From: Elusimicrobiaceae bacterium
GTDB lineage: Bacteria; Elusimicrobiota; Elusimicrobia; Elusimicrobiales; Elusimicrobiaceae
DNA length: 46,717 nucleotides
NCBI GenBank assembly: GCA_017646765.1
Contig: JAGCMD010000028.1
Location: 1-46,717 of the forward strand
Direction of reading: 5' to 3'
The position numbers were made by a program, and so were the translations under genes. Of the stretch, positions 1 to 46,717 are shown in pieces. A model generated the notes under the pieces. It searched no databases and was not told where the DNA came from. It saw only the letters and a list, made by a program, of their open reading frames with translations. How positions within the stretch are numbered: position 1 is the stretch's first letter; each line of letters begins with the position of its first letter.

Positions 1-6
1 AACTCA

Positions 7-48
7 TAGGTCCTAAAAATCATCCCGTGTAGGTCCAACGGCCCTCGT
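7..48 (+). promoter_or_regulatory. Possible upstream element with TAGGTCC direct repeats
   Basis: The heptamer TAGGTCC occurs at 7-13 and again at 30-36, before the first gene. The second copy continues into a stretch that partly matches (13 of 19 positions) a motif seen upstream of the genes starting at 29951 and 41604. Its function is unknown. No clear -10 box is visible between here and the start at 116. Confidence 0.25.
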
Positions 49-115
49 TATTTTTTTGTTTCCCACCCATACTAAGAGTGTAAGTAACTAAAATTAACAC
101 AAAGGAGACAGTACT

Positions 116-1183
116 ATGAAACGAGTGGTGTGTATGTTAGTGATGATGTTAATGGCCGCAACGTTCGGCATGGCACAGAAAGCCAAAACAGATGACGCCG
201 GCCTACGGACTATTATTCAAAGAGCTACGGCCAAAGCCGCTATGGAAGCGTCGGAAGAATGGAAGTGGGAAGAGATTTTAGGACTTGCCCAACTGGATCC
301 TTCCGTGGTAGATGTATATACGAACTTTTATAAAAGTGCATTTTTTTTATCCCACGATAATTATGTAGTTGCATGCTACGAGGAAGATACCAAAACTTTC
401 ATCTATGAAAGCACTTGGTTGAAGAGAGCTCTCCGTGTGAGTCGTGACTATGTCTGGAGCCTCTCTGGATCCGAACAACGAGACGTAGAACGAGCGAAAA
501 AGGAAGGGAAATGTAAAAGTTTTGACGAGTTCAAAAGTGCCATCCCGTTGGCCGAACGAAAAGCTAAATTACAACTGCTGCAGAAAAAATTGAAACAGGC
601 ACTGCAACCGTCCAAAATGCAACAGGTACAGAATGAACTGCAACGGATAAAACAACAGATGGAAAATGAGTCCATAGAGGAAAAAGTAGCTAGACAAAAA
701 CGTGCCCATAAAGCAATGTTGCTTAGTCTGTCAATGGCAAACGGACAAGGTGTCCCTCTTAAAGTAGCCGAACAACTTGTTCTAGGGTTTGGTATCACAA
801 ATCTCCCTAGCCCTGAGGAATGGTCCAAAGTATATTATGATCCGGCCAAAAAGATTATTTGGCTTTCTTACCATGAAATACATGGAGGTAACCGTTCTGG
901 AGTCCGCCCATATGATGCAATTGTACCGCTCAAGGTTGTCCTTGATATGGAAAACGGTAAATACGAAAAAGGAAAGTGCCAACAATCCTTTCCCAACGAG
1001 TCCGCTTACTACCAATATAACTTCCCTGACAACATTAACGATTATATGCTTGTATATGATAGAGGTAGAGATGTTAACGGCAGCATAGCAAAATCATTGG
1101 ATCCGGCTTCACAGCTTGTTAACCAATGTAAAAATCTTCTTATAGAAATGAAAATGCTGTTGGAAGAAATTAATAAGGAGTAG
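116..1183 (+). CDS. Secreted protein of unknown function with central coiled coil
   Basis: 355 residues. I do not recognise the family. Residues 1-20 form a signal peptide (K2/R3, then a Met/Leu/Val-rich core, likely cleavage after GMA-Q), so the protein is exported. Residues about 145-195 are rich in Lys, Gln, Leu and Glu and look like an amphipathic coiled coil. The C-terminal half has mixed aromatic and charged character. The start is supported by AAAGGAG about 10 nt upstream. It stands alone, followed after 35 nt by a strong terminator, so it is probably monocistronic. The upstream region holds a direct repeat that may be regulatory. The chance that it is a real gene is high, but its role is open. 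Confidence 0.8.
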   Translation: MKRVVCMLVMMLMAATFGMAQKAKTDDAGLRTIIQRATAKAAMEASEEWKWEEILGLAQLDPSVVDVYTNFYKSAFFLSHDNYVVACYEEDTKTFIYESTWLKRALRVSRDYVWSLSGSEQRDVERAKKEGKCKSFDEFKSAIPLAERKAKLQLLQKKLKQALQPSKMQQVQNELQRIKQQMENESIEEKVARQKRAHKAMLLSLSMANGQGVPLKVAEQLVLGFGITNLPSPEEWSKVYYDPAKKIIWLSYHEIHGGNRSGVRPYDAIVPLKVVLDMENGKYEKGKCQQSFPNESAYYQYNFPDNINDYMLVYDRGRDVNGSIAKSLDPASQLVNQCKNLLIEMKMLLEEINKE

Positions 1184-1218
1184 GTGGCCAAATATTCAGA
1201 TAAAACTTATTTATCCAG

Positions 1219-1249
1219 CACCCCGGGCTAATACCCCGGGGTGTTTTTT
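1219..1249 (+). terminator. Rho-independent terminator after the first gene
   Basis: A perfect 9-bp stem (CACCCCGGG at 1219-1227 with CCCGGGGTG at 1235-1243) and a 7-nt loop are followed by six T residues. The same stem sequence is used again at 9183-9207. Confidence 0.9.
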
Positions 1250-1255
1250 GATATT

Positions 1256-1286
1256 TTGGGCAGAACTCGTATTTTTTATGTACAAT
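1256..1286 (+). promoter_or_regulatory. Probable promoter for the glycosyltransferase pair
   Basis: TACAAT at 1281-1286 is a fair -10 box. TTGGGC at 1256-1261 could be a -35 at a long 19-nt spacing. It lies between the terminator of the first gene and the AAAGGAG ribosome site of the next, so a promoter is expected here. Confidence 0.4.
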
Positions 1287-1320
1287 AGAAAAAAGAACTT
1301 TTTACCAAAGGAGAACAACT

Positions 1321-2331
1321 ATGAATATAACCGTATGTATTGGGGGAAACAAAACTATTTCCGGCGCCAGACTCGGCGCTAAATTGGCCCAATCGTTACA
1401 AGCTCAAGGCAATGAAGTAAATATTTTAGCGCAAAAAGGCAAAGGCGTTATTTGCTCCAATGTATCTTCTAAGGAATACAGCGGACTTACGACCGCCAAA
1501 ACGTTAGCCAACACGTTTACCAAGTCTAACACGTCGGCTGTTATTTCGCTAATGAATTGGCGCGCGTGCGAAGCCGCTGTGTTGGCCAACTGCCCGTTTG
1601 TATACGTGGAATACGAAAATTTCAAAGAAGATAAGAGCCTCAAAAACAAAAAAGAAATTTTGCAAAAAGCCCGCCGCGTAATCGTTATCGGCAACAGCAC
1701 CAAACCGCTCAACAAAAAAATATATAGTTCCAATGCCGTGCGCGTAAACGAACCGGCCGTATGGGTGGAACATTTTGCTTCCAACAAACCAGCTTGTTTC
1801 AAAAAACAAAATAACATTTTGGCCGTCGGCTCGTTCACCAAAGACAGCGGGTTTGATTCGCTGCTTAAAACCTGGGCGCGCTTGGCCCCGGCGCACCAAA
1901 CGTGGCACTTGACGATCGTCGGTGACGGCGCGCAAAAAGCTGCTTTCAGCCGCTTTATTACCAAAAATCATTTGGAAGCCAGCACCGAAATCGTTTCTTC
2001 CCAAAGCGACGTGTACAACTATATGTGCAACGCCGATATCTTTGCGTATCCGACGTTAGATTCGTCCGTCTCTGACATCTTGTTGGACGCCATGGCCAGC
2101 AAATTGCCGTGTGTGGCGTGGGAATCGGCTGCCGCCACGTCGTTAATTAAAAACGGCGTCAACGGCGTAGTGGTAAATTCCAATGACAAAGAACCGTTTA
2201 CCTCGGCGTTGGATGACATGATGGTCAACTGGGGCAAACGTGTGGAAATGGCCGTTCAAGCCAGCAAACTCAAAGACCAATATTCCTTTGATACGTTTGT
2301 CAAAGCCGTGTCCGAAAAACTTACCAAATAA
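1321..2331 (+). CDS. GT4-type glycosyltransferase, atypical active-site motif
   Basis: 336 residues, a two-domain GT-B glycosyltransferase. The N-terminal Rossmann half has a glycine-rich loop (GGNKTISGARLG, about 8-19). The C-terminal half holds the nucleotide-sugar site, with FAYPTLDSS followed by LLDAMASKLPCVAW. In GT4 enzymes this second stretch carries the E-x7-E pair. Here the first Glu is replaced by Ser and the second by Asp, so donor binding or catalysis may differ. It is preceded by AAAGGAG and lies 12 nt before a second, canonical GT4 gene, so the two probably act in one glycan assembly step (lipopolysaccharide or another surface glycan). The acceptor and donor cannot be read from the sequence. 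Confidence 0.8.
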   Translation: MNITVCIGGNKTISGARLGAKLAQSLQAQGNEVNILAQKGKGVICSNVSSKEYSGLTTAKTLANTFTKSNTSAVISLMNWRACEAAVLANCPFVYVEYENFKEDKSLKNKKEILQKARRVIVIGNSTKPLNKKIYSSNAVRVNEPAVWVEHFASNKPACFKKQNNILAVGSFTKDSGFDSLLKTWARLAPAHQTWHLTIVGDGAQKAAFSRFITKNHLEASTEIVSSQSDVYNYMCNADIFAYPTLDSSVSDILLDAMASKLPCVAWESAAATSLIKNGVNGVVVNSNDKEPFTSALDDMMVNWGKRVEMAVQASKLKDQYSFDTFVKAVSEKLTK

Positions 2332-2343
2332 GAAGGCCTAACG

Positions 2344-3426
2344 GTGCGTATCACGTGTGTAATCGGTACGTTGGGCAGCGGCGGCGCGGAGCGTATGATG
2401 ACGTATCTGTGCGAAGGATTAGCCGCCCGCGGCCACCAAGTAACACTGCTTACACTGGATGATTCGGTACCTGATTTTTATACGCTGCCCGCGTCTGTGA
2501 CGCGGGCGCGCGTGCATCTGCCCGCCTTCCGCGCCGCCGGTATATTAGGTAGTATTCCTCGTTTAATCAAATTAACCCGCGCGGTTCAAAAAACCCGTCC
2601 GCAGGTGCTCATTAGTTTTATGACCGTAACGGTCATTTGTTCTTGCCTGTTCTTACGAGTGCCTGTCGTTTATGCCGACCATTTAGATGTGCGCCATTGG
2701 GTTTATTCGCGCAAGTGGGAAATTTTACGTAATTATTTGCTACGCTTTGCATGTGTGGTAACGGTGCTTTCCGAGCGCGACTTGGAGTTTATCCGTGAGC
2801 ATCACCCGCGTTGGCATGCGCAAGTGGTGTATAACCCGGCGTTGATACCCGATAACATCCCCGCAGCGCGGCCCGAGTTTCTAAAACCGGGCGTAAATTA
2901 TGTGCTTGCGGTGGGGCGTCTGAACCCGCAGAAAGGGTTTGATAGATTACTTGCGGCATGGGGCCGGTTAGGCCCGGTACGTGTGGGGTGGCGGTTGGCC
3001 ATTGTCGGCGGCGGTGGGGAAGAAAACACTTTGAAAGCGCAAGCCGAAAAATTAGGCATTAGCGGAACGGTTGATTTTGTGCCGCCGCAGAAAGAAATTT
3101 TTTCGGCGTATAAACACGCGCAGATTTTTGCTATGTCTTCTCGTGCGGAAGGTTTCCCGCTTGTGTTGTTGGAAGCGATGGCGTGCGGACTGCCGGCGGT
3201 CAGTTTTAATTGTACCGGCCCGGATGTGATTATCCGCGACGGTGTAGACGGAGTTTTGGTGGAACAAGATAACGTGCCTGCGTTTACCGCCGCGCTTGGC
3301 GAGCTTATACGGGAAACGCAAAAACGTCAACAGTTAGGAGCGCGCGCTCCGGAAGTATTACAGCGTTTTTCACTGAAAAATTATTTGGATGCGTACGAAG
3401 AATTGTGCCACCAAGCTATCAGGTAG
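2344..3426 (+). CDS. GT4-family glycosyltransferase
   Basis: 360 residues, starting at GTG with AAGG seven bases upstream. It is a classic GT-B fold enzyme. The N-terminal GTLGSGGAERM loop (about 8-18) is the acceptor-side signature. In the C-terminal half, VGRLNPQKGFD is the phosphate-binding region, and EGFPLVLLE followed by AMACGLP is the complete E-x7-E nucleotide-sugar motif. It resembles enzymes that add hexoses or N-acetylhexosamines to lipid-linked glycans. It is co-transcribed with the preceding atypical glycosyltransferase and ends 2 nt from the convergent flippase gene, so all three genes may serve cell-envelope glycan synthesis. No terminator is visible in the 2-nt gap. Confidence 0.88.
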   Translation: MRITCVIGTLGSGGAERMMTYLCEGLAARGHQVTLLTLDDSVPDFYTLPASVTRARVHLPAFRAAGILGSIPRLIKLTRAVQKTRPQVLISFMTVTVICSCLFLRVPVVYADHLDVRHWVYSRKWEILRNYLLRFACVVTVLSERDLEFIREHHPRWHAQVVYNPALIPDNIPAARPEFLKPGVNYVLAVGRLNPQKGFDRLLAAWGRLGPVRVGWRLAIVGGGGEENTLKAQAEKLGISGTVDFVPPQKEIFSAYKHAQIFAMSSRAEGFPLVLLEAMACGLPAVSFNCTGPDVIIRDGVDGVLVEQDNVPAFTAALGELIRETQKRQQLGARAPEVLQRFSLKNYLDAYEELCHQAIR

Positions 3427-3428
3427 AT

Positions 3429-4949
3429 TTAAACGGTCTGCCGGGAAATGGCGGTACGTAGAAAGCGTTGTAAGTCCCCGCTGTAATGGGATAGCGCGGT
3501 TAAAGTAGCTATAAATATTACTCCGTTTACAAGAACCAACCCCCAAGGATTTTTACCGGCTATATACCATGTATATATCGCACAAGGCAGGAGTGATACA
3601 ATGTTAAGAGACACCAACCGGCCTGCGTCTAACAGGGATGTGCGCGTTGCGAGCCACGGTGTAAATTTCTGCAGAAAAATCACGTTAATAATAAACCCTA
3701 CAATTCCCCAAAGTAACTGCATATAAGGATACGCAAACGGCCCGGCTGTTTTAACCGCCCAAGGCAACGTGACGATAAATAATACATTGCCAATTAACGT
3801 GTAGGGAAGGAATTCTTTTATTTTTCGCACCGCAATTACCACATTGTTTTGCAAGGCACAAGGTCCTAAAAGTAACATAATGGCCAATAGCGGACGCAAA
3901 AAAGCAGATGTGTTTTGCACATCTAACGCGGTAAAAGCGCCGCGTTTAAAGAAGATGGTAACAATTTCCGGCGCGTAGAAGATGGAAAACACCGTTAGCG
4001 GTGCCAGCAAAAAACACAAGAAATGGTGCGCCTGCAAATAATCTGCATTAAAGGCTTCTTTTTGTTCGTTGGCAATCCGTTCGGTTAGCCCGATTTTGGC
4101 CACGTTCGCCAGGCGTAACGTAAAGACTTCGTTGGCCGATTCGGAAAGTTGCTTGGCGTAGTTCAACGCGCTTACGATACCGGCGGAAAGCCCGCTGAGC
4201 AAATACAAAGGCAAAAAACCGCTGATGAGTACGACGATTTCAATGAGCTGGTTACTAAACGCATTTTGAGCAAAAGTAGTACTGTGCCACCATTGGCCGC
4301 GGGTAAGCTGCCAGCCCAGTTCGTTTCGCATGGCCCGGCTAAATAACAAAATTTGAATTACGTGCGCTAACGCAAAACCGTACATCATGCTTATAATACC
4401 GCACCGACGGCCCAATAGAGCTAAAAACAGCAGCGGTAAAGCGGCGTTTAGCGGCGTAAGCAACGCCGTAGCAAAGCGTTTGTACATTTCCAATACGGCC
4501 AACTGGTAGGATGATAAAATTTGTAAACCTAAAAGGATAAACCCCCAGGTAATTAAAGATTTTTGCGCGATTAAAAAATCAACCGGAAACCGGGAGAATA
4601 AACGAATGGTTTGCAACGGAAAAAAGATTCCTATAAGTATAAAGCATAAAGCCAGGGCACTGTAAAAATACAAAAACCCGTTGAGTAACGGTCGTCCGGA
4701 CAGCGGTGTTTTAGCTTCCGACGTCATAGCTTGCGGGATAATAACAGCCGCGTTAAACCGTTGTAAAAAATATAAGCCGACGCCAATCATAAGTATCAGA
4801 AAGAAATATAAATCGGTGGCGTGTCCGGCACCGAAGTATGCCGCTATGAGCAGTGCATTGGCAAACGACAATATTTTCCACAAAGCGGTGGCCCCTACAG
4901 CCAGGGCGGCACCTTTTCGGTAAGAAGTGGGCTTAAAAAAGAATCTCAT
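3429..4949 (-). CDS. murJ: MurJ/MviN-type lipid II flippase
   Basis: 506 residues with about 12-14 hydrophobic helices, a length typical of MurJ (MOP superfamily). MurJ flips the lipid-linked peptidoglycan precursor across the inner membrane. The N-terminal stretch (GATALWKILSFANALLIAAYFG, GHATDLYFF) matches the family pattern of a first helix followed by the A-x-D-x-(Y/F) segment. Because it faces two glycosyltransferases, a flippase for another lipid-linked glycan is the main alternative. The ATG at 4949 has no Shine-Dalgarno sequence. Instead an exact TATAAT ends 7 nt upstream, so the mRNA is probably leaderless. It is divergent from gatB with only 34 nt between the starts. Confidence 0.82.
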   Translation of the reverse strand: MRFFFKPTSYRKGAALAVGATALWKILSFANALLIAAYFGAGHATDLYFFLILMIGVGLYFLQRFNAAVIIPQAMTSEAKTPLSGRPLLNGFLYFYSALALCFILIGIFFPLQTIRLFSRFPVDFLIAQKSLITWGFILLGLQILSSYQLAVLEMYKRFATALLTPLNAALPLLFLALLGRRCGIISMMYGFALAHVIQILLFSRAMRNELGWQLTRGQWWHSTTFAQNAFSNQLIEIVVLISGFLPLYLLSGLSAGIVSALNYAKQLSESANEVFTLRLANVAKIGLTERIANEQKEAFNADYLQAHHFLCFLLAPLTVFSIFYAPEIVTIFFKRGAFTALDVQNTSAFLRPLLAIMLLLGPCALQNNVVIAVRKIKEFLPYTLIGNVLFIVTLPWAVKTAGPFAYPYMQLLWGIVGFIINVIFLQKFTPWLATRTSLLDAGRLVSLNIVSLLPCAIYTWYIAGKNPWGLVLVNGVIFIATLTALSHYSGDLQRFLRTAISRQTV

Positions 4950-4956
4950 ATTTGAT

Positions 4957-4962
4957 ATTATA
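4957..4962 (-). promoter_or_regulatory. -10 box of murJ, leaderless start
   Basis: TATAAT on the minus strand is followed by 7 nt (ATCAAAT) and the murJ ATG. Transcription would begin at or next to the start codon. No good -35 is seen at normal spacing. Confidence 0.55.
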
Positions 4963-4983
4963 GTAATTTAGGAGAAGATTATT

Positions 4984-6429
4984 GTGACAACTCAATTTGA
5001 ACCTGTTATCGGACTGGAAATCCACGTTCAGCTGGCCAGCAAAACCAAACTGTTTTGCACGTGCCCAAACGGTGTGGGAGAAGATACAAAACCCAACACC
5101 GCTGTCTGCCCGGTTTGTTTGGGCCATCCCGGTGTGATGCCGGTGCTGACCGAAGGCGCGTTAGAACTGGCCGTGCGCGCCGGCCTCGGGCTTAATTGCG
5201 AAACGAAAAAGTATTCGTCCTTTTCGCGCAAACATTATTTCTATCCCGATTTGCCTAAGGGTTACCAAATTACGCAGTTTGATGAGCCTATCAACGGGGC
5301 AGGTTATGTGGAAATTACCTTTGGTCCCAAAGATAATTTGCAAAAGAAGAAAATCGGTATTCACCATGCCCACCTGGAGGAAGATGCGGCGAAATCTTCG
5401 CACTTTGCGGACTATTCCTTAGTAGATTATAACCGTTCCGGCAGCCCGCTCTTGGAAATTGTGTCCATGCCGGATATGCGCTCGCCCGATGAGGCGTATG
5501 CGTATTTGACGGAAATCAAACGCATTATGCGTTGGGTGGGAGCTTCCAACTGCGATATGGAAAAAGGTGAGTTGCGCGTGGATGTAAACGTTTCTTTACG
5601 CCCGGTGGGACAAGAAAAATTCGGCACGCGCACGGAACTCAAAAATTTAAACTCGTTTAAGGCAGTGCGCGACGCGCTGATTTATGAAATCAACCGCCAG
5701 ACCGAAGTATTAAACGCCGGCGGCGAAGTAAAACAAGAAACGCGTTTGTGGGATAAAGTGGAGTGTGTGTCCAAGCCCATGCGTTCTAAAGAAGATTCCT
5801 TAGACTACCGCTATTTCCCGGAGCCGGACTTGCCCCCGGTAGTTTTGACGGAGGAGTGGCTCGCTCGCGTCAAAGCACAAATGCCGGAAATGCCGGCTAG
5901 CAAAGAGGCACGCTTTATGAAGGCGGGCTTATCGGCTTACGATGCGGGCGTACTTACCAGTTCACGGGAACTTGCCGACTATTTTGAAACGGTTACCCAA
6001 AGCGGTAAAGTATCCTTAAAGACGGCTTCTAACTGGATACAAACCGATCTTTTAGGGATGCTCCATGCCCAGAAAAAGGAAATTGAAGATTCTCCTATTT
6101 CTGCCGCGCAACTGGCCGAACTGTTGGAATTTGCCGAAAGCGGTAAAATCAACCGCAAGCAAGCGCGTGAAGTATTTGACGAAATTTACGCGCACGGCGG
6201 TAAAGCGGCGGATATTATCGCCAAGCGCGGTATGGTGCAAGTAAGCGACGAAGGGCAACTGGAAGCTTGGGCCAAAGAGGCGATGGCCGCTAACCCTAAA
6301 GCGGTGGCCGATTACCAAAAAGGAAATAAAGCCGCTATCGGTGCGCTGGTGGGCGGAGTCATGAAACTGAGTAAAGGCAAAGCCAACCCCAAAATTATCA
6401 GCCAATTGCTTGCCAAATTGCTGGGTTGA
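4984..6429 (+). CDS. gatB: Asp-tRNA(Asn)/Glu-tRNA(Gln) amidotransferase subunit B
   Basis: 481 residues, the normal GatB length. GatB is the kinase and tRNA-binding subunit of GatCAB, which converts mischarged Glu-tRNA(Gln) and Asp-tRNA(Asn) to the amidated forms. Visible signatures are the N-terminal GLEIHVQL, the zinc-type CPVCLGHPGVMPV region, KHYFYPDLPKGYQI near residue 80, and DYNRSGSPLLEIV. The C-terminal YqeY-like tail domain ends in GGVMKLSKGKANP. The start is GTG, supported by AGGAG about 9 nt upstream. gatA and gatC are not in this window. It lies directly before pal, cpoB and tolB, but a separate promoter follows it, so it may be transcribed independently. Confidence 0.97.
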   Translation: MTTQFEPVIGLEIHVQLASKTKLFCTCPNGVGEDTKPNTAVCPVCLGHPGVMPVLTEGALELAVRAGLGLNCETKKYSSFSRKHYFYPDLPKGYQITQFDEPINGAGYVEITFGPKDNLQKKKIGIHHAHLEEDAAKSSHFADYSLVDYNRSGSPLLEIVSMPDMRSPDEAYAYLTEIKRIMRWVGASNCDMEKGELRVDVNVSLRPVGQEKFGTRTELKNLNSFKAVRDALIYEINRQTEVLNAGGEVKQETRLWDKVECVSKPMRSKEDSLDYRYFPEPDLPPVVLTEEWLARVKAQMPEMPASKEARFMKAGLSAYDAGVLTSSRELADYFETVTQSGKVSLKTASNWIQTDLLGMLHAQKKEIEDSPISAAQLAELLEFAESGKINRKQAREVFDEIYAHGGKAADIIAKRGMVQVSDEGQLEAWAKEAMAANPKAVADYQKGNKAAIGALVGGVMKLSKGKANPKIISQLLAKLLG

Positions 6430-6462
6430 TAAAATCTACTATAAAAATGGAAGGATTGAACG

Positions 6463-6492
6463 TTGACCGATACGGGTAAAAGTTGCTATGAT
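6463..6492 (+). promoter_or_regulatory. Promoter of the pal-cpoB-tolB operon
   Basis: TTGACC (6463-6468), an 18-nt spacer and TATGAT (6487-6492) form a good sigma-70-type promoter. TGC just before the -10 adds an extended -10 element. The expected leader is about 30 nt, with a GGAG site before the pal ATG. Confidence 0.6.
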
Positions 6493-6530
6493 TAGTATTG
6501 TAGAAGTAAAAATCTAAAACGGAGAAAGAC

Positions 6531-7052
6531 ATGAAAAACTTACTGAAAGTTGTTTTAGTTTTCGCATTGGCTGCCGGTTTAACCGCCTGCAAAAAGAACG
6601 TTAAAGACGATGCCAATGCCGACCTCACCGCCGGTGCCAATGCCGGTACCGAAATGGTGTTAGAAGAAACCAGCATTGAACAAACCACCGCTGTTCCGGC
6701 GCAAGAAATTGCCTTGGGCGCTGTGTACTTCTCGCTGGATAAAGCTGCTTTATCTGCGGATGCCCGCAAAATTGTAGAAGCCAATGCGCAAGCTATCAAA
6801 TCTGCTGCGACGATGGCCTCTTACCGGGTAATCGTAGAAGGTAACTGCGACGATAGAGGCACGACCGCTTACAACATTGCCTTGGGGCAAAAACGCGCCG
6901 AAGAACTCAAAGCCAACTATGTGCGCTTGGGTATCCCGGCTGCTAACATTGAAACGGTTTCTTACGGGAAAGAAAAACCCGTCTGCACGGAAGCCACGCA
7001 AGCCTGCTGGGCCAAAAACCGCCGCGCGGATACGCTTCTTAGCGTAAGATAA
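6531..7052 (+). CDS. pal: Peptidoglycan-associated lipoprotein Pal
   Basis: 173 residues. The lipobox LTAC gives lipidated Cys20. Residues about 60-173 form the OmpA C-terminal-like domain that binds diaminopimelate in peptidoglycan, with the family pattern VEGNCDDRGT (about 103-112), Y-N-I-A-L-G-Q-K-R-A and a conserved NRRAD near the C-terminus. Pal anchors the outer membrane to the cell wall and is the partner of TolB, encoded two genes downstream. Two extra cysteines (VCTEATQACW) near the end could form a disulfide, as is seen in many Pal proteins outside the gammaproteobacteria. It is first in the operon with cpoB and tolB. Confidence 0.95.
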   Translation: MKNLLKVVLVFALAAGLTACKKNVKDDANADLTAGANAGTEMVLEETSIEQTTAVPAQEIALGAVYFSLDKAALSADARKIVEANAQAIKSAATMASYRVIVEGNCDDRGTTAYNIALGQKRAEELKANYVRLGIPAANIETVSYGKEKPVCTEATQACWAKNRRADTLLSVR

Positions 7053-7080
7053 GCTGTTTTGGCAAGGAGCCCGAACGTAC

Positions 7081-7764
7081 ATGAAAAACATTACTAAACT
7101 TATTTTTATGGTCGGTTCGGGCTTTTTGCTGTCCGGCTGTGTAGCTAGTCAGAACGATATTAGTACACTTAAATTACAACTCCAGGAACTTAACCGCACC
7201 ATCGTCCAAATGCAGGCCAACCAAGCCGAACTGGCCGGCAAAATGGATGAACTTAATCAAAATTTATCGGTGTCTAACGAGAACTTATCCCAAATGGATG
7301 AGCAGCTCTCTAAATTTTCCGCTAAACTGGACGATTTGTCTGCGGCCGTAGCCCGGCCGGAACCGCAAGCTCCGCAGCAACCGGCGGCACTTCTTCCTTC
7401 CGATTTATTTGCCGAAGCGAAAAATCATCTGGACAAAGGCGCCTACGAGCCGGCCGCTACCGGATTTAAACTGTATCTTTCTAAATACCCCGAAGCGGAA
7501 AATGCCGACCAAGCCTATTTGTTTATGGGGGATGCGTACAGTGCGTTAGCAAATCATAAAAGTGCGGCTGTAGCGTATGCCAAGCTTTTGCAACAATTTC
7601 CAAAAAGCAAGCTGGTTCCCGCGGCCCGGCTTAAATATGCCCGCAACATTTTGCCGCTGGGTAAAACCGACGAGGCCAAACGGTATTTCAATTCTATCGT
7701 GCGGGAATTTGCCTCTTCGCCGGAAGCTAAACAAGCCAAAGCGGAATTAGCGAAATTAAAATAA
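7081..7764 (+). CDS. cpoB: Cell division coordinator CpoB / YbgF-like lipoprotein
   Basis: 227 residues. Unlike E. coli CpoB it is a lipoprotein, with lipobox LSGC and Cys20. Residues about 25-95 are a Gln/Leu-rich trimerising coiled coil, followed by an Ala/Pro linker and a C-terminal TPR domain (about 108-227) with YbgF-type repeats (LFAEAKNHLDKGAYEPA, AYLFMGDAYSALANHKSA). CpoB links the Tol-Pal machine to peptidoglycan synthesis in the periplasm. Its place between pal and tolB supports the assignment. tolQ, tolR and tolA are not in this window. Confidence 0.9.
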   Translation: MKNITKLIFMVGSGFLLSGCVASQNDISTLKLQLQELNRTIVQMQANQAELAGKMDELNQNLSVSNENLSQMDEQLSKFSAKLDDLSAAVARPEPQAPQQPAALLPSDLFAEAKNHLDKGAYEPAATGFKLYLSKYPEAENADQAYLFMGDAYSALANHKSAAVAYAKLLQQFPKSKLVPAARLKYARNILPLGKTDEAKRYFNSIVREFASSPEAKQAKAELAKLK

Positions 7765-7780
7765 TCTTGCAGGAGATTTC

Positions 7781-9073
7781 ATGAAAAAAATAGTTTCTTT
7801 AGCGGCGTTAGCTGCGGTAGGGTTGTTTGTTTTTGTGCCCGTTTGGGGAGCGCCTAAAACAGACGTATACATTGGTATTACTTCGGTGGGGGACAAGCAT
7901 TTACCCGCTATTGGTATGCCGGAGTTTAAAGCCGGCGCCGATAGCAAAGACGCTGCCAATTTAGTGCGCGACGTGTTGCGCAGCGATTTGTTGTTTGCCC
8001 GTTATTTTGATGTAAAGGAAGACGGCCCCGATTTTAATTCTAAAAAACTCAGCCAAACATTGACGGGTTGGGCCAAAGCCAAAGCCAGCTATTTGTTGGC
8101 GGGGGATATCGTTTACGAAGATCCGTATTACACAATTAAAATTTATGTGTATGACTTATCTACCCGCACGCCTGTTTTTTCCAAGGCTTTTAAGGGTACT
8201 CAAAACAGCTTGCGCCGCTTATCGCATATCGCGTCGGATCAAATTACTTCCGCGCTGACCGGTAAACGCGGTATTGCCGATACGAAAATTGCTTTCTCTA
8301 ATAATGCTACCAAACACAAAGAAATTTATATGGTAGATTACGACGGGGAAAATTTGCAAAAACTCACCAGCGACCGCAGCATTGCTTTACTGCCTCGTTG
8401 GTCTAAAGACGGGCGGATTTTCTATACCACGTATAAATACCGCAACCCGGATATTTTTGCCATTGATTTAAAAGCCGGTAAAATTGCCCCGGTGGTTATC
8501 CGCGGGGGGCTTTCCTTAATCGGGGGTGTGTCGCCTGATGGAAAAGCCCTTGTATTTACCAGCTCGGGCGGTTCTAATCCCAGCATTTATATTTATAATT
8601 TGGAAACGCATACCAAGCAGCGTATTACCAATAAAACTTCGGTGGACGGTTCGCCGTCTTATTCGCCGGACGGAAAGTATATTACGTTTGTGTCTAACCG
8701 GGCCGGAAATCCGCAGATTTATGTGATGGAGCTGGCCACCGGACAAACGCGGGCGTTAACCAAAAACTTTAACTGGTCCGATACGCCGCAGTGGTCGCCT
8801 ACCGGGGAGTGGATTGTATTTTCCGGCCGGGAAGAGCCGTATCATCCGATGGATATTTTCTTGGTGGATTTGACCGGTACGCAGCTGCGCCGTTTAACCA
8901 CGGATGCCGGTTCTAACGAGGACCCGACTTGGTCGCCCGATGGCCGCTTTATTGCGTTTACTACCACGCGTAACGGTCAACGGCAACTGTATTTGATGGA
9001 TATGGACGGCAGTGCCCCGCACTTACTGGCCGACTTGCCGGGCGATTCGTTTACTCCGCACTGGAGTTTTTAG
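7781..9073 (+). CDS. tolB: Tol-Pal system periplasmic protein TolB
   Basis: 430 residues, the usual TolB length. A signal peptide (1-23, ending VWG-AP) leads to the N-terminal anticodon-binding-like D1 domain (about 24-150). A six-bladed beta-propeller (about 165-430) follows, built from repeats such as SPSYSPDGKYITFVSN, PQWSPTGEWIVFSG and PTWSPDGRFIAFTT. TolB shuttles between Pal and the inner-membrane TolQRA motor during outer membrane constriction. The operon order here (pal-cpoB-tolB) differs from the tolB-pal-cpoB order of E. coli. An AGGAG ribosome site precedes the ATG. The gene is followed by a terminator. Confidence 0.96.
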   Translation: MKKIVSLAALAAVGLFVFVPVWGAPKTDVYIGITSVGDKHLPAIGMPEFKAGADSKDAANLVRDVLRSDLLFARYFDVKEDGPDFNSKKLSQTLTGWAKAKASYLLAGDIVYEDPYYTIKIYVYDLSTRTPVFSKAFKGTQNSLRRLSHIASDQITSALTGKRGIADTKIAFSNNATKHKEIYMVDYDGENLQKLTSDRSIALLPRWSKDGRIFYTTYKYRNPDIFAIDLKAGKIAPVVIRGGLSLIGGVSPDGKALVFTSSGGSNPSIYIYNLETHTKQRITNKTSVDGSPSYSPDGKYITFVSNRAGNPQIYVMELATGQTRALTKNFNWSDTPQWSPTGEWIVFSGREEPYHPMDIFLVDLTGTQLRRLTTDAGSNEDPTWSPDGRFIAFTTTRNGQRQLYLMDMDGSAPHLLADLPGDSFTPHWSF

Positions 9074-9098
9074 CAAAAATAATCGTGTTTACAAAGCG

Positions 9099-9132
9099 TG
9101 CGCTCTTTCGTTAGAAAGGGCGCATACTTTTT
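9099..9132 (+). terminator. Terminator after tolB
   Basis: An 11-bp stem (TGCGCTCTTTC at 9099-9109 with GAAAGGGCGCA at 9114-9124, one G-T pair) and a GTTA loop are followed by TAC and five T residues. Confidence 0.8.
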
Positions 9133-9182
9133 GTAACACGAAACCTCTAACATAGCTGAGGGCTTAGTGTTGTAATCAAAAA

Positions 9183-9212
9183 CACCCCGGGTTATATGCC
9201 CGGGGTGCTTTT
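9183..9212. terminator. Bidirectional terminator between tolB and the RDD gene
   Basis: A perfect 9-bp stem (CACCCCGGG at 9183-9191 with CCCGGGGTG at 9199-9207) is flanked by CTTTT on the plus strand and by a five-T run on the minus strand. On the minus strand it closes the long operon that ends with the RDD gene at 9227. It has the same stem sequence as the terminator at 1219. Confidence 0.85.
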
Positions 9213-9226
9213 GCCTTCTACCCAAA

Positions 9227-10054
9227 TTACTCACAAACCGGCAGGCCCATATTAGCACAGCTGTTTTCTTCGTTTTCTTCGCAGCAAACTTCGTCACTGC
9301 CACGAGGCAAAAATAAAGAAATCCCTGTGCCGGCTCCTACCAAGGCGCGGTATCCGTCGGCGTGGCGGAAATAACGGGTCCCGTCCGGGGTCGGCGTAGG
9401 CGGGGCTTTTTGAGTTTGGGCCAGTTCTTGTAATTGTACGGCGGCCTCTTGTACGGCAAGCGCGCCCTCTTGAGTAGCGGCATTTTGTATTATGCCGATA
9501 ATAAAAAGCGTACTTAATACAACACACCAAACAGCTAACCAAACGGGGTGGTTGGGCGAATCGGGCAGTTCATCCCCGGGTTGAAAAGCGTGATCCACTA
9601 CGTAGGTTTGGGCAATCATATCGTGTAAGGCGCGTTTGCGATGGGTGCATCCGGCCATCACAAAACCGATTTGTAACGTAAGTTGCGACAGAATACGGGC
9701 AAAAGCCCGGCCGGTGGCGCGGCCAAAACCCAACCGGTTACCTTGCTGGTCAATCACTTTAATTTTTAATAATCTTTTCCCCAAGGTGGCTTGTTTGCTG
9801 CCGCTTTCAAAGAGGGCAAAGTACAGCCAATAAGTTATAAGAAAAATTCCTTGATACAGCAGAAATAACAATACATATATCCCTACAATCGCGAATTGTT
9901 TTTCTTGCGGATCGTCAAACATACTTAATGCGTTTGCCAGCAAAAACCACAGAAAAAGACAAATCACAAGAGGCGGAATGCTTACGAAGAAAGCGTCTAT
10001 CGTAAAGGCAGCCGCCCGTCTGAAAAATCCTGCATAAGGGGCCTGTGTGTTCAT
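9227..10054 (-). CDS. RDD-family inner-membrane protein
   Basis: 275 residues. The N-terminal part is an RDD domain: AGFFRRAAAFTIDAF (about 8-22) carries the Arg and Asp residues that name the family, and three or four hydrophobic helices follow (about 24-45, 55-80, 120-140, 165-185). After the last helix a low-complexity segment rich in Gln, Ala and Pro leads to a tail with an unusual cysteine cluster (VCCEENEENSCAN...VCE). The tail could bind metal or form disulfides and is not part of the RDD family. RDD proteins are poorly understood, and some act in ion transport. It is last in the 12-gene operon, 15 nt after lptD. Confidence 0.8.
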   Translation of the reverse strand: MNTQAPYAGFFRRAAAFTIDAFFVSIPPLVICLFLWFLLANALSMFDDPQEKQFAIVGIYVLLFLLYQGIFLITYWLYFALFESGSKQATLGKRLLKIKVIDQQGNRLGFGRATGRAFARILSQLTLQIGFVMAGCTHRKRALHDMIAQTYVVDHAFQPGDELPDSPNHPVWLAVWCVVLSTLFIIGIIQNAATQEGALAVQEAAVQLQELAQTQKAPPTPTPDGTRYFRHADGYRALVGAGTGISLFLPRGSDEVCCEENEENSCANMGLPVCE

Positions 10055-10069
10055 AAGATTCTCCTTGTT

Positions 10070-12262
10070 TTAATCTCTTAAGTCACCCGCTTTACGCCAA
10101 GGATACCAATAAGTATCTTCAGGTAAAGGGGCGTTGTTGCGGTCTTTATGACCGCATAAAACGGTAAAGCGCAAGGCAAACGATAAGTTATCGTTACGGC
10201 TGCGCACCGTAAAATCCAGCCGGGCATCGTGGAAGTCTCGGACCAAACGCGCCATTTTATTAAACCCGATCAAGCTGCCGCGAAAGAGCACCGCATCAAT
10301 GCCTAAGTCCAACGTCCAAAGGCGGCTCTTAGGTCTAAGACCCCAGGTAGTGGTAACGGTATAGCGGTCCGCCTGGGTGGTATAAAGGGAACCGGGATCG
10401 GTATAATCGGCAAAATTATTTAAGCCTAGGCCGATAGACTGGCCTTTAATCAGGAAATTAGATTGGGCAATAAAGTTTATATTTTTTTTGGTTAAATCAT
10501 ATTGGTCTTGTATGAAGAAATTAACCGTTCCGCCCGGGGAATTATATCCCCATTCCGCTAAAAATGGCTCCACGCGCTCTTTGAGATGTTCCCAGCCGAT
10601 TTCGCGTCCGTACCCGTTGGTTAAATCGTAAGTATAATCGGACAAATTAAACCCGGCTGCCAAGCGGACATACGTATTAAACGTAGGGCGATAATAATTT
10701 TTCAAATATAGCCGGTTGCGTTCAATGCCTTTATCTTCCGATAAATGGTCGGTGGTAATAGTGCCGGTGGAAAGCCGTTTGGTAAACTCATAACCGAAAT
10801 CGGTTGAGCCTAAAAAAGAGTGCGTTTGCAAATTGAGGTCTGTGCCTATGCGGGCCACCCAGGCATCTTTTTTGTCGTAATTATCGTCGTTCAAGGTAAC
10901 CGTTTGGTCATAAAAAACGCTGGGCATAAAAGTAAATTGACGTGATAAACGCAGCGATTTGGCTACCGTCCACCGGGCATGGGCTTGCGGTTTGTAGGGG
11001 CCTTCTTCGTTGGGGACTTGATTTTTATACTCCAGCGATGAGGTGTTATTAAAATCGGCTTCCAAACGGTGGGAAAGTTTGAGCCAAGGATCATTAAACG
11101 GAAGGAGGTTAAATTTAACTTCCGGCAATACACGTTTTTCGGCCATAAACTCTTTTTTGTCCCAGGCAAAGATTTCTTTTTCTTGATATGAAACGCGGAA
11201 GGTCGTCCGCCTGGTTTGGCGTGAAAGGGCCAAATCGGTTTGCTGATCCGGCATAAAAACATACGGGTTATTGCGGAAAAACGAATCGTTGAAATAAGGG
11301 TCCGATACTTTGCGAAATTGGGTTTGTAACTGATAAAGTGCCCCGGTGGAATTATTGAAATGGTCCGAAGAATCATACATTTCCCACCAATAGCCGCCTC
11401 GTAATCCCCAGCGTTTGGTGCTGGCCAGCGCTAAATCGTCAGCGGCTTTATCGTTGATATAATAATACTCGGCACTGCCACGTAAGACAGGGGAAGTAAC
11501 GGCCGTTAGCCCGCCGCCTATCCCAAGGCCCGATTTTGTGTAATAATCCACATTTAAAATGGGTCTTAATCCCAATATGGGTTTAAAAACGGAAGAGGTC
11601 AGTATTCCAAAACCTACTTTGTTGCTTTGGGTGAAATCTACGTAGGTGGTCCAAGGTTTTTGCGAGTCCATAGACCGCCAAAAAACGGGTAAATAAAACA
11701 CCGGAAAGCCGTCCAGTTTAAGGACCGCATTGGTGCCGAAGACTCTTTTTTGCGGAGAAAGGGATAGTTTGCCGACGGACAACGTGTAGTGCGGTTTTTC
11801 ACAATCGCAACAGGTTACTTCCGCTTTGCGTAAAATCTTCTTTCCGTTTTTGGAGGAAATTTCTTTGGCACTTAATATCCGCAAGGGGGGGTATTCAGTG
11901 CTTAATCGTTCGGCCTTGAAATCTTTGGTAGCATAGTTGGCCCACAAATCTTCGGCGTGTAAAACGCCGCCTTGGCCGTCTTCTAACGTAACGGGTCCGA
12001 CCGAGGTGAGCGTGGTATTAAGCTGGTCGTAGGAAATGTTTTCTCCGGTGACGGTGCGTTTTTTCCCGTCGGGTGTTTTTTGAATAAGCGTAACGTTTCC
12101 GGTTAAATTTACTTTTTTATCTTGCGGTTCAACCAGGGCGTGATCGGCCGTAAAATAGACAAACCCGTCATTGTCCGGCGCAGGCAAGGTACGCTCTTGC
12201 GCCGCCCAAAGCGCGGGACAAAACCCCAGTAATAATAAAGTTAACCAATTCTTTTGTTGCAT
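10070..12262 (-). CDS. lptD: LPS-assembly protein LptD
   Basis: 730 residues. A signal peptide (1-20) precedes an OstA/LptA-like beta-jellyroll (about 30-150, with the pattern GNVTL, GENISYD, LTSVGPVTL) that receives lipopolysaccharide from the periplasmic bridge. The C-terminal outer-membrane barrel (about 200-725) contains FPVFYLPVFW and ends in a transmembrane strand pattern. LptD with LptE inserts lipopolysaccharide into the outer leaflet, so the organism most likely makes LPS. A VTCCDCEKPHYT cluster near 150 supplies three cysteines where E. coli LptD uses disulfides for maturation. It starts 3 nt after the ROK kinase stop. Confidence 0.93.
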   Translation of the reverse strand: MQQKNWLTLLLLGFCPALWAAQERTLPAPDNDGFVYFTADHALVEPQDKKVNLTGNVTLIQKTPDGKKRTVTGENISYDQLNTTLTSVGPVTLEDGQGGVLHAEDLWANYATKDFKAERLSTEYPPLRILSAKEISSKNGKKILRKAEVTCCDCEKPHYTLSVGKLSLSPQKRVFGTNAVLKLDGFPVFYLPVFWRSMDSQKPWTTYVDFTQSNKVGFGILTSSVFKPILGLRPILNVDYYTKSGLGIGGGLTAVTSPVLRGSAEYYYINDKAADDLALASTKRWGLRGGYWWEMYDSSDHFNNSTGALYQLQTQFRKVSDPYFNDSFFRNNPYVFMPDQQTDLALSRQTRRTTFRVSYQEKEIFAWDKKEFMAEKRVLPEVKFNLLPFNDPWLKLSHRLEADFNNTSSLEYKNQVPNEEGPYKPQAHARWTVAKSLRLSRQFTFMPSVFYDQTVTLNDDNYDKKDAWVARIGTDLNLQTHSFLGSTDFGYEFTKRLSTGTITTDHLSEDKGIERNRLYLKNYYRPTFNTYVRLAAGFNLSDYTYDLTNGYGREIGWEHLKERVEPFLAEWGYNSPGGTVNFFIQDQYDLTKKNINFIAQSNFLIKGQSIGLGLNNFADYTDPGSLYTTQADRYTVTTTWGLRPKSRLWTLDLGIDAVLFRGSLIGFNKMARLVRDFHDARLDFTVRSRNDNLSFALRFTVLCGHKDRNNAPLPEDTYWYPWRKAGDLRD

Positions 12263-12265
12263 AAG

Positions 12266-13231
12266 TTAGGAGAGTTTTTTGGCGTGGTGAATCGCGTAGA
12301 GCGCTGCGCCGATACCTCCCACATTGGGATTTTTAGAGACTAAGAGTTTTAACCGTTTAAACGGAGTTTTAATCTGTTGGTTTTCCAGAACGCGGATAAG
12401 CGCCGGCATAAAATACGGCGATGCACCCGATACGCCGCCGGCGAGTACCACGGTATCCACATCCAGGGTAAGCACCCAATTAGCAATGCCGATACCCAAA
12501 TAATAGCCGGTATCTTCCCAAATTTTTAGAGCGGCCGGACAGCTTTTTTGTGCTGCTTGAAAGACAACTTCAATTTTAAAATCTTTTGTTTTGTGTACGA
12601 GTTTGGCCAGTTCGCTTTGCGGATGTTCTTTTACGGCCTCTAATACGCGCCGTTTGATGCCAATAGTTCCCACGAAGGCTTCCAAGCATCCGCGGGCTCC
12701 GCAGCCGCACAGCGGGGCGGTGGTTAGGTCGGCGATTTTGGTATGACCGATTTCTCCGGCAGAGCCGTTAGACCCTTGGTAAAGCTCTTGGTTGATAATC
12801 AAGCCGCCGCCAACGCCTGTGCCGAGTGTAACGACCAGCACATTGGTGCCTTGGCGGTGCAAATCGGTTTCATACACGCCCCAAGCGGCCAGGGTGGCGT
12901 CGTTAGCTACGCGGGGTAAAATGCCGGTTTTTTCATAAAGTTGTTTGGCAATGGGCCAATCGGTCGTATTAGCAAATTTTAAATTGGGGTTGTAACGCAA
13001 AATTCCGTTTTGATTGTCCACATCGCCCGGGGCACCGACGGCCACAGCTACCGGTTGCCCGGCATATTCTTTTTTAAGGTTGTTAATGAAGAGGGCCAAC
13101 TTATCAATAAATTCTTCCGCTTTGGGGGTGCAAGCCGTTTCAATTCTGGACGTGCGTAAGATATCTCCTTTTTCGTTTAAGACGAAAAATTTAACAAACG
13201 TACCCCCGATATCAATTCCTATTCCAATCAT
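12266..13231 (-). CDS. ROK-family sugar kinase (glucokinase-like)
   Basis: 321 residues, typical for ROK kinases. The ATP-binding DIGGT sits at 7-11, the catalytic Asp is probably D111 in VANDATLAA, and the second phosphate loop is TLGTGVGGG. The ROK zinc site is complete, with H163 in EIGHT and C175, C177 and C182 in CGCGARGCLEA. This supports phosphorylation of glucose or an N-acetylated hexosamine. Without a DNA-binding domain it is an enzyme rather than a repressor. Its stop overlaps neither neighbour by more than four bases: it starts inside the last codons of the Xer gene. The substrate cannot be decided here. Glucokinase is the default guess. Confidence 0.9.
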   Translation of the reverse strand: MIGIGIDIGGTFVKFFVLNEKGDILRTSRIETACTPKAEEFIDKLALFINNLKKEYAGQPVAVAVGAPGDVDNQNGILRYNPNLKFANTTDWPIAKQLYEKTGILPRVANDATLAAWGVYETDLHRQGTNVLVVTLGTGVGGGLIINQELYQGSNGSAGEIGHTKIADLTTAPLCGCGARGCLEAFVGTIGIKRRVLEAVKEHPQSELAKLVHKTKDFKIEVVFQAAQKSCPAALKIWEDTGYYLGIGIANWVLTLDVDTVVLAGGVSGASPYFMPALIRVLENQQIKTPFKRLKLLVSKNPNVGGIGAALYAIHHAKKLS

Positions 13232-14115
13232 TGTTTTATACCTCTATATTTGGGATGGGAGTGTTCATACACTTTTTTTAATTTTTCTACCGATACATGG
13301 GTATAAACCTGGGTGGCAGCCAAACTTTTGTGGCCCAGCATTTCTTGCAAACTGCGTAAATCGCATCCGTTGTTTAGCAGATGCGTGGCAAATGAATGAC
13401 GCAAACTGTGCGGGGTTACCTTACGTACTAAATGAGCCGCAATCGCGGTATTTTTAAAAATATAGGCTAGGCCGTCTCCCGTAAGCGGTTGGCCGTTTTT
13501 ATTTAAAAAAAGCGGATCTTGCGGCTGCGGGTTTTTACGGCAAGCCAAATAATCTTTCAAGGCGGCCAACGCAGCATCTGTTACCGGCACCAGGCGTTCT
13601 TTAGATCCTTTGCCCAATACTTTTACAATTCCGTTAAAAAAATCAACGTCGCTTATTTTAAGGCCCACAACTTCGCTGCGGCGCAGCCCGCTGGAATACA
13701 TCAGTTCAAACAACGCCCGATCGCGGGGAGACATTTTGGTATGGGCCGCGGTAGCTAATAATTGTTCGGTTTCCGGTACGGTTAAAAATTTAGGAAGGAT
13801 TTTTTGACGTTTGGGCGCGCAAAGAAGTTTAAACGGATTGCGCACGAGTTCCCCTTGCTCTAACAAGTAACCGGCAAAACTGCGCAGAGAAGCAATTTTG
13901 CGCAGCATGGTGTTGCGAGCCGGATTGTGTTGTGTTTGCAGGGCGGCTAAAAACGAGCGGATATTGGCTGAAGTAAAATAACGGATATCATTTTGCCCCC
14001 GGTTTTTAAAAAAAGCCAAAAATTCCTCTAAATCCGTCCGATAACTTTTTAGCGTTAAAGGAGAGAAATTTTTATTTTGCAAGTGAAGTAAAAATGCGTC
14101 TACCCATTCTTCCAT
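13228..14115 (-). CDS. xerC: Tyrosine recombinase of the XerC/XerD family
   Basis: 295 residues, standard Xer length. The N-terminal SAM-like domain (about 1-90) begins with FLLHLQNKNFSPLTLKSY. The catalytic domain has all six residues in place: R145 (SGLRRSE), K169 (GKGSKER), H236 and R239 (HSLRH), H262 (GHKS) and nucleophile Y271 (QVYTHV). Xer enzymes resolve chromosome dimers at dif. Whether this is XerC or XerD, or the single Xer of the organism, cannot be told here. It sits between topA and a ROK kinase in an operon with dprA and comM, so DNA-processing genes are clustered. No phage or integron features surround it, which argues against an integrase. Confidence 0.92.
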   Translation of the reverse strand: MEEWVDAFLLHLQNKNFSPLTLKSYRTDLEEFLAFFKNRGQNDIRYFTSANIRSFLAALQTQHNPARNTMLRKIASLRSFAGYLLEQGELVRNPFKLLCAPKRQKILPKFLTVPETEQLLATAAHTKMSPRDRALFELMYSSGLRRSEVVGLKISDVDFFNGIVKVLGKGSKERLVPVTDAALAALKDYLACRKNPQPQDPLFLNKNGQPLTGDGLAYIFKNTAIAAHLVRKVTPHSLRHSFATHLLNNGCDLRSLQEMLGHKSLAATQVYTHVSVEKLKKVYEHSHPKYRGIKQ

Positions 14116-14127
14116 GGGCCGTCTCCG

Positions 14128-16404
14128 TTAATTCTTTTTTTGTTTGGCTTCGTGTGCGGCTTTGATTTGGGCAATTTCTTCGGGTGTAACCGTTACAATG
14201 GTTTTGCACTTGGGGTAGCCCGAACAGCCTAAAAACTCCCCGCGTTTGGAAGATCGTAACACAAACGGCTTGCCGCATTTTTCACATAAACGGTCGGTAA
14301 CGATAGGGCCGGTAGAGGCGACTTTGTTTCCGTTGGCGTCTACGGAATAGGTGTTTTTACATTTCGGGTAGGCCGAACAGGCCATAAATTTTCCGCGCCG
14401 TCCGGTACGTATTACCATGGGGGCCCCACATTTATCGCATACTTCGTTTGTTTCTTGCGGGGCCACTTTTTCGCCGGTACTGGTTAAATTGATTTTACCT
14501 TTGCAGGTTTCGTCGCTACATACCAAATAGGCTCCAAAACGGCTGCGTTTTTGCAACATCATTTTGCCGCAGATAGGGCATTTTTCGTCGGTTTCTTTGG
14601 CGGCCGGACGTTGCATTCCTTTGTCGGCGGCGTCTAATTCGCGTTTGAAATTGACGTAAAAATCAGCCAACAATTTAACCCACTTTTGCGAGCCTTCGGC
14701 CACTTGGTCTAATTGCTCTTCCACGCCGGCGGTATACGATAAGTCCATAATTTCTTTGAAGAAATCTTTTAAACTATCCGTTACCGTAATACCCAAATCG
14801 GTGGCAACGAGCTTGCTTGTTTTGGGTTGGCGGACAATGTATTTGCGGTCCAAAATCGTTTTGATGGTAGGGGCATATGTAGACGGACGGCCGATACCGT
14901 GTTTTTCCAGCGTTTTAATTAAACTGGCTTCGTTGTAGCACGGGGGCGGTGTCGTTTTGTGCGCCTTGGTGTTAATATCCAACAAGGTAAGGGTATCGCC
15001 TTCTGCTAAGATGGGTAATAAGGCGCTGTTGCTTTCCTCATTGTTTTCTTCTTCCTCTTGGTCTTTATAAATGGATAAATAACCGGGGAACTTAACCGTG
15101 CGTCCGTTGGCGCGTAACAGACACGTTTTTTCGTCTCCGGCGGCGATATCAATGGCGACCGTATTAAATACGGCATCTGCCATTTGGCTGGCTACAAACC
15201 GGAGCCAAATAAGCTCATAGAGTTTATATTGGTCGGATGTTAAAAACGGTTTTAAGTTTTGCGGCGTGCGGCGCACATCCGTCGGGTGAATAGCTTCGTG
15301 CGCTTCTTGCGCGCCCATTACTTTACTTTTATAAACGGGTTGCTTGGCAGGCACAAATTGCGGGCCGTATTTCTCGCCGATAAATTTTTTCGTTTGTTCT
15401 TGCAAGAGCTTAGACACGTTAAACGAGTCGGTACGCATATAGGTAATTAAACCGATGGTTTGCCCGTCCACTTCAATACCTTCATAAAGGGATTGCGCCG
15501 TCATCATGGTTTTTTGGGAAGAAAACCCAAGTTTATTATACGCGTCCTGCTGCATGGAGCTGGTAATAAAAGGGGGTTTGGGTTTTTGTTTGACTTCCTT
15601 TTTTTCTACTTTAACAACCGTGTTAGGCCCTTTGCGAAGCACTTCGGAAAGTGGCGCTAGTTTTGCTTCGTTATCAAAGATAGTATTTTTAACTTTATAA
15701 TCTTCGGCGAATAAGTGATAAGTGGTGGTTTGTTCTACATTTTTGCCTTGCCACTTAGTAACGCGCGCCCAAAATTTGGGAGCGGTGTTCGGTTTTTCAA
15801 ACTGGGCGCCGATGGTCCAATAGTCTTGTTCTTTAAAATCGGCAATTTCTTTGGCGCGTTCGGCCAGTAAGCGCACGGCCACCGATTGCACCCGTCCGGC
15901 CGATAAGCCGGAAGTGATTTTTTTCCACAAGAGCGGGGACAATTTGTACCCCACAATGCGGTCTAAAATACGCCGTGCCTGTTGGGCATTGACGAGGTTT
16001 TCATCAATTTTGCGTGCGTGTGAAAAGGAATCTTTAATGGCAGCGGGGGTAATTTCGTGGAAGAAAATACGTTGGTATCTTTCTTTGGGAAGTTTGAGTA
16101 GTTCCACCAAGTGCCACGCGATGGCTTCTCCCTCGCGGTCAGGGTCGGTAGCGAGGTAAATTTCCGGAGCGGCTTTGGCTAAGGTGCTTAGCTCCTTAAA
16201 CATTTTTTTGGCACGGTCCACCGGTTCGTAGGTAGGGGTAAAATCGTGCTCAATATCTACGCCGATATCTTTAGAAGGCAAATCGCGCACGTGCCCGAAG
16301 GAACTGCGCACGATAAAATCACTGCCTAAAATTTTGCTAATCGTTTTATGTTTGGTGGGAGACTCTACAATGACGAGTTTTTTACCTTTTATGTTGGTTG
16401 CCAT
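14128..16404 (-). CDS. topA: DNA topoisomerase I
   Basis: 758 residues. The Toprim domain (1-150) has E14 in VESPTK and D87-x-D89-x-E91 in ATDPDREGE. The nucleophile is Y322 in ITYMRTDS. The C-terminal part carries three four-Cys zinc ribbons (CPICGK..., CDKCGA..., CEKCGK..., each ending in a Cys-x-x-Tyr-Pro-Lys-Cys-like half), a common number in bacterial TopA. The enzyme relaxes negative supercoils and is essential in most bacteria. The topA-dprA neighbourhood is a widely seen arrangement. The ATG is preceded by AAGGAAG. Confidence 0.97.
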   Translation of the reverse strand: MATNIKGKKLVIVESPTKHKTISKILGSDFIVRSSFGHVRDLPSKDIGVDIEHDFTPTYEPVDRAKKMFKELSTLAKAAPEIYLATDPDREGEAIAWHLVELLKLPKERYQRIFFHEITPAAIKDSFSHARKIDENLVNAQQARRILDRIVGYKLSPLLWKKITSGLSAGRVQSVAVRLLAERAKEIADFKEQDYWTIGAQFEKPNTAPKFWARVTKWQGKNVEQTTTYHLFAEDYKVKNTIFDNEAKLAPLSEVLRKGPNTVVKVEKKEVKQKPKPPFITSSMQQDAYNKLGFSSQKTMMTAQSLYEGIEVDGQTIGLITYMRTDSFNVSKLLQEQTKKFIGEKYGPQFVPAKQPVYKSKVMGAQEAHEAIHPTDVRRTPQNLKPFLTSDQYKLYELIWLRFVASQMADAVFNTVAIDIAAGDEKTCLLRANGRTVKFPGYLSIYKDQEEEENNEESNSALLPILAEGDTLTLLDINTKAHKTTPPPCYNEASLIKTLEKHGIGRPSTYAPTIKTILDRKYIVRQPKTSKLVATDLGITVTDSLKDFFKEIMDLSYTAGVEEQLDQVAEGSQKWVKLLADFYVNFKRELDAADKGMQRPAAKETDEKCPICGKMMLQKRSRFGAYLVCSDETCKGKINLTSTGEKVAPQETNEVCDKCGAPMVIRTGRRGKFMACSAYPKCKNTYSVDANGNKVASTGPIVTDRLCEKCGKPFVLRSSKRGEFLGCSGYPKCKTIVTVTPEEIAQIKAAHEAKQKKN

Positions 16405-16423
16405 AATTCACTTCCTTAATAAG

Positions 16424-17560
16424 TTAAAATTTACTCTTGCTATACAGCCCGTTTTCACAGGCTAAAAATCCTTGTACTTCCAATTCAAACAGTAGGCCGG
16501 CTACTTCGGGTACGTCGGCCTGCAAACCTTCGGCCACTTGGTCTAAACTGCAAGAGCCGGTGCCGATAATTTGCATCACTTGTTGTTGACGCTCGGACAA
16601 GGTTTCCTGCGGTTTATCCGGAGTTTGGGGGGTATGTTCAAAGAAACGTGCGTCCAACCCAAACCGGGACTGCTGTGGTATATAGTCTAGTATATCTGCG
16701 ACGGAAGTTACAACCCCCGCCCCTTGCCGAATCAGCGAATTGGGGCCGCCGGACTGTGGGCTGTCTATCGGCCCGGGGACGGCCAAAACGTCTTTTCCCA
16801 TTTCCAAAGCCAGTTTGGCGGTAATAAGCGCGCCTGATTTTACTTCGCCTTCTACGACGACCACCGGTTGCGACAGAGCCGCAATAATGCGGTTGCGGCG
16901 CGGAAAGTGAAACGCGTTGGGCGGGCTGTTAAAGGGAAGTTCGGATACAACGGCCCCGCCGTGTTCTAACAGGGCTTTTTCCAGCGCGCGGTTTTCGGCC
17001 GGATAACAACGCCCGATACCGGTGCCGATAACGGCTACGGTTGGTTTTTTAAGGCGTACACATGCAGCGTGAGCTTCACTGTCTATACCGCGGGCCAATC
17101 CGCTAATAATGGTTACGCCTGCGCTTGCCAATTCTTCGCCCAGTTTGCGGGTAACACGCCGGCCATACGGTGTGATTTTACGCGTACCTACTACGGCTAC
17201 GCACGCGTGTTCATCGGGCGGTAATTTTCCCAACACGTAAATAGCCAAAGGAGCTTCTTTACAATTACGTAGTGATTGGGGATATTCGTTGTCCTCCGGT
17301 ACGTAGATATGTCCGCCGAGTTTTTCCGTTTTATCCCACTCTTCTTGCGGGTTTACCGAAAAAGCGGCCTGTAATAATTTGGCGGCCGTATCGGGGTTTA
17401 AATTGGCTTCCTGCGATAAAGTTTTAGCGTCTTGGCGCAGAATTTCTTGCGCCGAGCCGAAGATTTCAATTAAACGCTCCAGCCAGTCGGCCCGCAAGTA
17501 TAAAAATGCGTTTAATTGGATGCGCGCTAAGCGTTCTTCGGCAGAAATGTTCGCGTTCAT
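16424..17560 (-). CDS. dprA: DNA-processing protein DprA
   Basis: 378 residues. An N-terminal SAM-like domain is followed by the extended Rossmann DprA core with VAVVGTRKITPYGRR (about 122-136), ISGLARGIDSEAH and GTGIGRCYPAENRAL. A C-terminal winged-helix domain (DML1 type, about 310-378) completes it. DprA loads RecA on incoming single-stranded DNA during natural transformation. Its ATG overlaps the comM stop by 4 nt, so comM and dprA are translationally coupled. This pairing strengthens the case that the organism is, or was, naturally competent, although no uptake genes lie in the window. Confidence 0.95.
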   Translation of the reverse strand: MNANISAEERLARIQLNAFLYLRADWLERLIEIFGSAQEILRQDAKTLSQEANLNPDTAAKLLQAAFSVNPQEEWDKTEKLGGHIYVPEDNEYPQSLRNCKEAPLAIYVLGKLPPDEHACVAVVGTRKITPYGRRVTRKLGEELASAGVTIISGLARGIDSEAHAACVRLKKPTVAVIGTGIGRCYPAENRALEKALLEHGGAVVSELPFNSPPNAFHFPRRNRIIAALSQPVVVVEGEVKSGALITAKLALEMGKDVLAVPGPIDSPQSGGPNSLIRQGAGVVTSVADILDYIPQQSRFGLDARFFEHTPQTPDKPQETLSERQQQVMQIIGTGSCSLDQVAEGLQADVPEVAGLLFELEVQGFLACENGLYSKSKF

Positions 17561-19095
17561 ACGTCGGCTACCCCCTTGCGGTCCAGCGGGCGGTATTGCA
17601 TCACTTCCACCAAATGTTTGGTTTCAATGTGGGGGGTGCCTTCCAAATCGGCAATGGTGCGGGCGGTTTTTAAAATTTTATCTAAACTGCGCGCGCTTAA
17701 ACCGAACTTACGCATAGCCGCTTCCAAAATAGCATCTGCTCCTGCGGGTAAAACGCAAAATTCTTTAAGTTGTTTGGCTGACATAAACGCGTTGGCGGTA
17801 GTTGTTGTCCCTTCAAAGCGGTTGCGTTGAATTTCGCGTGCTTTTAAAACGCGCTCGCGAATTTGGGCGGAGGTTTCCCCTTCGCTGTGTTTGTTCCAAT
17901 CGGTATATTTGACCGGATTTAAATTGACGGTTAAATCTATGCGGTCTAATAAAGGCCCGGAAATGCGCGATTTGTAGCGGTTGATTTGCATGGGCGTGCA
18001 GGTACACGGTTTTAAAGGGTTACCCAAATTACCGCACGGGCACGGGTTCATGGCCGCTACGAGTGTGAAGCGTGCCGGATACGAAACCGTTTCTTTAGCG
18101 CGGGAAATAGTTACTTGTCCGTTTTCCAGCGGCTCGCGCAAGACTTCCAAAGACGAGCGGGAAAACTCGGCAAATTCATCTAAAAAGAGGACTCCGTTGT
18201 GGGCCAAAGATACTTCCCCCGGGCGCGGGTTGGAGCCGCCGCCGATTAACGCCACGTCGGAAATGGTGTGGTGCGGGTCGCGGAACGGACGCTGGGTTAA
18301 GAGTTTACTTTTACCCATTAAATTACAAATGGAATAAATTTTGGTAATTTCTAACGCTTCTTCTTGCGTGAGCGGCGGCAAAATGCCGGCAAAACGCTTG
18401 GCAAGCATACTTTTACCCGTACCGGGCAGACCAATCATCAGCACATTGTGCCCGCCGGCTGCGGCAATTTCAAGCGCCCGTTTAGCCAGCGCCTGTCCTT
18501 TAACGTCCGAAAAATCAAGCTCGGTTTGCGGGGAAGTTTCTTCTTGCGGGATAAAATTGATTTTAACGGCGTTTTCGTCCGTTTTTCCTTCCAAGTAATC
18601 TACCAGTTCGCGCAAAGTATGCGGCGTAATAAACGGGGCGGAAGATACTTGCCCCTCCAATACATTTTGCGGCGGGATAATCGCCGTTTTGCCGAGCTTC
18701 TGGCACGAAATCAGCATAGGCAGTACGCCGGCACACGGGCGCAAAGAGCCGTCCAAAGCCAGTTCGCCTAACGCTAAAAAGCTTTTTAATTTCTCTTGGG
18801 CTGTGGCGGACAGTTGGTCGCTGGCGGCCAAGATGCCCAGTGCCATCGGTAAATCAAAATGCGTGCCGCTTTTGCGAAGTTCTGCCGGACTTAAATTTAC
18901 GGTAATGCGCTTATTCGGAAAATCAAAACCGCTGTTTCGTACAGCGGCTACCACACGATCTTTACTTTCACGCACCTCTACATCCGGTAATCCCACCACT
19001 GCCAAGGTAGGCATACCGGGGGCGATGTCCACTTCCACGCGGACTTCAAACCCTTCTATGCCTTTGATGGCCCCGGTGCAGATATTGGCTAACAT
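17557..19095 (-). CDS. comM: ComM / YifB family AAA+ helicase
   Basis: 512 residues, typical length. The N-terminal S5-like domain starts with IEGFEVRVEVDI and AVVGLPDVEVRESKDRV. The Mg-chelatase-type AAA+ core has Walker A GLPGTGKS (about 213-220) and Walker B VLFLDEFAEF. A four-cysteine insertion (NPCPCG...PCTC) precedes the arginine-finger region RISGPLLDRIDL. ComM is a hexameric branch-migration helicase that extends recombination during transformation. It starts 5 nt after the upstream lipoprotein gene and overlaps dprA. Confidence 0.95.
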   Translation of the reverse strand: MLANICTGAIKGIEGFEVRVEVDIAPGMPTLAVVGLPDVEVRESKDRVVAAVRNSGFDFPNKRITVNLSPAELRKSGTHFDLPMALGILAASDQLSATAQEKLKSFLALGELALDGSLRPCAGVLPMLISCQKLGKTAIIPPQNVLEGQVSSAPFITPHTLRELVDYLEGKTDENAVKINFIPQEETSPQTELDFSDVKGQALAKRALEIAAAGGHNVLMIGLPGTGKSMLAKRFAGILPPLTQEEALEITKIYSICNLMGKSKLLTQRPFRDPHHTISDVALIGGGSNPRPGEVSLAHNGVLFLDEFAEFSRSSLEVLREPLENGQVTISRAKETVSYPARFTLVAAMNPCPCGNLGNPLKPCTCTPMQINRYKSRISGPLLDRIDLTVNLNPVKYTDWNKHSEGETSAQIRERVLKAREIQRNRFEGTTTTANAFMSAKQLKEFCVLPAGADAILEAAMRKFGLSARSLDKILKTARTIADLEGTPHIETKHLVEVMQYRPLDRKGVADV

Positions 19096-19100
19096 AGAAA

Positions 19101-20210
19101 TTAGTTAAAACTTAACACGATGCTAGACGGCGTCGTCATAACTACCGTGAAGTTTACGTTATATTTGCGGATAATTTTGGCGGTCAATTCTTCCGAAGTA
19201 GATGTATTGGCCGAAATATCAAACTGGGCGCTTGAGTTAGCGTAACGTACTAAATTAAAATCTTCAATTTCACGAAGTTCCTTTAAGATGTCTTGTAATT
19301 GTTTTAGGCGCTCTATGGTTTTAACATCTTTGACGGTCAATTGAAATGTTTGGGCCGAGTTGATGGCGGCATTGATTGGTTCGGCCAGTTGCTTGGCGGC
19401 CGATTCGCACGCGGCAGAAATAGATTTTTGCGCGGCTATTTCCGCCAGCGGATCCAAGCCGCTTTGTTGTTGGGCCCCTTCCGCCACGACGGCATAATTG
19501 TTGGTGGAATAAACACGCAGATTGGCGCGTGCGCGGTATGATTTAAAAGGGGAAATGGTGTTGGTGGTGAGCGTTTCCAACGGGTTGGTAGCGGCCTCAG
19601 CCACGATAATAAAGCGTGCGCCTTCTCCACGGGCTTTATCAATAGCCGGGTTGGGGTTGTCAATGTTATTTTGGCTCAAATTATCCCCATTGATAAGTGA
19701 GAACGGTTGTGTCTTGAGGGCGCGGTAAATAGCTTGCTTGCAATCTTGCCGGAGGGAAAGGTCCTCTCCAACGGTTTCCCGGGAAGCCACCAAAATAGTG
19801 GTTTTTTTGGTAAAAGCATCGGCTTCCGATTGCTTGATAATGTCCCCGATATCTTTGACGAGTACCATGGCTTTAATCTTAGTGTAAAAATCATTGCCCT
19901 TGCGATAAGATTTAACCACGTGGCTATGGCGGATAAAGCCGGCCGATTTGGATACGATTTTATCTTCTACAATTTGAGCTTGGTCTACCGTAGTTGCGGA
20001 AGAAATAAATACGCCGGCTACTTTTTCCACAGCAGCTTGTTGGGCGGCCAAAATACCGTCTTTTTTCATTTGGCGCAAATTGTTTTCGTCATACGGAACT
20101 AATGATTCTGCCGTCACATATTCCCCTTCCCCTTTAGGTCCGATGCGAAAGGCACGGCACGCGGTAAGTGTAAAAAGAGCTATTAAACAAATCAAAAATA
20201 ATTTTTTCAT
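19101..20210 (-). CDS. FlgT/LPP20-like envelope lipoprotein
   Basis: 369 residues. The lipobox LTAC makes Cys18 the lipidation site. The next part (about 35-130) resembles the FlgT N-terminal / LPP20-type domain: a polar helix (LAAQQAAVEKVAGVFISS) followed by strands (GFIRHSHVVKSYRKGNDFYTKIKAMV). The middle (about 140-260) has a strand-rich domain that may resemble the TolB-N-like middle of FlgT, and the C-terminal part has more mixed alpha/beta repeats. FlgT supports flagellar H-rings, but no flagellar gene lies here, so a general envelope role is more likely. It overlaps the preceding small LPP20-like gene by 4 nt, so the two are probably partners. Confidence 0.6.
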   Translation of the reverse strand: MKKLFLICLIALFTLTACRAFRIGPKGEGEYVTAESLVPYDENNLRQMKKDGILAAQQAAVEKVAGVFISSATTVDQAQIVEDKIVSKSAGFIRHSHVVKSYRKGNDFYTKIKAMVLVKDIGDIIKQSEADAFTKKTTILVASRETVGEDLSLRQDCKQAIYRALKTQPFSLINGDNLSQNNIDNPNPAIDKARGEGARFIIVAEAATNPLETLTTNTISPFKSYRARANLRVYSTNNYAVVAEGAQQQSGLDPLAEIAAQKSISAACESAAKQLAEPINAAINSAQTFQLTVKDVKTIERLKQLQDILKELREIEDFNLVRYANSSAQFDISANTSTSEELTAKIIRKYNVNFTVVMTTPSSIVLSFN

Positions 20211-20656
20211 TTTTTACCCTCCGGATCCAAGCCGGCTTTTTTAAGTTGTTCGCGCGATAAACGCATAATAACCGTGCAGCCGCCGTCCTCTAAATAATCG
20301 GTGGACACGAGTTCCATTTGTTGGATAATGCCCGTAGAAGAAGAGTCAAGGGTGCTGCCTACAGAAATGGCGTCTACAACTTGTACATGGCTGTCTAGCC
20401 GAGTGCCGTACAGCACTTCGGTGGCGCGTTGGTAAGCATGGGCGATAGCGGCTTCGCGGCTCATGATGCGGCGTTGCGAGTCCGATGTGTGAGCCGGGTT
20501 GGCGGCTCCCAGGCCGCGTACCCACAAATAATCGCCGGTTAAAAGCGTATCGTTAAAAGACGGGGCAATTTTTCCTTCTTTAACAGCCGGTTTTAACGAG
20601 TGTGTGCAAGCGCACAAGACACTTAAACAAACGAGTACGACAGCCCATTTTTTCAT
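20207..20656 (-). CDS. Small LPP20-family-like lipoprotein
   Basis: 149 residues. The lipobox LCAC places the lipid on Cys17. The mature part has the LPP20 pattern: strand (YLWVRGLGAA), a polar segment, a long helix (SREAAIAHAYQRATEVLYG) and C-terminal strands (GCTVIMRLSREQLKKAG). LPP20 is an outer-membrane lipoprotein fold first known from Helicobacter. The GAGG ribosome site sits in the last codons of the DnaA-like gene, and the stop overlaps the FlgT-like gene. Two consecutive proteins of the same fold class suggest a small complex. Confidence 0.65.
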   Translation of the reverse strand: MKKWAVVLVCLSVLCACTHSLKPAVKEGKIAPSFNDTLLTGDYLWVRGLGAANPAHTSDSQRRIMSREAAIAHAYQRATEVLYGTRLDSHVQVVDAISVGSTLDSSSTGIIQQMELVSTDYLEDGGCTVIMRLSREQLKKAGLDPEGKK

Positions 20657-20658
20657 AG

Positions 20659-23472
20659 TTACCTCAATAATTCAGAAATTACCTTTACGTACGTACTGGG
20701 TTGGCGCATCGTTTCGGTATTGATAATGCCGCAGCGGATGAGCATAATTTCCAGCATGTGTGTAAGGATATCATAGAAATTTTCCCGCACCGACGGTTCG
20801 CATACCGTTAGTGCCGGACCTAAAATTACCGCCCCGTGTAACTTTTTGTTGTCGCACAGGTTGGCAATTTTAAAAGCGGAAGAAATGATATTTTCCGTAG
20901 AGTAAGACGAACGTACGGCAATATCAAACCCGCCGCTGATACCCAGCTCTTTGGCGCGCTGCTCCAACGCGTAAACCATCCAGTTCATAGCGTTAGAGTT
21001 GTTACTGGGATAAAAGAATCCGATACGGCCCCACTCGCCGTTTCCTACGGTAGAAATGGAGGTAATGGAAGACGGATCTTTAGAAAGCAGTTCGCTGTTG
21101 GGATCTTCGCCGGTGGTAGCAAGCAACTTCTCAAATAAGGCGGCTTGGTTGCGTTGGTCTTCTGCCAAGTGCGGAGCCACCAAATTTTCCAACACTTTTA
21201 AGCGGCGAATACTGCGCATAATGGTACTGAGCGTAATATGCGCTCCGTCAAAGAATTGGCTGATTTGCTCATCGGTTAAATCAATGCCGTTGTTGGCAAT
21301 CATACTGCGGATAATTTTAAGATGCGCGTTGCCCGTAGTGGTTTTGAGTTCGGAAATCCAACCGGAGTCTAATTTAAATTGGATGAGATTTTCCAACCGC
21401 CCCAAACTTTCCGGCGGATATTTAGAAGTAATAACAATCTGTTTTTGTTCTTTCAAAAACTTATTGAGCAGTTTAGAAAGATGCGCGCGGTTTTGTTCGT
21501 TAATAGCGAGCAAGTGGATATCGTCAATTAACAAAACTTTGACGCTTTCCATAAATTTCTCAAACTTCTCAATGTTGCCTTCCATTACATAGCGTTGTAT
21601 GCCGCGAGAGAGGCGCACGCCGTTAGTCATGAAAATATTTTCCTGGCCGTATTTTTTGGAAAATCCATAAGCCATGGCGTTTAAGAAGTGTGTTTTACCC
21701 GTACCGGTAGTACCGTGGAAAACGAGCGGGTTGTATAAGCGGCCCGGGTTTTCTAATACGGAAATAGCTGTTGCGTGTGCAAACCGGTTGACGGAAAGCA
21801 CAAAGTTTTCCAAGGTGTACGTGGGGAGTAGCGGAACTTCCAACGGCCAATTATGCTTTTTAAGCTCGGAAAGCGGCAACTCAATAGAATAATCAATCGT
21901 ACGGGTTTTTTCTAATCCGGGTTGCGGGGCCTCGTTAGCGGATATCACCGGTTCCGGAGAAGGTTGTTCGGCCGGCATAGCAGGTTCTATCGGTTCGGGT
22001 TCGGCTTGCGGGGCAACCTCTTGAGGAACTACTTCCGGTACAACGGGAGCAGCAGGCGGCACGACGGCCGGCGGCTCTTGCTTGGCGGGTAACACTAGTT
22101 TGCGTTTGGCAGGAGCAGCCGGAGCGGTTGGCGCTTTGGGTTGCGGAGCCTGCGGCGGTTTGCGGCGTAAACGTAAAGTGGTTTTCCCGGCGGCAGATTC
22201 TTCTTCCGGCGCGGCCGGTACTTCCGGGGCCGGTACTTCCGGAGCCGGTGCTGGTTTTACGGCTTTTTTGCGCAAGGTCACTTTTTTAGCCGGCTTGTCT
22301 TGCGTAGGATTGGTTTGTTCGCTCGGAACTTTCGGCTCCCGATTAGCAGGTTGTACCGGTTGGACTGATTCGGTGCGGAACGATTTTTCATATTGCGTTC
22401 GCATCAATTCGGTACTTAAAGTGGTTTCAAAATTGAAAGTTCTTTCCAAATGATCGCTATCGTCTTCTTCTCCCCGGATGGCAATATCCGGTAGACCGTC
22501 TACGGAATTTTGCGTTTTATCCGGCACGGAAGTAGGCGGAATTGTATTTCCCAAGAAAGTTTCTTCCGGGATGGCGCCATGGCTATTTTCTTCCGGTTCG
22601 GAAGAAGATCCTTCCGGGCCGGTTTGTACGGAACGCACAGAGAAGTCCGCGGGTTTTTCGTTCCCGTTGTGCGGGTTGGAGGCCTCGGCCCCGTCGGAGT
22701 TTTCCATAAATCCCAAATCTTTTTGGGAGAGTTTGCTGGTTACAGCTTGCAAGTCTGCTAAATCCATAATTGTAGTCTGGTCCTTGATTTTTTGATCAAA
22801 AATATCAAAAGCTTTATCTATTTCGGCCACATCTTCGGCCAAGTTGTCTATTTTTTGGTCACGCTGCTTTTGGGAGTTTTTGGTTAGGGTTTTGTTTTCC
22901 AAATCCAAATACATATCGTATTTTGTTTCAGCGGATAAAATGTCCTCCAAAGGCATTTTGCCAAGCATGGTGTCTTCCATGTCTTTAATAAGCATATCCT
23001 GATCGCTTACCGGCATATCGGATTGAGCGGCCGGTTTCTCCGCGGATGTGTCTTGTGTAGAAGAAGCGGGTGCGTTAGGGGTAGGGGTTGGTGCAGTTGG
23101 TTTTTCTCGTAAAAAACTATCTTCCGGGTTTATATCCACTTGTGTAGGCGGTTTGGGCGCAGCGCCGGCCGGCGTATTAAATAAAGGGCTGCCTAACGAA
23201 CCGCCGGGGACAAATTGGTTGACCTTATTGGCTTGTTCGGAGCCTTCTTGCATAGCGGTGCGGATTTTATCTAACGTCTCATCGGTGAGGTTTGCCGGTA
23301 AGGCAAAAGAGTATGTGAAGGGCGCTTGGGCCGGTTGCGGAGCTTGCACGTAACCGGCTAATTTTTTAGCAATTAAGCGTGCATCATTTTCCGTTCCGTC
23401 TATCATTAAAGTAAACGAACGACCGGTCCCTGCAGAATTGGCGCTAGAAATAATGTCCCAGTTGGTAATCAT
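20659..23472 (-). CDS. Large DnaA-like AAA+ protein with unknown N- and C-terminal domains
   Basis: 937 residues. Residues 1-85 form a small folded domain of unknown type. Residues about 100-540 are low-complexity, rich in Pro, Ala, Glu and Lys, with predicted helical islands near 150-250. Residues about 550-790 are clearly the DnaA AAA+ module: [15 protein letters not shown], Walker A 587-594 (GTTGTGKT), Walker B 646-653 (VLLIDDIH) and a sensor-2-like segment MRSIRRL. The DnaA DNA-binding domain IV is absent. In its place residues about 805-937 form an alpha/beta domain I do not recognise ([23 protein letters not shown]). It is in an operon with comM, dprA, topA and xer, and overlaps deoC by 4 nt. 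It is not the replication initiator. It could be an ATP-driven loader or scaffold. Confidence 0.75.
22213..22249 (-). repeat. 15-bp tandem repeat inside the DnaA-like gene
   Basis: GGCCGGTACTTCCGG is repeated exactly at 22213-22227 and 22228-22242, with a partial third copy. It encodes repeats of Pro-Glu-Val-Pro-Ala in the disordered linker. Copy number is likely to vary between strains. Confidence 0.7.
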
Positions 23473-24113
23473 TTTCCCTCAACAATCGCAATGCCGCAAC
23501 TGGCCCCGATACGGGTGGCTCCGGCAGCTGTCATGGAATCAAAATCGGCCCGGGTGCGAATCCCTCCGGAGGCTTTTACCTGCATGTGGGGCGGAATGGA
23601 TTTACGCATCAAGGCTACATCCGTTGCGGTAGCCCCACCCCCTACAAACCCGGTAGAGGTTTTGACAAAATCGGCTTTTGCTTTGGCAGATAATTCACAT
23701 GCCTTAATTTTTTCTTCCTCGGTTAATTGGGAAGTTTCAATAATTACTTTTAATACGTGGCCTTCGCAAGCTTTTCGGACGGCTTCTATATCGGATAAAA
23801 CAATATCATATTGTTTGGCCCGCAGCGCACCGATATTGATAACCATATCAATTTCGTCCGCGCCGTTTTTGATAGCGTCGGTCGTTTCGTACGCTTTCAC
23901 AGCTGTCGTGTTAGCCCCCAGGGGAAACCCAATTACCGTACATACTTTTACACCGGAGTTTTGCAGTTGCTCTTTGGCATAAGATACCCAAAACGGATTT
24001 ATACATACACTGCAAAACCCGTATTGGCGGGCTTCGTCACACAAGCGTTTAATGTCCGCCTGTGTGGCTGCAGATTTTAAAAGAGTATGGTCAATCAGTT
24101 TAGCGGTATCCAT
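23469..24113 (-). CDS. deoC: Deoxyribose-phosphate aldolase
   Basis: 214 residues from the ATG at 24113. A longer reading frame extends upstream into tpiA, but the start at 24113 has AAAGG about 10 nt upstream and gives the normal DeoC N-terminus (KLIDHTLLK). The TIM-barrel active site is complete: D89 (DEIDMVIN), Schiff-base lysine K151 (FVKTSTGF) and K180 (VKASGGI). The enzyme cleaves deoxyribose 5-phosphate to acetaldehyde and glyceraldehyde 3-phosphate. The latter is the partner of triose-phosphate isomerase, encoded immediately upstream. Its stop overlaps the DnaA-like start by 4 nt. Confidence 0.96.
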
Positions 24114-24126
24114 AGTCCAGTAACCT

Positions 24127-24882
24127 TTAATTAAAATTAATAATGCGGGCAAATTTTTCCGCAATGAGCGATTGTCCACCCACCAGCGCACCGTCTACAT
24201 CGGGTTGGGCCATGATTTCGTCCACGTTGGAATCTTTTACGCTGCCGCCGTATAAAATGCGGGTGCTTTGAGCAAAATTGTCCGAATAGGCTTTAGCTAA
24301 ATACGCGCGGATAGCCGCGTGTACTTCTTGGGCTTGGGCGGGGGTAGCGGTTTTCCCGGTACCAATGGCCCATACCGGTTCGTAAGCAATTACAATACCT
24401 TTTAGTTGTTCTTCGGTAAAATTGGCTAAACCGTTTTTCAGTTGGCCTTCAATGACTTGCATGGTTTTATTTTCTTCGCGCTCTTGCAAAGTTTCCCCTA
24501 CGCAGAAAATAACTTTAAGTCCGTGGCGCAAAGCAGCCGCTACTTTTTTATTTAAAATTTCGTCCGTGTCGCCAAACACGCTTCTGCGTTCACTGTGGCC
24601 GATAAGGGTAAGCGTAGCGCCGGCATCTTTGGCTTGAATGGGGGAAACCGCGCTGGTAAAGGCGCCTTTGTCTTCCCAATGTACGTCTTGGCAAGCTACC
24701 TGAATTTCGGTATCTTTTGTTAAACGGGTGACAATGTGTAAAGCAGTGTAAGACGGGGCAACAATAATTTCGGCTTTGTTTTTGTTCCCGGCCTGAGCAA
24801 GCGCGCTAACCAGTGCGGCGGCCTCGGCGATCGTATTGTGCATTTTCCAGTTTCCGGCAATGATAGGTGTTCTGTTGGTCAT
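24127..24882 (-). CDS. tpiA: Triose-phosphate isomerase
   Basis: 251 residues, standard length. Active-site residues are all visible: N11 and K13 (GNWKMHN), H96 (LIGHSERR) and E168 ([11 protein letters not shown]). The C-terminal phosphate loop is LYGGSV followed by ALVGGQSL. It interconverts dihydroxyacetone phosphate and glyceraldehyde 3-phosphate in glycolysis. It is the first gene of the 12-gene minus-strand operon and is followed after 13 nt by deoC. GAGG about 8 nt before the ATG acts as the ribosome site. Confidence 0.98.
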
Positions 24883-24897
24883 AAGTACCTCTACAAA

Positions 24898-24925
24898 ATA
24901 ATATCAAATAATTTTCCCGCACCAA
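24898..24925 (-). promoter_or_regulatory. Promoter of the tpiA-to-RDD operon
   Basis: On the minus strand TTGGTG, a 16-nt spacer and TATTAT (24903-24898) precede tpiA, with TGA directly before the -10 as an extended element. The leader is about 10 nt and carries the GAGG site. It drives the longest operon of the window unless internal promoters exist. Confidence 0.5.
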
Positions 24926-25044
24926 GGGGGAATACTCCTATTAAATACTATCATAAAGCGAGCAAAATGAAAAGTCCCTTTTCGGGATTAGCCTGGTTTC
25001 CGGCGGTCAACCGGTATTTATGTGAACGGGAGCGGCTGCTAAAA

Positions 25045-25053
25045 TGCTATAAT
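25045..25053 (+). promoter_or_regulatory. Extended -10 promoter of rbfA, leaderless start
   Basis: TGCTATAAT ends 7 nt before the rbfA ATG (intervening TTACTAT). No Shine-Dalgarno sequence and no -35 box are visible. The start site of transcription should coincide with the initiation codon. The rest of the 178-nt gap to tpiA holds only the tpiA promoter and a weak inverted repeat near 24972-24990. Confidence 0.65.
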
Positions 25054-25060
25054 TTACTAT

Positions 25061-25420
25061 ATGATAGACAGAATTAAACGCTTGGAAACCCTTTTGTTAG
25101 AGGAAATCAATACCCTTATTACCCGCAAGGCCGCCAACGGTGACTTAGGTGGTTTTGTTACCATTACTGCCGTGCATGTATCTAAAGATTTAACAACGGC
25201 GAAGGTCTATTTCTCGGTGTTTGGTTCGCCGGAGGACCGCCAAAAAACGCAAGAAGCACTTAGCTTACTGCGCAAAGAAATCGGCGCACAACTGCGCGGG
25301 CGGCTTCATTTAAAACGAATCCCTTCGTTTACGTTTGAATATGATGATACGCCGGAGAAAGCTTCCCGCGTAGAAGCTATTTTTCAAGTCATTGAAAAGG
25401 AACACGAACATGACAAATAG
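25061..25420 (+). CDS. rbfA: Ribosome-binding factor A
   Basis: 119 residues, a single KH-like domain. It shows the RbfA pattern of a first helix (IDRIKRLETLLLEEINTLI), a strand with VTITAVHVSKDLTTAKVYFSV and the helix LRKEIGAQLRGRLHLKRIPSFTF. RbfA binds the immature 30S subunit and helps process 16S rRNA, including in the cold. Usually rbfA follows infB. Here it heads its own operon with nrnA, truB and ribF, which keeps the classic rbfA-truB-ribF order. Translation probably starts on a leaderless mRNA. Confidence 0.94.
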   Translation: MIDRIKRLETLLLEEINTLITRKAANGDLGGFVTITAVHVSKDLTTAKVYFSVFGSPEDRQKTQEALSLLRKEIGAQLRGRLHLKRIPSFTFEYDDTPEKASRVEAIFQVIEKEHEHDK

Positions 25421-26402
25421 AGAAGACAGTTTCCAAGCTATTTGGAAGGCCATCCGTGCGGGAAAAAAGTTTTTTATTGCCGGGCACTTAAACCCGGACG
25501 GTGATTCATTGGGTTGCACATTAGCGATGACCTCTTTATTAGAGCGGCTGGGCAAAACCGTGTATGCGTATGCGGCTCCGGCTATCGGTAACGATTTAAA
25601 ATTTCTGCCCGGCCTGGATAAAGTGCATGTGGGGGAACTTCCTCAAAAACCTGATTTTGATACTATTATTCTGTTGGAATGTTCCGATAGAAAACGCGGC
25701 GGTGATTTGGATTATATTTTAGACGCGGCCAAGACGTTGGTCAACATAGACCATCACTTGGTCAGCGACGCATACGGCCACGTTAATCATATTGATTCCG
25801 GGGCTTCTTCTACGGCGGAAATTATTTTCCAGTTATATGAGGCGTGCGAAGAAGGCATCTTGCCTACTCCCGAAGAGGCCACTTGTTTATATACCGGGGT
25901 GGTAACCGATACGGGGCGTTTTGTTCATACCAATACCACCGCCGAGGCACTACGCGTAGCGTCGGCGTTAGTGGCGCTGGGGGCGGATGTTCAAAAAATC
26001 AACCAGGTAATTTACTTTACTAAATCGTATATTGAACTAAAATTATTGGGCCGGGCTTTGGAAAAAATGGAAATGCGCTTTGACAATAAATATAGCGAAA
26101 TCATTTTAACCAAACGTGATTTTGAAACCTTTGGCGCAACGCCTTCCCAAACGCAAGGGATTGTCAGCCAACCGACGATGATTCCCGGCGTGGAAATTTC
26201 CGCGCTTATAAAAGAAGAACCGGATAAAGTGTCCGTCAATTTACGCTCCCGCGGGCGGGCGGATGTCAGCCGTATAGCCCAACAATTTGGCGGCGGCGGC
26301 CACGCGCGTGCCGCCGGATGCAAAATAACGGGTAAAACCATTACGGAAGTTGCCGACGCCCTGGCCGAAGTGGTGCAAGATGTGGTCAAACAACTCGGCT
26401 GA
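25410..26402 (+). CDS. nrnA: Bifunctional oligoribonuclease / PAP phosphatase, DHH-DHHA1 family
   Basis: 330 residues from the ATG at 25410. A TTG lies 18 nt upstream in frame, but GAAAAGG is well placed (9 nt) for the ATG. The DHH domain has the metal ligands in GHLNPDGDSLG, LLECSDR, NIDHH and TDTGRF. The DHHA1 domain ends with the substrate motif QFGGGGHARAAGC. NrnA degrades very short RNAs and can also hydrolyse 3'-phosphoadenosine phosphates. Its start overlaps the end of rbfA by 11 nt, so translation is coupled. This gene is a common insertion between rbfA and truB in many phyla. Confidence 0.93.
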   Translation: MTNREDSFQAIWKAIRAGKKFFIAGHLNPDGDSLGCTLAMTSLLERLGKTVYAYAAPAIGNDLKFLPGLDKVHVGELPQKPDFDTIILLECSDRKRGGDLDYILDAAKTLVNIDHHLVSDAYGHVNHIDSGASSTAEIIFQLYEACEEGILPTPEEATCLYTGVVTDTGRFVHTNTTAEALRVASALVALGADVQKINQVIYFTKSYIELKLLGRALEKMEMRFDNKYSEIILTKRDFETFGATPSQTQGIVSQPTMIPGVEISALIKEEPDKVSVNLRSRGRADVSRIAQQFGGGGHARAAGCKITGKTITEVADALAEVVQDVVKQLG

Positions 26403-27090
26403 AATAACGCCCGGCGGGCTGCTACTTATTGATAAGCCGAAAGATTTTTCTTCGCACGACATCGTGGCGATTGCCCGTCGCGCACTCAAAATAAAAAAAA
26501 TCGGCCATAGCGGTACGCTGGACCCGATGGCTACCGGGCTACTTATTTTGCTGGTCGGGCGCGAAGCCACCAAACAGCAAGACCGGTTTTTAAAGTTATC
26601 CAAAACATATTCGGCTACGTTAACCTTGGGCCAAGAGACGGATTCCTGGGATGCCTGCGGTCGCATTACTGCCGAAGTACCGGTGCCGGAACTGACACAA
26701 AAGACCGTAGAGCAGGCGGCAAAAAAACTTTCCGGCGAAATAGAACAGCCGATTCCGTTTTTTAGTGCTAAAAAAGTACAAGGCTGGCCGATGTATTCGC
26801 TGGCGCGGCAGGGCCAAACGATTGCGCGTAAATATAGTAAGATAACGGTAGCGTGGACGCATATTTGTTTGCGCGCGCCGGATACGATAGATTTTACGGT
26901 GCATTGCTCGTGCGGTACATACGTGCGGGCCCTTGGATATTTACTCGCGCGGCAGTTAGGCACGGTAGGGCATTTAACTATGCTTAGGCGGCTAAGTATC
27001 GGGGAATATAAAGTGGATAATGCTTTTGACGGGGTTAAACTAAAACAAACACCGGCTGAGCAACTCTACGAAAGGATTGTGGCGGTATGA
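26380..27090 (+). CDS. truB: tRNA pseudouridine-55 synthase
   Basis: 236 residues if the ATG at 26380 is used, which overlaps nrnA by 23 nt. A TTG at 26350 is the other option. The catalytic Asp is in GHSGTLDPMATGLL, after the conserved GLLLIDKPKDFSSHD. Further TruB patterns are YSATLTLGQETDSWD and CGTYVRALGYLLARQLG. The C-terminal PUA domain is short or missing, as in many bacterial TruB proteins of about 240 residues. It makes pseudouridine 55 in the T loop of tRNAs. The exact N-terminus is uncertain because no strong ribosome site stands out. Confidence 0.93.
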   Translation: MWSNNSAEITPGGLLLIDKPKDFSSHDIVAIARRALKIKKIGHSGTLDPMATGLLILLVGREATKQQDRFLKLSKTYSATLTLGQETDSWDACGRITAEVPVPELTQKTVEQAAKKLSGEIEQPIPFFSAKKVQGWPMYSLARQGQTIARKYSKITVAWTHICLRAPDTIDFTVHCSCGTYVRALGYLLARQLGTVGHLTMLRRLSIGEYKVDNAFDGVKLKQTPAEQLYERIVAV

Positions 27091-27992
27091 TAAAAACGAA
27101 AAAAAATTTTATTACCATTGGCACATTTGACGGCGTACATACCGGACACCGGTTTCTGCTCAGTCAACTGGAAATAGACGCCGCCCGCCACCGGCTAAAA
27201 CCGTTGGCACTTTATTTCCCGTTGCCGCCCAAAACACTTCTCGGGCCCAAACCGGAAATGACGGTGCTAACTTTGCCCGGAGAAAAAAGCCGGCTTCTTC
27301 GTAGCTTGGGTACGCCGGCCCGAATGCTTGATTTTGCCGCGTGCCGCAATATGACGGCGGAACAATTTTTTAATGAGGTCTTACTCAAAAAATATCACAT
27401 GGGCGGGTTAATTGTAGGGGCCGATTTTGCGTTGGGGAAAGACCGCCACGCCGGAGCCGAGTGGTTAAAAGAACAGTGCCAAGCATTAAATATTCCCTTT
27501 GATACGGTGCGGTTTTATAAAACCGGTACGCAAAAAATTTCCTCTTCACTTATCCGCAAAATTTTGGCCTCCGGCGATATTGAACGTGCTAACATGCTTT
27601 TGGGCCGCCCCTACGAACTGACCGGAAAAGTGGTAAAAGGCCAGCAATTAGGGCGCAAGTTGGGATTTCCGACGGCTAACTTAAACCCCGGTATTTATAA
27701 AATTTTGCCGCACGGCGTGTTTGCCGTAAAGGTGCGTGTGGGCAAAGAACTGTATAACGGATTTTGTAATATCGGTTTTCGCCCGACGGTAAACACAATT
27801 TCGGACAAGTTGCCGCTCGTAGAAGTGCATATCTTCGGGTTTGATAAAGATATTTACGGACGAAACATTACCGTTTGGTTTGCCCGTAAACTGCGCGACG
27901 AAAGAAAGTTTAATACGCTTGATGAGCTCGTCGCCCGCCTTAAAAAAGACCGTACCGAAGCTAAACGCGTTATGCGTCGTTTCTTGTTTTAA
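27087..27992 (+). CDS. ribF: Bifunctional riboflavin kinase / FAD synthetase
   Basis: 301 residues, typical length. The N-terminal nucleotidyltransferase domain has IGTFDGVHTGHR (11-22), with the two His residues of the H-x-G-H-like site, and SSSLIRKIL. The C-terminal riboflavin kinase domain starts near 180 with GRKLGFPTANL and includes NGFCNIGFRPT. It makes FMN and then FAD. It overlaps truB by 4 nt and ends the rbfA operon, 12-15 nt before a terminator. Confidence 0.96.
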   Translation: MIKTKKNFITIGTFDGVHTGHRFLLSQLEIDAARHRLKPLALYFPLPPKTLLGPKPEMTVLTLPGEKSRLLRSLGTPARMLDFAACRNMTAEQFFNEVLLKKYHMGGLIVGADFALGKDRHAGAEWLKEQCQALNIPFDTVRFYKTGTQKISSSLIRKILASGDIERANMLLGRPYELTGKVVKGQQLGRKLGFPTANLNPGIYKILPHGVFAVKVRVGKELYNGFCNIGFRPTVNTISDKLPLVEVHIFGFDKDIYGRNITVWFARKLRDERKFNTLDELVARLKKDRTEAKRVMRRFLF

Positions 27993-28005
27993 TGTAAGTT
28001 TCCCG

Positions 28006-28037
28006 TAAAAAACGCCTCTTAATTAAGAGGCGTTTTT
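28006..28037. terminator. Bidirectional terminator after ribF
   Basis: The hairpin is perfectly palindromic: AACGCCTCTT and AAGAGGCGTT around AATT, with A-rich and T-rich flanks on either side. It can end both the rbfA operon (+) and the pseudoprotease operon (-). Confidence 0.9.
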
Positions 28038-28057
28038 GTGAGTAAATGGGTTGTATA

Positions 28058-29011
28058 TTATTTGAAAGACTCATCAACGCTGTCGTAAAATAAGCGCGGT
28101 TGAATTTCTGCCCAATCTTGCGGGCGGTTTTCCAAAACGGTTTGTTTGATAAATTCCAAGTCCGCTTTGGTTAAACGGTACCATGTATCGGATTTTTTCC
28201 CACACCAAACTCTTGCTCCGTCGGCACACGTTTTATAGTCCATCAGGCCGTTGTTGTATCCGATTAAATACTCATCTCCCGATTCAATGGACAAAAACGC
28301 CGGGTCGGAAGCCGTACCGGATAGATCATAAAAACTTTCATCTAACAGGAACAGATTGCCGGAGCCTTGCATAGACTCTTCCAAGAAATCGCGCTCGCGC
28401 ACGGCATTTAATCCCAAGCGAGCCGTATTGATTTGTAACGAGCCGCGGGCATTCCACAACGAGAATAATTTGTCTTTAGAGGACATCGCCAATACTTTTA
28501 CAAAAGGAGCCGTGTATTCCGCTTTTTTTTGCCAAAGCAGCATGACGTTGTTGTTATATTCAATTTTCATGCCTTTTTGGTCGGAGCCATAGGGGAAAAG
28601 CTCGTGCTCTACGACTTCTTGCTTATTGCTGGTTAGCCACATATCGGCTTCTTTGTCGCTAACGCCCATCGGCGCCGCGCACCGGCCCGATAAGATTAAC
28701 CAATTCGGGTGTAAAGCATACGCTTTACAACCTAAATCGTACCGGTGGGAAAGGTATTCCTTTTCCTGTGTGCCGGCAAAAGAATATTCAATGACTTCTC
28801 TTACCCGAAATTCAATGGTTTTGTTTTGTTCTATGGAGCCAACACTGGAGTTGAGCATTTTATCCAATACGGCGCGGTCTACTTGGTAAGCGATTTGTTT
28901 TTGAGCCGCGGTATCTTGTTGGTTTATGTTGTATATATTTTTCTTCCATTGGGCATAGGCGCTGTTTGCTACCAACGCACATAAGCCGATTACTGCTAAC
29001 ATCTTTTTCAT
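28058..29011 (-). CDS. Secreted trypsin-fold pseudoprotease (paralogue 1)
   Basis: 317 residues with a signal peptide (1-20, ending AYA-QW). I do not know the family by name. C95 and C111 are 16 residues apart, the exact C42-C58 spacing of trypsin, and the segment WLILSGRC matches the trypsin strand that ends in Ala-Ala-His-Cys, with R110 in place of the catalytic His. The segment SGTASDPAF near 231-239, followed by YLIGYNNG, matches the serine-loop region, with Ala in place of the catalytic Ser. The Asp position (NNNVMLLW) also lacks Asp. The protein is therefore probably non-catalytic. It is co-transcribed with the next paralogue (37-nt gap, GGAG ribosome site). Confidence 0.65.
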   Translation of the reverse strand: MKKMLAVIGLCALVANSAYAQWKKNIYNINQQDTAAQKQIAYQVDRAVLDKMLNSSVGSIEQNKTIEFRVREVIEYSFAGTQEKEYLSHRYDLGCKAYALHPNWLILSGRCAAPMGVSDKEADMWLTSNKQEVVEHELFPYGSDQKGMKIEYNNNVMLLWQKKAEYTAPFVKVLAMSSKDKLFSLWNARGSLQINTARLGLNAVRERDFLEESMQGSGNLFLLDESFYDLSGTASDPAFLSIESGDEYLIGYNNGLMDYKTCADGARVWCGKKSDTWYRLTKADLEFIKQTVLENRPQDWAEIQPRLFYDSVDESFK

Positions 29012-29048
29012 ACGTTCTTTCTCCTTATTTTTTATATTTAGAAATTAT

Positions 29049-29951
29049 TTATTGGTTTTGCGTTTCGTTAAAGTGTGACTCGTCCGCAATTTGCGGGCTA
29101 ATTTGCGCAAACGATTGTTTGGCCATATTACGGCGCAAAAACTCTACCGTTCCGGCCGAGAAGAAGGCAAACCGATTGCCGGAACGAGGCGATTGTATAT
29201 CGGGCTCGGTTACATTAAAACCGATTAAAAATTCTTGTTGGTCTTGTGTTACCCCGAAGACCGGGTCGCCCGTTTGTGCGTCTACCCATTTCCAATTTAC
29301 CAAGAACACGCCTTCGGGCAAATTCACTTCCGACATTTGGGCCGCGTGAACCATCCGGCCTTCTTGACTGAAATAATAGCGGTGATTGACTAGCGGCTGC
29401 GGGAAAATATTTTTTAATTCTTGCGGATGTTTCGGCACAAATAAATTCGCTATAGGTAGCGGGCCGATTTGTTCTACCATGGGTTTATTGTGGTTTTCCC
29501 ACCGGATCAGAATAACGCGGGCATCTCTATTGGTATAAATGGCTTCTTGGGGGATGGTAAAATGGGCGGGCTCCACCACCACGGACATAACCTCGCGGCT
29601 GATTACGTTTAATTCTCTTATGGCCGGGCCTTCCGGCTCGTTTACAAAACGCCAGACGGTTTTTTCCAGCCCCACGCACGCCATAGAGGCCAGTAAATAC
29701 TGGTCGGCGATGCGCACCGCAGTACACGATTTTTCCAGCGTTTGAGGGGTTGCGTCGGGCGAGTCCAACAGTTCGCGCACTTTAAAAGTAACAGGCACTA
29801 CGCTTTGTTCATGCGCGGTTTGTAAACTTGCATTTTCGGCAACGGCGGACAAAACAGCTTTTCTAACTGCTTGTGATAAATCGGGTGAAACCCCGTAAGC
29901 CCAGGATATTTGGGCTACGCATACGAGTAGTATAATTGTAATTTTTTTCAT
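29049..29951 (-). CDS. Secreted trypsin-fold pseudoprotease (paralogue 2)
   Basis: 300 residues from the ATG at 29951, chosen because it opens a signal peptide (MKKITIILLV..., cut near YG-V) and has AGAAGG 10 nt upstream. The frame is open further upstream without signal-like sequence. C76 and C92 keep the 16-residue trypsin spacing, with A91 where the catalytic His would be. The Asp-region strand DARVILIRW keeps D143. The serine loop reads DAQTGDPVF, with T227 in the catalytic position, followed by FLIGFN. Like its downstream paralogue it looks inactive. Both share a C-terminal helix plus acidic tail. A role in binding rather than cleavage is likely. Confidence 0.65.
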   Translation of the reverse strand: MKKITIILLVCVAQISWAYGVSPDLSQAVRKAVLSAVAENASLQTAHEQSVVPVTFKVRELLDSPDATPQTLEKSCTAVRIADQYLLASMACVGLEKTVWRFVNEPEGPAIRELNVISREVMSVVVEPAHFTIPQEAIYTNRDARVILIRWENHNKPMVEQIGPLPIANLFVPKHPQELKNIFPQPLVNHRYYFSQEGRMVHAAQMSEVNLPEGVFLVNWKWVDAQTGDPVFGVTQDQQEFLIGFNVTEPDIQSPRSGNRFAFFSAGTVEFLRRNMAKQSFAQISPQIADESHFNETQNQ

Positions 29952-29999
29952 TTTCTTAAACCCTTCTCTATAAATGATATCGGTTTTGCCGCTTGTTCC

Positions 30000-30018
30000 A
30001 CAAGAGACAAAAGGCCTA
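30000..30018 (-). promoter_or_regulatory. Shared upstream motif before pseudoprotease operon
   Basis: On the minus strand this reads TAGGCCTTTTGTCTCTTGT. It matches 16 of 19 positions of a motif at 41636-41654, also just upstream of a secreted-protein gene. It overlaps the T-rich side of a hairpin that probably ends the TPR gene. Confidence 0.35.
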
Positions 30019-30036
30019 ATTTGCATATAGGTCTTT
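30007..30036 (-). terminator. Probable terminator of the TPR gene
   Basis: On the minus strand AGACCTA, a 9-nt loop and TAGGCCT (one G-T pair) are followed by TTTTGTCTCTT. It lies about 20 nt after the stop of the TPR gene at 30057. Confidence 0.55.
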
Positions 30037-30056
30037 TTATCCCGGCCAGCCGGCAT

Positions 30057-31208
30057 TTATTGGTATATTAAAGCGCGGAACTGCGAGGTTTGGTTTAAGC
30101 CTTTAAACATCCAGCCCTTCTTATCTTCTTTATACAGCGACTCTATATCTTTAAAATTTCGTTTTAAAGCGTTGTCTAAATTGGCATATGCTTTGTTGCG
30201 GTCTTTCTTGCTTAGCCAATACCAACCGGCCAAATTGATATAAGGGGTCGGCGCGGAATTATCCAAGGAGATAGCCGTTTCCAAATCTTTTTTGGCACCG
30301 TCCCAATTTTTCAAATGTATCCGCACAAACCCGCGGTTGTTAAACGGTATTGCCCATTTGGGGTTGAGTTCTATTGCTTTTGTATAGTCGTCCTGTGCGT
30401 TGGCAAATTGTCCGAGTTCTTCGTATACAATGCCGCGCCGGTTATAAAAGAGCGCGTCGGGTTGTAGGGCCAATAGCGTAGTATAATCGGCCAAGGCAGC
30501 TTCTAAATCGCCCATTTCTTTAAACGCGTTGGCCCGGTAGCGATACGCCGCAGAGAAGGTGGTATCCCGGTTAATAGATTTACTAAAGCAGGAAACCGCC
30601 TCATCCAGTTCGTTGCGTCCAAAGAATATGCGTCCGCGCCAATAATGGCCGGGGGCACTGTCTGCCCGGGACGATTTATCCAGTAGCCGCAAGGCTTTAT
30701 CGTACCGGTAGGCTCCGATGTAAGCGGGCATCATTTCCATAATCATTTTATCGTCGGCGGGCGGGCGACTTTGTTCGTAATCGGCAACGGCTTGTTCGTG
30801 TTTTCCCAAATGCAAGTAAACTTGTGCGCGGGCCCGATAAAAATTTTTATAAGACGGTTTTAATGAAATGGCTTCGTTTAAGTCCGCCAGTGCCAAGGAC
30901 CAATGTTGCGTATCCATATAATCTAATGCACGGGCGTAGTAACGGAAAGCGTCTTTAGGGCGGAGTTTTATGGTGCGGGAATAGTCTTCCACGGCCTGCT
31001 TGTGTTTGCCCAAACGGCGGTACGCGTCTGCCCGGTAGTGGTAAGCATCTGCCAAATTGGGCGATTTCTCCACCGCTTGTGTTAAGAGTTTGATTTGGAC
31101 TTGCGGGTCAGTTTCTGCCTTAGCTTTGGCCAGCAACGCCGTAGCGCGTTGGCCCCAAACGCTGGCCGCGCATATACATAAAAGTAACGTAAAACCTATC
31201 TTGCGCAT
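30057..31208 (-). CDS. Secreted TPR-repeat protein
   Basis: 383 residues. A signal peptide (1-19, ending VWG-QR) is followed by about nine tetratricopeptide repeats over residues 20-345 (for example ADAYHYRADAYRRLGKHKQAV, LFYNRRGIVYEELGQFANAQ, AIPFNNRGFVRIHLKNWDGAK). TPR solenoids are protein-binding scaffolds, and here the location would be the periplasm or the outer-membrane inner face. The ATG has no Shine-Dalgarno sequence. An exact TATAAT ends 7 nt upstream, with TTGGGT 18 nt further as a -35, so the mRNA is probably leaderless and monocistronic. The partner is not evident. Confidence 0.85.
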   Translation of the reverse strand: MRKIGFTLLLCICAASVWGQRATALLAKAKAETDPQVQIKLLTQAVEKSPNLADAYHYRADAYRRLGKHKQAVEDYSRTIKLRPKDAFRYYARALDYMDTQHWSLALADLNEAISLKPSYKNFYRARAQVYLHLGKHEQAVADYEQSRPPADDKMIMEMMPAYIGAYRYDKALRLLDKSSRADSAPGHYWRGRIFFGRNELDEAVSCFSKSINRDTTFSAAYRYRANAFKEMGDLEAALADYTTLLALQPDALFYNRRGIVYEELGQFANAQDDYTKAIELNPKWAIPFNNRGFVRIHLKNWDGAKKDLETAISLDNSAPTPYINLAGWYWLSKKDRNKAYANLDNALKRNFKDIESLYKEDKKGWMFKGLNQTSQFRALIYQ

Positions 31209-31215
31209 ATATTAA

Positions 31216-31245
31216 ATTATAGTAAACTACCAACGAATTACCCAA
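31216..31245 (-). promoter_or_regulatory. Promoter of the TPR gene, leaderless start
   Basis: TTGGGT (31245-31240), an 18-nt spacer and TATAAT (31221-31216) are followed by TTAATAT and the ATG. It overlaps the 3' end of the upstream membrane-protein gene. Confidence 0.65.
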
Positions 31246-31958
31246 ATAATATTTAGTAACAAAAAGAGAAGTCCCATTAAGTAAAGCACCCCTAAAATAA
31301 GCGTAGTGAAAAGGCGCAAGTTGAGCAGTACCGCCCCGACGAGGGTGGCTTTCCCGGCGAAAATTTTACTTACTTTTACGGTGGTGCCGGCCAATTTTAC
31401 GATGCGGGCCGTTAATACCGCGCGTACGGCCAACATCAACGCACCTAATCCTACAAAGGCAATCCAGCGAGGCATGGAACCTCGTTGGGCGGATTGAAAA
31501 ACTTCTTTAACACTGCCGCGCACTAAAATTTTGGCTTGGTCCTTTGCTATACCTTCTTGTAAAGTATCTAAATGGGAAACCATTTTTTCTTGCACGCTAT
31601 CTATGGTGTTGTCAATAAACTCATCCCACTCCACGCATGCTTGCCGCAACGCACACACGCCGGCGGTGAGTAACGCGTAACCTAAAAAGAAAATCCCATA
31701 CCCGCTTAGAAAAAGTACCGCCAATATGTTTTTAAGTAGTTCCGGCAGCGCGGAGGGGTTCCATACAAATCGGTAAGCTAAAAAAGAGAGTAATATAAAA
31801 GCGGCCAAGCAGGCGGCCAGGTGCGGTAGAAATGTTTTTTGTAGGACGCTAATTAAGGTTCTTAGCCCTTGTTGCAAGGCCGAGAAAGCCGGCTTTTCCT
31901 GATTGGGGGCTGGGCTTAATTTAATGGGATGTACTACTTGATTAGGCTTAGTGTTCAT
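31227..31958 (-). CDS. Polytopic inner-membrane protein of unknown function
   Basis: 243 residues from the ATG at 31958. The frame is open to a TTG at 32003, but that region is fully used by a coupled small gene in another frame, and the sequence ATGAACACTAA joins the two. It has two hydrophobic helices at about 45-64 and 72-98, an acidic, helical soluble segment (about 100-155, with EWDEFIDNTIDSVQEKM), and two or three more helices (about 162-182 and 200-240). I do not recognise the family. Coupling to a Cys/His-rich mini-protein may hint at metal-linked or redox regulation, but that is speculation. Confidence 0.7.
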   Translation of the reverse strand: MNTKPNQVVHPIKLSPAPNQEKPAFSALQQGLRTLISVLQKTFLPHLAACLAAFILLSFLAYRFVWNPSALPELLKNILAVLFLSGYGIFFLGYALLTAGVCALRQACVEWDEFIDNTIDSVQEKMVSHLDTLQEGIAKDQAKILVRGSVKEVFQSAQRGSMPRWIAFVGLGALMLAVRAVLTARIVKLAGTTVKVSKIFAGKATLVGAVLLNLRLFTTLILGVLYLMGLLFLLLNIIWVIRW

Positions 31959-32094
31959 GGCCAACGCAATGGCCGCAGCAACCGTTGCAAACATGCTTGG
32001 CAAGTTTATTTACGGAAGGGACCCGGTCAGACACTTTGACCATTTTGCCTAATTTTTTATCGTACACATACGTACCGGTAGCATTTTCGGACAT
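31948..32094 (-). CDS. 48-residue Cys/His-rich mini-protein
   Basis: Reading from the ATG at 32094 gives a 48-residue protein. The first part has the ordered-looking segment TYVYDKKLGKMVKVSDRVPSV. The tail CNGCCGHCVGHEH has four Cys and three His residues in 13 positions and should bind a metal such as zinc, copper or iron. It has no signal peptide, so it is probably cytoplasmic. The start lies 6 nt after an extended -10 box (TGCTATAAT), which implies a leaderless mRNA. Its stop codon overlaps the start of the downstream membrane-protein gene. The conserved-looking body, the exact promoter and the coupling argue that it is a real gene despite its size. Confidence 0.7.
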   Translation of the reverse strand: MSENATGTYVYDKKLGKMVKVSDRVPSVNKLAKHVCNGCCGHCVGHEH

Positions 32095-32100
32095 AGTACT

Positions 32101-32109
32101 ATTATAGCA
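32101..32109 (-). promoter_or_regulatory. Extended -10 promoter of the mini-protein gene
   Basis: On the minus strand TGCTATAAT is followed by AGTACT and the ATG at 32094. The same nonamer occurs before rbfA and before the DUF4912 gene. No -35 box is clear. Confidence 0.65.
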
Positions 32110-32143
32110 ATTCTACCGTTTACCCGTTTGGGATAGCGGGAGG

Positions 32144-33097
32144 TTACTCGGGGGTGGAAAGCATTTTTTGGGCTACCTGTCCGACAAAAGACAGCGGATT
32201 TCCCCGAACAATTTGGGTGAGTTGTTGGCGTGCCCGGTTGCGTTTACCTTGTTTTTGCCAGTTGAGGGCTTGTACCAACAAAGCCAGCGCATTGTTAGGG
32301 ATAACCTTTAGTATCTGATTAGCCGTCTGCAAAGAATCATTGTATTGGCCGATTTCATAAAGCCATAACGCTTTGTAGGCCAGGAAATCTGTTCGCTTTG
32401 GGGCTAACATAATGGCCATATCCAGATCCGACAAGGCTTCTTTATTCATATTGAGCCCGCGCCGGGCCTCGGCGCTTAAGCGCCAGAAGTCGGGATTGGT
32501 ACTATCTTGTTCCAAGGCTTGGGTAATGTGAATAAAGGCTTTTTCGTAATCGCGCTGGCGCAAAAACGTGCTGGCGTATAAAGCCCGGTAGTAGGGGGAA
32601 ACTGTGGGCGTTAATGCAAAAAATTCATCATAAAAAGTACGTGCTTTTGAATAAAAACCTAAGTGTGTATAGTTGGCAGCTTGACCGGTTAGGGCTTGCG
32701 GGTTAAGCGGTTCTTGCGCTAAGGCACGTTCGTAGAGTTCTATAGAGCGGGCCGTTAAGCCGTTTTCTTGATACAAGCGTGCCGCTTCCAACAGCAAAGG
32801 AACATAATTAGGGTGAAATTCTAACCCTTCGGAATAGGCTTCCATAGCGCGGTCGGTTTGGCCTAATTTTTCATAGCTAAGCCCCAGTAATCGGTATGCA
32901 CGGGCTTCGCGGCGGGATACATTTTTAATTTTATAGATATACTGGCTCAATTGGGTGATAGCTTGCTGATAATTCCCCGCATCATAAGCATCCCGCGCCT
33001 GAACATATTCGTGACGGTCTTTGTTGATAGAGAACGAGCAGCTGCTAAGCAGTATCCCCAAACAGGCAATAAAAAGACAATTACGGTTCCAATACAT
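32144..33097 (-). CDS. TPR-repeat lipoprotein
   Basis: 317 residues from the ATG at 33097. A TTG 12 nt upstream is the other option. The lipobox LSSC gives lipidated Cys20, so it is membrane-anchored in the periplasm. Residues 30-315 are about eight tetratricopeptide repeats (AYRLLGLSYEKLGQTDRAMEAY, YVPLLLEAARLYQENGLTARS, LALLVQALNWQKQGKRNRA). It is the last gene of an operon that also encodes a patatin-like lipase and a TolC-like protein. Its start lies inside the end of the patatin gene (17-nt overlap), so the two are coupled. A scaffold role for that module is likely. Confidence 0.85.
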   Translation of the reverse strand: MYWNRNCLFIACLGILLSSCSFSINKDRHEYVQARDAYDAGNYQQAITQLSQYIYKIKNVSRREARAYRLLGLSYEKLGQTDRAMEAYSEGLEFHPNYVPLLLEAARLYQENGLTARSIELYERALAQEPLNPQALTGQAANYTHLGFYSKARTFYDEFFALTPTVSPYYRALYASTFLRQRDYEKAFIHITQALEQDSTNPDFWRLSAEARRGLNMNKEALSDLDMAIMLAPKRTDFLAYKALWLYEIGQYNDSLQTANQILKVIPNNALALLVQALNWQKQGKRNRARQQLTQIVRGNPLSFVGQVAQKMLSTPE

Positions 33098-34043
33098 AAG
33101 GCCATGCAAACAGCAAAATAGATTGCTGTAACTCCTCCAAGTGTTGGTGGGCTTCTATGATACCCACTTCTCCGGCTTTATAAACTTGGTCTAATTCCAG
33201 GGTGCCTACATCCACGACCCGGTTAGTTAATACAAAATTAGCTTTTTGAGCCGCTTCTTCAATCATAGCGGCCCCGCGCACATCTCCGACCCGTATGAGA
33301 TACGCCGCAATGGTTTGGGGCGTTTTGGAGAAGAAATCCGGCGGCGTAACGGAAGCAATAATATAATCAGCCCCCATTTTTTTGACCGATTCTACCGGTA
33401 AATAATCCACGACTGCCCCATCTACCAACTTGCGGTGGCGGTATTCCACGGGGGAAAATACGCCCGGCAAGTTCATGCTGGCGCGTACGGCAATGGCTAA
33501 AGGGCCCGAATTAAATACCACGCGTTCGCCGGTTTTTATGTCCATCGCCGCGCAAGAAAAAGGAATTGTTAAATCTTCAAATTTAATATCGCCGAGTTGT
33601 TCATGAAAAAAATTAACCAGGTTAGCCGAAGAGGGTAATTTTTTAGCAAAAAAGAATCGCCACAAGCCTACCACATTTAAATCGGGGGTAATGGTTTTCA
33701 TGGTAAGGTGAGAACCGATTTCCCATAATTTTTCGGGGGGGAGTCCGCCGGCATATAAGGCACCGACCACCGCGCCCATAGAGGTGCCGGAAATCATATC
33801 CACCGGTACACCGGCATTAGAAAGAATTTCCAAGGTGCCTACGTGGGCAAACCCACGTACGCCGCCCGCGGAAAGTGCCAACCCGATTTTAGGACGTTTT
33901 TCGGCCGGACGTTTGATAAAATTTTGCCATAAAAAATCGCGTAAAATGTCGTCATCTGCTTGGGCAGATAACGCATAGACGTTTGTGATAGTGCACGCCA
34001 CGAGCCCTAAAAGAGCAGCCAGGCGGCAGAGCAGTTGTCTCAT
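33081..34043 (-). CDS. Patatin-like phospholipase
   Basis: 320 residues from the ATG at 34043, which overlaps the TolC-like stop by 4 nt and has AGGA upstream. A signal peptide or lipobox (LVAC) is present at 1-24. The patatin domain (about 50-230) has the oxyanion loop GLALSAGGVRGFAHVG, the nucleophile elbow GTSMG and the catalytic Asp in LVDGAVVDYLPV. The Ser-Asp dyad is complete, so it should be an active lipid acyl hydrolase, close to the RssA/YlbK type. Unlike type Vd autotransporters, it has no barrel or POTRA domain. Export plus a TolC-like neighbour suggests action on envelope lipids. Confidence 0.9.
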   Translation of the reverse strand: MRQLLCRLAALLGLVACTITNVYALSAQADDDILRDFLWQNFIKRPAEKRPKIGLALSAGGVRGFAHVGTLEILSNAGVPVDMISGTSMGAVVGALYAGGLPPEKLWEIGSHLTMKTITPDLNVVGLWRFFFAKKLPSSANLVNFFHEQLGDIKFEDLTIPFSCAAMDIKTGERVVFNSGPLAIAVRASMNLPGVFSPVEYRHRKLVDGAVVDYLPVESVKKMGADYIIASVTPPDFFSKTPQTIAAYLIRVGDVRGAAMIEEAAQKANFVLTNRVVDVGTLELDQVYKAGEVGIIEAHQHLEELQQSILLFAWPYVLEP

Positions 34044-35338
34044 TGTAAATCCTGGCCGACGGCCCAATCCAGTTTGGCTTTGGTAATTAAGTTTTGGCGC
34101 ACGGCATCCAAATAATCTTGCGCGGTTTGTGTGTAAGCCAACAGTGCTTCTAACGCAGCGGCATTGCGGGCCGTACCTGTTTTTTCTACCAGGGAAGCCA
34201 GCTTATTAAATTGTGCTTGGCGGGCTAAGACTTCTTTTTGCCAAAAACGCATTTCACTAAAGCTGCGGGCTACTTCTACGCGGATTTTATCTTCCATATC
34301 GGCCCGGCGCAGAGAACTCTTTTTTTGTTCGGCTTTCTTTTGGGCAATTTGCGCCGAAAAATTGTAGGGTAGCGGTAAACGTACCGCCAAAGAAACTTGT
34401 TTGTTGGTATCTTCCAAGGTGTTAGTGCCGAGTTGTTCGTAAGAAGCATTTAAGATGACATCCGGGTAACGTTTGGAAAGAGCTAAATCCAAGGAGATGG
34501 TATCCAATTCCAAGGCATAAATGGCTGATTTAAGTTCCGGGCGATATTCCAACGCGCGTAAGTTAAGCTGGGGTAAATCCCAATCTATGTGCACGGGGGA
34601 GAAATTACCTGTAATGGAAAAATCGGAATTCAGCTCTTTATTTAAGCTTACCAGCATAGCCAACCGGGCTTGTGCTAACTGATTGACGGCGGCGTGATGC
34701 TTGTTTTGTAATTGGGCAAGCAAGCTTTGGGTGTGTATTTGGTTCCATGTATCACCGGCCGGAGCCAAATGGCCCGAGGATGCTTTTTGCCAAATTTTTT
34801 GTAAAAGAGTTTCGTATTGCTGTGCGTAGAGTAGATTATAAAAAGATTGCTTGATATCTAAAATAACGGCATTTTTAACGGCTTCGTAACGGCTTTGGGC
34901 TTGTTTTAAATTGGCGCGTGCAATTTTGAGCGTGTTGCGTATGCGTCCGCCGGAATAAAGGTATTGGGTCGCGGTTACACCAACGCCAAAGAATTGATCG
35001 CGTTTGTCGTTGATTTCCGGCCCCGGTAAAAAACGGTGGGCTACCGATTCGGAAAGAACCATCGGATAATCTAAATCATACAGTGTGGCAGTACCTTCTA
35101 ATGCAAATTGCGGCAGAAAGAGAAACTTGGCCTCGTTGACTTTCTGTTCGGCAACGGTGATTTCTTGACGGGCGGTCAAAAATTCCGAATTATTTTCCAA
35201 GCCCAAACGGATGGCATTTTCCAGCGATAAATTATCGTTAATTAAGCTGGAGAATTTTAAACCATACTCCTTTTGGGCACAAAGCGGCGATAGGGCCCAA
35301 ATCAGTACACCTAACAAGATAGATATTTTTTTCATCAT
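34040..35338 (-). CDS. TolC-family outer-membrane protein
   Basis: 432 residues. A signal peptide (1-21, ending LCA-QK) and two repeats of the outer-membrane efflux protein domain are visible. The helical pattern LSLENAIRLGLENNSEFLTARQEI opens the first repeat, and YRPELKSAIYALELDTISLDLALSKRYPDV lies in the second. It should form a trimeric channel-tunnel. No ABC transporter, RND pump or membrane-fusion protein is next to it, so it is an orphan TolC whose inner-membrane partner is unknown. It sits between a HAMP protein and a patatin in one operon, with 4-nt overlaps on both sides. Confidence 0.88.
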   Translation of the reverse strand: MMKKISILLGVLIWALSPLCAQKEYGLKFSSLINDNLSLENAIRLGLENNSEFLTARQEITVAEQKVNEAKFLFLPQFALEGTATLYDLDYPMVLSESVAHRFLPGPEINDKRDQFFGVGVTATQYLYSGGRIRNTLKIARANLKQAQSRYEAVKNAVILDIKQSFYNLLYAQQYETLLQKIWQKASSGHLAPAGDTWNQIHTQSLLAQLQNKHHAAVNQLAQARLAMLVSLNKELNSDFSITGNFSPVHIDWDLPQLNLRALEYRPELKSAIYALELDTISLDLALSKRYPDVILNASYEQLGTNTLEDTNKQVSLAVRLPLPYNFSAQIAQKKAEQKKSSLRRADMEDKIRVEVARSFSEMRFWQKEVLARQAQFNKLASLVEKTGTARNAAALEALLAYTQTAQDYLDAVRQNLITKAKLDWAVGQDLQ

Positions 35339-35790
35339 GACTTAGTTGTTTTGTTTTTGTTAATTTCCGCTTCTACGCGGTCCATCATTGCATTAAAATC
35401 ATCTTGTAATTCCATAAATTGGTCGCCCTGGCGTAAGTGCACCCGTTGGGAGAAATCTCCCTTGGATACAGCTTTGCAGACTTGTTCAAAGCGGTATACC
35501 GGCCCGGCCATTTTGTGTGATAAAAAGGCGGAAATAACCACCACGAAAAGTAAATAAATGGCAATCTTGTAGAAGAAACTGGCCGCAATCGGGATAAATT
35601 CGTCGTAAAGCGGTTGCATGAGCACCGGGTACGTATCAAATAAATCACTTAACGTAGCCGTTAATTCAAACGTCATAATAGCCAGCCCGCACAGTACGCT
35701 TAAAATAATAAGCACCATGTAGCGCAGTTGCAGACCTTTTTTAATAAAAATAGTGTTGCGCCGGGTGGAAGGTTGGGAAGGTGTGTTCAT
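35335..35790 (-). CDS. HAMP-domain membrane protein without output domain
   Basis: 151 residues from the ATG at 35790, which has AGGAG 6 nt upstream. The frame stays open another 78 codons into the preceding gene, but that part is low-complexity Arg/Pro and is a shadow. It has two transmembrane helices (about 22-44 and 72-92) around a short periplasmic loop, and then a HAMP domain (about 90-140) with the conserved Pro in KMAGPVYRFE and DFNAMMDRVE at its end. No kinase, cyclase or chemotaxis domain follows. It may pass an envelope signal to a partner protein, or act as a structural inner-membrane part of the operon's product. Confidence 0.8.
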   Translation of the reverse strand: MNTPSQPSTRRNTIFIKKGLQLRYMVLIILSVLCGLAIMTFELTATLSDLFDTYPVLMQPLYDEFIPIAASFFYKIAIYLLFVVVISAFLSHKMAGPVYRFEQVCKAVSKGDFSQRVHLRQGDQFMELQDDFNAMMDRVEAEINKNKTTKS

Positions 35791-35798
35791 GGGTTCTC

Positions 35799-36527
35799 CT
35801 AAAAATTTGTTACATAGCGGATTTGCACGATACGTTCGCTTTCGCTGCCGCGGCCGATACGGCGTACGGCCCCGTCCAGTGCCAGCGAGGGGTGCAGGTA
35901 AAAACGCACGCCGGCGTTGGCGCGGGAGTCGCGGACGTTGCGGATGTTGTCCCACTCGCCAAACAGATTGATAGAGTCGGTTAGGCGGTAGAAGACGCCG
36001 GTAAAGCAGTAAATTTCGTCCCATTCAAAATCGGACATATTTACTCCGGCAGACGCCGTTAATCCGGGCACAATCACTTCGCGCGATAAAGTTACGTAGC
36101 CGCCTTTGCGGTTATCTAAAAACTTTTTAGTACGGGTGTAGTGACGGTTTTTATCGTATCCGTAACCGTAGCGCCGTCCGTCATAGCCGATAGCTACAGC
36201 GGGCATATATAAATTGCCGTCATAAACTTTCCACTTCGCTTGAAAATCGGGGTCTAATACCCGTACATGGTCGGACGAACCAATCAGTTCGTGTACGGCC
36301 AGCGAAATACCTAAGTTGATGCGCGGATAGACACCAAAATCAATGGTTTCCATAAAGGTCCCGTGGTCGTAAGCACGGCCTAAAAAGGAAGCCTCGTATC
36401 GGTCCAACACGTCGGCAGTGGGAACATCTAACACGGCGGTTTCCAAGCCGATGGGGTCTTCGGCTCCGGCGTATAGAGCAACCGGGAACAGTAAGCAAAA
36501 CAGCAGCAACGAAAATTTATTTTTCAT
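35799..36527 (-). CDS. YjbH-like outer-membrane beta-barrel protein
   Basis: 242 residues from the ATG at 36527 (AAAGGAG 6 nt upstream). A signal peptide (1-20) is followed by the YjbH-like pattern: LETAVLDVPTADVLDRYEASFLG, a strand series with FGVYPRINLGISL, then PDFQAKWKVYD and MPAVAIGYDG. The remaining strands alternate polar and hydrophobic residues and end in Phe (IRYVTNF), as in outer-membrane proteins. YjbH proteins are linked to exopolysaccharide export, but many relatives have no known job. It is second in the operon, 8 nt before the HAMP gene. Confidence 0.72.
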   Translation of the reverse strand: MKNKFSLLLFCLLFPVALYAGAEDPIGLETAVLDVPTADVLDRYEASFLGRAYDHGTFMETIDFGVYPRINLGISLAVHELIGSSDHVRVLDPDFQAKWKVYDGNLYMPAVAIGYDGRRYGYGYDKNRHYTRTKKFLDNRKGGYVTLSREVIVPGLTASAGVNMSDFEWDEIYCFTGVFYRLTDSINLFGEWDNIRNVRDSRANAGVRFYLHPSLALDGAVRRIGRGSESERIVQIRYVTNF

Positions 36528-36537
36528 AAAAGCTCCT

Positions 36538-37092
36538 TTAATGTATAAATGTCCGTACATCTTTTATTTCCGGCACGACGATAAAACGCGCGTTGTGCGT
36601 GTAAACGCCTTCGCGTGCCGGGTTGAAGTCATGGGCGTCACGCGGAAAGGACATATCCACAATGCCTTTATTCAAGCGGGTGTTTCCGGTAACGATACCG
36701 ACGTTCCACCGGTCGGTTTTTTCTTGATTAAACGGTTCTTTGGGGTTCCAGTAATTGCGTAACAGTACGGTACCGCGCGGCAGTTCTCCACCTCCCAGCG
36801 GTTCTGTTTTTACGATGACATGGGTGGTCCATACGGTTTTGCCCTTGCACGGGCCGTTTTCAAATTTGATTTTATAGCGCGGGTCGTTATTGGCCGGCCG
36901 TTTAAGTAACGTAGCTAAGGAGTATAGGGCGTTGGGTTGCTCTATATTTTCACACGCGGCAAAAACGTATTTACCTAAAAATTGCTCGTAATCTTCGGAA
37001 TTACTGATGCGGTTGTAGGGGGACTTGCGGGAATGACAACCGGCCAGTAGGGCCAAGGTACAAAGTGTAAAGAGGATGATGCTTTTTTTCAT
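36538..37092 (-). CDS. Lipoprotein of unknown function
   Basis: 184 residues. The lipobox LAGC makes Cys19 the lipidation site. The mature domain is strand-rich, with two cysteines (ACENIE, GPCKGKTVW) that could form a disulfide. I do not recognise the family. It is the first gene of the operon with the YjbH-like barrel, the HAMP protein, the TolC-like protein, the patatin and the TPR lipoprotein. The gap to the next gene is 10 nt. AGGAG precedes the ATG. Confidence 0.75.
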   Translation of the reverse strand: MKKSIILFTLCTLALLAGCHSRKSPYNRISNSEDYEQFLGKYVFAACENIEQPNALYSLATLLKRPANNDPRYKIKFENGPCKGKTVWTTHVIVKTEPLGGGELPRGTVLLRNYWNPKEPFNQEKTDRWNVGIVTGNTRLNKGIVDMSFPRDAHDFNPAREGVYTHNARFIVVPEIKDVRTFIH

Positions 37093-37133
37093 AATAAAAA
37101 CTCCTGCGTTTTAGTTACAAAACCACTCTACAA

Positions 37134-37139
37134 ATTATA
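37134..37139 (-). promoter_or_regulatory. -10 box of the six-gene envelope operon
   Basis: An exact TATAAT on the minus strand lies about 42 nt before the lipoprotein ATG, just after the terminator at 37190-37212. In contrast to the leaderless genes, this mRNA has a leader with an AGGAG site. No convincing -35 is seen. Confidence 0.5.
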
Positions 37140-37185
37140 CTCGTTTTTGGGGCGAAAATAAACCCGAAATATAAATTAGCCATAA

Positions 37186-37212
37186 AAAACCCCCGCTGGA
37201 TGCGGGGGTTTT
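37186..37212 (-). terminator. Terminator of the 665-residue protein gene
   Basis: The stem CCCCCGC (37190-37196) pairs with GCGGGGG (37202-37208) around TGGAT. On the minus strand it is followed by six T residues. Confidence 0.85.
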
Positions 37213-37218
37213 AAAAGT

Positions 37219-39216
37219 TTACGGTTTTGCCGGCGCGGATGCGCCGGGGGAATTCCCTATCATTTGTTTTACTTTGTCATCCACAGCTTTCGGCAGGACA
37301 TTGTCCAGGACCTCTTTTTCGGAGTCTTGGTGGATAAGACTTTTTATTTCTTGTTGGACATTAATATTTGCCGCTAAATCTTCTACTAGCTGGCGTGATC
37401 GATACTCTATAGAATCCGCCCCATCCTCCGCTGTAGACAAAACGGTGTGCCCTTGCTTCCCGTAGAAGAAAGGTGTATCATAGCTATGCTTCTCTGCAAA
37501 AGGGACAGCATCACTCGCATTAGCAAAGTAAATTATATCTTCTGCGAGTTGATAGGAGTCGTTAAGCTGATTGGACTTGTCGGTCTTTTCTCTGAGTTGT
37601 TGAGCTAGTTGGGTCATATCTTTTTCGTTGTAAAGCAAGTAAGGTGGGACGGCTTTTTCGGCATCTTCCTTGATTTCGGACTTGCGCTTGTCGTCAGCTT
37701 GCGGCTCTTTGGCCAGTTGCGCGGCTATAAAATCTTGCTTGAGTTGCGCGAACTTGTTCAAAGGATCCCCTTTAAAATGTACGCCGGCTGCTTCAATGCC
37801 GTTTACCAAATTTTCTTTACTGGGGTCTTCGTTGGGTACGGCATCATTCACCACCCAAAAGCAGTTGCTGCTTGTGCAACCGCTTTTGTCTAGCATAAAT
37901 TTATACATATCGTAGGTGGCTTTTTCCTGTTTATATGTTTCTTCCGCCTGTTTTTTATCTTCTTCGTTTTCAAATAACTCGCTGTTGTTTTGTGGCGGTT
38001 GGATTTTATCGGAGGATTCCTGATCGGCCACGCCTAAAATAGGAGTCAGATTAGTATTTAACTCAATACCTGTTAATTCTTTAAAAAGGGTCTTATTGCT
38101 CTTTGCTAAGTCATCAATTTTCTGAGAATTAGGGCCGCAAGTTATCGTTCCCGAGTCAGTTAATAAACCTTCCGTCATCCCATTCGTACAATTTACGGTT
38201 TCAGGCAGCACATCTGTGGGCTTATCGCCGCCGCTGCGGGTAAGCAAATCCTTGCGCATCCGGTCCTGTTTCAGTTGTGCATAAAAATCGGTTTTTTCTT
38301 GTATGATTTGTTCCCGGGCTTGTTGCTCTTGCGGAGTTTTGGGATTAGGGTATTTGGAATTAGCCACCCGTTCCGCAGCTTCGCGGGCCGTGCGGGGGGT
38401 GCTGAGCAAATCGGTTAATCGGGGCGGCTTAATGGTACCATTCTGACGATTCATTTTCCCTAGTTCTTCTTGCAAGCTTTTTGCTCTGGCAAGTTGTAAA
38501 GGATTTTTGGCATTGGCTTTGTTACCAAAACCATCGGTTTTTCCCATACCGCGGGCCGAAGCCGAGGCCAAAGCATCCCCTTGCAAGGCACCGGAGGCCG
38601 CAGCCGAATCGCCAAACCCAAAGAAGCGTTTAATGGGGTTAAATAAGCGTGCCAGTTTAGATTCGGGGACTTCTTCACGTTGGGCAGCGGACGAAGTGGG
38701 AGAGAAACGCGCCAAGCGTTCTTGTTTAACATAACGGTCGTAAGCATTTTCCTTCACGCTGATTTCGTGCATTCCGGCGTGAGATGTTTCCGGGGTACGT
38801 TGACGGACGAGTACCCATTCGCCGTCCTCGTTGTGCATAAAAAATTCGGCATTTGCTTCGTCAGGGTCTTGGCCCGGAGCCGGTTCAACGGCGGCGGCTT
38901 GAGACGGGGCAATTTCGTGCCCGGCCGCGTAGAGGGTATTGTCTGCTTCGTTAGCAAAAGCCCGGTTGGAGCCGTTTTGAGCCAAAGTTTCGTTTCGGAC
39001 CGCGGCGGAATTTTGGGATCTTCCGGTAAAGAAACGCGCCAAGCGATTAACGATATTCGTCAGCGGATTGGAAGTAAAAATTTGCGGAGAAGACTTTTTT
39101 TGTCCTTCTTCGGTGGCATTTTGCGGCAAAGAAGGAGGTTCTAAAAACGGTAACATCAAAAATATGAATAAAGCAACGCCGGCGGTTAGCAATGCATATT
39201 TTGCAAATTTTTTCAT
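37219..39216 (-). CDS. Large membrane-anchored periplasmic protein of unknown function
   Basis: 665 residues from the ATG at 39216 (AAAGGAG upstream). One N-terminal hydrophobic helix (about 6-26) acts as signal anchor, and the rest should be periplasmic. Residues 40-250 are low-complexity, with two basic-aromatic segments (NRLARFFTGRS, NPIKRFFGFGDS). The C-terminal half is charged, helical and Gln/Lys-rich, with two Cys pairs (CTNGM...TCGP and GCTSSNCFW) that may be disulfides. I know no family for it. The upstream gene is an HtrA-like protease whose own C-terminal tail has a similar basic segment (KRLFNRSGS), so the two may interact or both be retained at the membrane. Confidence 0.7.
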   Translation of the reverse strand: MKKFAKYALLTAGVALFIFLMLPFLEPPSLPQNATEEGQKKSSPQIFTSNPLTNIVNRLARFFTGRSQNSAAVRNETLAQNGSNRAFANEADNTLYAAGHEIAPSQAAAVEPAPGQDPDEANAEFFMHNEDGEWVLVRQRTPETSHAGMHEISVKENAYDRYVKQERLARFSPTSSAAQREEVPESKLARLFNPIKRFFGFGDSAAASGALQGDALASASARGMGKTDGFGNKANAKNPLQLARAKSLQEELGKMNRQNGTIKPPRLTDLLSTPRTAREAAERVANSKYPNPKTPQEQQAREQIIQEKTDFYAQLKQDRMRKDLLTRSGGDKPTDVLPETVNCTNGMTEGLLTDSGTITCGPNSQKIDDLAKSNKTLFKELTGIELNTNLTPILGVADQESSDKIQPPQNNSELFENEEDKKQAEETYKQEKATYDMYKFMLDKSGCTSSNCFWVVNDAVPNEDPSKENLVNGIEAAGVHFKGDPLNKFAQLKQDFIAAQLAKEPQADDKRKSEIKEDAEKAVPPYLLYNEKDMTQLAQQLREKTDKSNQLNDSYQLAEDIIYFANASDAVPFAEKHSYDTPFFYGKQGHTVLSTAEDGADSIEYRSRQLVEDLAANINVQQEIKSLIHQDSEKEVLDNVLPKAVDDKVKQMIGNSPGASAPAKP

Positions 39217-39308
39217 AAAAACTCCTTTGACGGCGTCCCTGGAAAAAAGGGGCACCTTAAATATATTAAGAATAGTTTATTTGTTTTGGAGGTGTTTTTC
39301 AAGAGAAA

Positions 39309-40103
39309 TTAAGCCCTAGGGCCAGGTAGGTCTTTAGACCCAGAACGATTAAACAGGCGTTTTAATATTTCCCATGATTTTTTAACGTGGCGCACAAAGG
39401 CATTTTCTGTCTCCTTGGGCGTGGCGGCCAAGAGCGCTTGTTGCTCCTCAGCCGATAACGGCAAGCGATACCCGGCGGCCGTTACTAATTGGCGCAGGTA
39501 ATCGGACGGAACGGAAAAATTTAAGTTTTGGTTGTTTTCACCGGGATAACTGGCAAAAGCAACGGAAATAACTTTACCGTCCCGGTTAAAAACGGGACTG
39601 CCGCTGGAGCTGGGGGAAATCGGTGCGCTGATTTGGTGCCAAATGACGCCGTTGGCTTTGCGGCGTACTTGGCTGATCAGACCGGAAGAAACTGTGTTTT
39701 GCAACCGCCGCGGGTTGCCGATAACGGTAATGCTTTCGCCGGGTTGTACGCCGGCGGAAGAGGTAACTTCTACCGTAGGCAAATTTTGGGCCTCTATTTT
39801 AAGTAAAGCCAGGTCTACATTTTCCGCATTGGCAACAATTTTTGCCTCACCGGAAACCTTGCCGTCGTTAAATGTGATATTGATAAAAAGGGAGTGGTCG
39901 CTTACGTGGCGGCTGGTAGCAATAAGGCCGTCCGGCGTGAGCACAAAGCCCGTCCCGGTGAAAGTAGAGCCGTCATCTTTTAAAACATTGATAGCTACAA
40001 CCGCCGGGGCGTTTTCCCGCACGATACGTATCCGTGAGGTTTCTGCCCACGCGGCTAACGCTAAATACACCAACGCTACGGCTACCATTAACTTCTTAAG
40101 CAT
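39309..40103 (-). CDS. HtrA-like trypsin-fold serine protease, no PDZ domain
   Basis: 264 residues. A signal peptide (1-20, ending AWA-ET) is followed by a S1C-type protease domain with the full triad: H66 in ATSRHV, D97 in DLALLKI and S167 in SSSGSPVF. The domain ends near 215. No PDZ domain follows, only a basic amphipathic tail. Classic DegP has one or two PDZ domains, so substrate control must differ. It is therefore probably a periplasmic quality-control or regulatory protease. The ATG has no Shine-Dalgarno sequence, and TATAAT ends 6 nt upstream (leaderless). It is divergent from greA. Confidence 0.87.
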   Translation of the reverse strand: MLKKLMVAVALVYLALAAWAETSRIRIVRENAPAVVAINVLKDDGSTFTGTGFVLTPDGLIATSRHVSDHSLFINITFNDGKVSGEAKIVANAENVDLALLKIEAQNLPTVEVTSSAGVQPGESITVIGNPRRLQNTVSSGLISQVRRKANGVIWHQISAPISPSSSGSPVFNRDGKVISVAFASYPGENNQNLNFSVPSDYLRQLVTAAGYRLPLSAEEQQALLAATPKETENAFVRHVKKSWEILKRLFNRSGSKDLPGPRA

Positions 40104-40109
40104 ACTCTG

Positions 40110-40115
40110 ATTATA
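40110..40115 (-). promoter_or_regulatory. -10 box of the protease gene, leaderless start
   Basis: TATAAT on the minus strand is followed by CAGAGT and the ATG at 40103. Only a poor -35 (TTTCAA at 17 nt) is present. Confidence 0.6.
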
Positions 40116-40132
40116 TAATAATGTAAAGCAGA

Positions 40133-40161
40133 TTGAAATAAACGCGGATAAATTGTAAACT
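40133..40161 (+). promoter_or_regulatory. Promoter of greA
   Basis: TTGAAA (40133-40138), a 17-nt spacer and TAAACT (40156-40161) precede greA, whose mRNA then has an AAGGAG site. It overlaps the divergent protease promoter region. Confidence 0.6.
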
Positions 40162-40185
40162 AGTTAATGATAAGGAGTAAGTATT

Positions 40186-40656
40186 ATGGAACAGTTTTAC
40201 ATGAGCCGTAAAAAATATGAAGCGCTTGTTAATGAGCTAAAGGATCTAAAAGATTTGAAAGCCCAACTATCTAATGAAATCGGAGAGGCGGCCGCACAAG
40301 GTGACTTAAAAGAAAATGCCGAGTACCACGCCGCAAAAGAAAAACAAGCCGAAACGTTAATTCGCATACAAGAATTGGAAACCCGCTTGCGCAATGCGCA
40401 AATTACGGACGATTTAAATGTGGATAAAACAAAAGCTCGTATCGGAGCGACGGTAACAATTAAAGATTTGGATGCAGATATAGAGTTTACCTATACGCTG
40501 GTGGGGTCTATGGAGTCCAACCCGGATAAAGGGTTGTTGTCTGTAAAATCTCCCTTGGCTAACGGCGTGCTGGGGCATGCGCAGGGAGACGAGTTTGAAG
40601 CGCAGCTTCCGCGCGGGCCGAAGAAATACAAATTGATTAAACTGGAATATAAATAA
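40186..40656 (+). CDS. greA: Transcription elongation factor GreA
   Basis: 156 residues, the exact GreA length. The N-terminal coiled coil (about 1-75) carries the acidic tip in GDLKENAEYHAAKEKQ, which enters the RNA polymerase secondary channel and stimulates transcript cleavage. The C-terminal FKBP-like domain includes VGSMESNPDKGLLSVKSPLANGVLGHAQGD. It is monocistronic, with its own promoter and a strong terminator. Confidence 0.97.
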   Translation: MEQFYMSRKKYEALVNELKDLKDLKAQLSNEIGEAAAQGDLKENAEYHAAKEKQAETLIRIQELETRLRNAQITDDLNVDKTKARIGATVTIKDLDADIEFTYTLVGSMESNPDKGLLSVKSPLANGVLGHAQGDEFEAQLPRGPKKYKLIKLEYK

Positions 40657-40668
40657 TTACCGCTCCAT

Positions 40669-40709
40669 AAAAAGCGGGGAGCAGATTTTTTTTCTGCTCC
40701 CCGCTTTTT
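40669..40709. terminator. Bidirectional terminator between greA and the 292-residue gene
   Basis: A 13-bp stem (AGCGGGGAGCAGA with TCTGCTCCCCGCT) around a seven-T loop has A- and T-runs outside it, so it works on both strands. Confidence 0.9.
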
Positions 40710-40725
40710 GATATAGTAAGGTAAG

Positions 40726-41604
40726 TTATCTATTCCACAATTCACGAATAGCTTGGTATTCTCTTTCTAATTCCGGGATGCCGGCAGTGGCGTCCGGAAA
40801 TTGCAATAACCAGGAAGTTCTGAAGTGCAAGTTTCTTTCCAAAAGGTCTTGTGTTTGCCGGGGGCCGTGGCCGTGTTCTTGGACAAAGATTTCCAAATCT
40901 TCACGCAATTGTTCCATTAAATACAAGCGGTTTTCCACTTCTGTTTTCATGGTAATTTCTCTTAAATTTCTAAGGGCTTCTTCCGTGGATGCATTGCGTA
41001 AGGAAAGCGCCTTGCGTTCCGCTTCAATCCCCGGGATTCTGTCTAAGCGGTTGGGGTGATCCAACAAAAACTCTACCGTAGGATTGGTTTCATTTAAGTG
41101 GAAATAATGGGTCAGCGATTCGCGGACGGTTGCAGGATCTTGAGAATTTCTAATCTTTTTAACAAAGGTGTTTCCCAACATATCCATTTCCCCTTCATCA
41201 GATACGGCTTTTAGGACGGCTTGATGCTGGGTAGGGAAATCTTTGGTTTGTTCTAAATTTTTTACCAATTCTTCGGCTCTTTTGATGCTTTGTTTAACCG
41301 AGTGGACGGTTTCTATAACCGTGGGAGTTGCGTAAGCGGACATAAATTTGGCAGTGTTGTTAGCGGCGATATTCGTCCGCTGCGCGCGGGCCATTTTAGA
41401 AATGTTAGTGCTAATTTCGCTGTGGAGAGATTTGACACCTTTGCCTAATTCTCCGGAAATAGCTCGGCTGAGATTGCCCGAAAGGGCGGATTTTATAAGT
41501 TTGCCGTCCCCCGGCCCCGGCATGATGGCTTGAGAAGGAATAAATCCCAAGCTGAGTAAAACGGCAAGACAAAAAAGCGATTTGATAGTAATGTGTTTGT
41601 TCAT
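40726..41604 (-). CDS. Secreted helical protein of unknown function
   Basis: 292 residues. A signal peptide (1-26, ending SQA-IM) is followed by an almost wholly helical, charged protein. The C-terminal 60 residues contain EIFVQEHGHGPRQTQ, a His/Gly/Arg turn between helices. I do not recognise a family. No Shine-Dalgarno sequence is close to the ATG. TAAATT ends 6 nt upstream, with TTGTTT 17 nt further, so this may be another leaderless gene with a weaker promoter. A 19-nt motif shared with the pseudoprotease operon lies at 41636-41654. Confidence 0.75.
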   Translation of the reverse strand: MNKHITIKSLFCLAVLLSLGFIPSQAIMPGPGDGKLIKSALSGNLSRAISGELGKGVKSLHSEISTNISKMARAQRTNIAANNTAKFMSAYATPTVIETVHSVKQSIKRAEELVKNLEQTKDFPTQHQAVLKAVSDEGEMDMLGNTFVKKIRNSQDPATVRESLTHYFHLNETNPTVEFLLDHPNRLDRIPGIEAERKALSLRNASTEEALRNLREITMKTEVENRLYLMEQLREDLEIFVQEHGHGPRQTQDLLERNLHFRTSWLLQFPDATAGIPELEREYQAIRELWNR

Positions 41605-41635
41605 ATTCTTAATTTAGCTCTTTTATGTGTCAGAA

Positions 41636-41654
41636 ACAAGGGTCAAAAGACCTA
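41636..41654 (-). promoter_or_regulatory. Shared upstream motif before the 292-residue gene
   Basis: On the minus strand this reads TAGGTCTTTTGACCCTTGT, with a small GGTC-TTTT-GACC dyad. It agrees at 16 of 19 positions with 30000-30018. Confidence 0.35.
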
Positions 41655-41678
41655 GACGAACCTGGGCCCTTTGGGTAG

Positions 41679-41707
41679 AAAAAGCCCCGCGCTTTTTTGC
41701 GCGGGGC
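41679..41707 (-). terminator. Terminator after the GH57 gene
   Basis: A perfect 9-bp stem (GCCCCGCGC at 41684-41692 with GCGCGGGGC at 41699-41707) has a six-nt loop. On the minus strand a TTTTTC run follows. Confidence 0.88.
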
Positions 41708-41725
41708 AAGCGGGTAAACGGAGAA

Positions 41726-43348
41726 TTAATACTTACTCAGGACCGCTTCTTTGGATGCAGACGAATACACATTGTAATCTATTTGCTGGAAGATAGAATC
41801 TCTTTGTTCCAGGTCGTAAACGTAGGCCTCGTTAATGCGGTTGCCTTGAACTTGTTCGTAGAGTTCGTTAAAACGTTTGATGTGGTCCTTAGTGCGTTTG
41901 GTGGAATACTCTTTGGCGGTACCCGTTGTCATCAAGAACGCCCAGTCGGACGATTGCATCAGCACTAACTCGCGTGCCAGTTGGTTAAGTGCCCGGCGCA
42001 AAAGGCCGTCAGCGTTTGGAAATTTATTGGCCAATTCCATCATGCGCTCAGACGACTTAATGAGGTGGCGGTAGATCCAATCGTTGCCGCTGTTAAGCCA
42101 TACATCGTGGTAGCCTTTATCGCCCCACGAGGACATAGACGGCTGCACCACTTGGTTTTGCGGATACATAGCCAAATACTCACTGGGCGTAATCAGCTTG
42201 ATATCGTTTTGGTCGTAATAGATTTTCTTAAATAGGAACTCCAAGAATTCAATACCTTCATACCACCAGTGTCCGTACAATTCCGCGTCGTACATAGATA
42301 CTACGAGCGGTTTGCGGTCAATAATGGTGCTTAAATATTCAATCTGTTTTTGGCGGTTGAACATAAAGTTCCCGGCGTGCTCAGCCGCTACTTCGCGGGC
42401 GGCGTACGGGTCATACGCTTGCTTTTGGTTGAGGGCCACCTTGCCGGTAATTTTATGGTATTTCATACCGATATTGCGGCGGACACCGTCGGAGTGCAAA
42501 TACGGCTTGATGTAATCGTAATCTAAATCGTACCCTAAATCGCGGTAAAATTCGCGGTAGCGCGGATCGCCGGGGTAGCCGGACTCGGCACTCCACACTT
42601 GTTGGGCTGATTCCATATCACGCGCAAATGCGGCTAAGCCTGTTTGCGGGCAATTGACCGGTGCATAAATGCCGTATTTGGGCCGCGGCGTGCCGTGCAA
42701 AATGCCGTGGGCCTCGGTAAAGAAAAAGCGGATGCCTTCATCCCGTAAGAATTTATCGTCACCGGGGTTATAGGCGCACTCGGCCAGCCAAATACCGCGC
42801 GGGCTTTTGCCAAAACGGCTGCGGTAGTCATTAGCGGCGATTTTGATTTGGGCATTGACACTTTCTTTGTGCACCATCAGCGGCAAGTAGCCGTGTGTGG
42901 CGCAACAAGTAATAATTTCCAACTTACCCATGTCCTGAAATTTTTTGAACCCCTGCAATACATGCCGGTGATAACGGTTTTCAAATAAATCTTGGTAGCG
43001 GCGGAACTTATTAAAATACATCCGCGCGACGCCTTCAAACTCCGTACCTTGCGTGCGGTTGAGTTCCTTTTGCGACAGCTCCACCCGTTGATTGAGATAA
43101 TGCGCAAAGCGGTCAATTAACAGCGGATCCTCCATCATATTGCACAGGGGGGGCGTAAGCGTCATGGTCAAGCGGAAATCAGTACCTTCTTCGGTTAAAT
43201 TTTCAAAGACATTTAACAGCGGAATATATGTTTCCACCATGGCTTCGTAAAACCAATCTTCTTCCAAAAAGTCCGGGTATTCCGGGTGCTTAATGAAAGG
43301 CAAATGTGCGTGTAATACAAGTGCTAAATATCCTTTTTCTTGTCCCAT
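41726..43348 (-). CDS. GH57 1,4-alpha-glucan branching enzyme (DUF1957 type)
   Basis: 540 residues. The N-terminal GH57 barrel starts with YLALVLHAHLPFIKHPEYPDFLEEDWFYEA-like sequence. The likely nucleophile is E190 in IWLAECAY and the acid/base is D354 in SMYDAELYGHWW, at positions matching characterised GH57 branching enzymes. The C-terminal helical DUF1957 domain contains GDKGYHDVWLNSGNDW. It introduces alpha-1,6 branches into glycogen-like glucan. It lies 2 nt after the DUF4912 gene, a pairing common in several phyla, and may indicate glycogen storage. Confidence 0.92.
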   Translation of the reverse strand: MGQEKGYLALVLHAHLPFIKHPEYPDFLEEDWFYEAMVETYIPLLNVFENLTEEGTDFRLTMTLTPPLCNMMEDPLLIDRFAHYLNQRVELSQKELNRTQGTEFEGVARMYFNKFRRYQDLFENRYHRHVLQGFKKFQDMGKLEIITCCATHGYLPLMVHKESVNAQIKIAANDYRSRFGKSPRGIWLAECAYNPGDDKFLRDEGIRFFFTEAHGILHGTPRPKYGIYAPVNCPQTGLAAFARDMESAQQVWSAESGYPGDPRYREFYRDLGYDLDYDYIKPYLHSDGVRRNIGMKYHKITGKVALNQKQAYDPYAAREVAAEHAGNFMFNRQKQIEYLSTIIDRKPLVVSMYDAELYGHWWYEGIEFLEFLFKKIYYDQNDIKLITPSEYLAMYPQNQVVQPSMSSWGDKGYHDVWLNSGNDWIYRHLIKSSERMMELANKFPNADGLLRRALNQLARELVLMQSSDWAFLMTTGTAKEYSTKRTKDHIKRFNELYEQVQGNRINEAYVYDLEQRDSIFQQIDYNVYSSASKEAVLSKY

Positions 43349-43350
43349 AA

Positions 43351-44220
43351 TTATTTTCCTTGTTCGCGAAGCGCCTTGATGTTAATGTGGCGGTGTTTAT
43401 CGTTCTTGGCATTGCGGGCGTGTATCGGTAAATCTACCACACTGCCGGCCGGTAAATGTTGGCGGATAGAGAATTTGCCTTCCTTAAGTTCAATATCTTG
43501 TCCGTTAATAGACACAATGGCATTTTTGGAAGCCGAACCGTAAATAATAATTTCGCAATCGGCTTTGAGCCAAATGTCTTCGTCTTCCTGTACTTTATCT
43601 AAGTGTAAGGCAAAGGACGACCAGGAGCTTGGCGCGCCGGACGGGGTAAGCTCGGTCAGCTTCCAGCGTTGGCCGATTACCTGCATGCGTTCGCTGGCGC
43701 CCATGCCGATATAATCGGCTCCGGCCAGCTTTAAGAGTTTTTGGAAGTCTCCTTCCACAATCATCCACTTATCGTCAATGATGTCGGAAATTTTGCCGGG
43801 CGGCAACGATGTTACGTTGCTGCGCGAAACCAAGATAAATTGTCCGTCGGTTGTTAAATAACCCAAATCAGCCACGTAGCTGCGGCCGGACTGCGGTGCA
43901 TTGATATACCAGCTGCGCGCTTCAAAAATAACCGGCATATCATAATAGCAAACGGAGTTCGTGCCGTTAAACATGGGCACGTCCGTTACGTCGTGTAAAC
44001 GGATGATGGTGCGGGCGTTATTTAACGTATCTGCCCCATATTGCCCTCTTAAAAAATCTAACGTGCCGGAGGTAATTTCCCAAAACAGGAAGAGCCAAGC
44101 CGGGTCTTTAGGCAGTAAGTAGCTTTCCGTCCGGCCATATCCGGCCGGGATATCTGCTTCGGTCTGGGCGTCTTTTGCAATAGGTTTTACAAATACGCCC
44201 GAAGATAAACTTTTTTCCAT
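43351..44220 (-). CDS. DUF4912-family protein
   Basis: 289 residues. The DUF4912 core spans about 28-215, beginning with SYLLPKDPAWLFLFWEIT (the family's W-x-x-x-x-W-E-I pattern) and including IRLHDVTDV, SWYINAPQSGRSYVADLGY and GASER. The C-terminal 70 residues hold a beta-rich segment similar to a carbohydrate-binding or immunoglobulin-like fold (ADCEIIIYGSASKNAIVSI) and a basic tail. Its function is unknown. The fixed pairing with a GH57 branching enzyme suggests a role in glucan metabolism. It is first in a two-gene operon behind an extended -10 promoter. Confidence 0.85.
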   Translation of the reverse strand: MEKSLSSGVFVKPIAKDAQTEADIPAGYGRTESYLLPKDPAWLFLFWEITSGTLDFLRGQYGADTLNNARTIIRLHDVTDVPMFNGTNSVCYYDMPVIFEARSWYINAPQSGRSYVADLGYLTTDGQFILVSRSNVTSLPPGKISDIIDDKWMIVEGDFQKLLKLAGADYIGMGASERMQVIGQRWKLTELTPSGAPSSWSSFALHLDKVQEDEDIWLKADCEIIIYGSASKNAIVSINGQDIELKEGKFSIRQHLPAGSVVDLPIHARNAKNDKHRHINIKALREQGK

Positions 44221-44270
44221 AACACACCCCTTTTTATTTTCCTTTTGTATAGTTATTTATGCTTTCCTTT

Positions 44271-44279
44271 ATTATAGCA
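44271..44279 (-). promoter_or_regulatory. Extended -10 promoter of the DUF4912-GH57 operon
   Basis: On the minus strand TGCTATAAT precedes the DUF4912 ATG by 50 nt. Here the mRNA has a leader with AAAGGGG. Two inverted repeats lie upstream at 44291-44322. Confidence 0.55.
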
Positions 44280-44290
44280 TTTTTAGAGTA

Positions 44291-44322
44291 GGCATATTGC
44301 CTTGACAAGGGGGGCTTGTCAA
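44291..44322. promoter_or_regulatory. Two adjacent inverted repeats, possible operator
   Basis: GGCATATTGCC (44291-44301) is directly followed by TTGACAAG-GGGGG-CTTGTCAA (44302-44322), a perfect 8-bp dyad. They sit between the feoB stop and the DUF4912 promoter. They could be an operator, or a hairpin marking the end of feoB, although no T-run follows on the minus strand. Confidence 0.4.
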
Positions 44323-44337
44323 CGGTTTTTAAGCGGA

Positions 44338-46272
44338 TTACAACAAGATGAGTTTTAGGATAAACCCGGTAGTAAACGCCAACCCTAGGGTCAGGCCGAC
44401 GATACGCAGGGTGTCTTTCCAGCCGTTTTCGCGTAACATAACAAAGAAGGTCGCCACGCAGGGTAAGTACATAGTCATAAATACGCAGGCAATGACCAGG
44501 GCTTGCGCGGACAGATTGAAAGGATTGAGCAGCGAAATGGCAATATCTTTACGCAAAAAACCTAAAATTAACAAAGAAGTGGTATCTGCCGGCAGTCCCA
44601 AAATATATTCCACCGGGTAGCGCGAGATTTTCGTAATCAGTTCCGTGATGCCGGACATTTGCATTAAATCTACAAACAGTACCCCGCATAGAATGAGCGG
44701 CAACGCATCTCCCAAATACTCCTTCATGCGCAGCCATAACTTGCGCCCCAATACGCGCAAATGCGGGATTTGCCAGGAGGGGATTTCCATAAACAACTCC
44801 GGGGTTTCGCCTTTCATTAACCGGTTGAGTATCGTGCCCGCGACAATACCATTTAGCACCAGGACCCCAAATACCATCAGCATATATTTCAGGCCGTAAG
44901 GGGATAAAATGGAAATAATCATAGCCGTTTGCGAGATGCACGGCGCTAACACCAGCACGAGCGCCAGTGCAATAATACGCTCGCGCCGCGTTTCCAGCAC
45001 GCGCGCGCCCATGACGGCGGGTACCTTACACCCAAAACCCAGCATAATCGGGATAGCCCCGTAGCCGTGTAAGCCGATTTTATGTAAAATGCCGTCCAGC
45101 AAAATAGCCAGACGCGGTAAATATCCCAAATCGCCCAAAAAGCCAAACAGCGCATAAAAAGCAAGCACGTAGGGCATTACTTCCACAAGAGCAATGTGGA
45201 GCCCGTCCGTTAATACGCCAAAATATACATTACCGCCGTCTCCGGCCAGCAGCAGCCCCAACCCATTATTTCGCCACGGGCCTAAAAGGTGTTCTATGAA
45301 GGGAAGATAATAGTTTTCGTACAGCGGGTCCAATAAACTGATAATTCCCTCTCCGGTCCAACGCACTAAAAAGAACGAAAGAATGAGTACCGCCAGCGCA
45401 ATGGGCAAGCCGGTCAGCGGGGCAGTCGCCCACGCTTGCAAATGTTCCCAAACAGAAGGGTGTTTGTGTTTTACTTGTTGGACTTTACCGATAATTTTAC
45501 CGATAAGCTGCCATTTTTCCTCATCTGTTTCAGGGGGGGTAATGCCGGCGAGGTTGCCTTTTAAATTAGATACCTGCTGGGCCAGTTCGGCAAACCCTTC
45601 CCCGGTGGTTGCTACCACCGGAATAACGGGGATGCCCAATAATTTGGAGAGTTGTTTTACGTTAATTAAAATACCTTTGCGTTTGGCTTCATCAAATTTA
45701 TTGAGTAAAAACACAACCGGTTTTTTTAAGGACAATAACTCAAGTAAAAAATAGAGGTTGCGCTCTAAGTGCGACGCATCTGCTACGCACACCACAAAAT
45801 CATATTCTAATTCTTTAAACAATTTGTGCTTTTTCCCATCCATTTGCCAGTCTTCTTCCAAACGGTACAGACCGGGGATGTCAATAATGTCGTACGATTC
45901 GCCGTTAAAGTGGGTTTGCCCGTAGTTTAGACCGACCGTTGTGCCGGGGAAGTTGGAAGAAATTACACCAATCCCTGTCAAGCGGGAAAAGATCAAACTC
46001 TTGCCTACGTTGGGGTTTCCGGCTAAAAGGAACGTGTTTTTGCGAGAAGTGACGATGATTTTTTTGGCCGTTTCCCGCCCGATAGCTACGTCGGTTCCGG
46101 ATACATTAACCAACACCGGGCTGCGCCCCTTCTGACGTGTAATAAACTGCCCACGCACTAGGCCCATAGCGGCTAATTTTTCGGTCATTTTGGCGTCGGC
46201 TTGAATTTCTTTGATCTGAGCGGTCTGCCCCGCTTTTAGTTGATAAAGCGAACGGGAATTGGTCTTTTCCAT
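44338..46272 (-). CDS. feoB: Ferrous iron transporter, FeoA-FeoB fusion
   Basis: 644 residues from the ATG at 46272. An ATG 36 nt upstream is the other option, but it would lie inside the promoter region. Residues 1-78 are an SH3-like FeoA domain (LKAGQTAQIKEI, MGLVRGQFITRQKG). The G domain follows with G1 GNPNVGKS (85-92), G3 DIPGLY (131-136) and G4 NKFD. The membrane part (about 275-644) has the two Gate motifs, including GFGCKVPAVMGARVLETRRERI. The protein takes up Fe2+ across the inner membrane, driven or gated by GTP. Fusion of FeoA to FeoB occurs in several anaerobes. No feoC is present. It is divergent from a ferredoxin gene. Confidence 0.93.
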   Translation of the reverse strand: MEKTNSRSLYQLKAGQTAQIKEIQADAKMTEKLAAMGLVRGQFITRQKGRSPVLVNVSGTDVAIGRETAKKIIVTSRKNTFLLAGNPNVGKSLIFSRLTGIGVISSNFPGTTVGLNYGQTHFNGESYDIIDIPGLYRLEEDWQMDGKKHKLFKELEYDFVVCVADASHLERNLYFLLELLSLKKPVVFLLNKFDEAKRKGILINVKQLSKLLGIPVIPVVATTGEGFAELAQQVSNLKGNLAGITPPETDEEKWQLIGKIIGKVQQVKHKHPSVWEHLQAWATAPLTGLPIALAVLILSFFLVRWTGEGIISLLDPLYENYYLPFIEHLLGPWRNNGLGLLLAGDGGNVYFGVLTDGLHIALVEVMPYVLAFYALFGFLGDLGYLPRLAILLDGILHKIGLHGYGAIPIMLGFGCKVPAVMGARVLETRRERIIALALVLVLAPCISQTAMIISILSPYGLKYMLMVFGVLVLNGIVAGTILNRLMKGETPELFMEIPSWQIPHLRVLGRKLWLRMKEYLGDALPLILCGVLFVDLMQMSGITELITKISRYPVEYILGLPADTTSLLILGFLRKDIAISLLNPFNLSAQALVIACVFMTMYLPCVATFFVMLRENGWKDTLRIVGLTLGLAFTTGFILKLILL

Positions 46273-46292
46273 AAAAGTTAGTTTTTCCTTAC

Positions 46293-46323
46293 TTTTATAT
46301 TGTAGCATTACTAATCAATTTTA
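46293..46323 (-). promoter_or_regulatory. Likely feoB promoter
   Basis: On the minus strand TTGCCT, an 18-nt spacer and TACAAT lie upstream of 46272. An AAGGA site follows in the short leader. I could not recognise a Fur box, although iron regulation would be expected. Confidence 0.4.
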
Positions 46324-46368
46324 GGCAAGGGGTTTTTGTTAGCCGGCGGTGCAAAGTGGATAGGTTTT

Positions 46369-46377
46369 TGATATAAT
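46369..46377 (+). promoter_or_regulatory. Extended -10 promoter of the ferredoxin gene
   Basis: TGATATAAT (TATAAT at 46372-46377) precedes a leader of about 30 nt with AGGAG before the ATG at 46416. Confidence 0.55.
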
Positions 46378-46415
46378 TTAAACATAGAAATCTACTTAAT
46401 ATAGGAGAACAGAAT

Positions 46416-46586
46416 ATGGCATATAAAGTCAATCCGGAAGTGTGTATTAACTGCGGTGCTTGCGAATCTGCCTGCCCCGTTACCGCCATCAGCGAAGTAA
46501 ACGGCAAAAGAAACATTGATGCATCTAAATGTGTAGAGTGCGGCGCTTGCGCCGGCACCTGCCCGGTTAGCGCAATTGCTCTGTAA
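46416..46586 (+). CDS. Small 2[4Fe-4S] ferredoxin
   Basis: 56 residues, a clostridial-type ferredoxin. Both cluster motifs are complete: C10-x2-C13-x2-C16-x3-C20P and C39-x2-C42-x2-C45-x3-C49P. It carries electrons at low potential for anaerobic enzymes such as pyruvate:ferredoxin oxidoreductase or hydrogenase, which fits an anaerobic gut bacterium. It has an AGGAG site, an extended -10 promoter and its own terminator, and is divergent from the iron importer gene feoB. Confidence 0.96.
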   Translation: MAYKVNPEVCINCGACESACPVTAISEVNGKRNIDASKCVECGACAGTCPVSAIAL

Positions 46587-46614
46587 GCTTTGGTATTATA
46601 AACCAAGCGCTTTG

Positions 46615-46647
46615 AATATCCCTCGCTTATTGCGGGGGATATTTTTT
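46615..46647 (+). terminator. Terminator after the ferredoxin gene
   Basis: The 12-bp stem AATATCCCTCGC / GCGGGGGATATT (one G-T pair) with a TTATT loop is followed by TTTT. Confidence 0.88.
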
Positions 46648-46655
46648 GCTATACT
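46647..46655 (+). promoter_or_regulatory. Possible extended -10 promoter for a gene beyond the window
   Basis: TGCTATACT follows the ferredoxin terminator. Nothing coding is visible after it before the window ends. Confidence 0.35.
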
Positions 46656-46717
46656 ATTTTAATCTCCTGTAAGCGGTTCTTTCCAACGCAAAAAAGTAGG
46701 CGTATTTGATTTCACGC

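Follow-up and report, generated by a model that had tools for sequence, protein, structure and literature searches.

Animals have well-known trypsin-type pseudoproteases, and those of vertebrates have a separate, eukaryotic origin. In bacteria, the examples found in the literature are MamO and its magnetotactic counterparts. MamO is a trypsin-like protein with a degenerate triad and a C-terminal transporter domain; in magnetosome formation it binds metal by way of a di-His motif on its surface, and it fulfils noncatalytic roles beside active relatives (PMC4794232). The Chp/Pat-1 proteins of Clavibacter form another bacterial family predicted to be of S1 type, and are like the family described here in both respects (PMC11290698). 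No paper was found on pseudoproteases combined with the term Elusimicrobi, while among the matches listed for trypsin with the same term none concerned such proteins by title.

The genes A and B lie next to each other in a 46,717-nucleotide contig of an Elusimicrobiaceae bacterium, the whole of which is called the window. They are read here as encoding exported pseudoproteases that descend from S1 proteases, would have lost catalysis and would bind through the former cleft, a reading given a probability of roughly 0.72. The likeness to MamO lies in the bacterial, trypsin-like sequence with a degenerate triad and in the presence of active relatives. In contrast to MamO, the family of A and B has an S1A-like Cys42-Cys58 pair and a usual location beside groEL, and a search for a MamO-like His motif found no column with His in at least 70% of the rows and two with His in at least 30% (20 and 23 of 61).

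The gene pair and its probable operon

The features of the locus, with the HtrA-like gene that lies outside it, are as follows; the trypsin residue numbers in brackets are those that we take to correspond to the family positions (Cys42, Trp51, His57, Cys58, Asp102, Gly193 and Ser195).

28007..28037, no strand: palindrome bordered by runs of A and of T, in the interval that separates gene A from the convergent ribF, read by eye
28058..29011, minus strand: gene A, 317 aa, predicted exported S1-related pseudoprotease of the A clade (TxxDP loop); C95, W104, R110 (His57), C111, N155 (Asp102), G232 (Gly193), A234 (Ser195)
28679..28729, minus strand: Cys42-Cys58-like segment of A, C95 to C111, CKAYALHPNWLILSGRC, read from the ORF, conserved
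29049..29951, minus strand: gene B, 300 aa, predicted exported S1-related pseudoprotease of the B clade (xGDP loop); C76, Y85, A91 (His57), C92, R145 (Asp102), A225 (Gly193), T227 (Ser195)
29676..29726, minus strand: Cys42-Cys58-like segment of B, C76 to C92, CTAVRIADQYLLASMAC, read from the ORF, conserved
30057..31208, minus strand: TPR-repeat protein, directly upstream of B with a gap of 105 bp
31227..32003, minus strand: membrane protein with no family assigned, upstream of the TPR gene with a gap of 18 bp
39309..40103, minus strand: HtrA-like protease (Trypsin_2, E 4.1e-27), triad intact by reading, outside the locus

The longest open reading frame of B begins at 30056, and the ATG at 29951 was chosen as the one with a signal peptide after it. 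Both N-termini are typical export signals and signal-like N-termini are present in 62 of the 64 family members, in agreement with the secretion proposed in a sequence-only reading of the same DNA. That reading had also placed two inactive copies in one operon; A and B are indeed adjacent on one strand, 37 bp apart, and probably form one operon. On the minus strand the order is membrane protein, TPR gene, B and A, with gaps of 18, 105 and 37 bp. The TPR gene is a probable operon partner of B and A both in the window genome and in its sister G005, the MAG UBA1202 (L031), which is the nearest named relative found, and it adjoins a family gene in G024 too. The palindrome at 28007..28037 looks like a terminator at the end of the operon, common to ribF and A; a scan for consensus terminators did not list it.

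No Pfam or NCBIfam model fits A or B. A mobile element or a defence function was considered and set aside, B having no phage match and neither protein a PADLOC match. By eye, the membrane protein is similar to an open frame that lies downstream of groEL in G009 (L211:4261-4926), so the TPR and groEL neighbourhoods may share a history.

Family membership and kinship with S1 proteases

A and B were each searched against 90 genomes of their taxonomic family, and an iterated profile search of the loci then gave 64 members from either starting protein, mostly the same set. Direct BLASTP between A and B is weak (E 1e-4) and the profiles of their two clades match at E 1.1e-20, by which measure A and B are true paralogues. 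Across the phylum (340 genomes of 100 genera), matches at E<=1e-7 were found in 53 genomes of two genera, comprising 47 of the 66 genomes of the window's genus and six of another, the weakest of which may be other S1 relatives. The family is lineage-specific, consisting of two old clades and bearing no name in Pfam or NCBIfam.

The sequence-only reading had noted two Cys 16 residues apart in each protein (C95/C111 and C76/C92), and both pairs are present on the minus strand at those residues. It had held that a pair not conserved in homologues would count against a trypsin fold; both Cys are kept in all 62 relatives that reach the region (64 rows, two being fragments without it), at a spacing of 16 in 61 and 17 in one, so the pair in the window is not due to chance. 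The Trp51 position between them is Trp (43) or Tyr (17) in 60 of the 62. B-clade relatives often have further Cys at three columns of their C-terminal half (13, 17 and 18 of 21 rows), where B of the window has Val, Asn and Val (residues 201, 210 and 215).

Singly, neither A nor B matched a trypsin model in Pfam, NCBIfam or PDB. The single-protein PDB search with A returned repeat-propeller matches, the individual stretches of which were not significant, and one NADH dehydrogenase match (E 0.0018) that was taken as chance; the same search with B returned nothing. A profile of 61 members, from which three fragmentary or N-containing rows had been dropped, gave 212 PDB matches at E<=10, and the best 60 of these 212 were all S1 trypsin-type by name. 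The best was 1sgf (E 1.5e-4), and the alignment, which reaches the strand after Asp102, puts C95-W104-C111 on Cys42-Trp51-Cys58. Chain 1sgf_A, the alpha subunit of 7S NGF, was among the best PDB matches and is an inactive S1 fold used for binding, which we take to be a vertebrate S1 pseudoprotease. Individual relatives reach Pfam models in a few cases, with three of 61 matching Trypsin (best E 0.11) and four DUF1986 (best E 0.0035).

Comparison of the family with 14 intact S1 paralogues of the same taxonomic family by hhalign gave a probability of 98%. With signal peptides removed the score was 71.8; the highest of 60 column-shuffled controls was 23.3, and the reversed family scored 14.0. Most of this signal is carried by the N-terminal half, and the C-terminal half of the whole family alone was not significant (20.3). 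Taken by clade, the C-terminal half of the B clade scored 27.2 against the active paralogues (best of 40 controls 17.1), with its GDTGDPVF loop on their GNSGGGVF, while that of the A clade scored 14.1 and was not above controls (14.5).

Descent from S1 proteases is thus well supported by sequence comparison, and it is by this descent, through the profile similarity and the Cys42-Cys58 pair with Trp51 between, that A and B would belong to the S1 superfamily; neither matched HtrA or Trypsin_2 models, as a member of the HtrA/DegP group would. Of the earlier designation as trypsin-fold pseudoproteases, the kinship (by sequence profile) and the loss of catalytic residues stand, while a chymotrypsin-type fold of A and B can only be inferred because the AlphaFold models are uninformative at a mean pLDDT of 39.5 for A and 39.0 for B (four sequences each, covering A and B of the window and their L031 counterparts). 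These models, together with the marginal PDB matches of the separate clade profiles (for A the best S1 match at E 0.14; for B an unrelated cytokine receptor at E 0.085 on top, with S1 from E 0.39), leave room for a secreted, beta-rich family of other descent in which the Cys-Trp-Cys resemblance is coincidental. Such a fold is improbable given the family-level PDB search and the hhalign controls, and given that a second motif, GD[ST]GDPxF, follows in the correct order, some relatives even reading GDSGDP.

Loss of the triad beside intact paralogues

The sequence-only reading had the catalytic His replaced by Arg in A and Ala in B, and the Ser by Ala (TASDP) and Thr (QTGDP). Both replacements were borne out, the His57 position being the residue that precedes the second Cys and the Ser195 position lying three residues before the Pro of the serine loop (GTASDP in A, AQTGDP in B). 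With the Asp102 position added, which that reading had not given, the triad reads Arg, Asn and Ala in A and Ala, Arg and Thr in B. Its proposed survey of relatives for intact triads found all three residues in none of the 64 members and two of the three in one, with His57 kept in 1 of 62, Asp102 in 3 of 63 and Ser195 in 10 of 60. By residue identity, A and B would therefore be catalytically dead; they lack the residues of an active S1 peptidase and correspond to trypsin-type pseudoproteases, S1 homologues without catalytic residues.

Intact S1 paralogues occur in 84 of the 90 genomes of the taxonomic family, and the triad is complete in all 14 that were aligned, L166 included. The HtrA-like protease at 39309..40103, offered earlier as an intact local comparison, does keep His, Asp and Ser by reading and has relatives in 86 of the 90 genomes. 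Better comparators exist elsewhere in the window genome, namely three secreted S1 proteases with intact triads (L166:1293-2321, L233:1327-2319 and L232:901-2031), which with the HtrA-like gene make up the four S1-type genes of that genome that pass the Pfam Trypsin cut-off and likewise keep His, Asp and Ser by reading. These three are like A and B in having a signal peptide, a C-x-hydrophobic-W-C loop, a hydrophobic strand after Asp102 and a G-x-S-G loop, and differ in that their triad is intact, L232 and L233 having been read by eye. In a tree of 72 rows, seven intact rows were split from 65 inactive ones by a branch with support of 100/99, and A and B fell into two different inactive groups. 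Tandem duplication affects the active branch too, as intact S1 proteases stand side by side in pairs in the second genus (L181 and L175).

The number of intact proteases bears on the possibility that A and B regulate or serve as adaptors of S1 or HtrA proteases, presenting substrates or activating them, which is a special case of binding and rather doubtful. The four S1-type proteases of the window genome and the paralogues in 84 of the 90 genomes would provide partners, and MamO, which acts in such a way on MamE, is a precedent (PMC4794232). Against this, no active S1 gene is among the listed neighbours of the pseudoprotease loci, and active copies are retained in genomes that have no family match (G001, G008 and G048, for instance), so there is no co-occurrence signal.

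Some relatives in the B clade may, with a very small probability, have remade a Ser/Thr-Lys dyad on the trypsin scaffold, in which Lys102 would extend into the place vacated by His57 and serve as general base with Ser/Thr195. The 14 members with Lys102 have Ala57 in nine, Ser/Thr195 in 12 and Gly193 in 13, and a Fisher test of Lys102 against Ser/Thr195 gave p 3e-5, which ignores ancestry and is not proof. The pattern rests on few independent events. Gly193 is missing in all five members with Arg102 and a B-type loop, B of the window included, and as these form one branch the loss may be a single event. A and B of the window have no such dyad themselves, and B (Ala57, Arg102, Thr195, Ala193) would represent a branch that lost it again. 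No Ser-Lys dyad on a chymotrypsin fold was found in the literature searched.

Genomic home, selection and proposed role

Synteny was sampled in 54 arrays holding 70 selected family genes, with neighbours taken within 5 kb. In 40 of the 54 groEL lies upstream on the same strand and in 42 a Bax-inhibitor-1 gene (PF12811) lies downstream, with both in 34 and at least one in 48; the arrays hold one copy in 40 cases, two in 12 and three in two. The usual place of the family is thus between groEL and the Bax-inhibitor-1 gene, downstream of groES-groEL, and in the second genus relatives also lie downstream of groEL in G085, G072 and G075. The window genome and its sister G005 are exceptions, with the array by the TPR gene and both groEL and the Bax-inhibitor gene elsewhere. 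The two flanking genes share a contig in 45 genomes, and in 11 of these no family match lies in between; the slot is empty in G022 (175 bp) and G031 (107 bp), and other open frames occupy the eight further slots that were read, which are all of the remaining nine except G064.

In genomes without the family (loci L192-L200, L204 and L205) the slot is often occupied by other exported proteins, 177-371 aa long, the majority of which contain Cys pairs. Two groups of half-length secreted proteins from the slot were compared with the family and neither was counted as members. One scored below shuffled controls; the other was weakly above them in the N-terminal half (24.1 against 12.9) and may, on this weak sign, be a distant relative.

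Between the window and its sister genome B is 86% identical with a dN/dS of 0.125, compared with 95% for ribF and 93% for the TPR protein, and B is under purifying selection. For A the identity with the sister counterpart is only 54%, and no dN/dS is given since its synonymous sites are saturated. This divergence of A beside flanking genes at 93-95%, the 19 of 66 genus genomes without a match and the relatives that are fragments or carry in-frame stops could be taken as signs of decaying genes with no function left. Decay is most unlikely, as nearly every member retains its open reading frame, its export signal and the two Cys, B is constrained and the pseudo-active-site residues are conserved within clades.

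Conservation over 12-residue segments peaks, in both clades, in the former His loop and the former Ser loop. The replacement residues of the A clade are nearly fixed, with Thr at His57 in at least 90% of 26 rows, A of the window being unusual in its Arg. That these loops are the most conserved despite the replaced catalytic residues suggests that the cleft serves binding instead of cleavage. However, they are conserved for structural reasons in any S1 protease, so that conservation does not prove a binding site and structural need alone could explain it.

The conserved loops on a secreted trypsin-like protein would also suit decoys for serine-protease inhibitors of a host or of the environment, a trapping role raised in the sequence-only reading. 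Nothing found supports a decoy or inhibitor trap directly, the residues at His57, Asp102 and Ser195 vary between and within clades, Arg at His57 in A being one case, and a serpin trap requires a protease that cuts; a decoy is accordingly hard to credit.

For A and B as noncatalytic binding proteins, the proposal is that they descend from S1 proteases and lost the triad. The proteins would be exported and probably stabilised by a disulfide between the paired Cys, with the old substrate cleft kept as a putative binding site and the new clade-specific residues conserved. From the sequence comparisons we infer the loss of activity and binding through the former cleft. Candidates for the ligand are peptides, proteins of the envelope and clients of the intact proteases (S1 or HtrA).

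For a family without a name in Pfam or NCBIfam, A, B and their relatives provide sequences, neighbours and active comparators. As a secreted family without a complete triad, with clade-specific replacements and a home beside groEL, they would offer a natural series of scaffold repurposing.

What the first reader, a model, noticed from the sequence alone, without database searches (positions are those of the whole stretch)
31948..32094. Unlisted 48-residue Cys/His-rich mini-protein coupled to a membrane protein
A short frame, below usual annotation limits, has its own extended -10 promoter, a likely leaderless start, and a stop that overlaps the next gene as ATGAACACTAA. Its tail CNGCCGHCVGHEH looks like a metal site. 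The body has a distinctive YVYDKKLGKMVKVSDRVP segment, which looks conserved rather than random. It also corrects the start of the downstream membrane protein to 31958.
Basis: partly seen in the sequence, partly recalled or inferred. Interest (0 to 1): 0.6.

Follow-up and report, generated by a model that had tools for sequence, protein, structure and literature searches.

The report
Conserved Cys-rich mini-protein of Elusimicrobia
A tiny 48-residue, cysteine-rich protein that the gene-family databases searched do not contain is real and conserved across a whole class of bacteria (Elusimicrobia); in this family of the class it is made together with a membrane protein, apparently from an mRNA with no leader, and its job, probably binding metal or sensing redox state, is unknown.

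Summary
The 48-codon frame at 31948-32094(-) is real. It is found in 50 of 66 same-genus genomes and, by profile, in about 170 of 341 genomes of the phylum Elusimicrobiota. dN/dS is about 0.03-0.16 for close pairs, and pN<pS in 903 of 903 pairs. No Pfam or NCBIfam family matches. The body (TGTYVYDKKLGKMVKVSDRVP) is a confidently predicted beta-hairpin; the tail is disordered and always holds at least 3 Cys, with variable spacing.

The extended -10 lies 6-7 nt before the ATG in 33 of 43 same-genus copies. Genome-wide, the same arrangement occurs 16 times against 0 in the control and mostly heads real-looking genes, so leaderless expression is likely. The 11-nt stop/start overlap with a membrane protein is kept in 41 of 43 copies, with no Shine-Dalgarno, so the two are probably translationally coupled.

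Corrections: the membrane partner exists only in one family. Elsewhere the gene sits beside tRNA-Arg. The terminal H-E-H partly encodes the next start codon and is absent outside that family, so it is not a conserved metal ligand. Two relatives carry an FmdB-type zinc ribbon in front of the same body and tail.

Best function guess, mostly inferred: a small thiol/metal redox adaptor that works like FmdB/Ruc but fails FmdB membership.

The parts
31948..32094 (-). 48-codon gene of the Cys-rich mini-protein (ATG 32094-32092, TAA 31950-31948)
   Evidence: conserved in 50/66 same-genus genomes and 170/341 phylum genomes; purifying selection
32101..32109 (-). extended -10 promoter element TGCTATAAT, 6 nt before the ATG (predicted start of transcription at or next to the ATG: leaderless)
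   Evidence: kept at 6-7 nt in 33 of 43 same-genus copies; same arrangement 16 times in the genome versus 0 in the reversed-pattern control
32014..32079 (-). conserved body TGTYVYDKKLGKMVKVSDRVPS (residues 6-27), predicted beta-hairpin 8-12 / 17-22
   Evidence: invariant T6 G7 Y9 D12 K20 S22 in 52 rows; AlphaFold2 pLDDT about 93 for residues 11-20
31951..31989 (-). Cys/His-rich tail (residues 36-48; Cys 36, 39, 40, 43), predicted disordered
   Evidence: at least 3 Cys in all 80 relatives, spacing variable; pLDDT about 50
31948..31958 (-). 11-nt overlap ATGAACACTAA: start codon of the membrane gene inside the end of the mini-gene
   Evidence: same -11 offset in 41 of 43 same-genus copies; no Shine-Dalgarno-like word before it in 42 of 43
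31227..31958 (-). membrane protein of 243 aa (partner in Elusimicrobiaceae), predicted long-helix bundle, no known family
30057..31208 (-). TPR-repeat protein with an apparent signal peptide, third gene of the conserved cluster
   Evidence: Pfam TPR; follows mini-gene and membrane gene in 31 family loci

Best explanation
This is a genuine small-protein gene of a family confined, as far as searched, to the class Elusimicrobia. SHOWN by comparison: the protein is under purifying selection; it has a conserved hairpin body and a thiol-rich tail; in Elusimicrobiaceae the stop/start overlap with a membrane-protein gene is maintained. STRONGLY INDICATED: in this genus it is transcribed from an extended -10 whose start point falls on the ATG, so the mRNA is leaderless, and ribosomes that finish the mini-gene re-start on the overlapping ATG of the membrane gene. 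INFERRED: the hairpin is a docking or structural element, and the flexible Cys tail binds a soft metal (Zn(II) or an Fe-S cluster) or switches between thiol and disulfide, acting as a small cytosolic redox/metal-responsive adaptor or chaperone in the manner of FmdB/Ruc proteins. In Elusimicrobiaceae it is made alongside, and perhaps acts on, the membrane protein.
For: Conservation and selection. Body hairpin and disordered tail. Leaderless signal: 33/43 copies with TGnTATAAT 6-7 nt before ATG; own genome 16 hits versus 0 control, 12 of them at exactly 6 nt and none at 5, and 13 of the 15 other sites open frames of at least 111 codons, several recognisable by eye as SmpB, RbfA, RNase HII and HIT proteins. 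Coupling: 41/43 keep the 11-nt overlap, no Shine-Dalgarno; mini-gene and membrane gene are present together or absent together in the genus apart from contig-edge fragments. FmdB link: two relatives in different families carry an FmdB-type zinc ribbon ahead of the same body and tail (PF09723 E=5e-6, TIGR02605 E=1.6e-5). The FmdB-like protein Ruc (Rv0991c) is a zinc-binding, oxidation-activated chaperone with a disordered tail (PMC7448276; that Ruc belongs to the FmdB-type family is my own knowledge, the paper does not use the name).
Against: No direct evidence of metal binding, redox activity or contact with the membrane protein. Cys number (3-7) and spacing vary, unlike a fixed zinc site. The mini-protein lacks the four-Cys ribbon that binds the zinc in Ruc. 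Most of the class lacks the membrane partner, so its core function cannot need it. Neither model matched a solved structure.
Confidence: 0.35

Rival explanations
1. Cis-acting leader: the mini-gene mainly serves to load ribosomes for the membrane gene (translational coupling or attenuation), and the peptide itself matters little.
For: Conserved 11-nt overlap and absence of a Shine-Dalgarno before the membrane gene; leaderless start.
Against: The amino-acid sequence is under selection, and the same protein is kept in families where no membrane gene follows. Coupling is a later addition.
Confidence: 0.12
2. Metallothionein-like buffer: the tail simply stores or detoxifies soft metal ions.
For: At least 3 Cys in every member, 5-7 in most Elusimicrobiaceae, flexible tail.
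Against: The most conserved part is the hairpin, not the tail (median pN 0.15 versus 0.34); 3-4 Cys in most of the class is few for a store.
Confidence: 0.15
3. Precursor of a modified peptide (RiPP): conserved leader (hairpin) and variable Cys-rich core.
For: Conserved N-part and variable Cys/Gly-rich C-part.
Against: No maturase, protease or exporter was recognised as a recurring neighbour; neighbours differ between families. Inherited class-wide like a housekeeping gene.
Confidence: 0.07
4. Function tied to tRNA-Arg(GCG) or its processing or modification, with which the gene sits over most of the class.
For: tRNA-Arg(gcg) is the neighbour on the same strand in 36-39 of 48 loci outside the family and divergent in 17 of 32 within it.
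Against: A few families and part of this genus, including the window, have lost the link; simple vertical synteny or use of the tRNA promoter explains it as well.
Confidence: 0.08

Closest known systems
FmdB-family zinc ribbon proteins (TIGR02605 CxxC_CxxC_SSSS, PF09723 Zn_ribbon_8), including M. tuberculosis Ruc/Rv0991c
   Same: Small, two-part, Cys-containing protein with a disordered hydrophilic tail; two relatives (G069:C78, G182:C7) have an FmdB-type ribbon fused in front of the same body and tail.
   Different: The window protein and nearly all relatives lack the N-terminal four-Cys ribbon and do not match either model; the Cys are in the tail instead.
Phage proteins encoded just after the portal gene (IMG/VR contigs 3300009034_000678 and 3300010412_000050)
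   Same: Begin with the same hairpin motif (TGTYVYDKETGKIVKISDEIPNV; 64% identity over the aligned part for one).
   Different: Longer, no comparable Cys tail, other context; only two clear cases, so a shared origin is open.
Redox-regulated chaperones in general (Hsp33, Ruc)
   Same: Proposed mode of action only.
   Different: No sequence relation shown; no test of activity here.

Membership tests
FmdB family (TIGR02605 / PF09723) | Match to the family model at the curated cut-off | tested here: not met
   No match for the window protein; fused relatives match below cut-off (24.9 of 31.3 bits; 26.8 of 34.4)
FmdB family (TIGR02605 / PF09723) | N-terminal zinc ribbon with CxxC...CxxC | tested here: not met
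   No Cys before residue 36 in the window protein; present only in the G069:C78 and G182:C7 relatives
FmdB family (TIGR02605 / PF09723) | Variable, hydrophilic, disordered C-terminal tail | tested here: met
   pLDDT about 50 for residues 31-48; variable tails
Ruc-type redox chaperone | Zn binding and oxidation-activated holdase activity | not testable with these tools
   Needs purified protein
Leaderless gene | Transcription start at or within a few nt of the start codon | tested here: inconclusive
   -10 spacing of 6-7 nt in 33/43 copies and a genome-wide excess; no 5'-end data
Translationally coupled gene pair | Conserved stop/start overlap without a Shine-Dalgarno for the second gene | tested here: met
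   41/43 with the same 11-nt overlap; 1/43 with an SD-like word
RiPP precursor | Adjacent maturation or export genes | tested here: not met
   None recognised among recurring neighbours

The most novel reading that the evidence does not exclude
A class-wide family of hairpin-plus-thiol-tail mini-proteins, in essence an FmdB/Ruc-type protein reduced to its second half, which ancestrally travelled with tRNA-Arg and in Elusimicrobiaceae was re-wired to a leaderless promoter and translationally coupled to a membrane protein to form a redox- or metal-responsive membrane module.
Probability: 0.25. Interest if true: 0.65.

Novelty: new variant of a known kind. Interest (0 to 1): 0.5.

Why it matters
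It adds an unannotated protein family to a poorly studied phylum, found as a tiny frame that the searched family libraries do not contain, and it shows how a mini-gene changes hands: from beside a tRNA gene to a leaderless, overlapping operon. The by-product, clear in-silico evidence that this genome uses leaderless genes from extended -10 promoters for housekeeping functions, is testable in the cultured Elusimicrobium minutum.

Tried and rejected
Known families: Pfam, NCBIfam and PHROGs (only weak scattered hits) gave nothing usable. PDB sequence profile search and Foldseek with both models gave no credible match; a two-strand hairpin is too small for a fold search. Rfam found nothing in the window. 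Plasmids: no match. Phages collection with the viral relative: no match; two further viral pattern hits were chance or too short to use. ThiF, ThiS/AOR and UppP genes near the gene in other families were considered as functional partners, but each is confined to a lineage, so rejected. Four apparent N-terminal extensions with extra Cys (L126, L154, L179, L184) are start mis-assignments (upstream sequence or tRNA) and were not taken as real.

Full report
OBSERVATION. The reading frame at 31948-32094 on the minus strand encodes MSENATGTYVYDKKLGKMVKVSDRVPSVNKLAKHVCNGCCGHCVGHEH, exactly as described. Dozens of frames of this size exist in the region, so length proves nothing; comparison does. The window lies in a 1.35 Mb genome. 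Its relatives in the named collection are Elusimicrobium/Elusimicrobiaceae, largely from rumen and other gut metagenomes.

CONSERVATION. A search with the single protein finds it in 50 of 66 same-genus genomes with no internal stop. A profile finds it in 170 of 341 genomes of the phylum, at E-values down to 1e-15 in other families; one of these (G013, with an internal stop) is likely chance. All but one of the hits lie in the same class. A scan of 84,980 named species for the most conserved stretch found relatives only under Elusimicrobia or Elusimicrobiota titles, plus a number of MAGs titled only 'bacterium'; it used one short pattern, so distant relatives elsewhere are not excluded. Among 43 same-genus copies, pN is below pS in all 903 pairs. 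Close pairs have dN/dS of about 0.03-0.16, and the window against its nearest relative gives pS 0.49, pN 0.10. The body is more constrained than the tail (median pN 0.15 against 0.34). The frame is therefore a protein-coding gene. No Pfam or NCBIfam model matches.

EXPRESSION SIGNALS. In 33 of 43 same-genus copies TGnTATAAT ends exactly 6 (28) or 7 (5) nt before the ATG. With the usual spacing between a -10 element and the start point (general knowledge), transcription would begin on or next to the ATG. The same arrangement occurs 16 times in this genome and never in the reversed-pattern control. Twelve are at 6 nt, four at 7, none at 5. Thirteen of the other 15 open frames of at least 111 codons, among them proteins I recognise by eye as SmpB, RbfA, RNase HII and a HIT protein. 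Leaderless expression is thus likely a general habit of this organism. Six of the ten copies without the exact motif have a GGAG-like word instead, and in several of these the gene abuts an upstream glycosyltransferase-like frame. The computational survey of leaderless genes found in the library does not mention this phylum (PMC3160421, by term count only).

COUPLING TO THE MEMBRANE PROTEIN. The membrane gene's ATG lies 11 nt before the end of the mini-gene in 41 of 43 copies, with an SD-like word in only one. In the two exceptions a GTG two codons earlier, in the same frame, can take its place (read). This supports the corrected start at 31958. Within the genus the two genes are found together or missing together; the two genomes with only the membrane gene have it at a contig edge. 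A TPR protein with an apparent signal peptide follows in 31 family loci. AlphaFold2 gives the membrane protein a long-helix architecture (mean pLDDT 83) with no fold match. The overlap imposes CATGA on the mini-gene, so the C-terminal H-E/D-D/H is partly dual coding: such an end is found in 25 of 32 family members and 0 of 48 outside. Those His residues should not be read as conserved metal ligands.

OUTSIDE THE FAMILY. In other families the membrane gene is absent and the mini-gene follows tRNA-Arg(gcg) on the same strand, often within 10-35 nt (36 of 48 loci, 39 if three mis-assigned starts are corrected). In 17 of 32 loci of this family the tRNA-Arg is still next door but divergent; one member (L161) has tRNA-Arg, mini-gene and a membrane-protein frame in one row. 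The window has lost the tRNA. The ancestral setting was most likely next to tRNA-Arg; the leaderless promoter and the membrane overlap are later (inference).

STRUCTURE AND FUNCTION. The body is predicted as a beta-hairpin (pLDDT about 93) and the tail as disordered. Every one of 80 relatives has at least three tail Cys, but number (3-7) and spacing vary; the window has four. Two relatives in different families, G069:C78 and G182:C7, carry an FmdB-type zinc ribbon ahead of the same body and tail (for G182, PF09723 E=5e-6 and TIGR02605 E=1.6e-5, both below the curated cut-offs). Ruc (Rv0991c), an FmdB-like protein, binds zinc, has a disordered tail and becomes a chaperone on oxidation (PMC7448276). 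My best guess is a small thiol/metal redox adaptor that works like such proteins. It is not a member of FmdB, because the ribbon and the model match were tested and not met. This functional step is inferred, with confidence about one third.

VERDICT. A real, unannotated, class-wide mini-protein: the gene is certain for practical purposes, leaderless expression and coupling are likely, and function is open.

Noticed in passing
G000, 16 sites (e.g. G000:C29:15741, G000:C31:25045, G000:C87:16839): TGnTATAAT 6-7 nt before an ATG occurs 16 times against 0 in the control and heads long frames resembling SmpB, RbfA, RNase HII and HIT: this genome appears to use leaderless mRNAs for housekeeping genes.
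   Followed up: partly
L127-L194 (other families), L116-L160 (same family): The mini-gene is a conserved neighbour of tRNA-Arg with anticodon GCG (not the usual ACG) across much of the class; same strand outside the family, divergent within it.
   Followed up: partly
L245:2998-3312 and L246:2959-3342 (IMG/VR contigs): The same hairpin motif (TGTYVYDKETGKIVKISDEIPNV) opens phage proteins encoded just after the portal-like gene; shared origin or convergence is open.
   Followed up: partly
L231 (G182:C7) and L065/L223 (G069:C78): Two natural fusions of an FmdB-type zinc ribbon with the body and Cys tail of this family.
   Followed up: yes
L129-L194, downstream of the mini-gene: In other families ThiF (tested by Pfam/NCBIfam) and, nearby, a ThiS-like protein next to an aldehyde ferredoxin oxidoreductase-like frame recur; not linked to the mini-gene across lineages.
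   Followed up: partly
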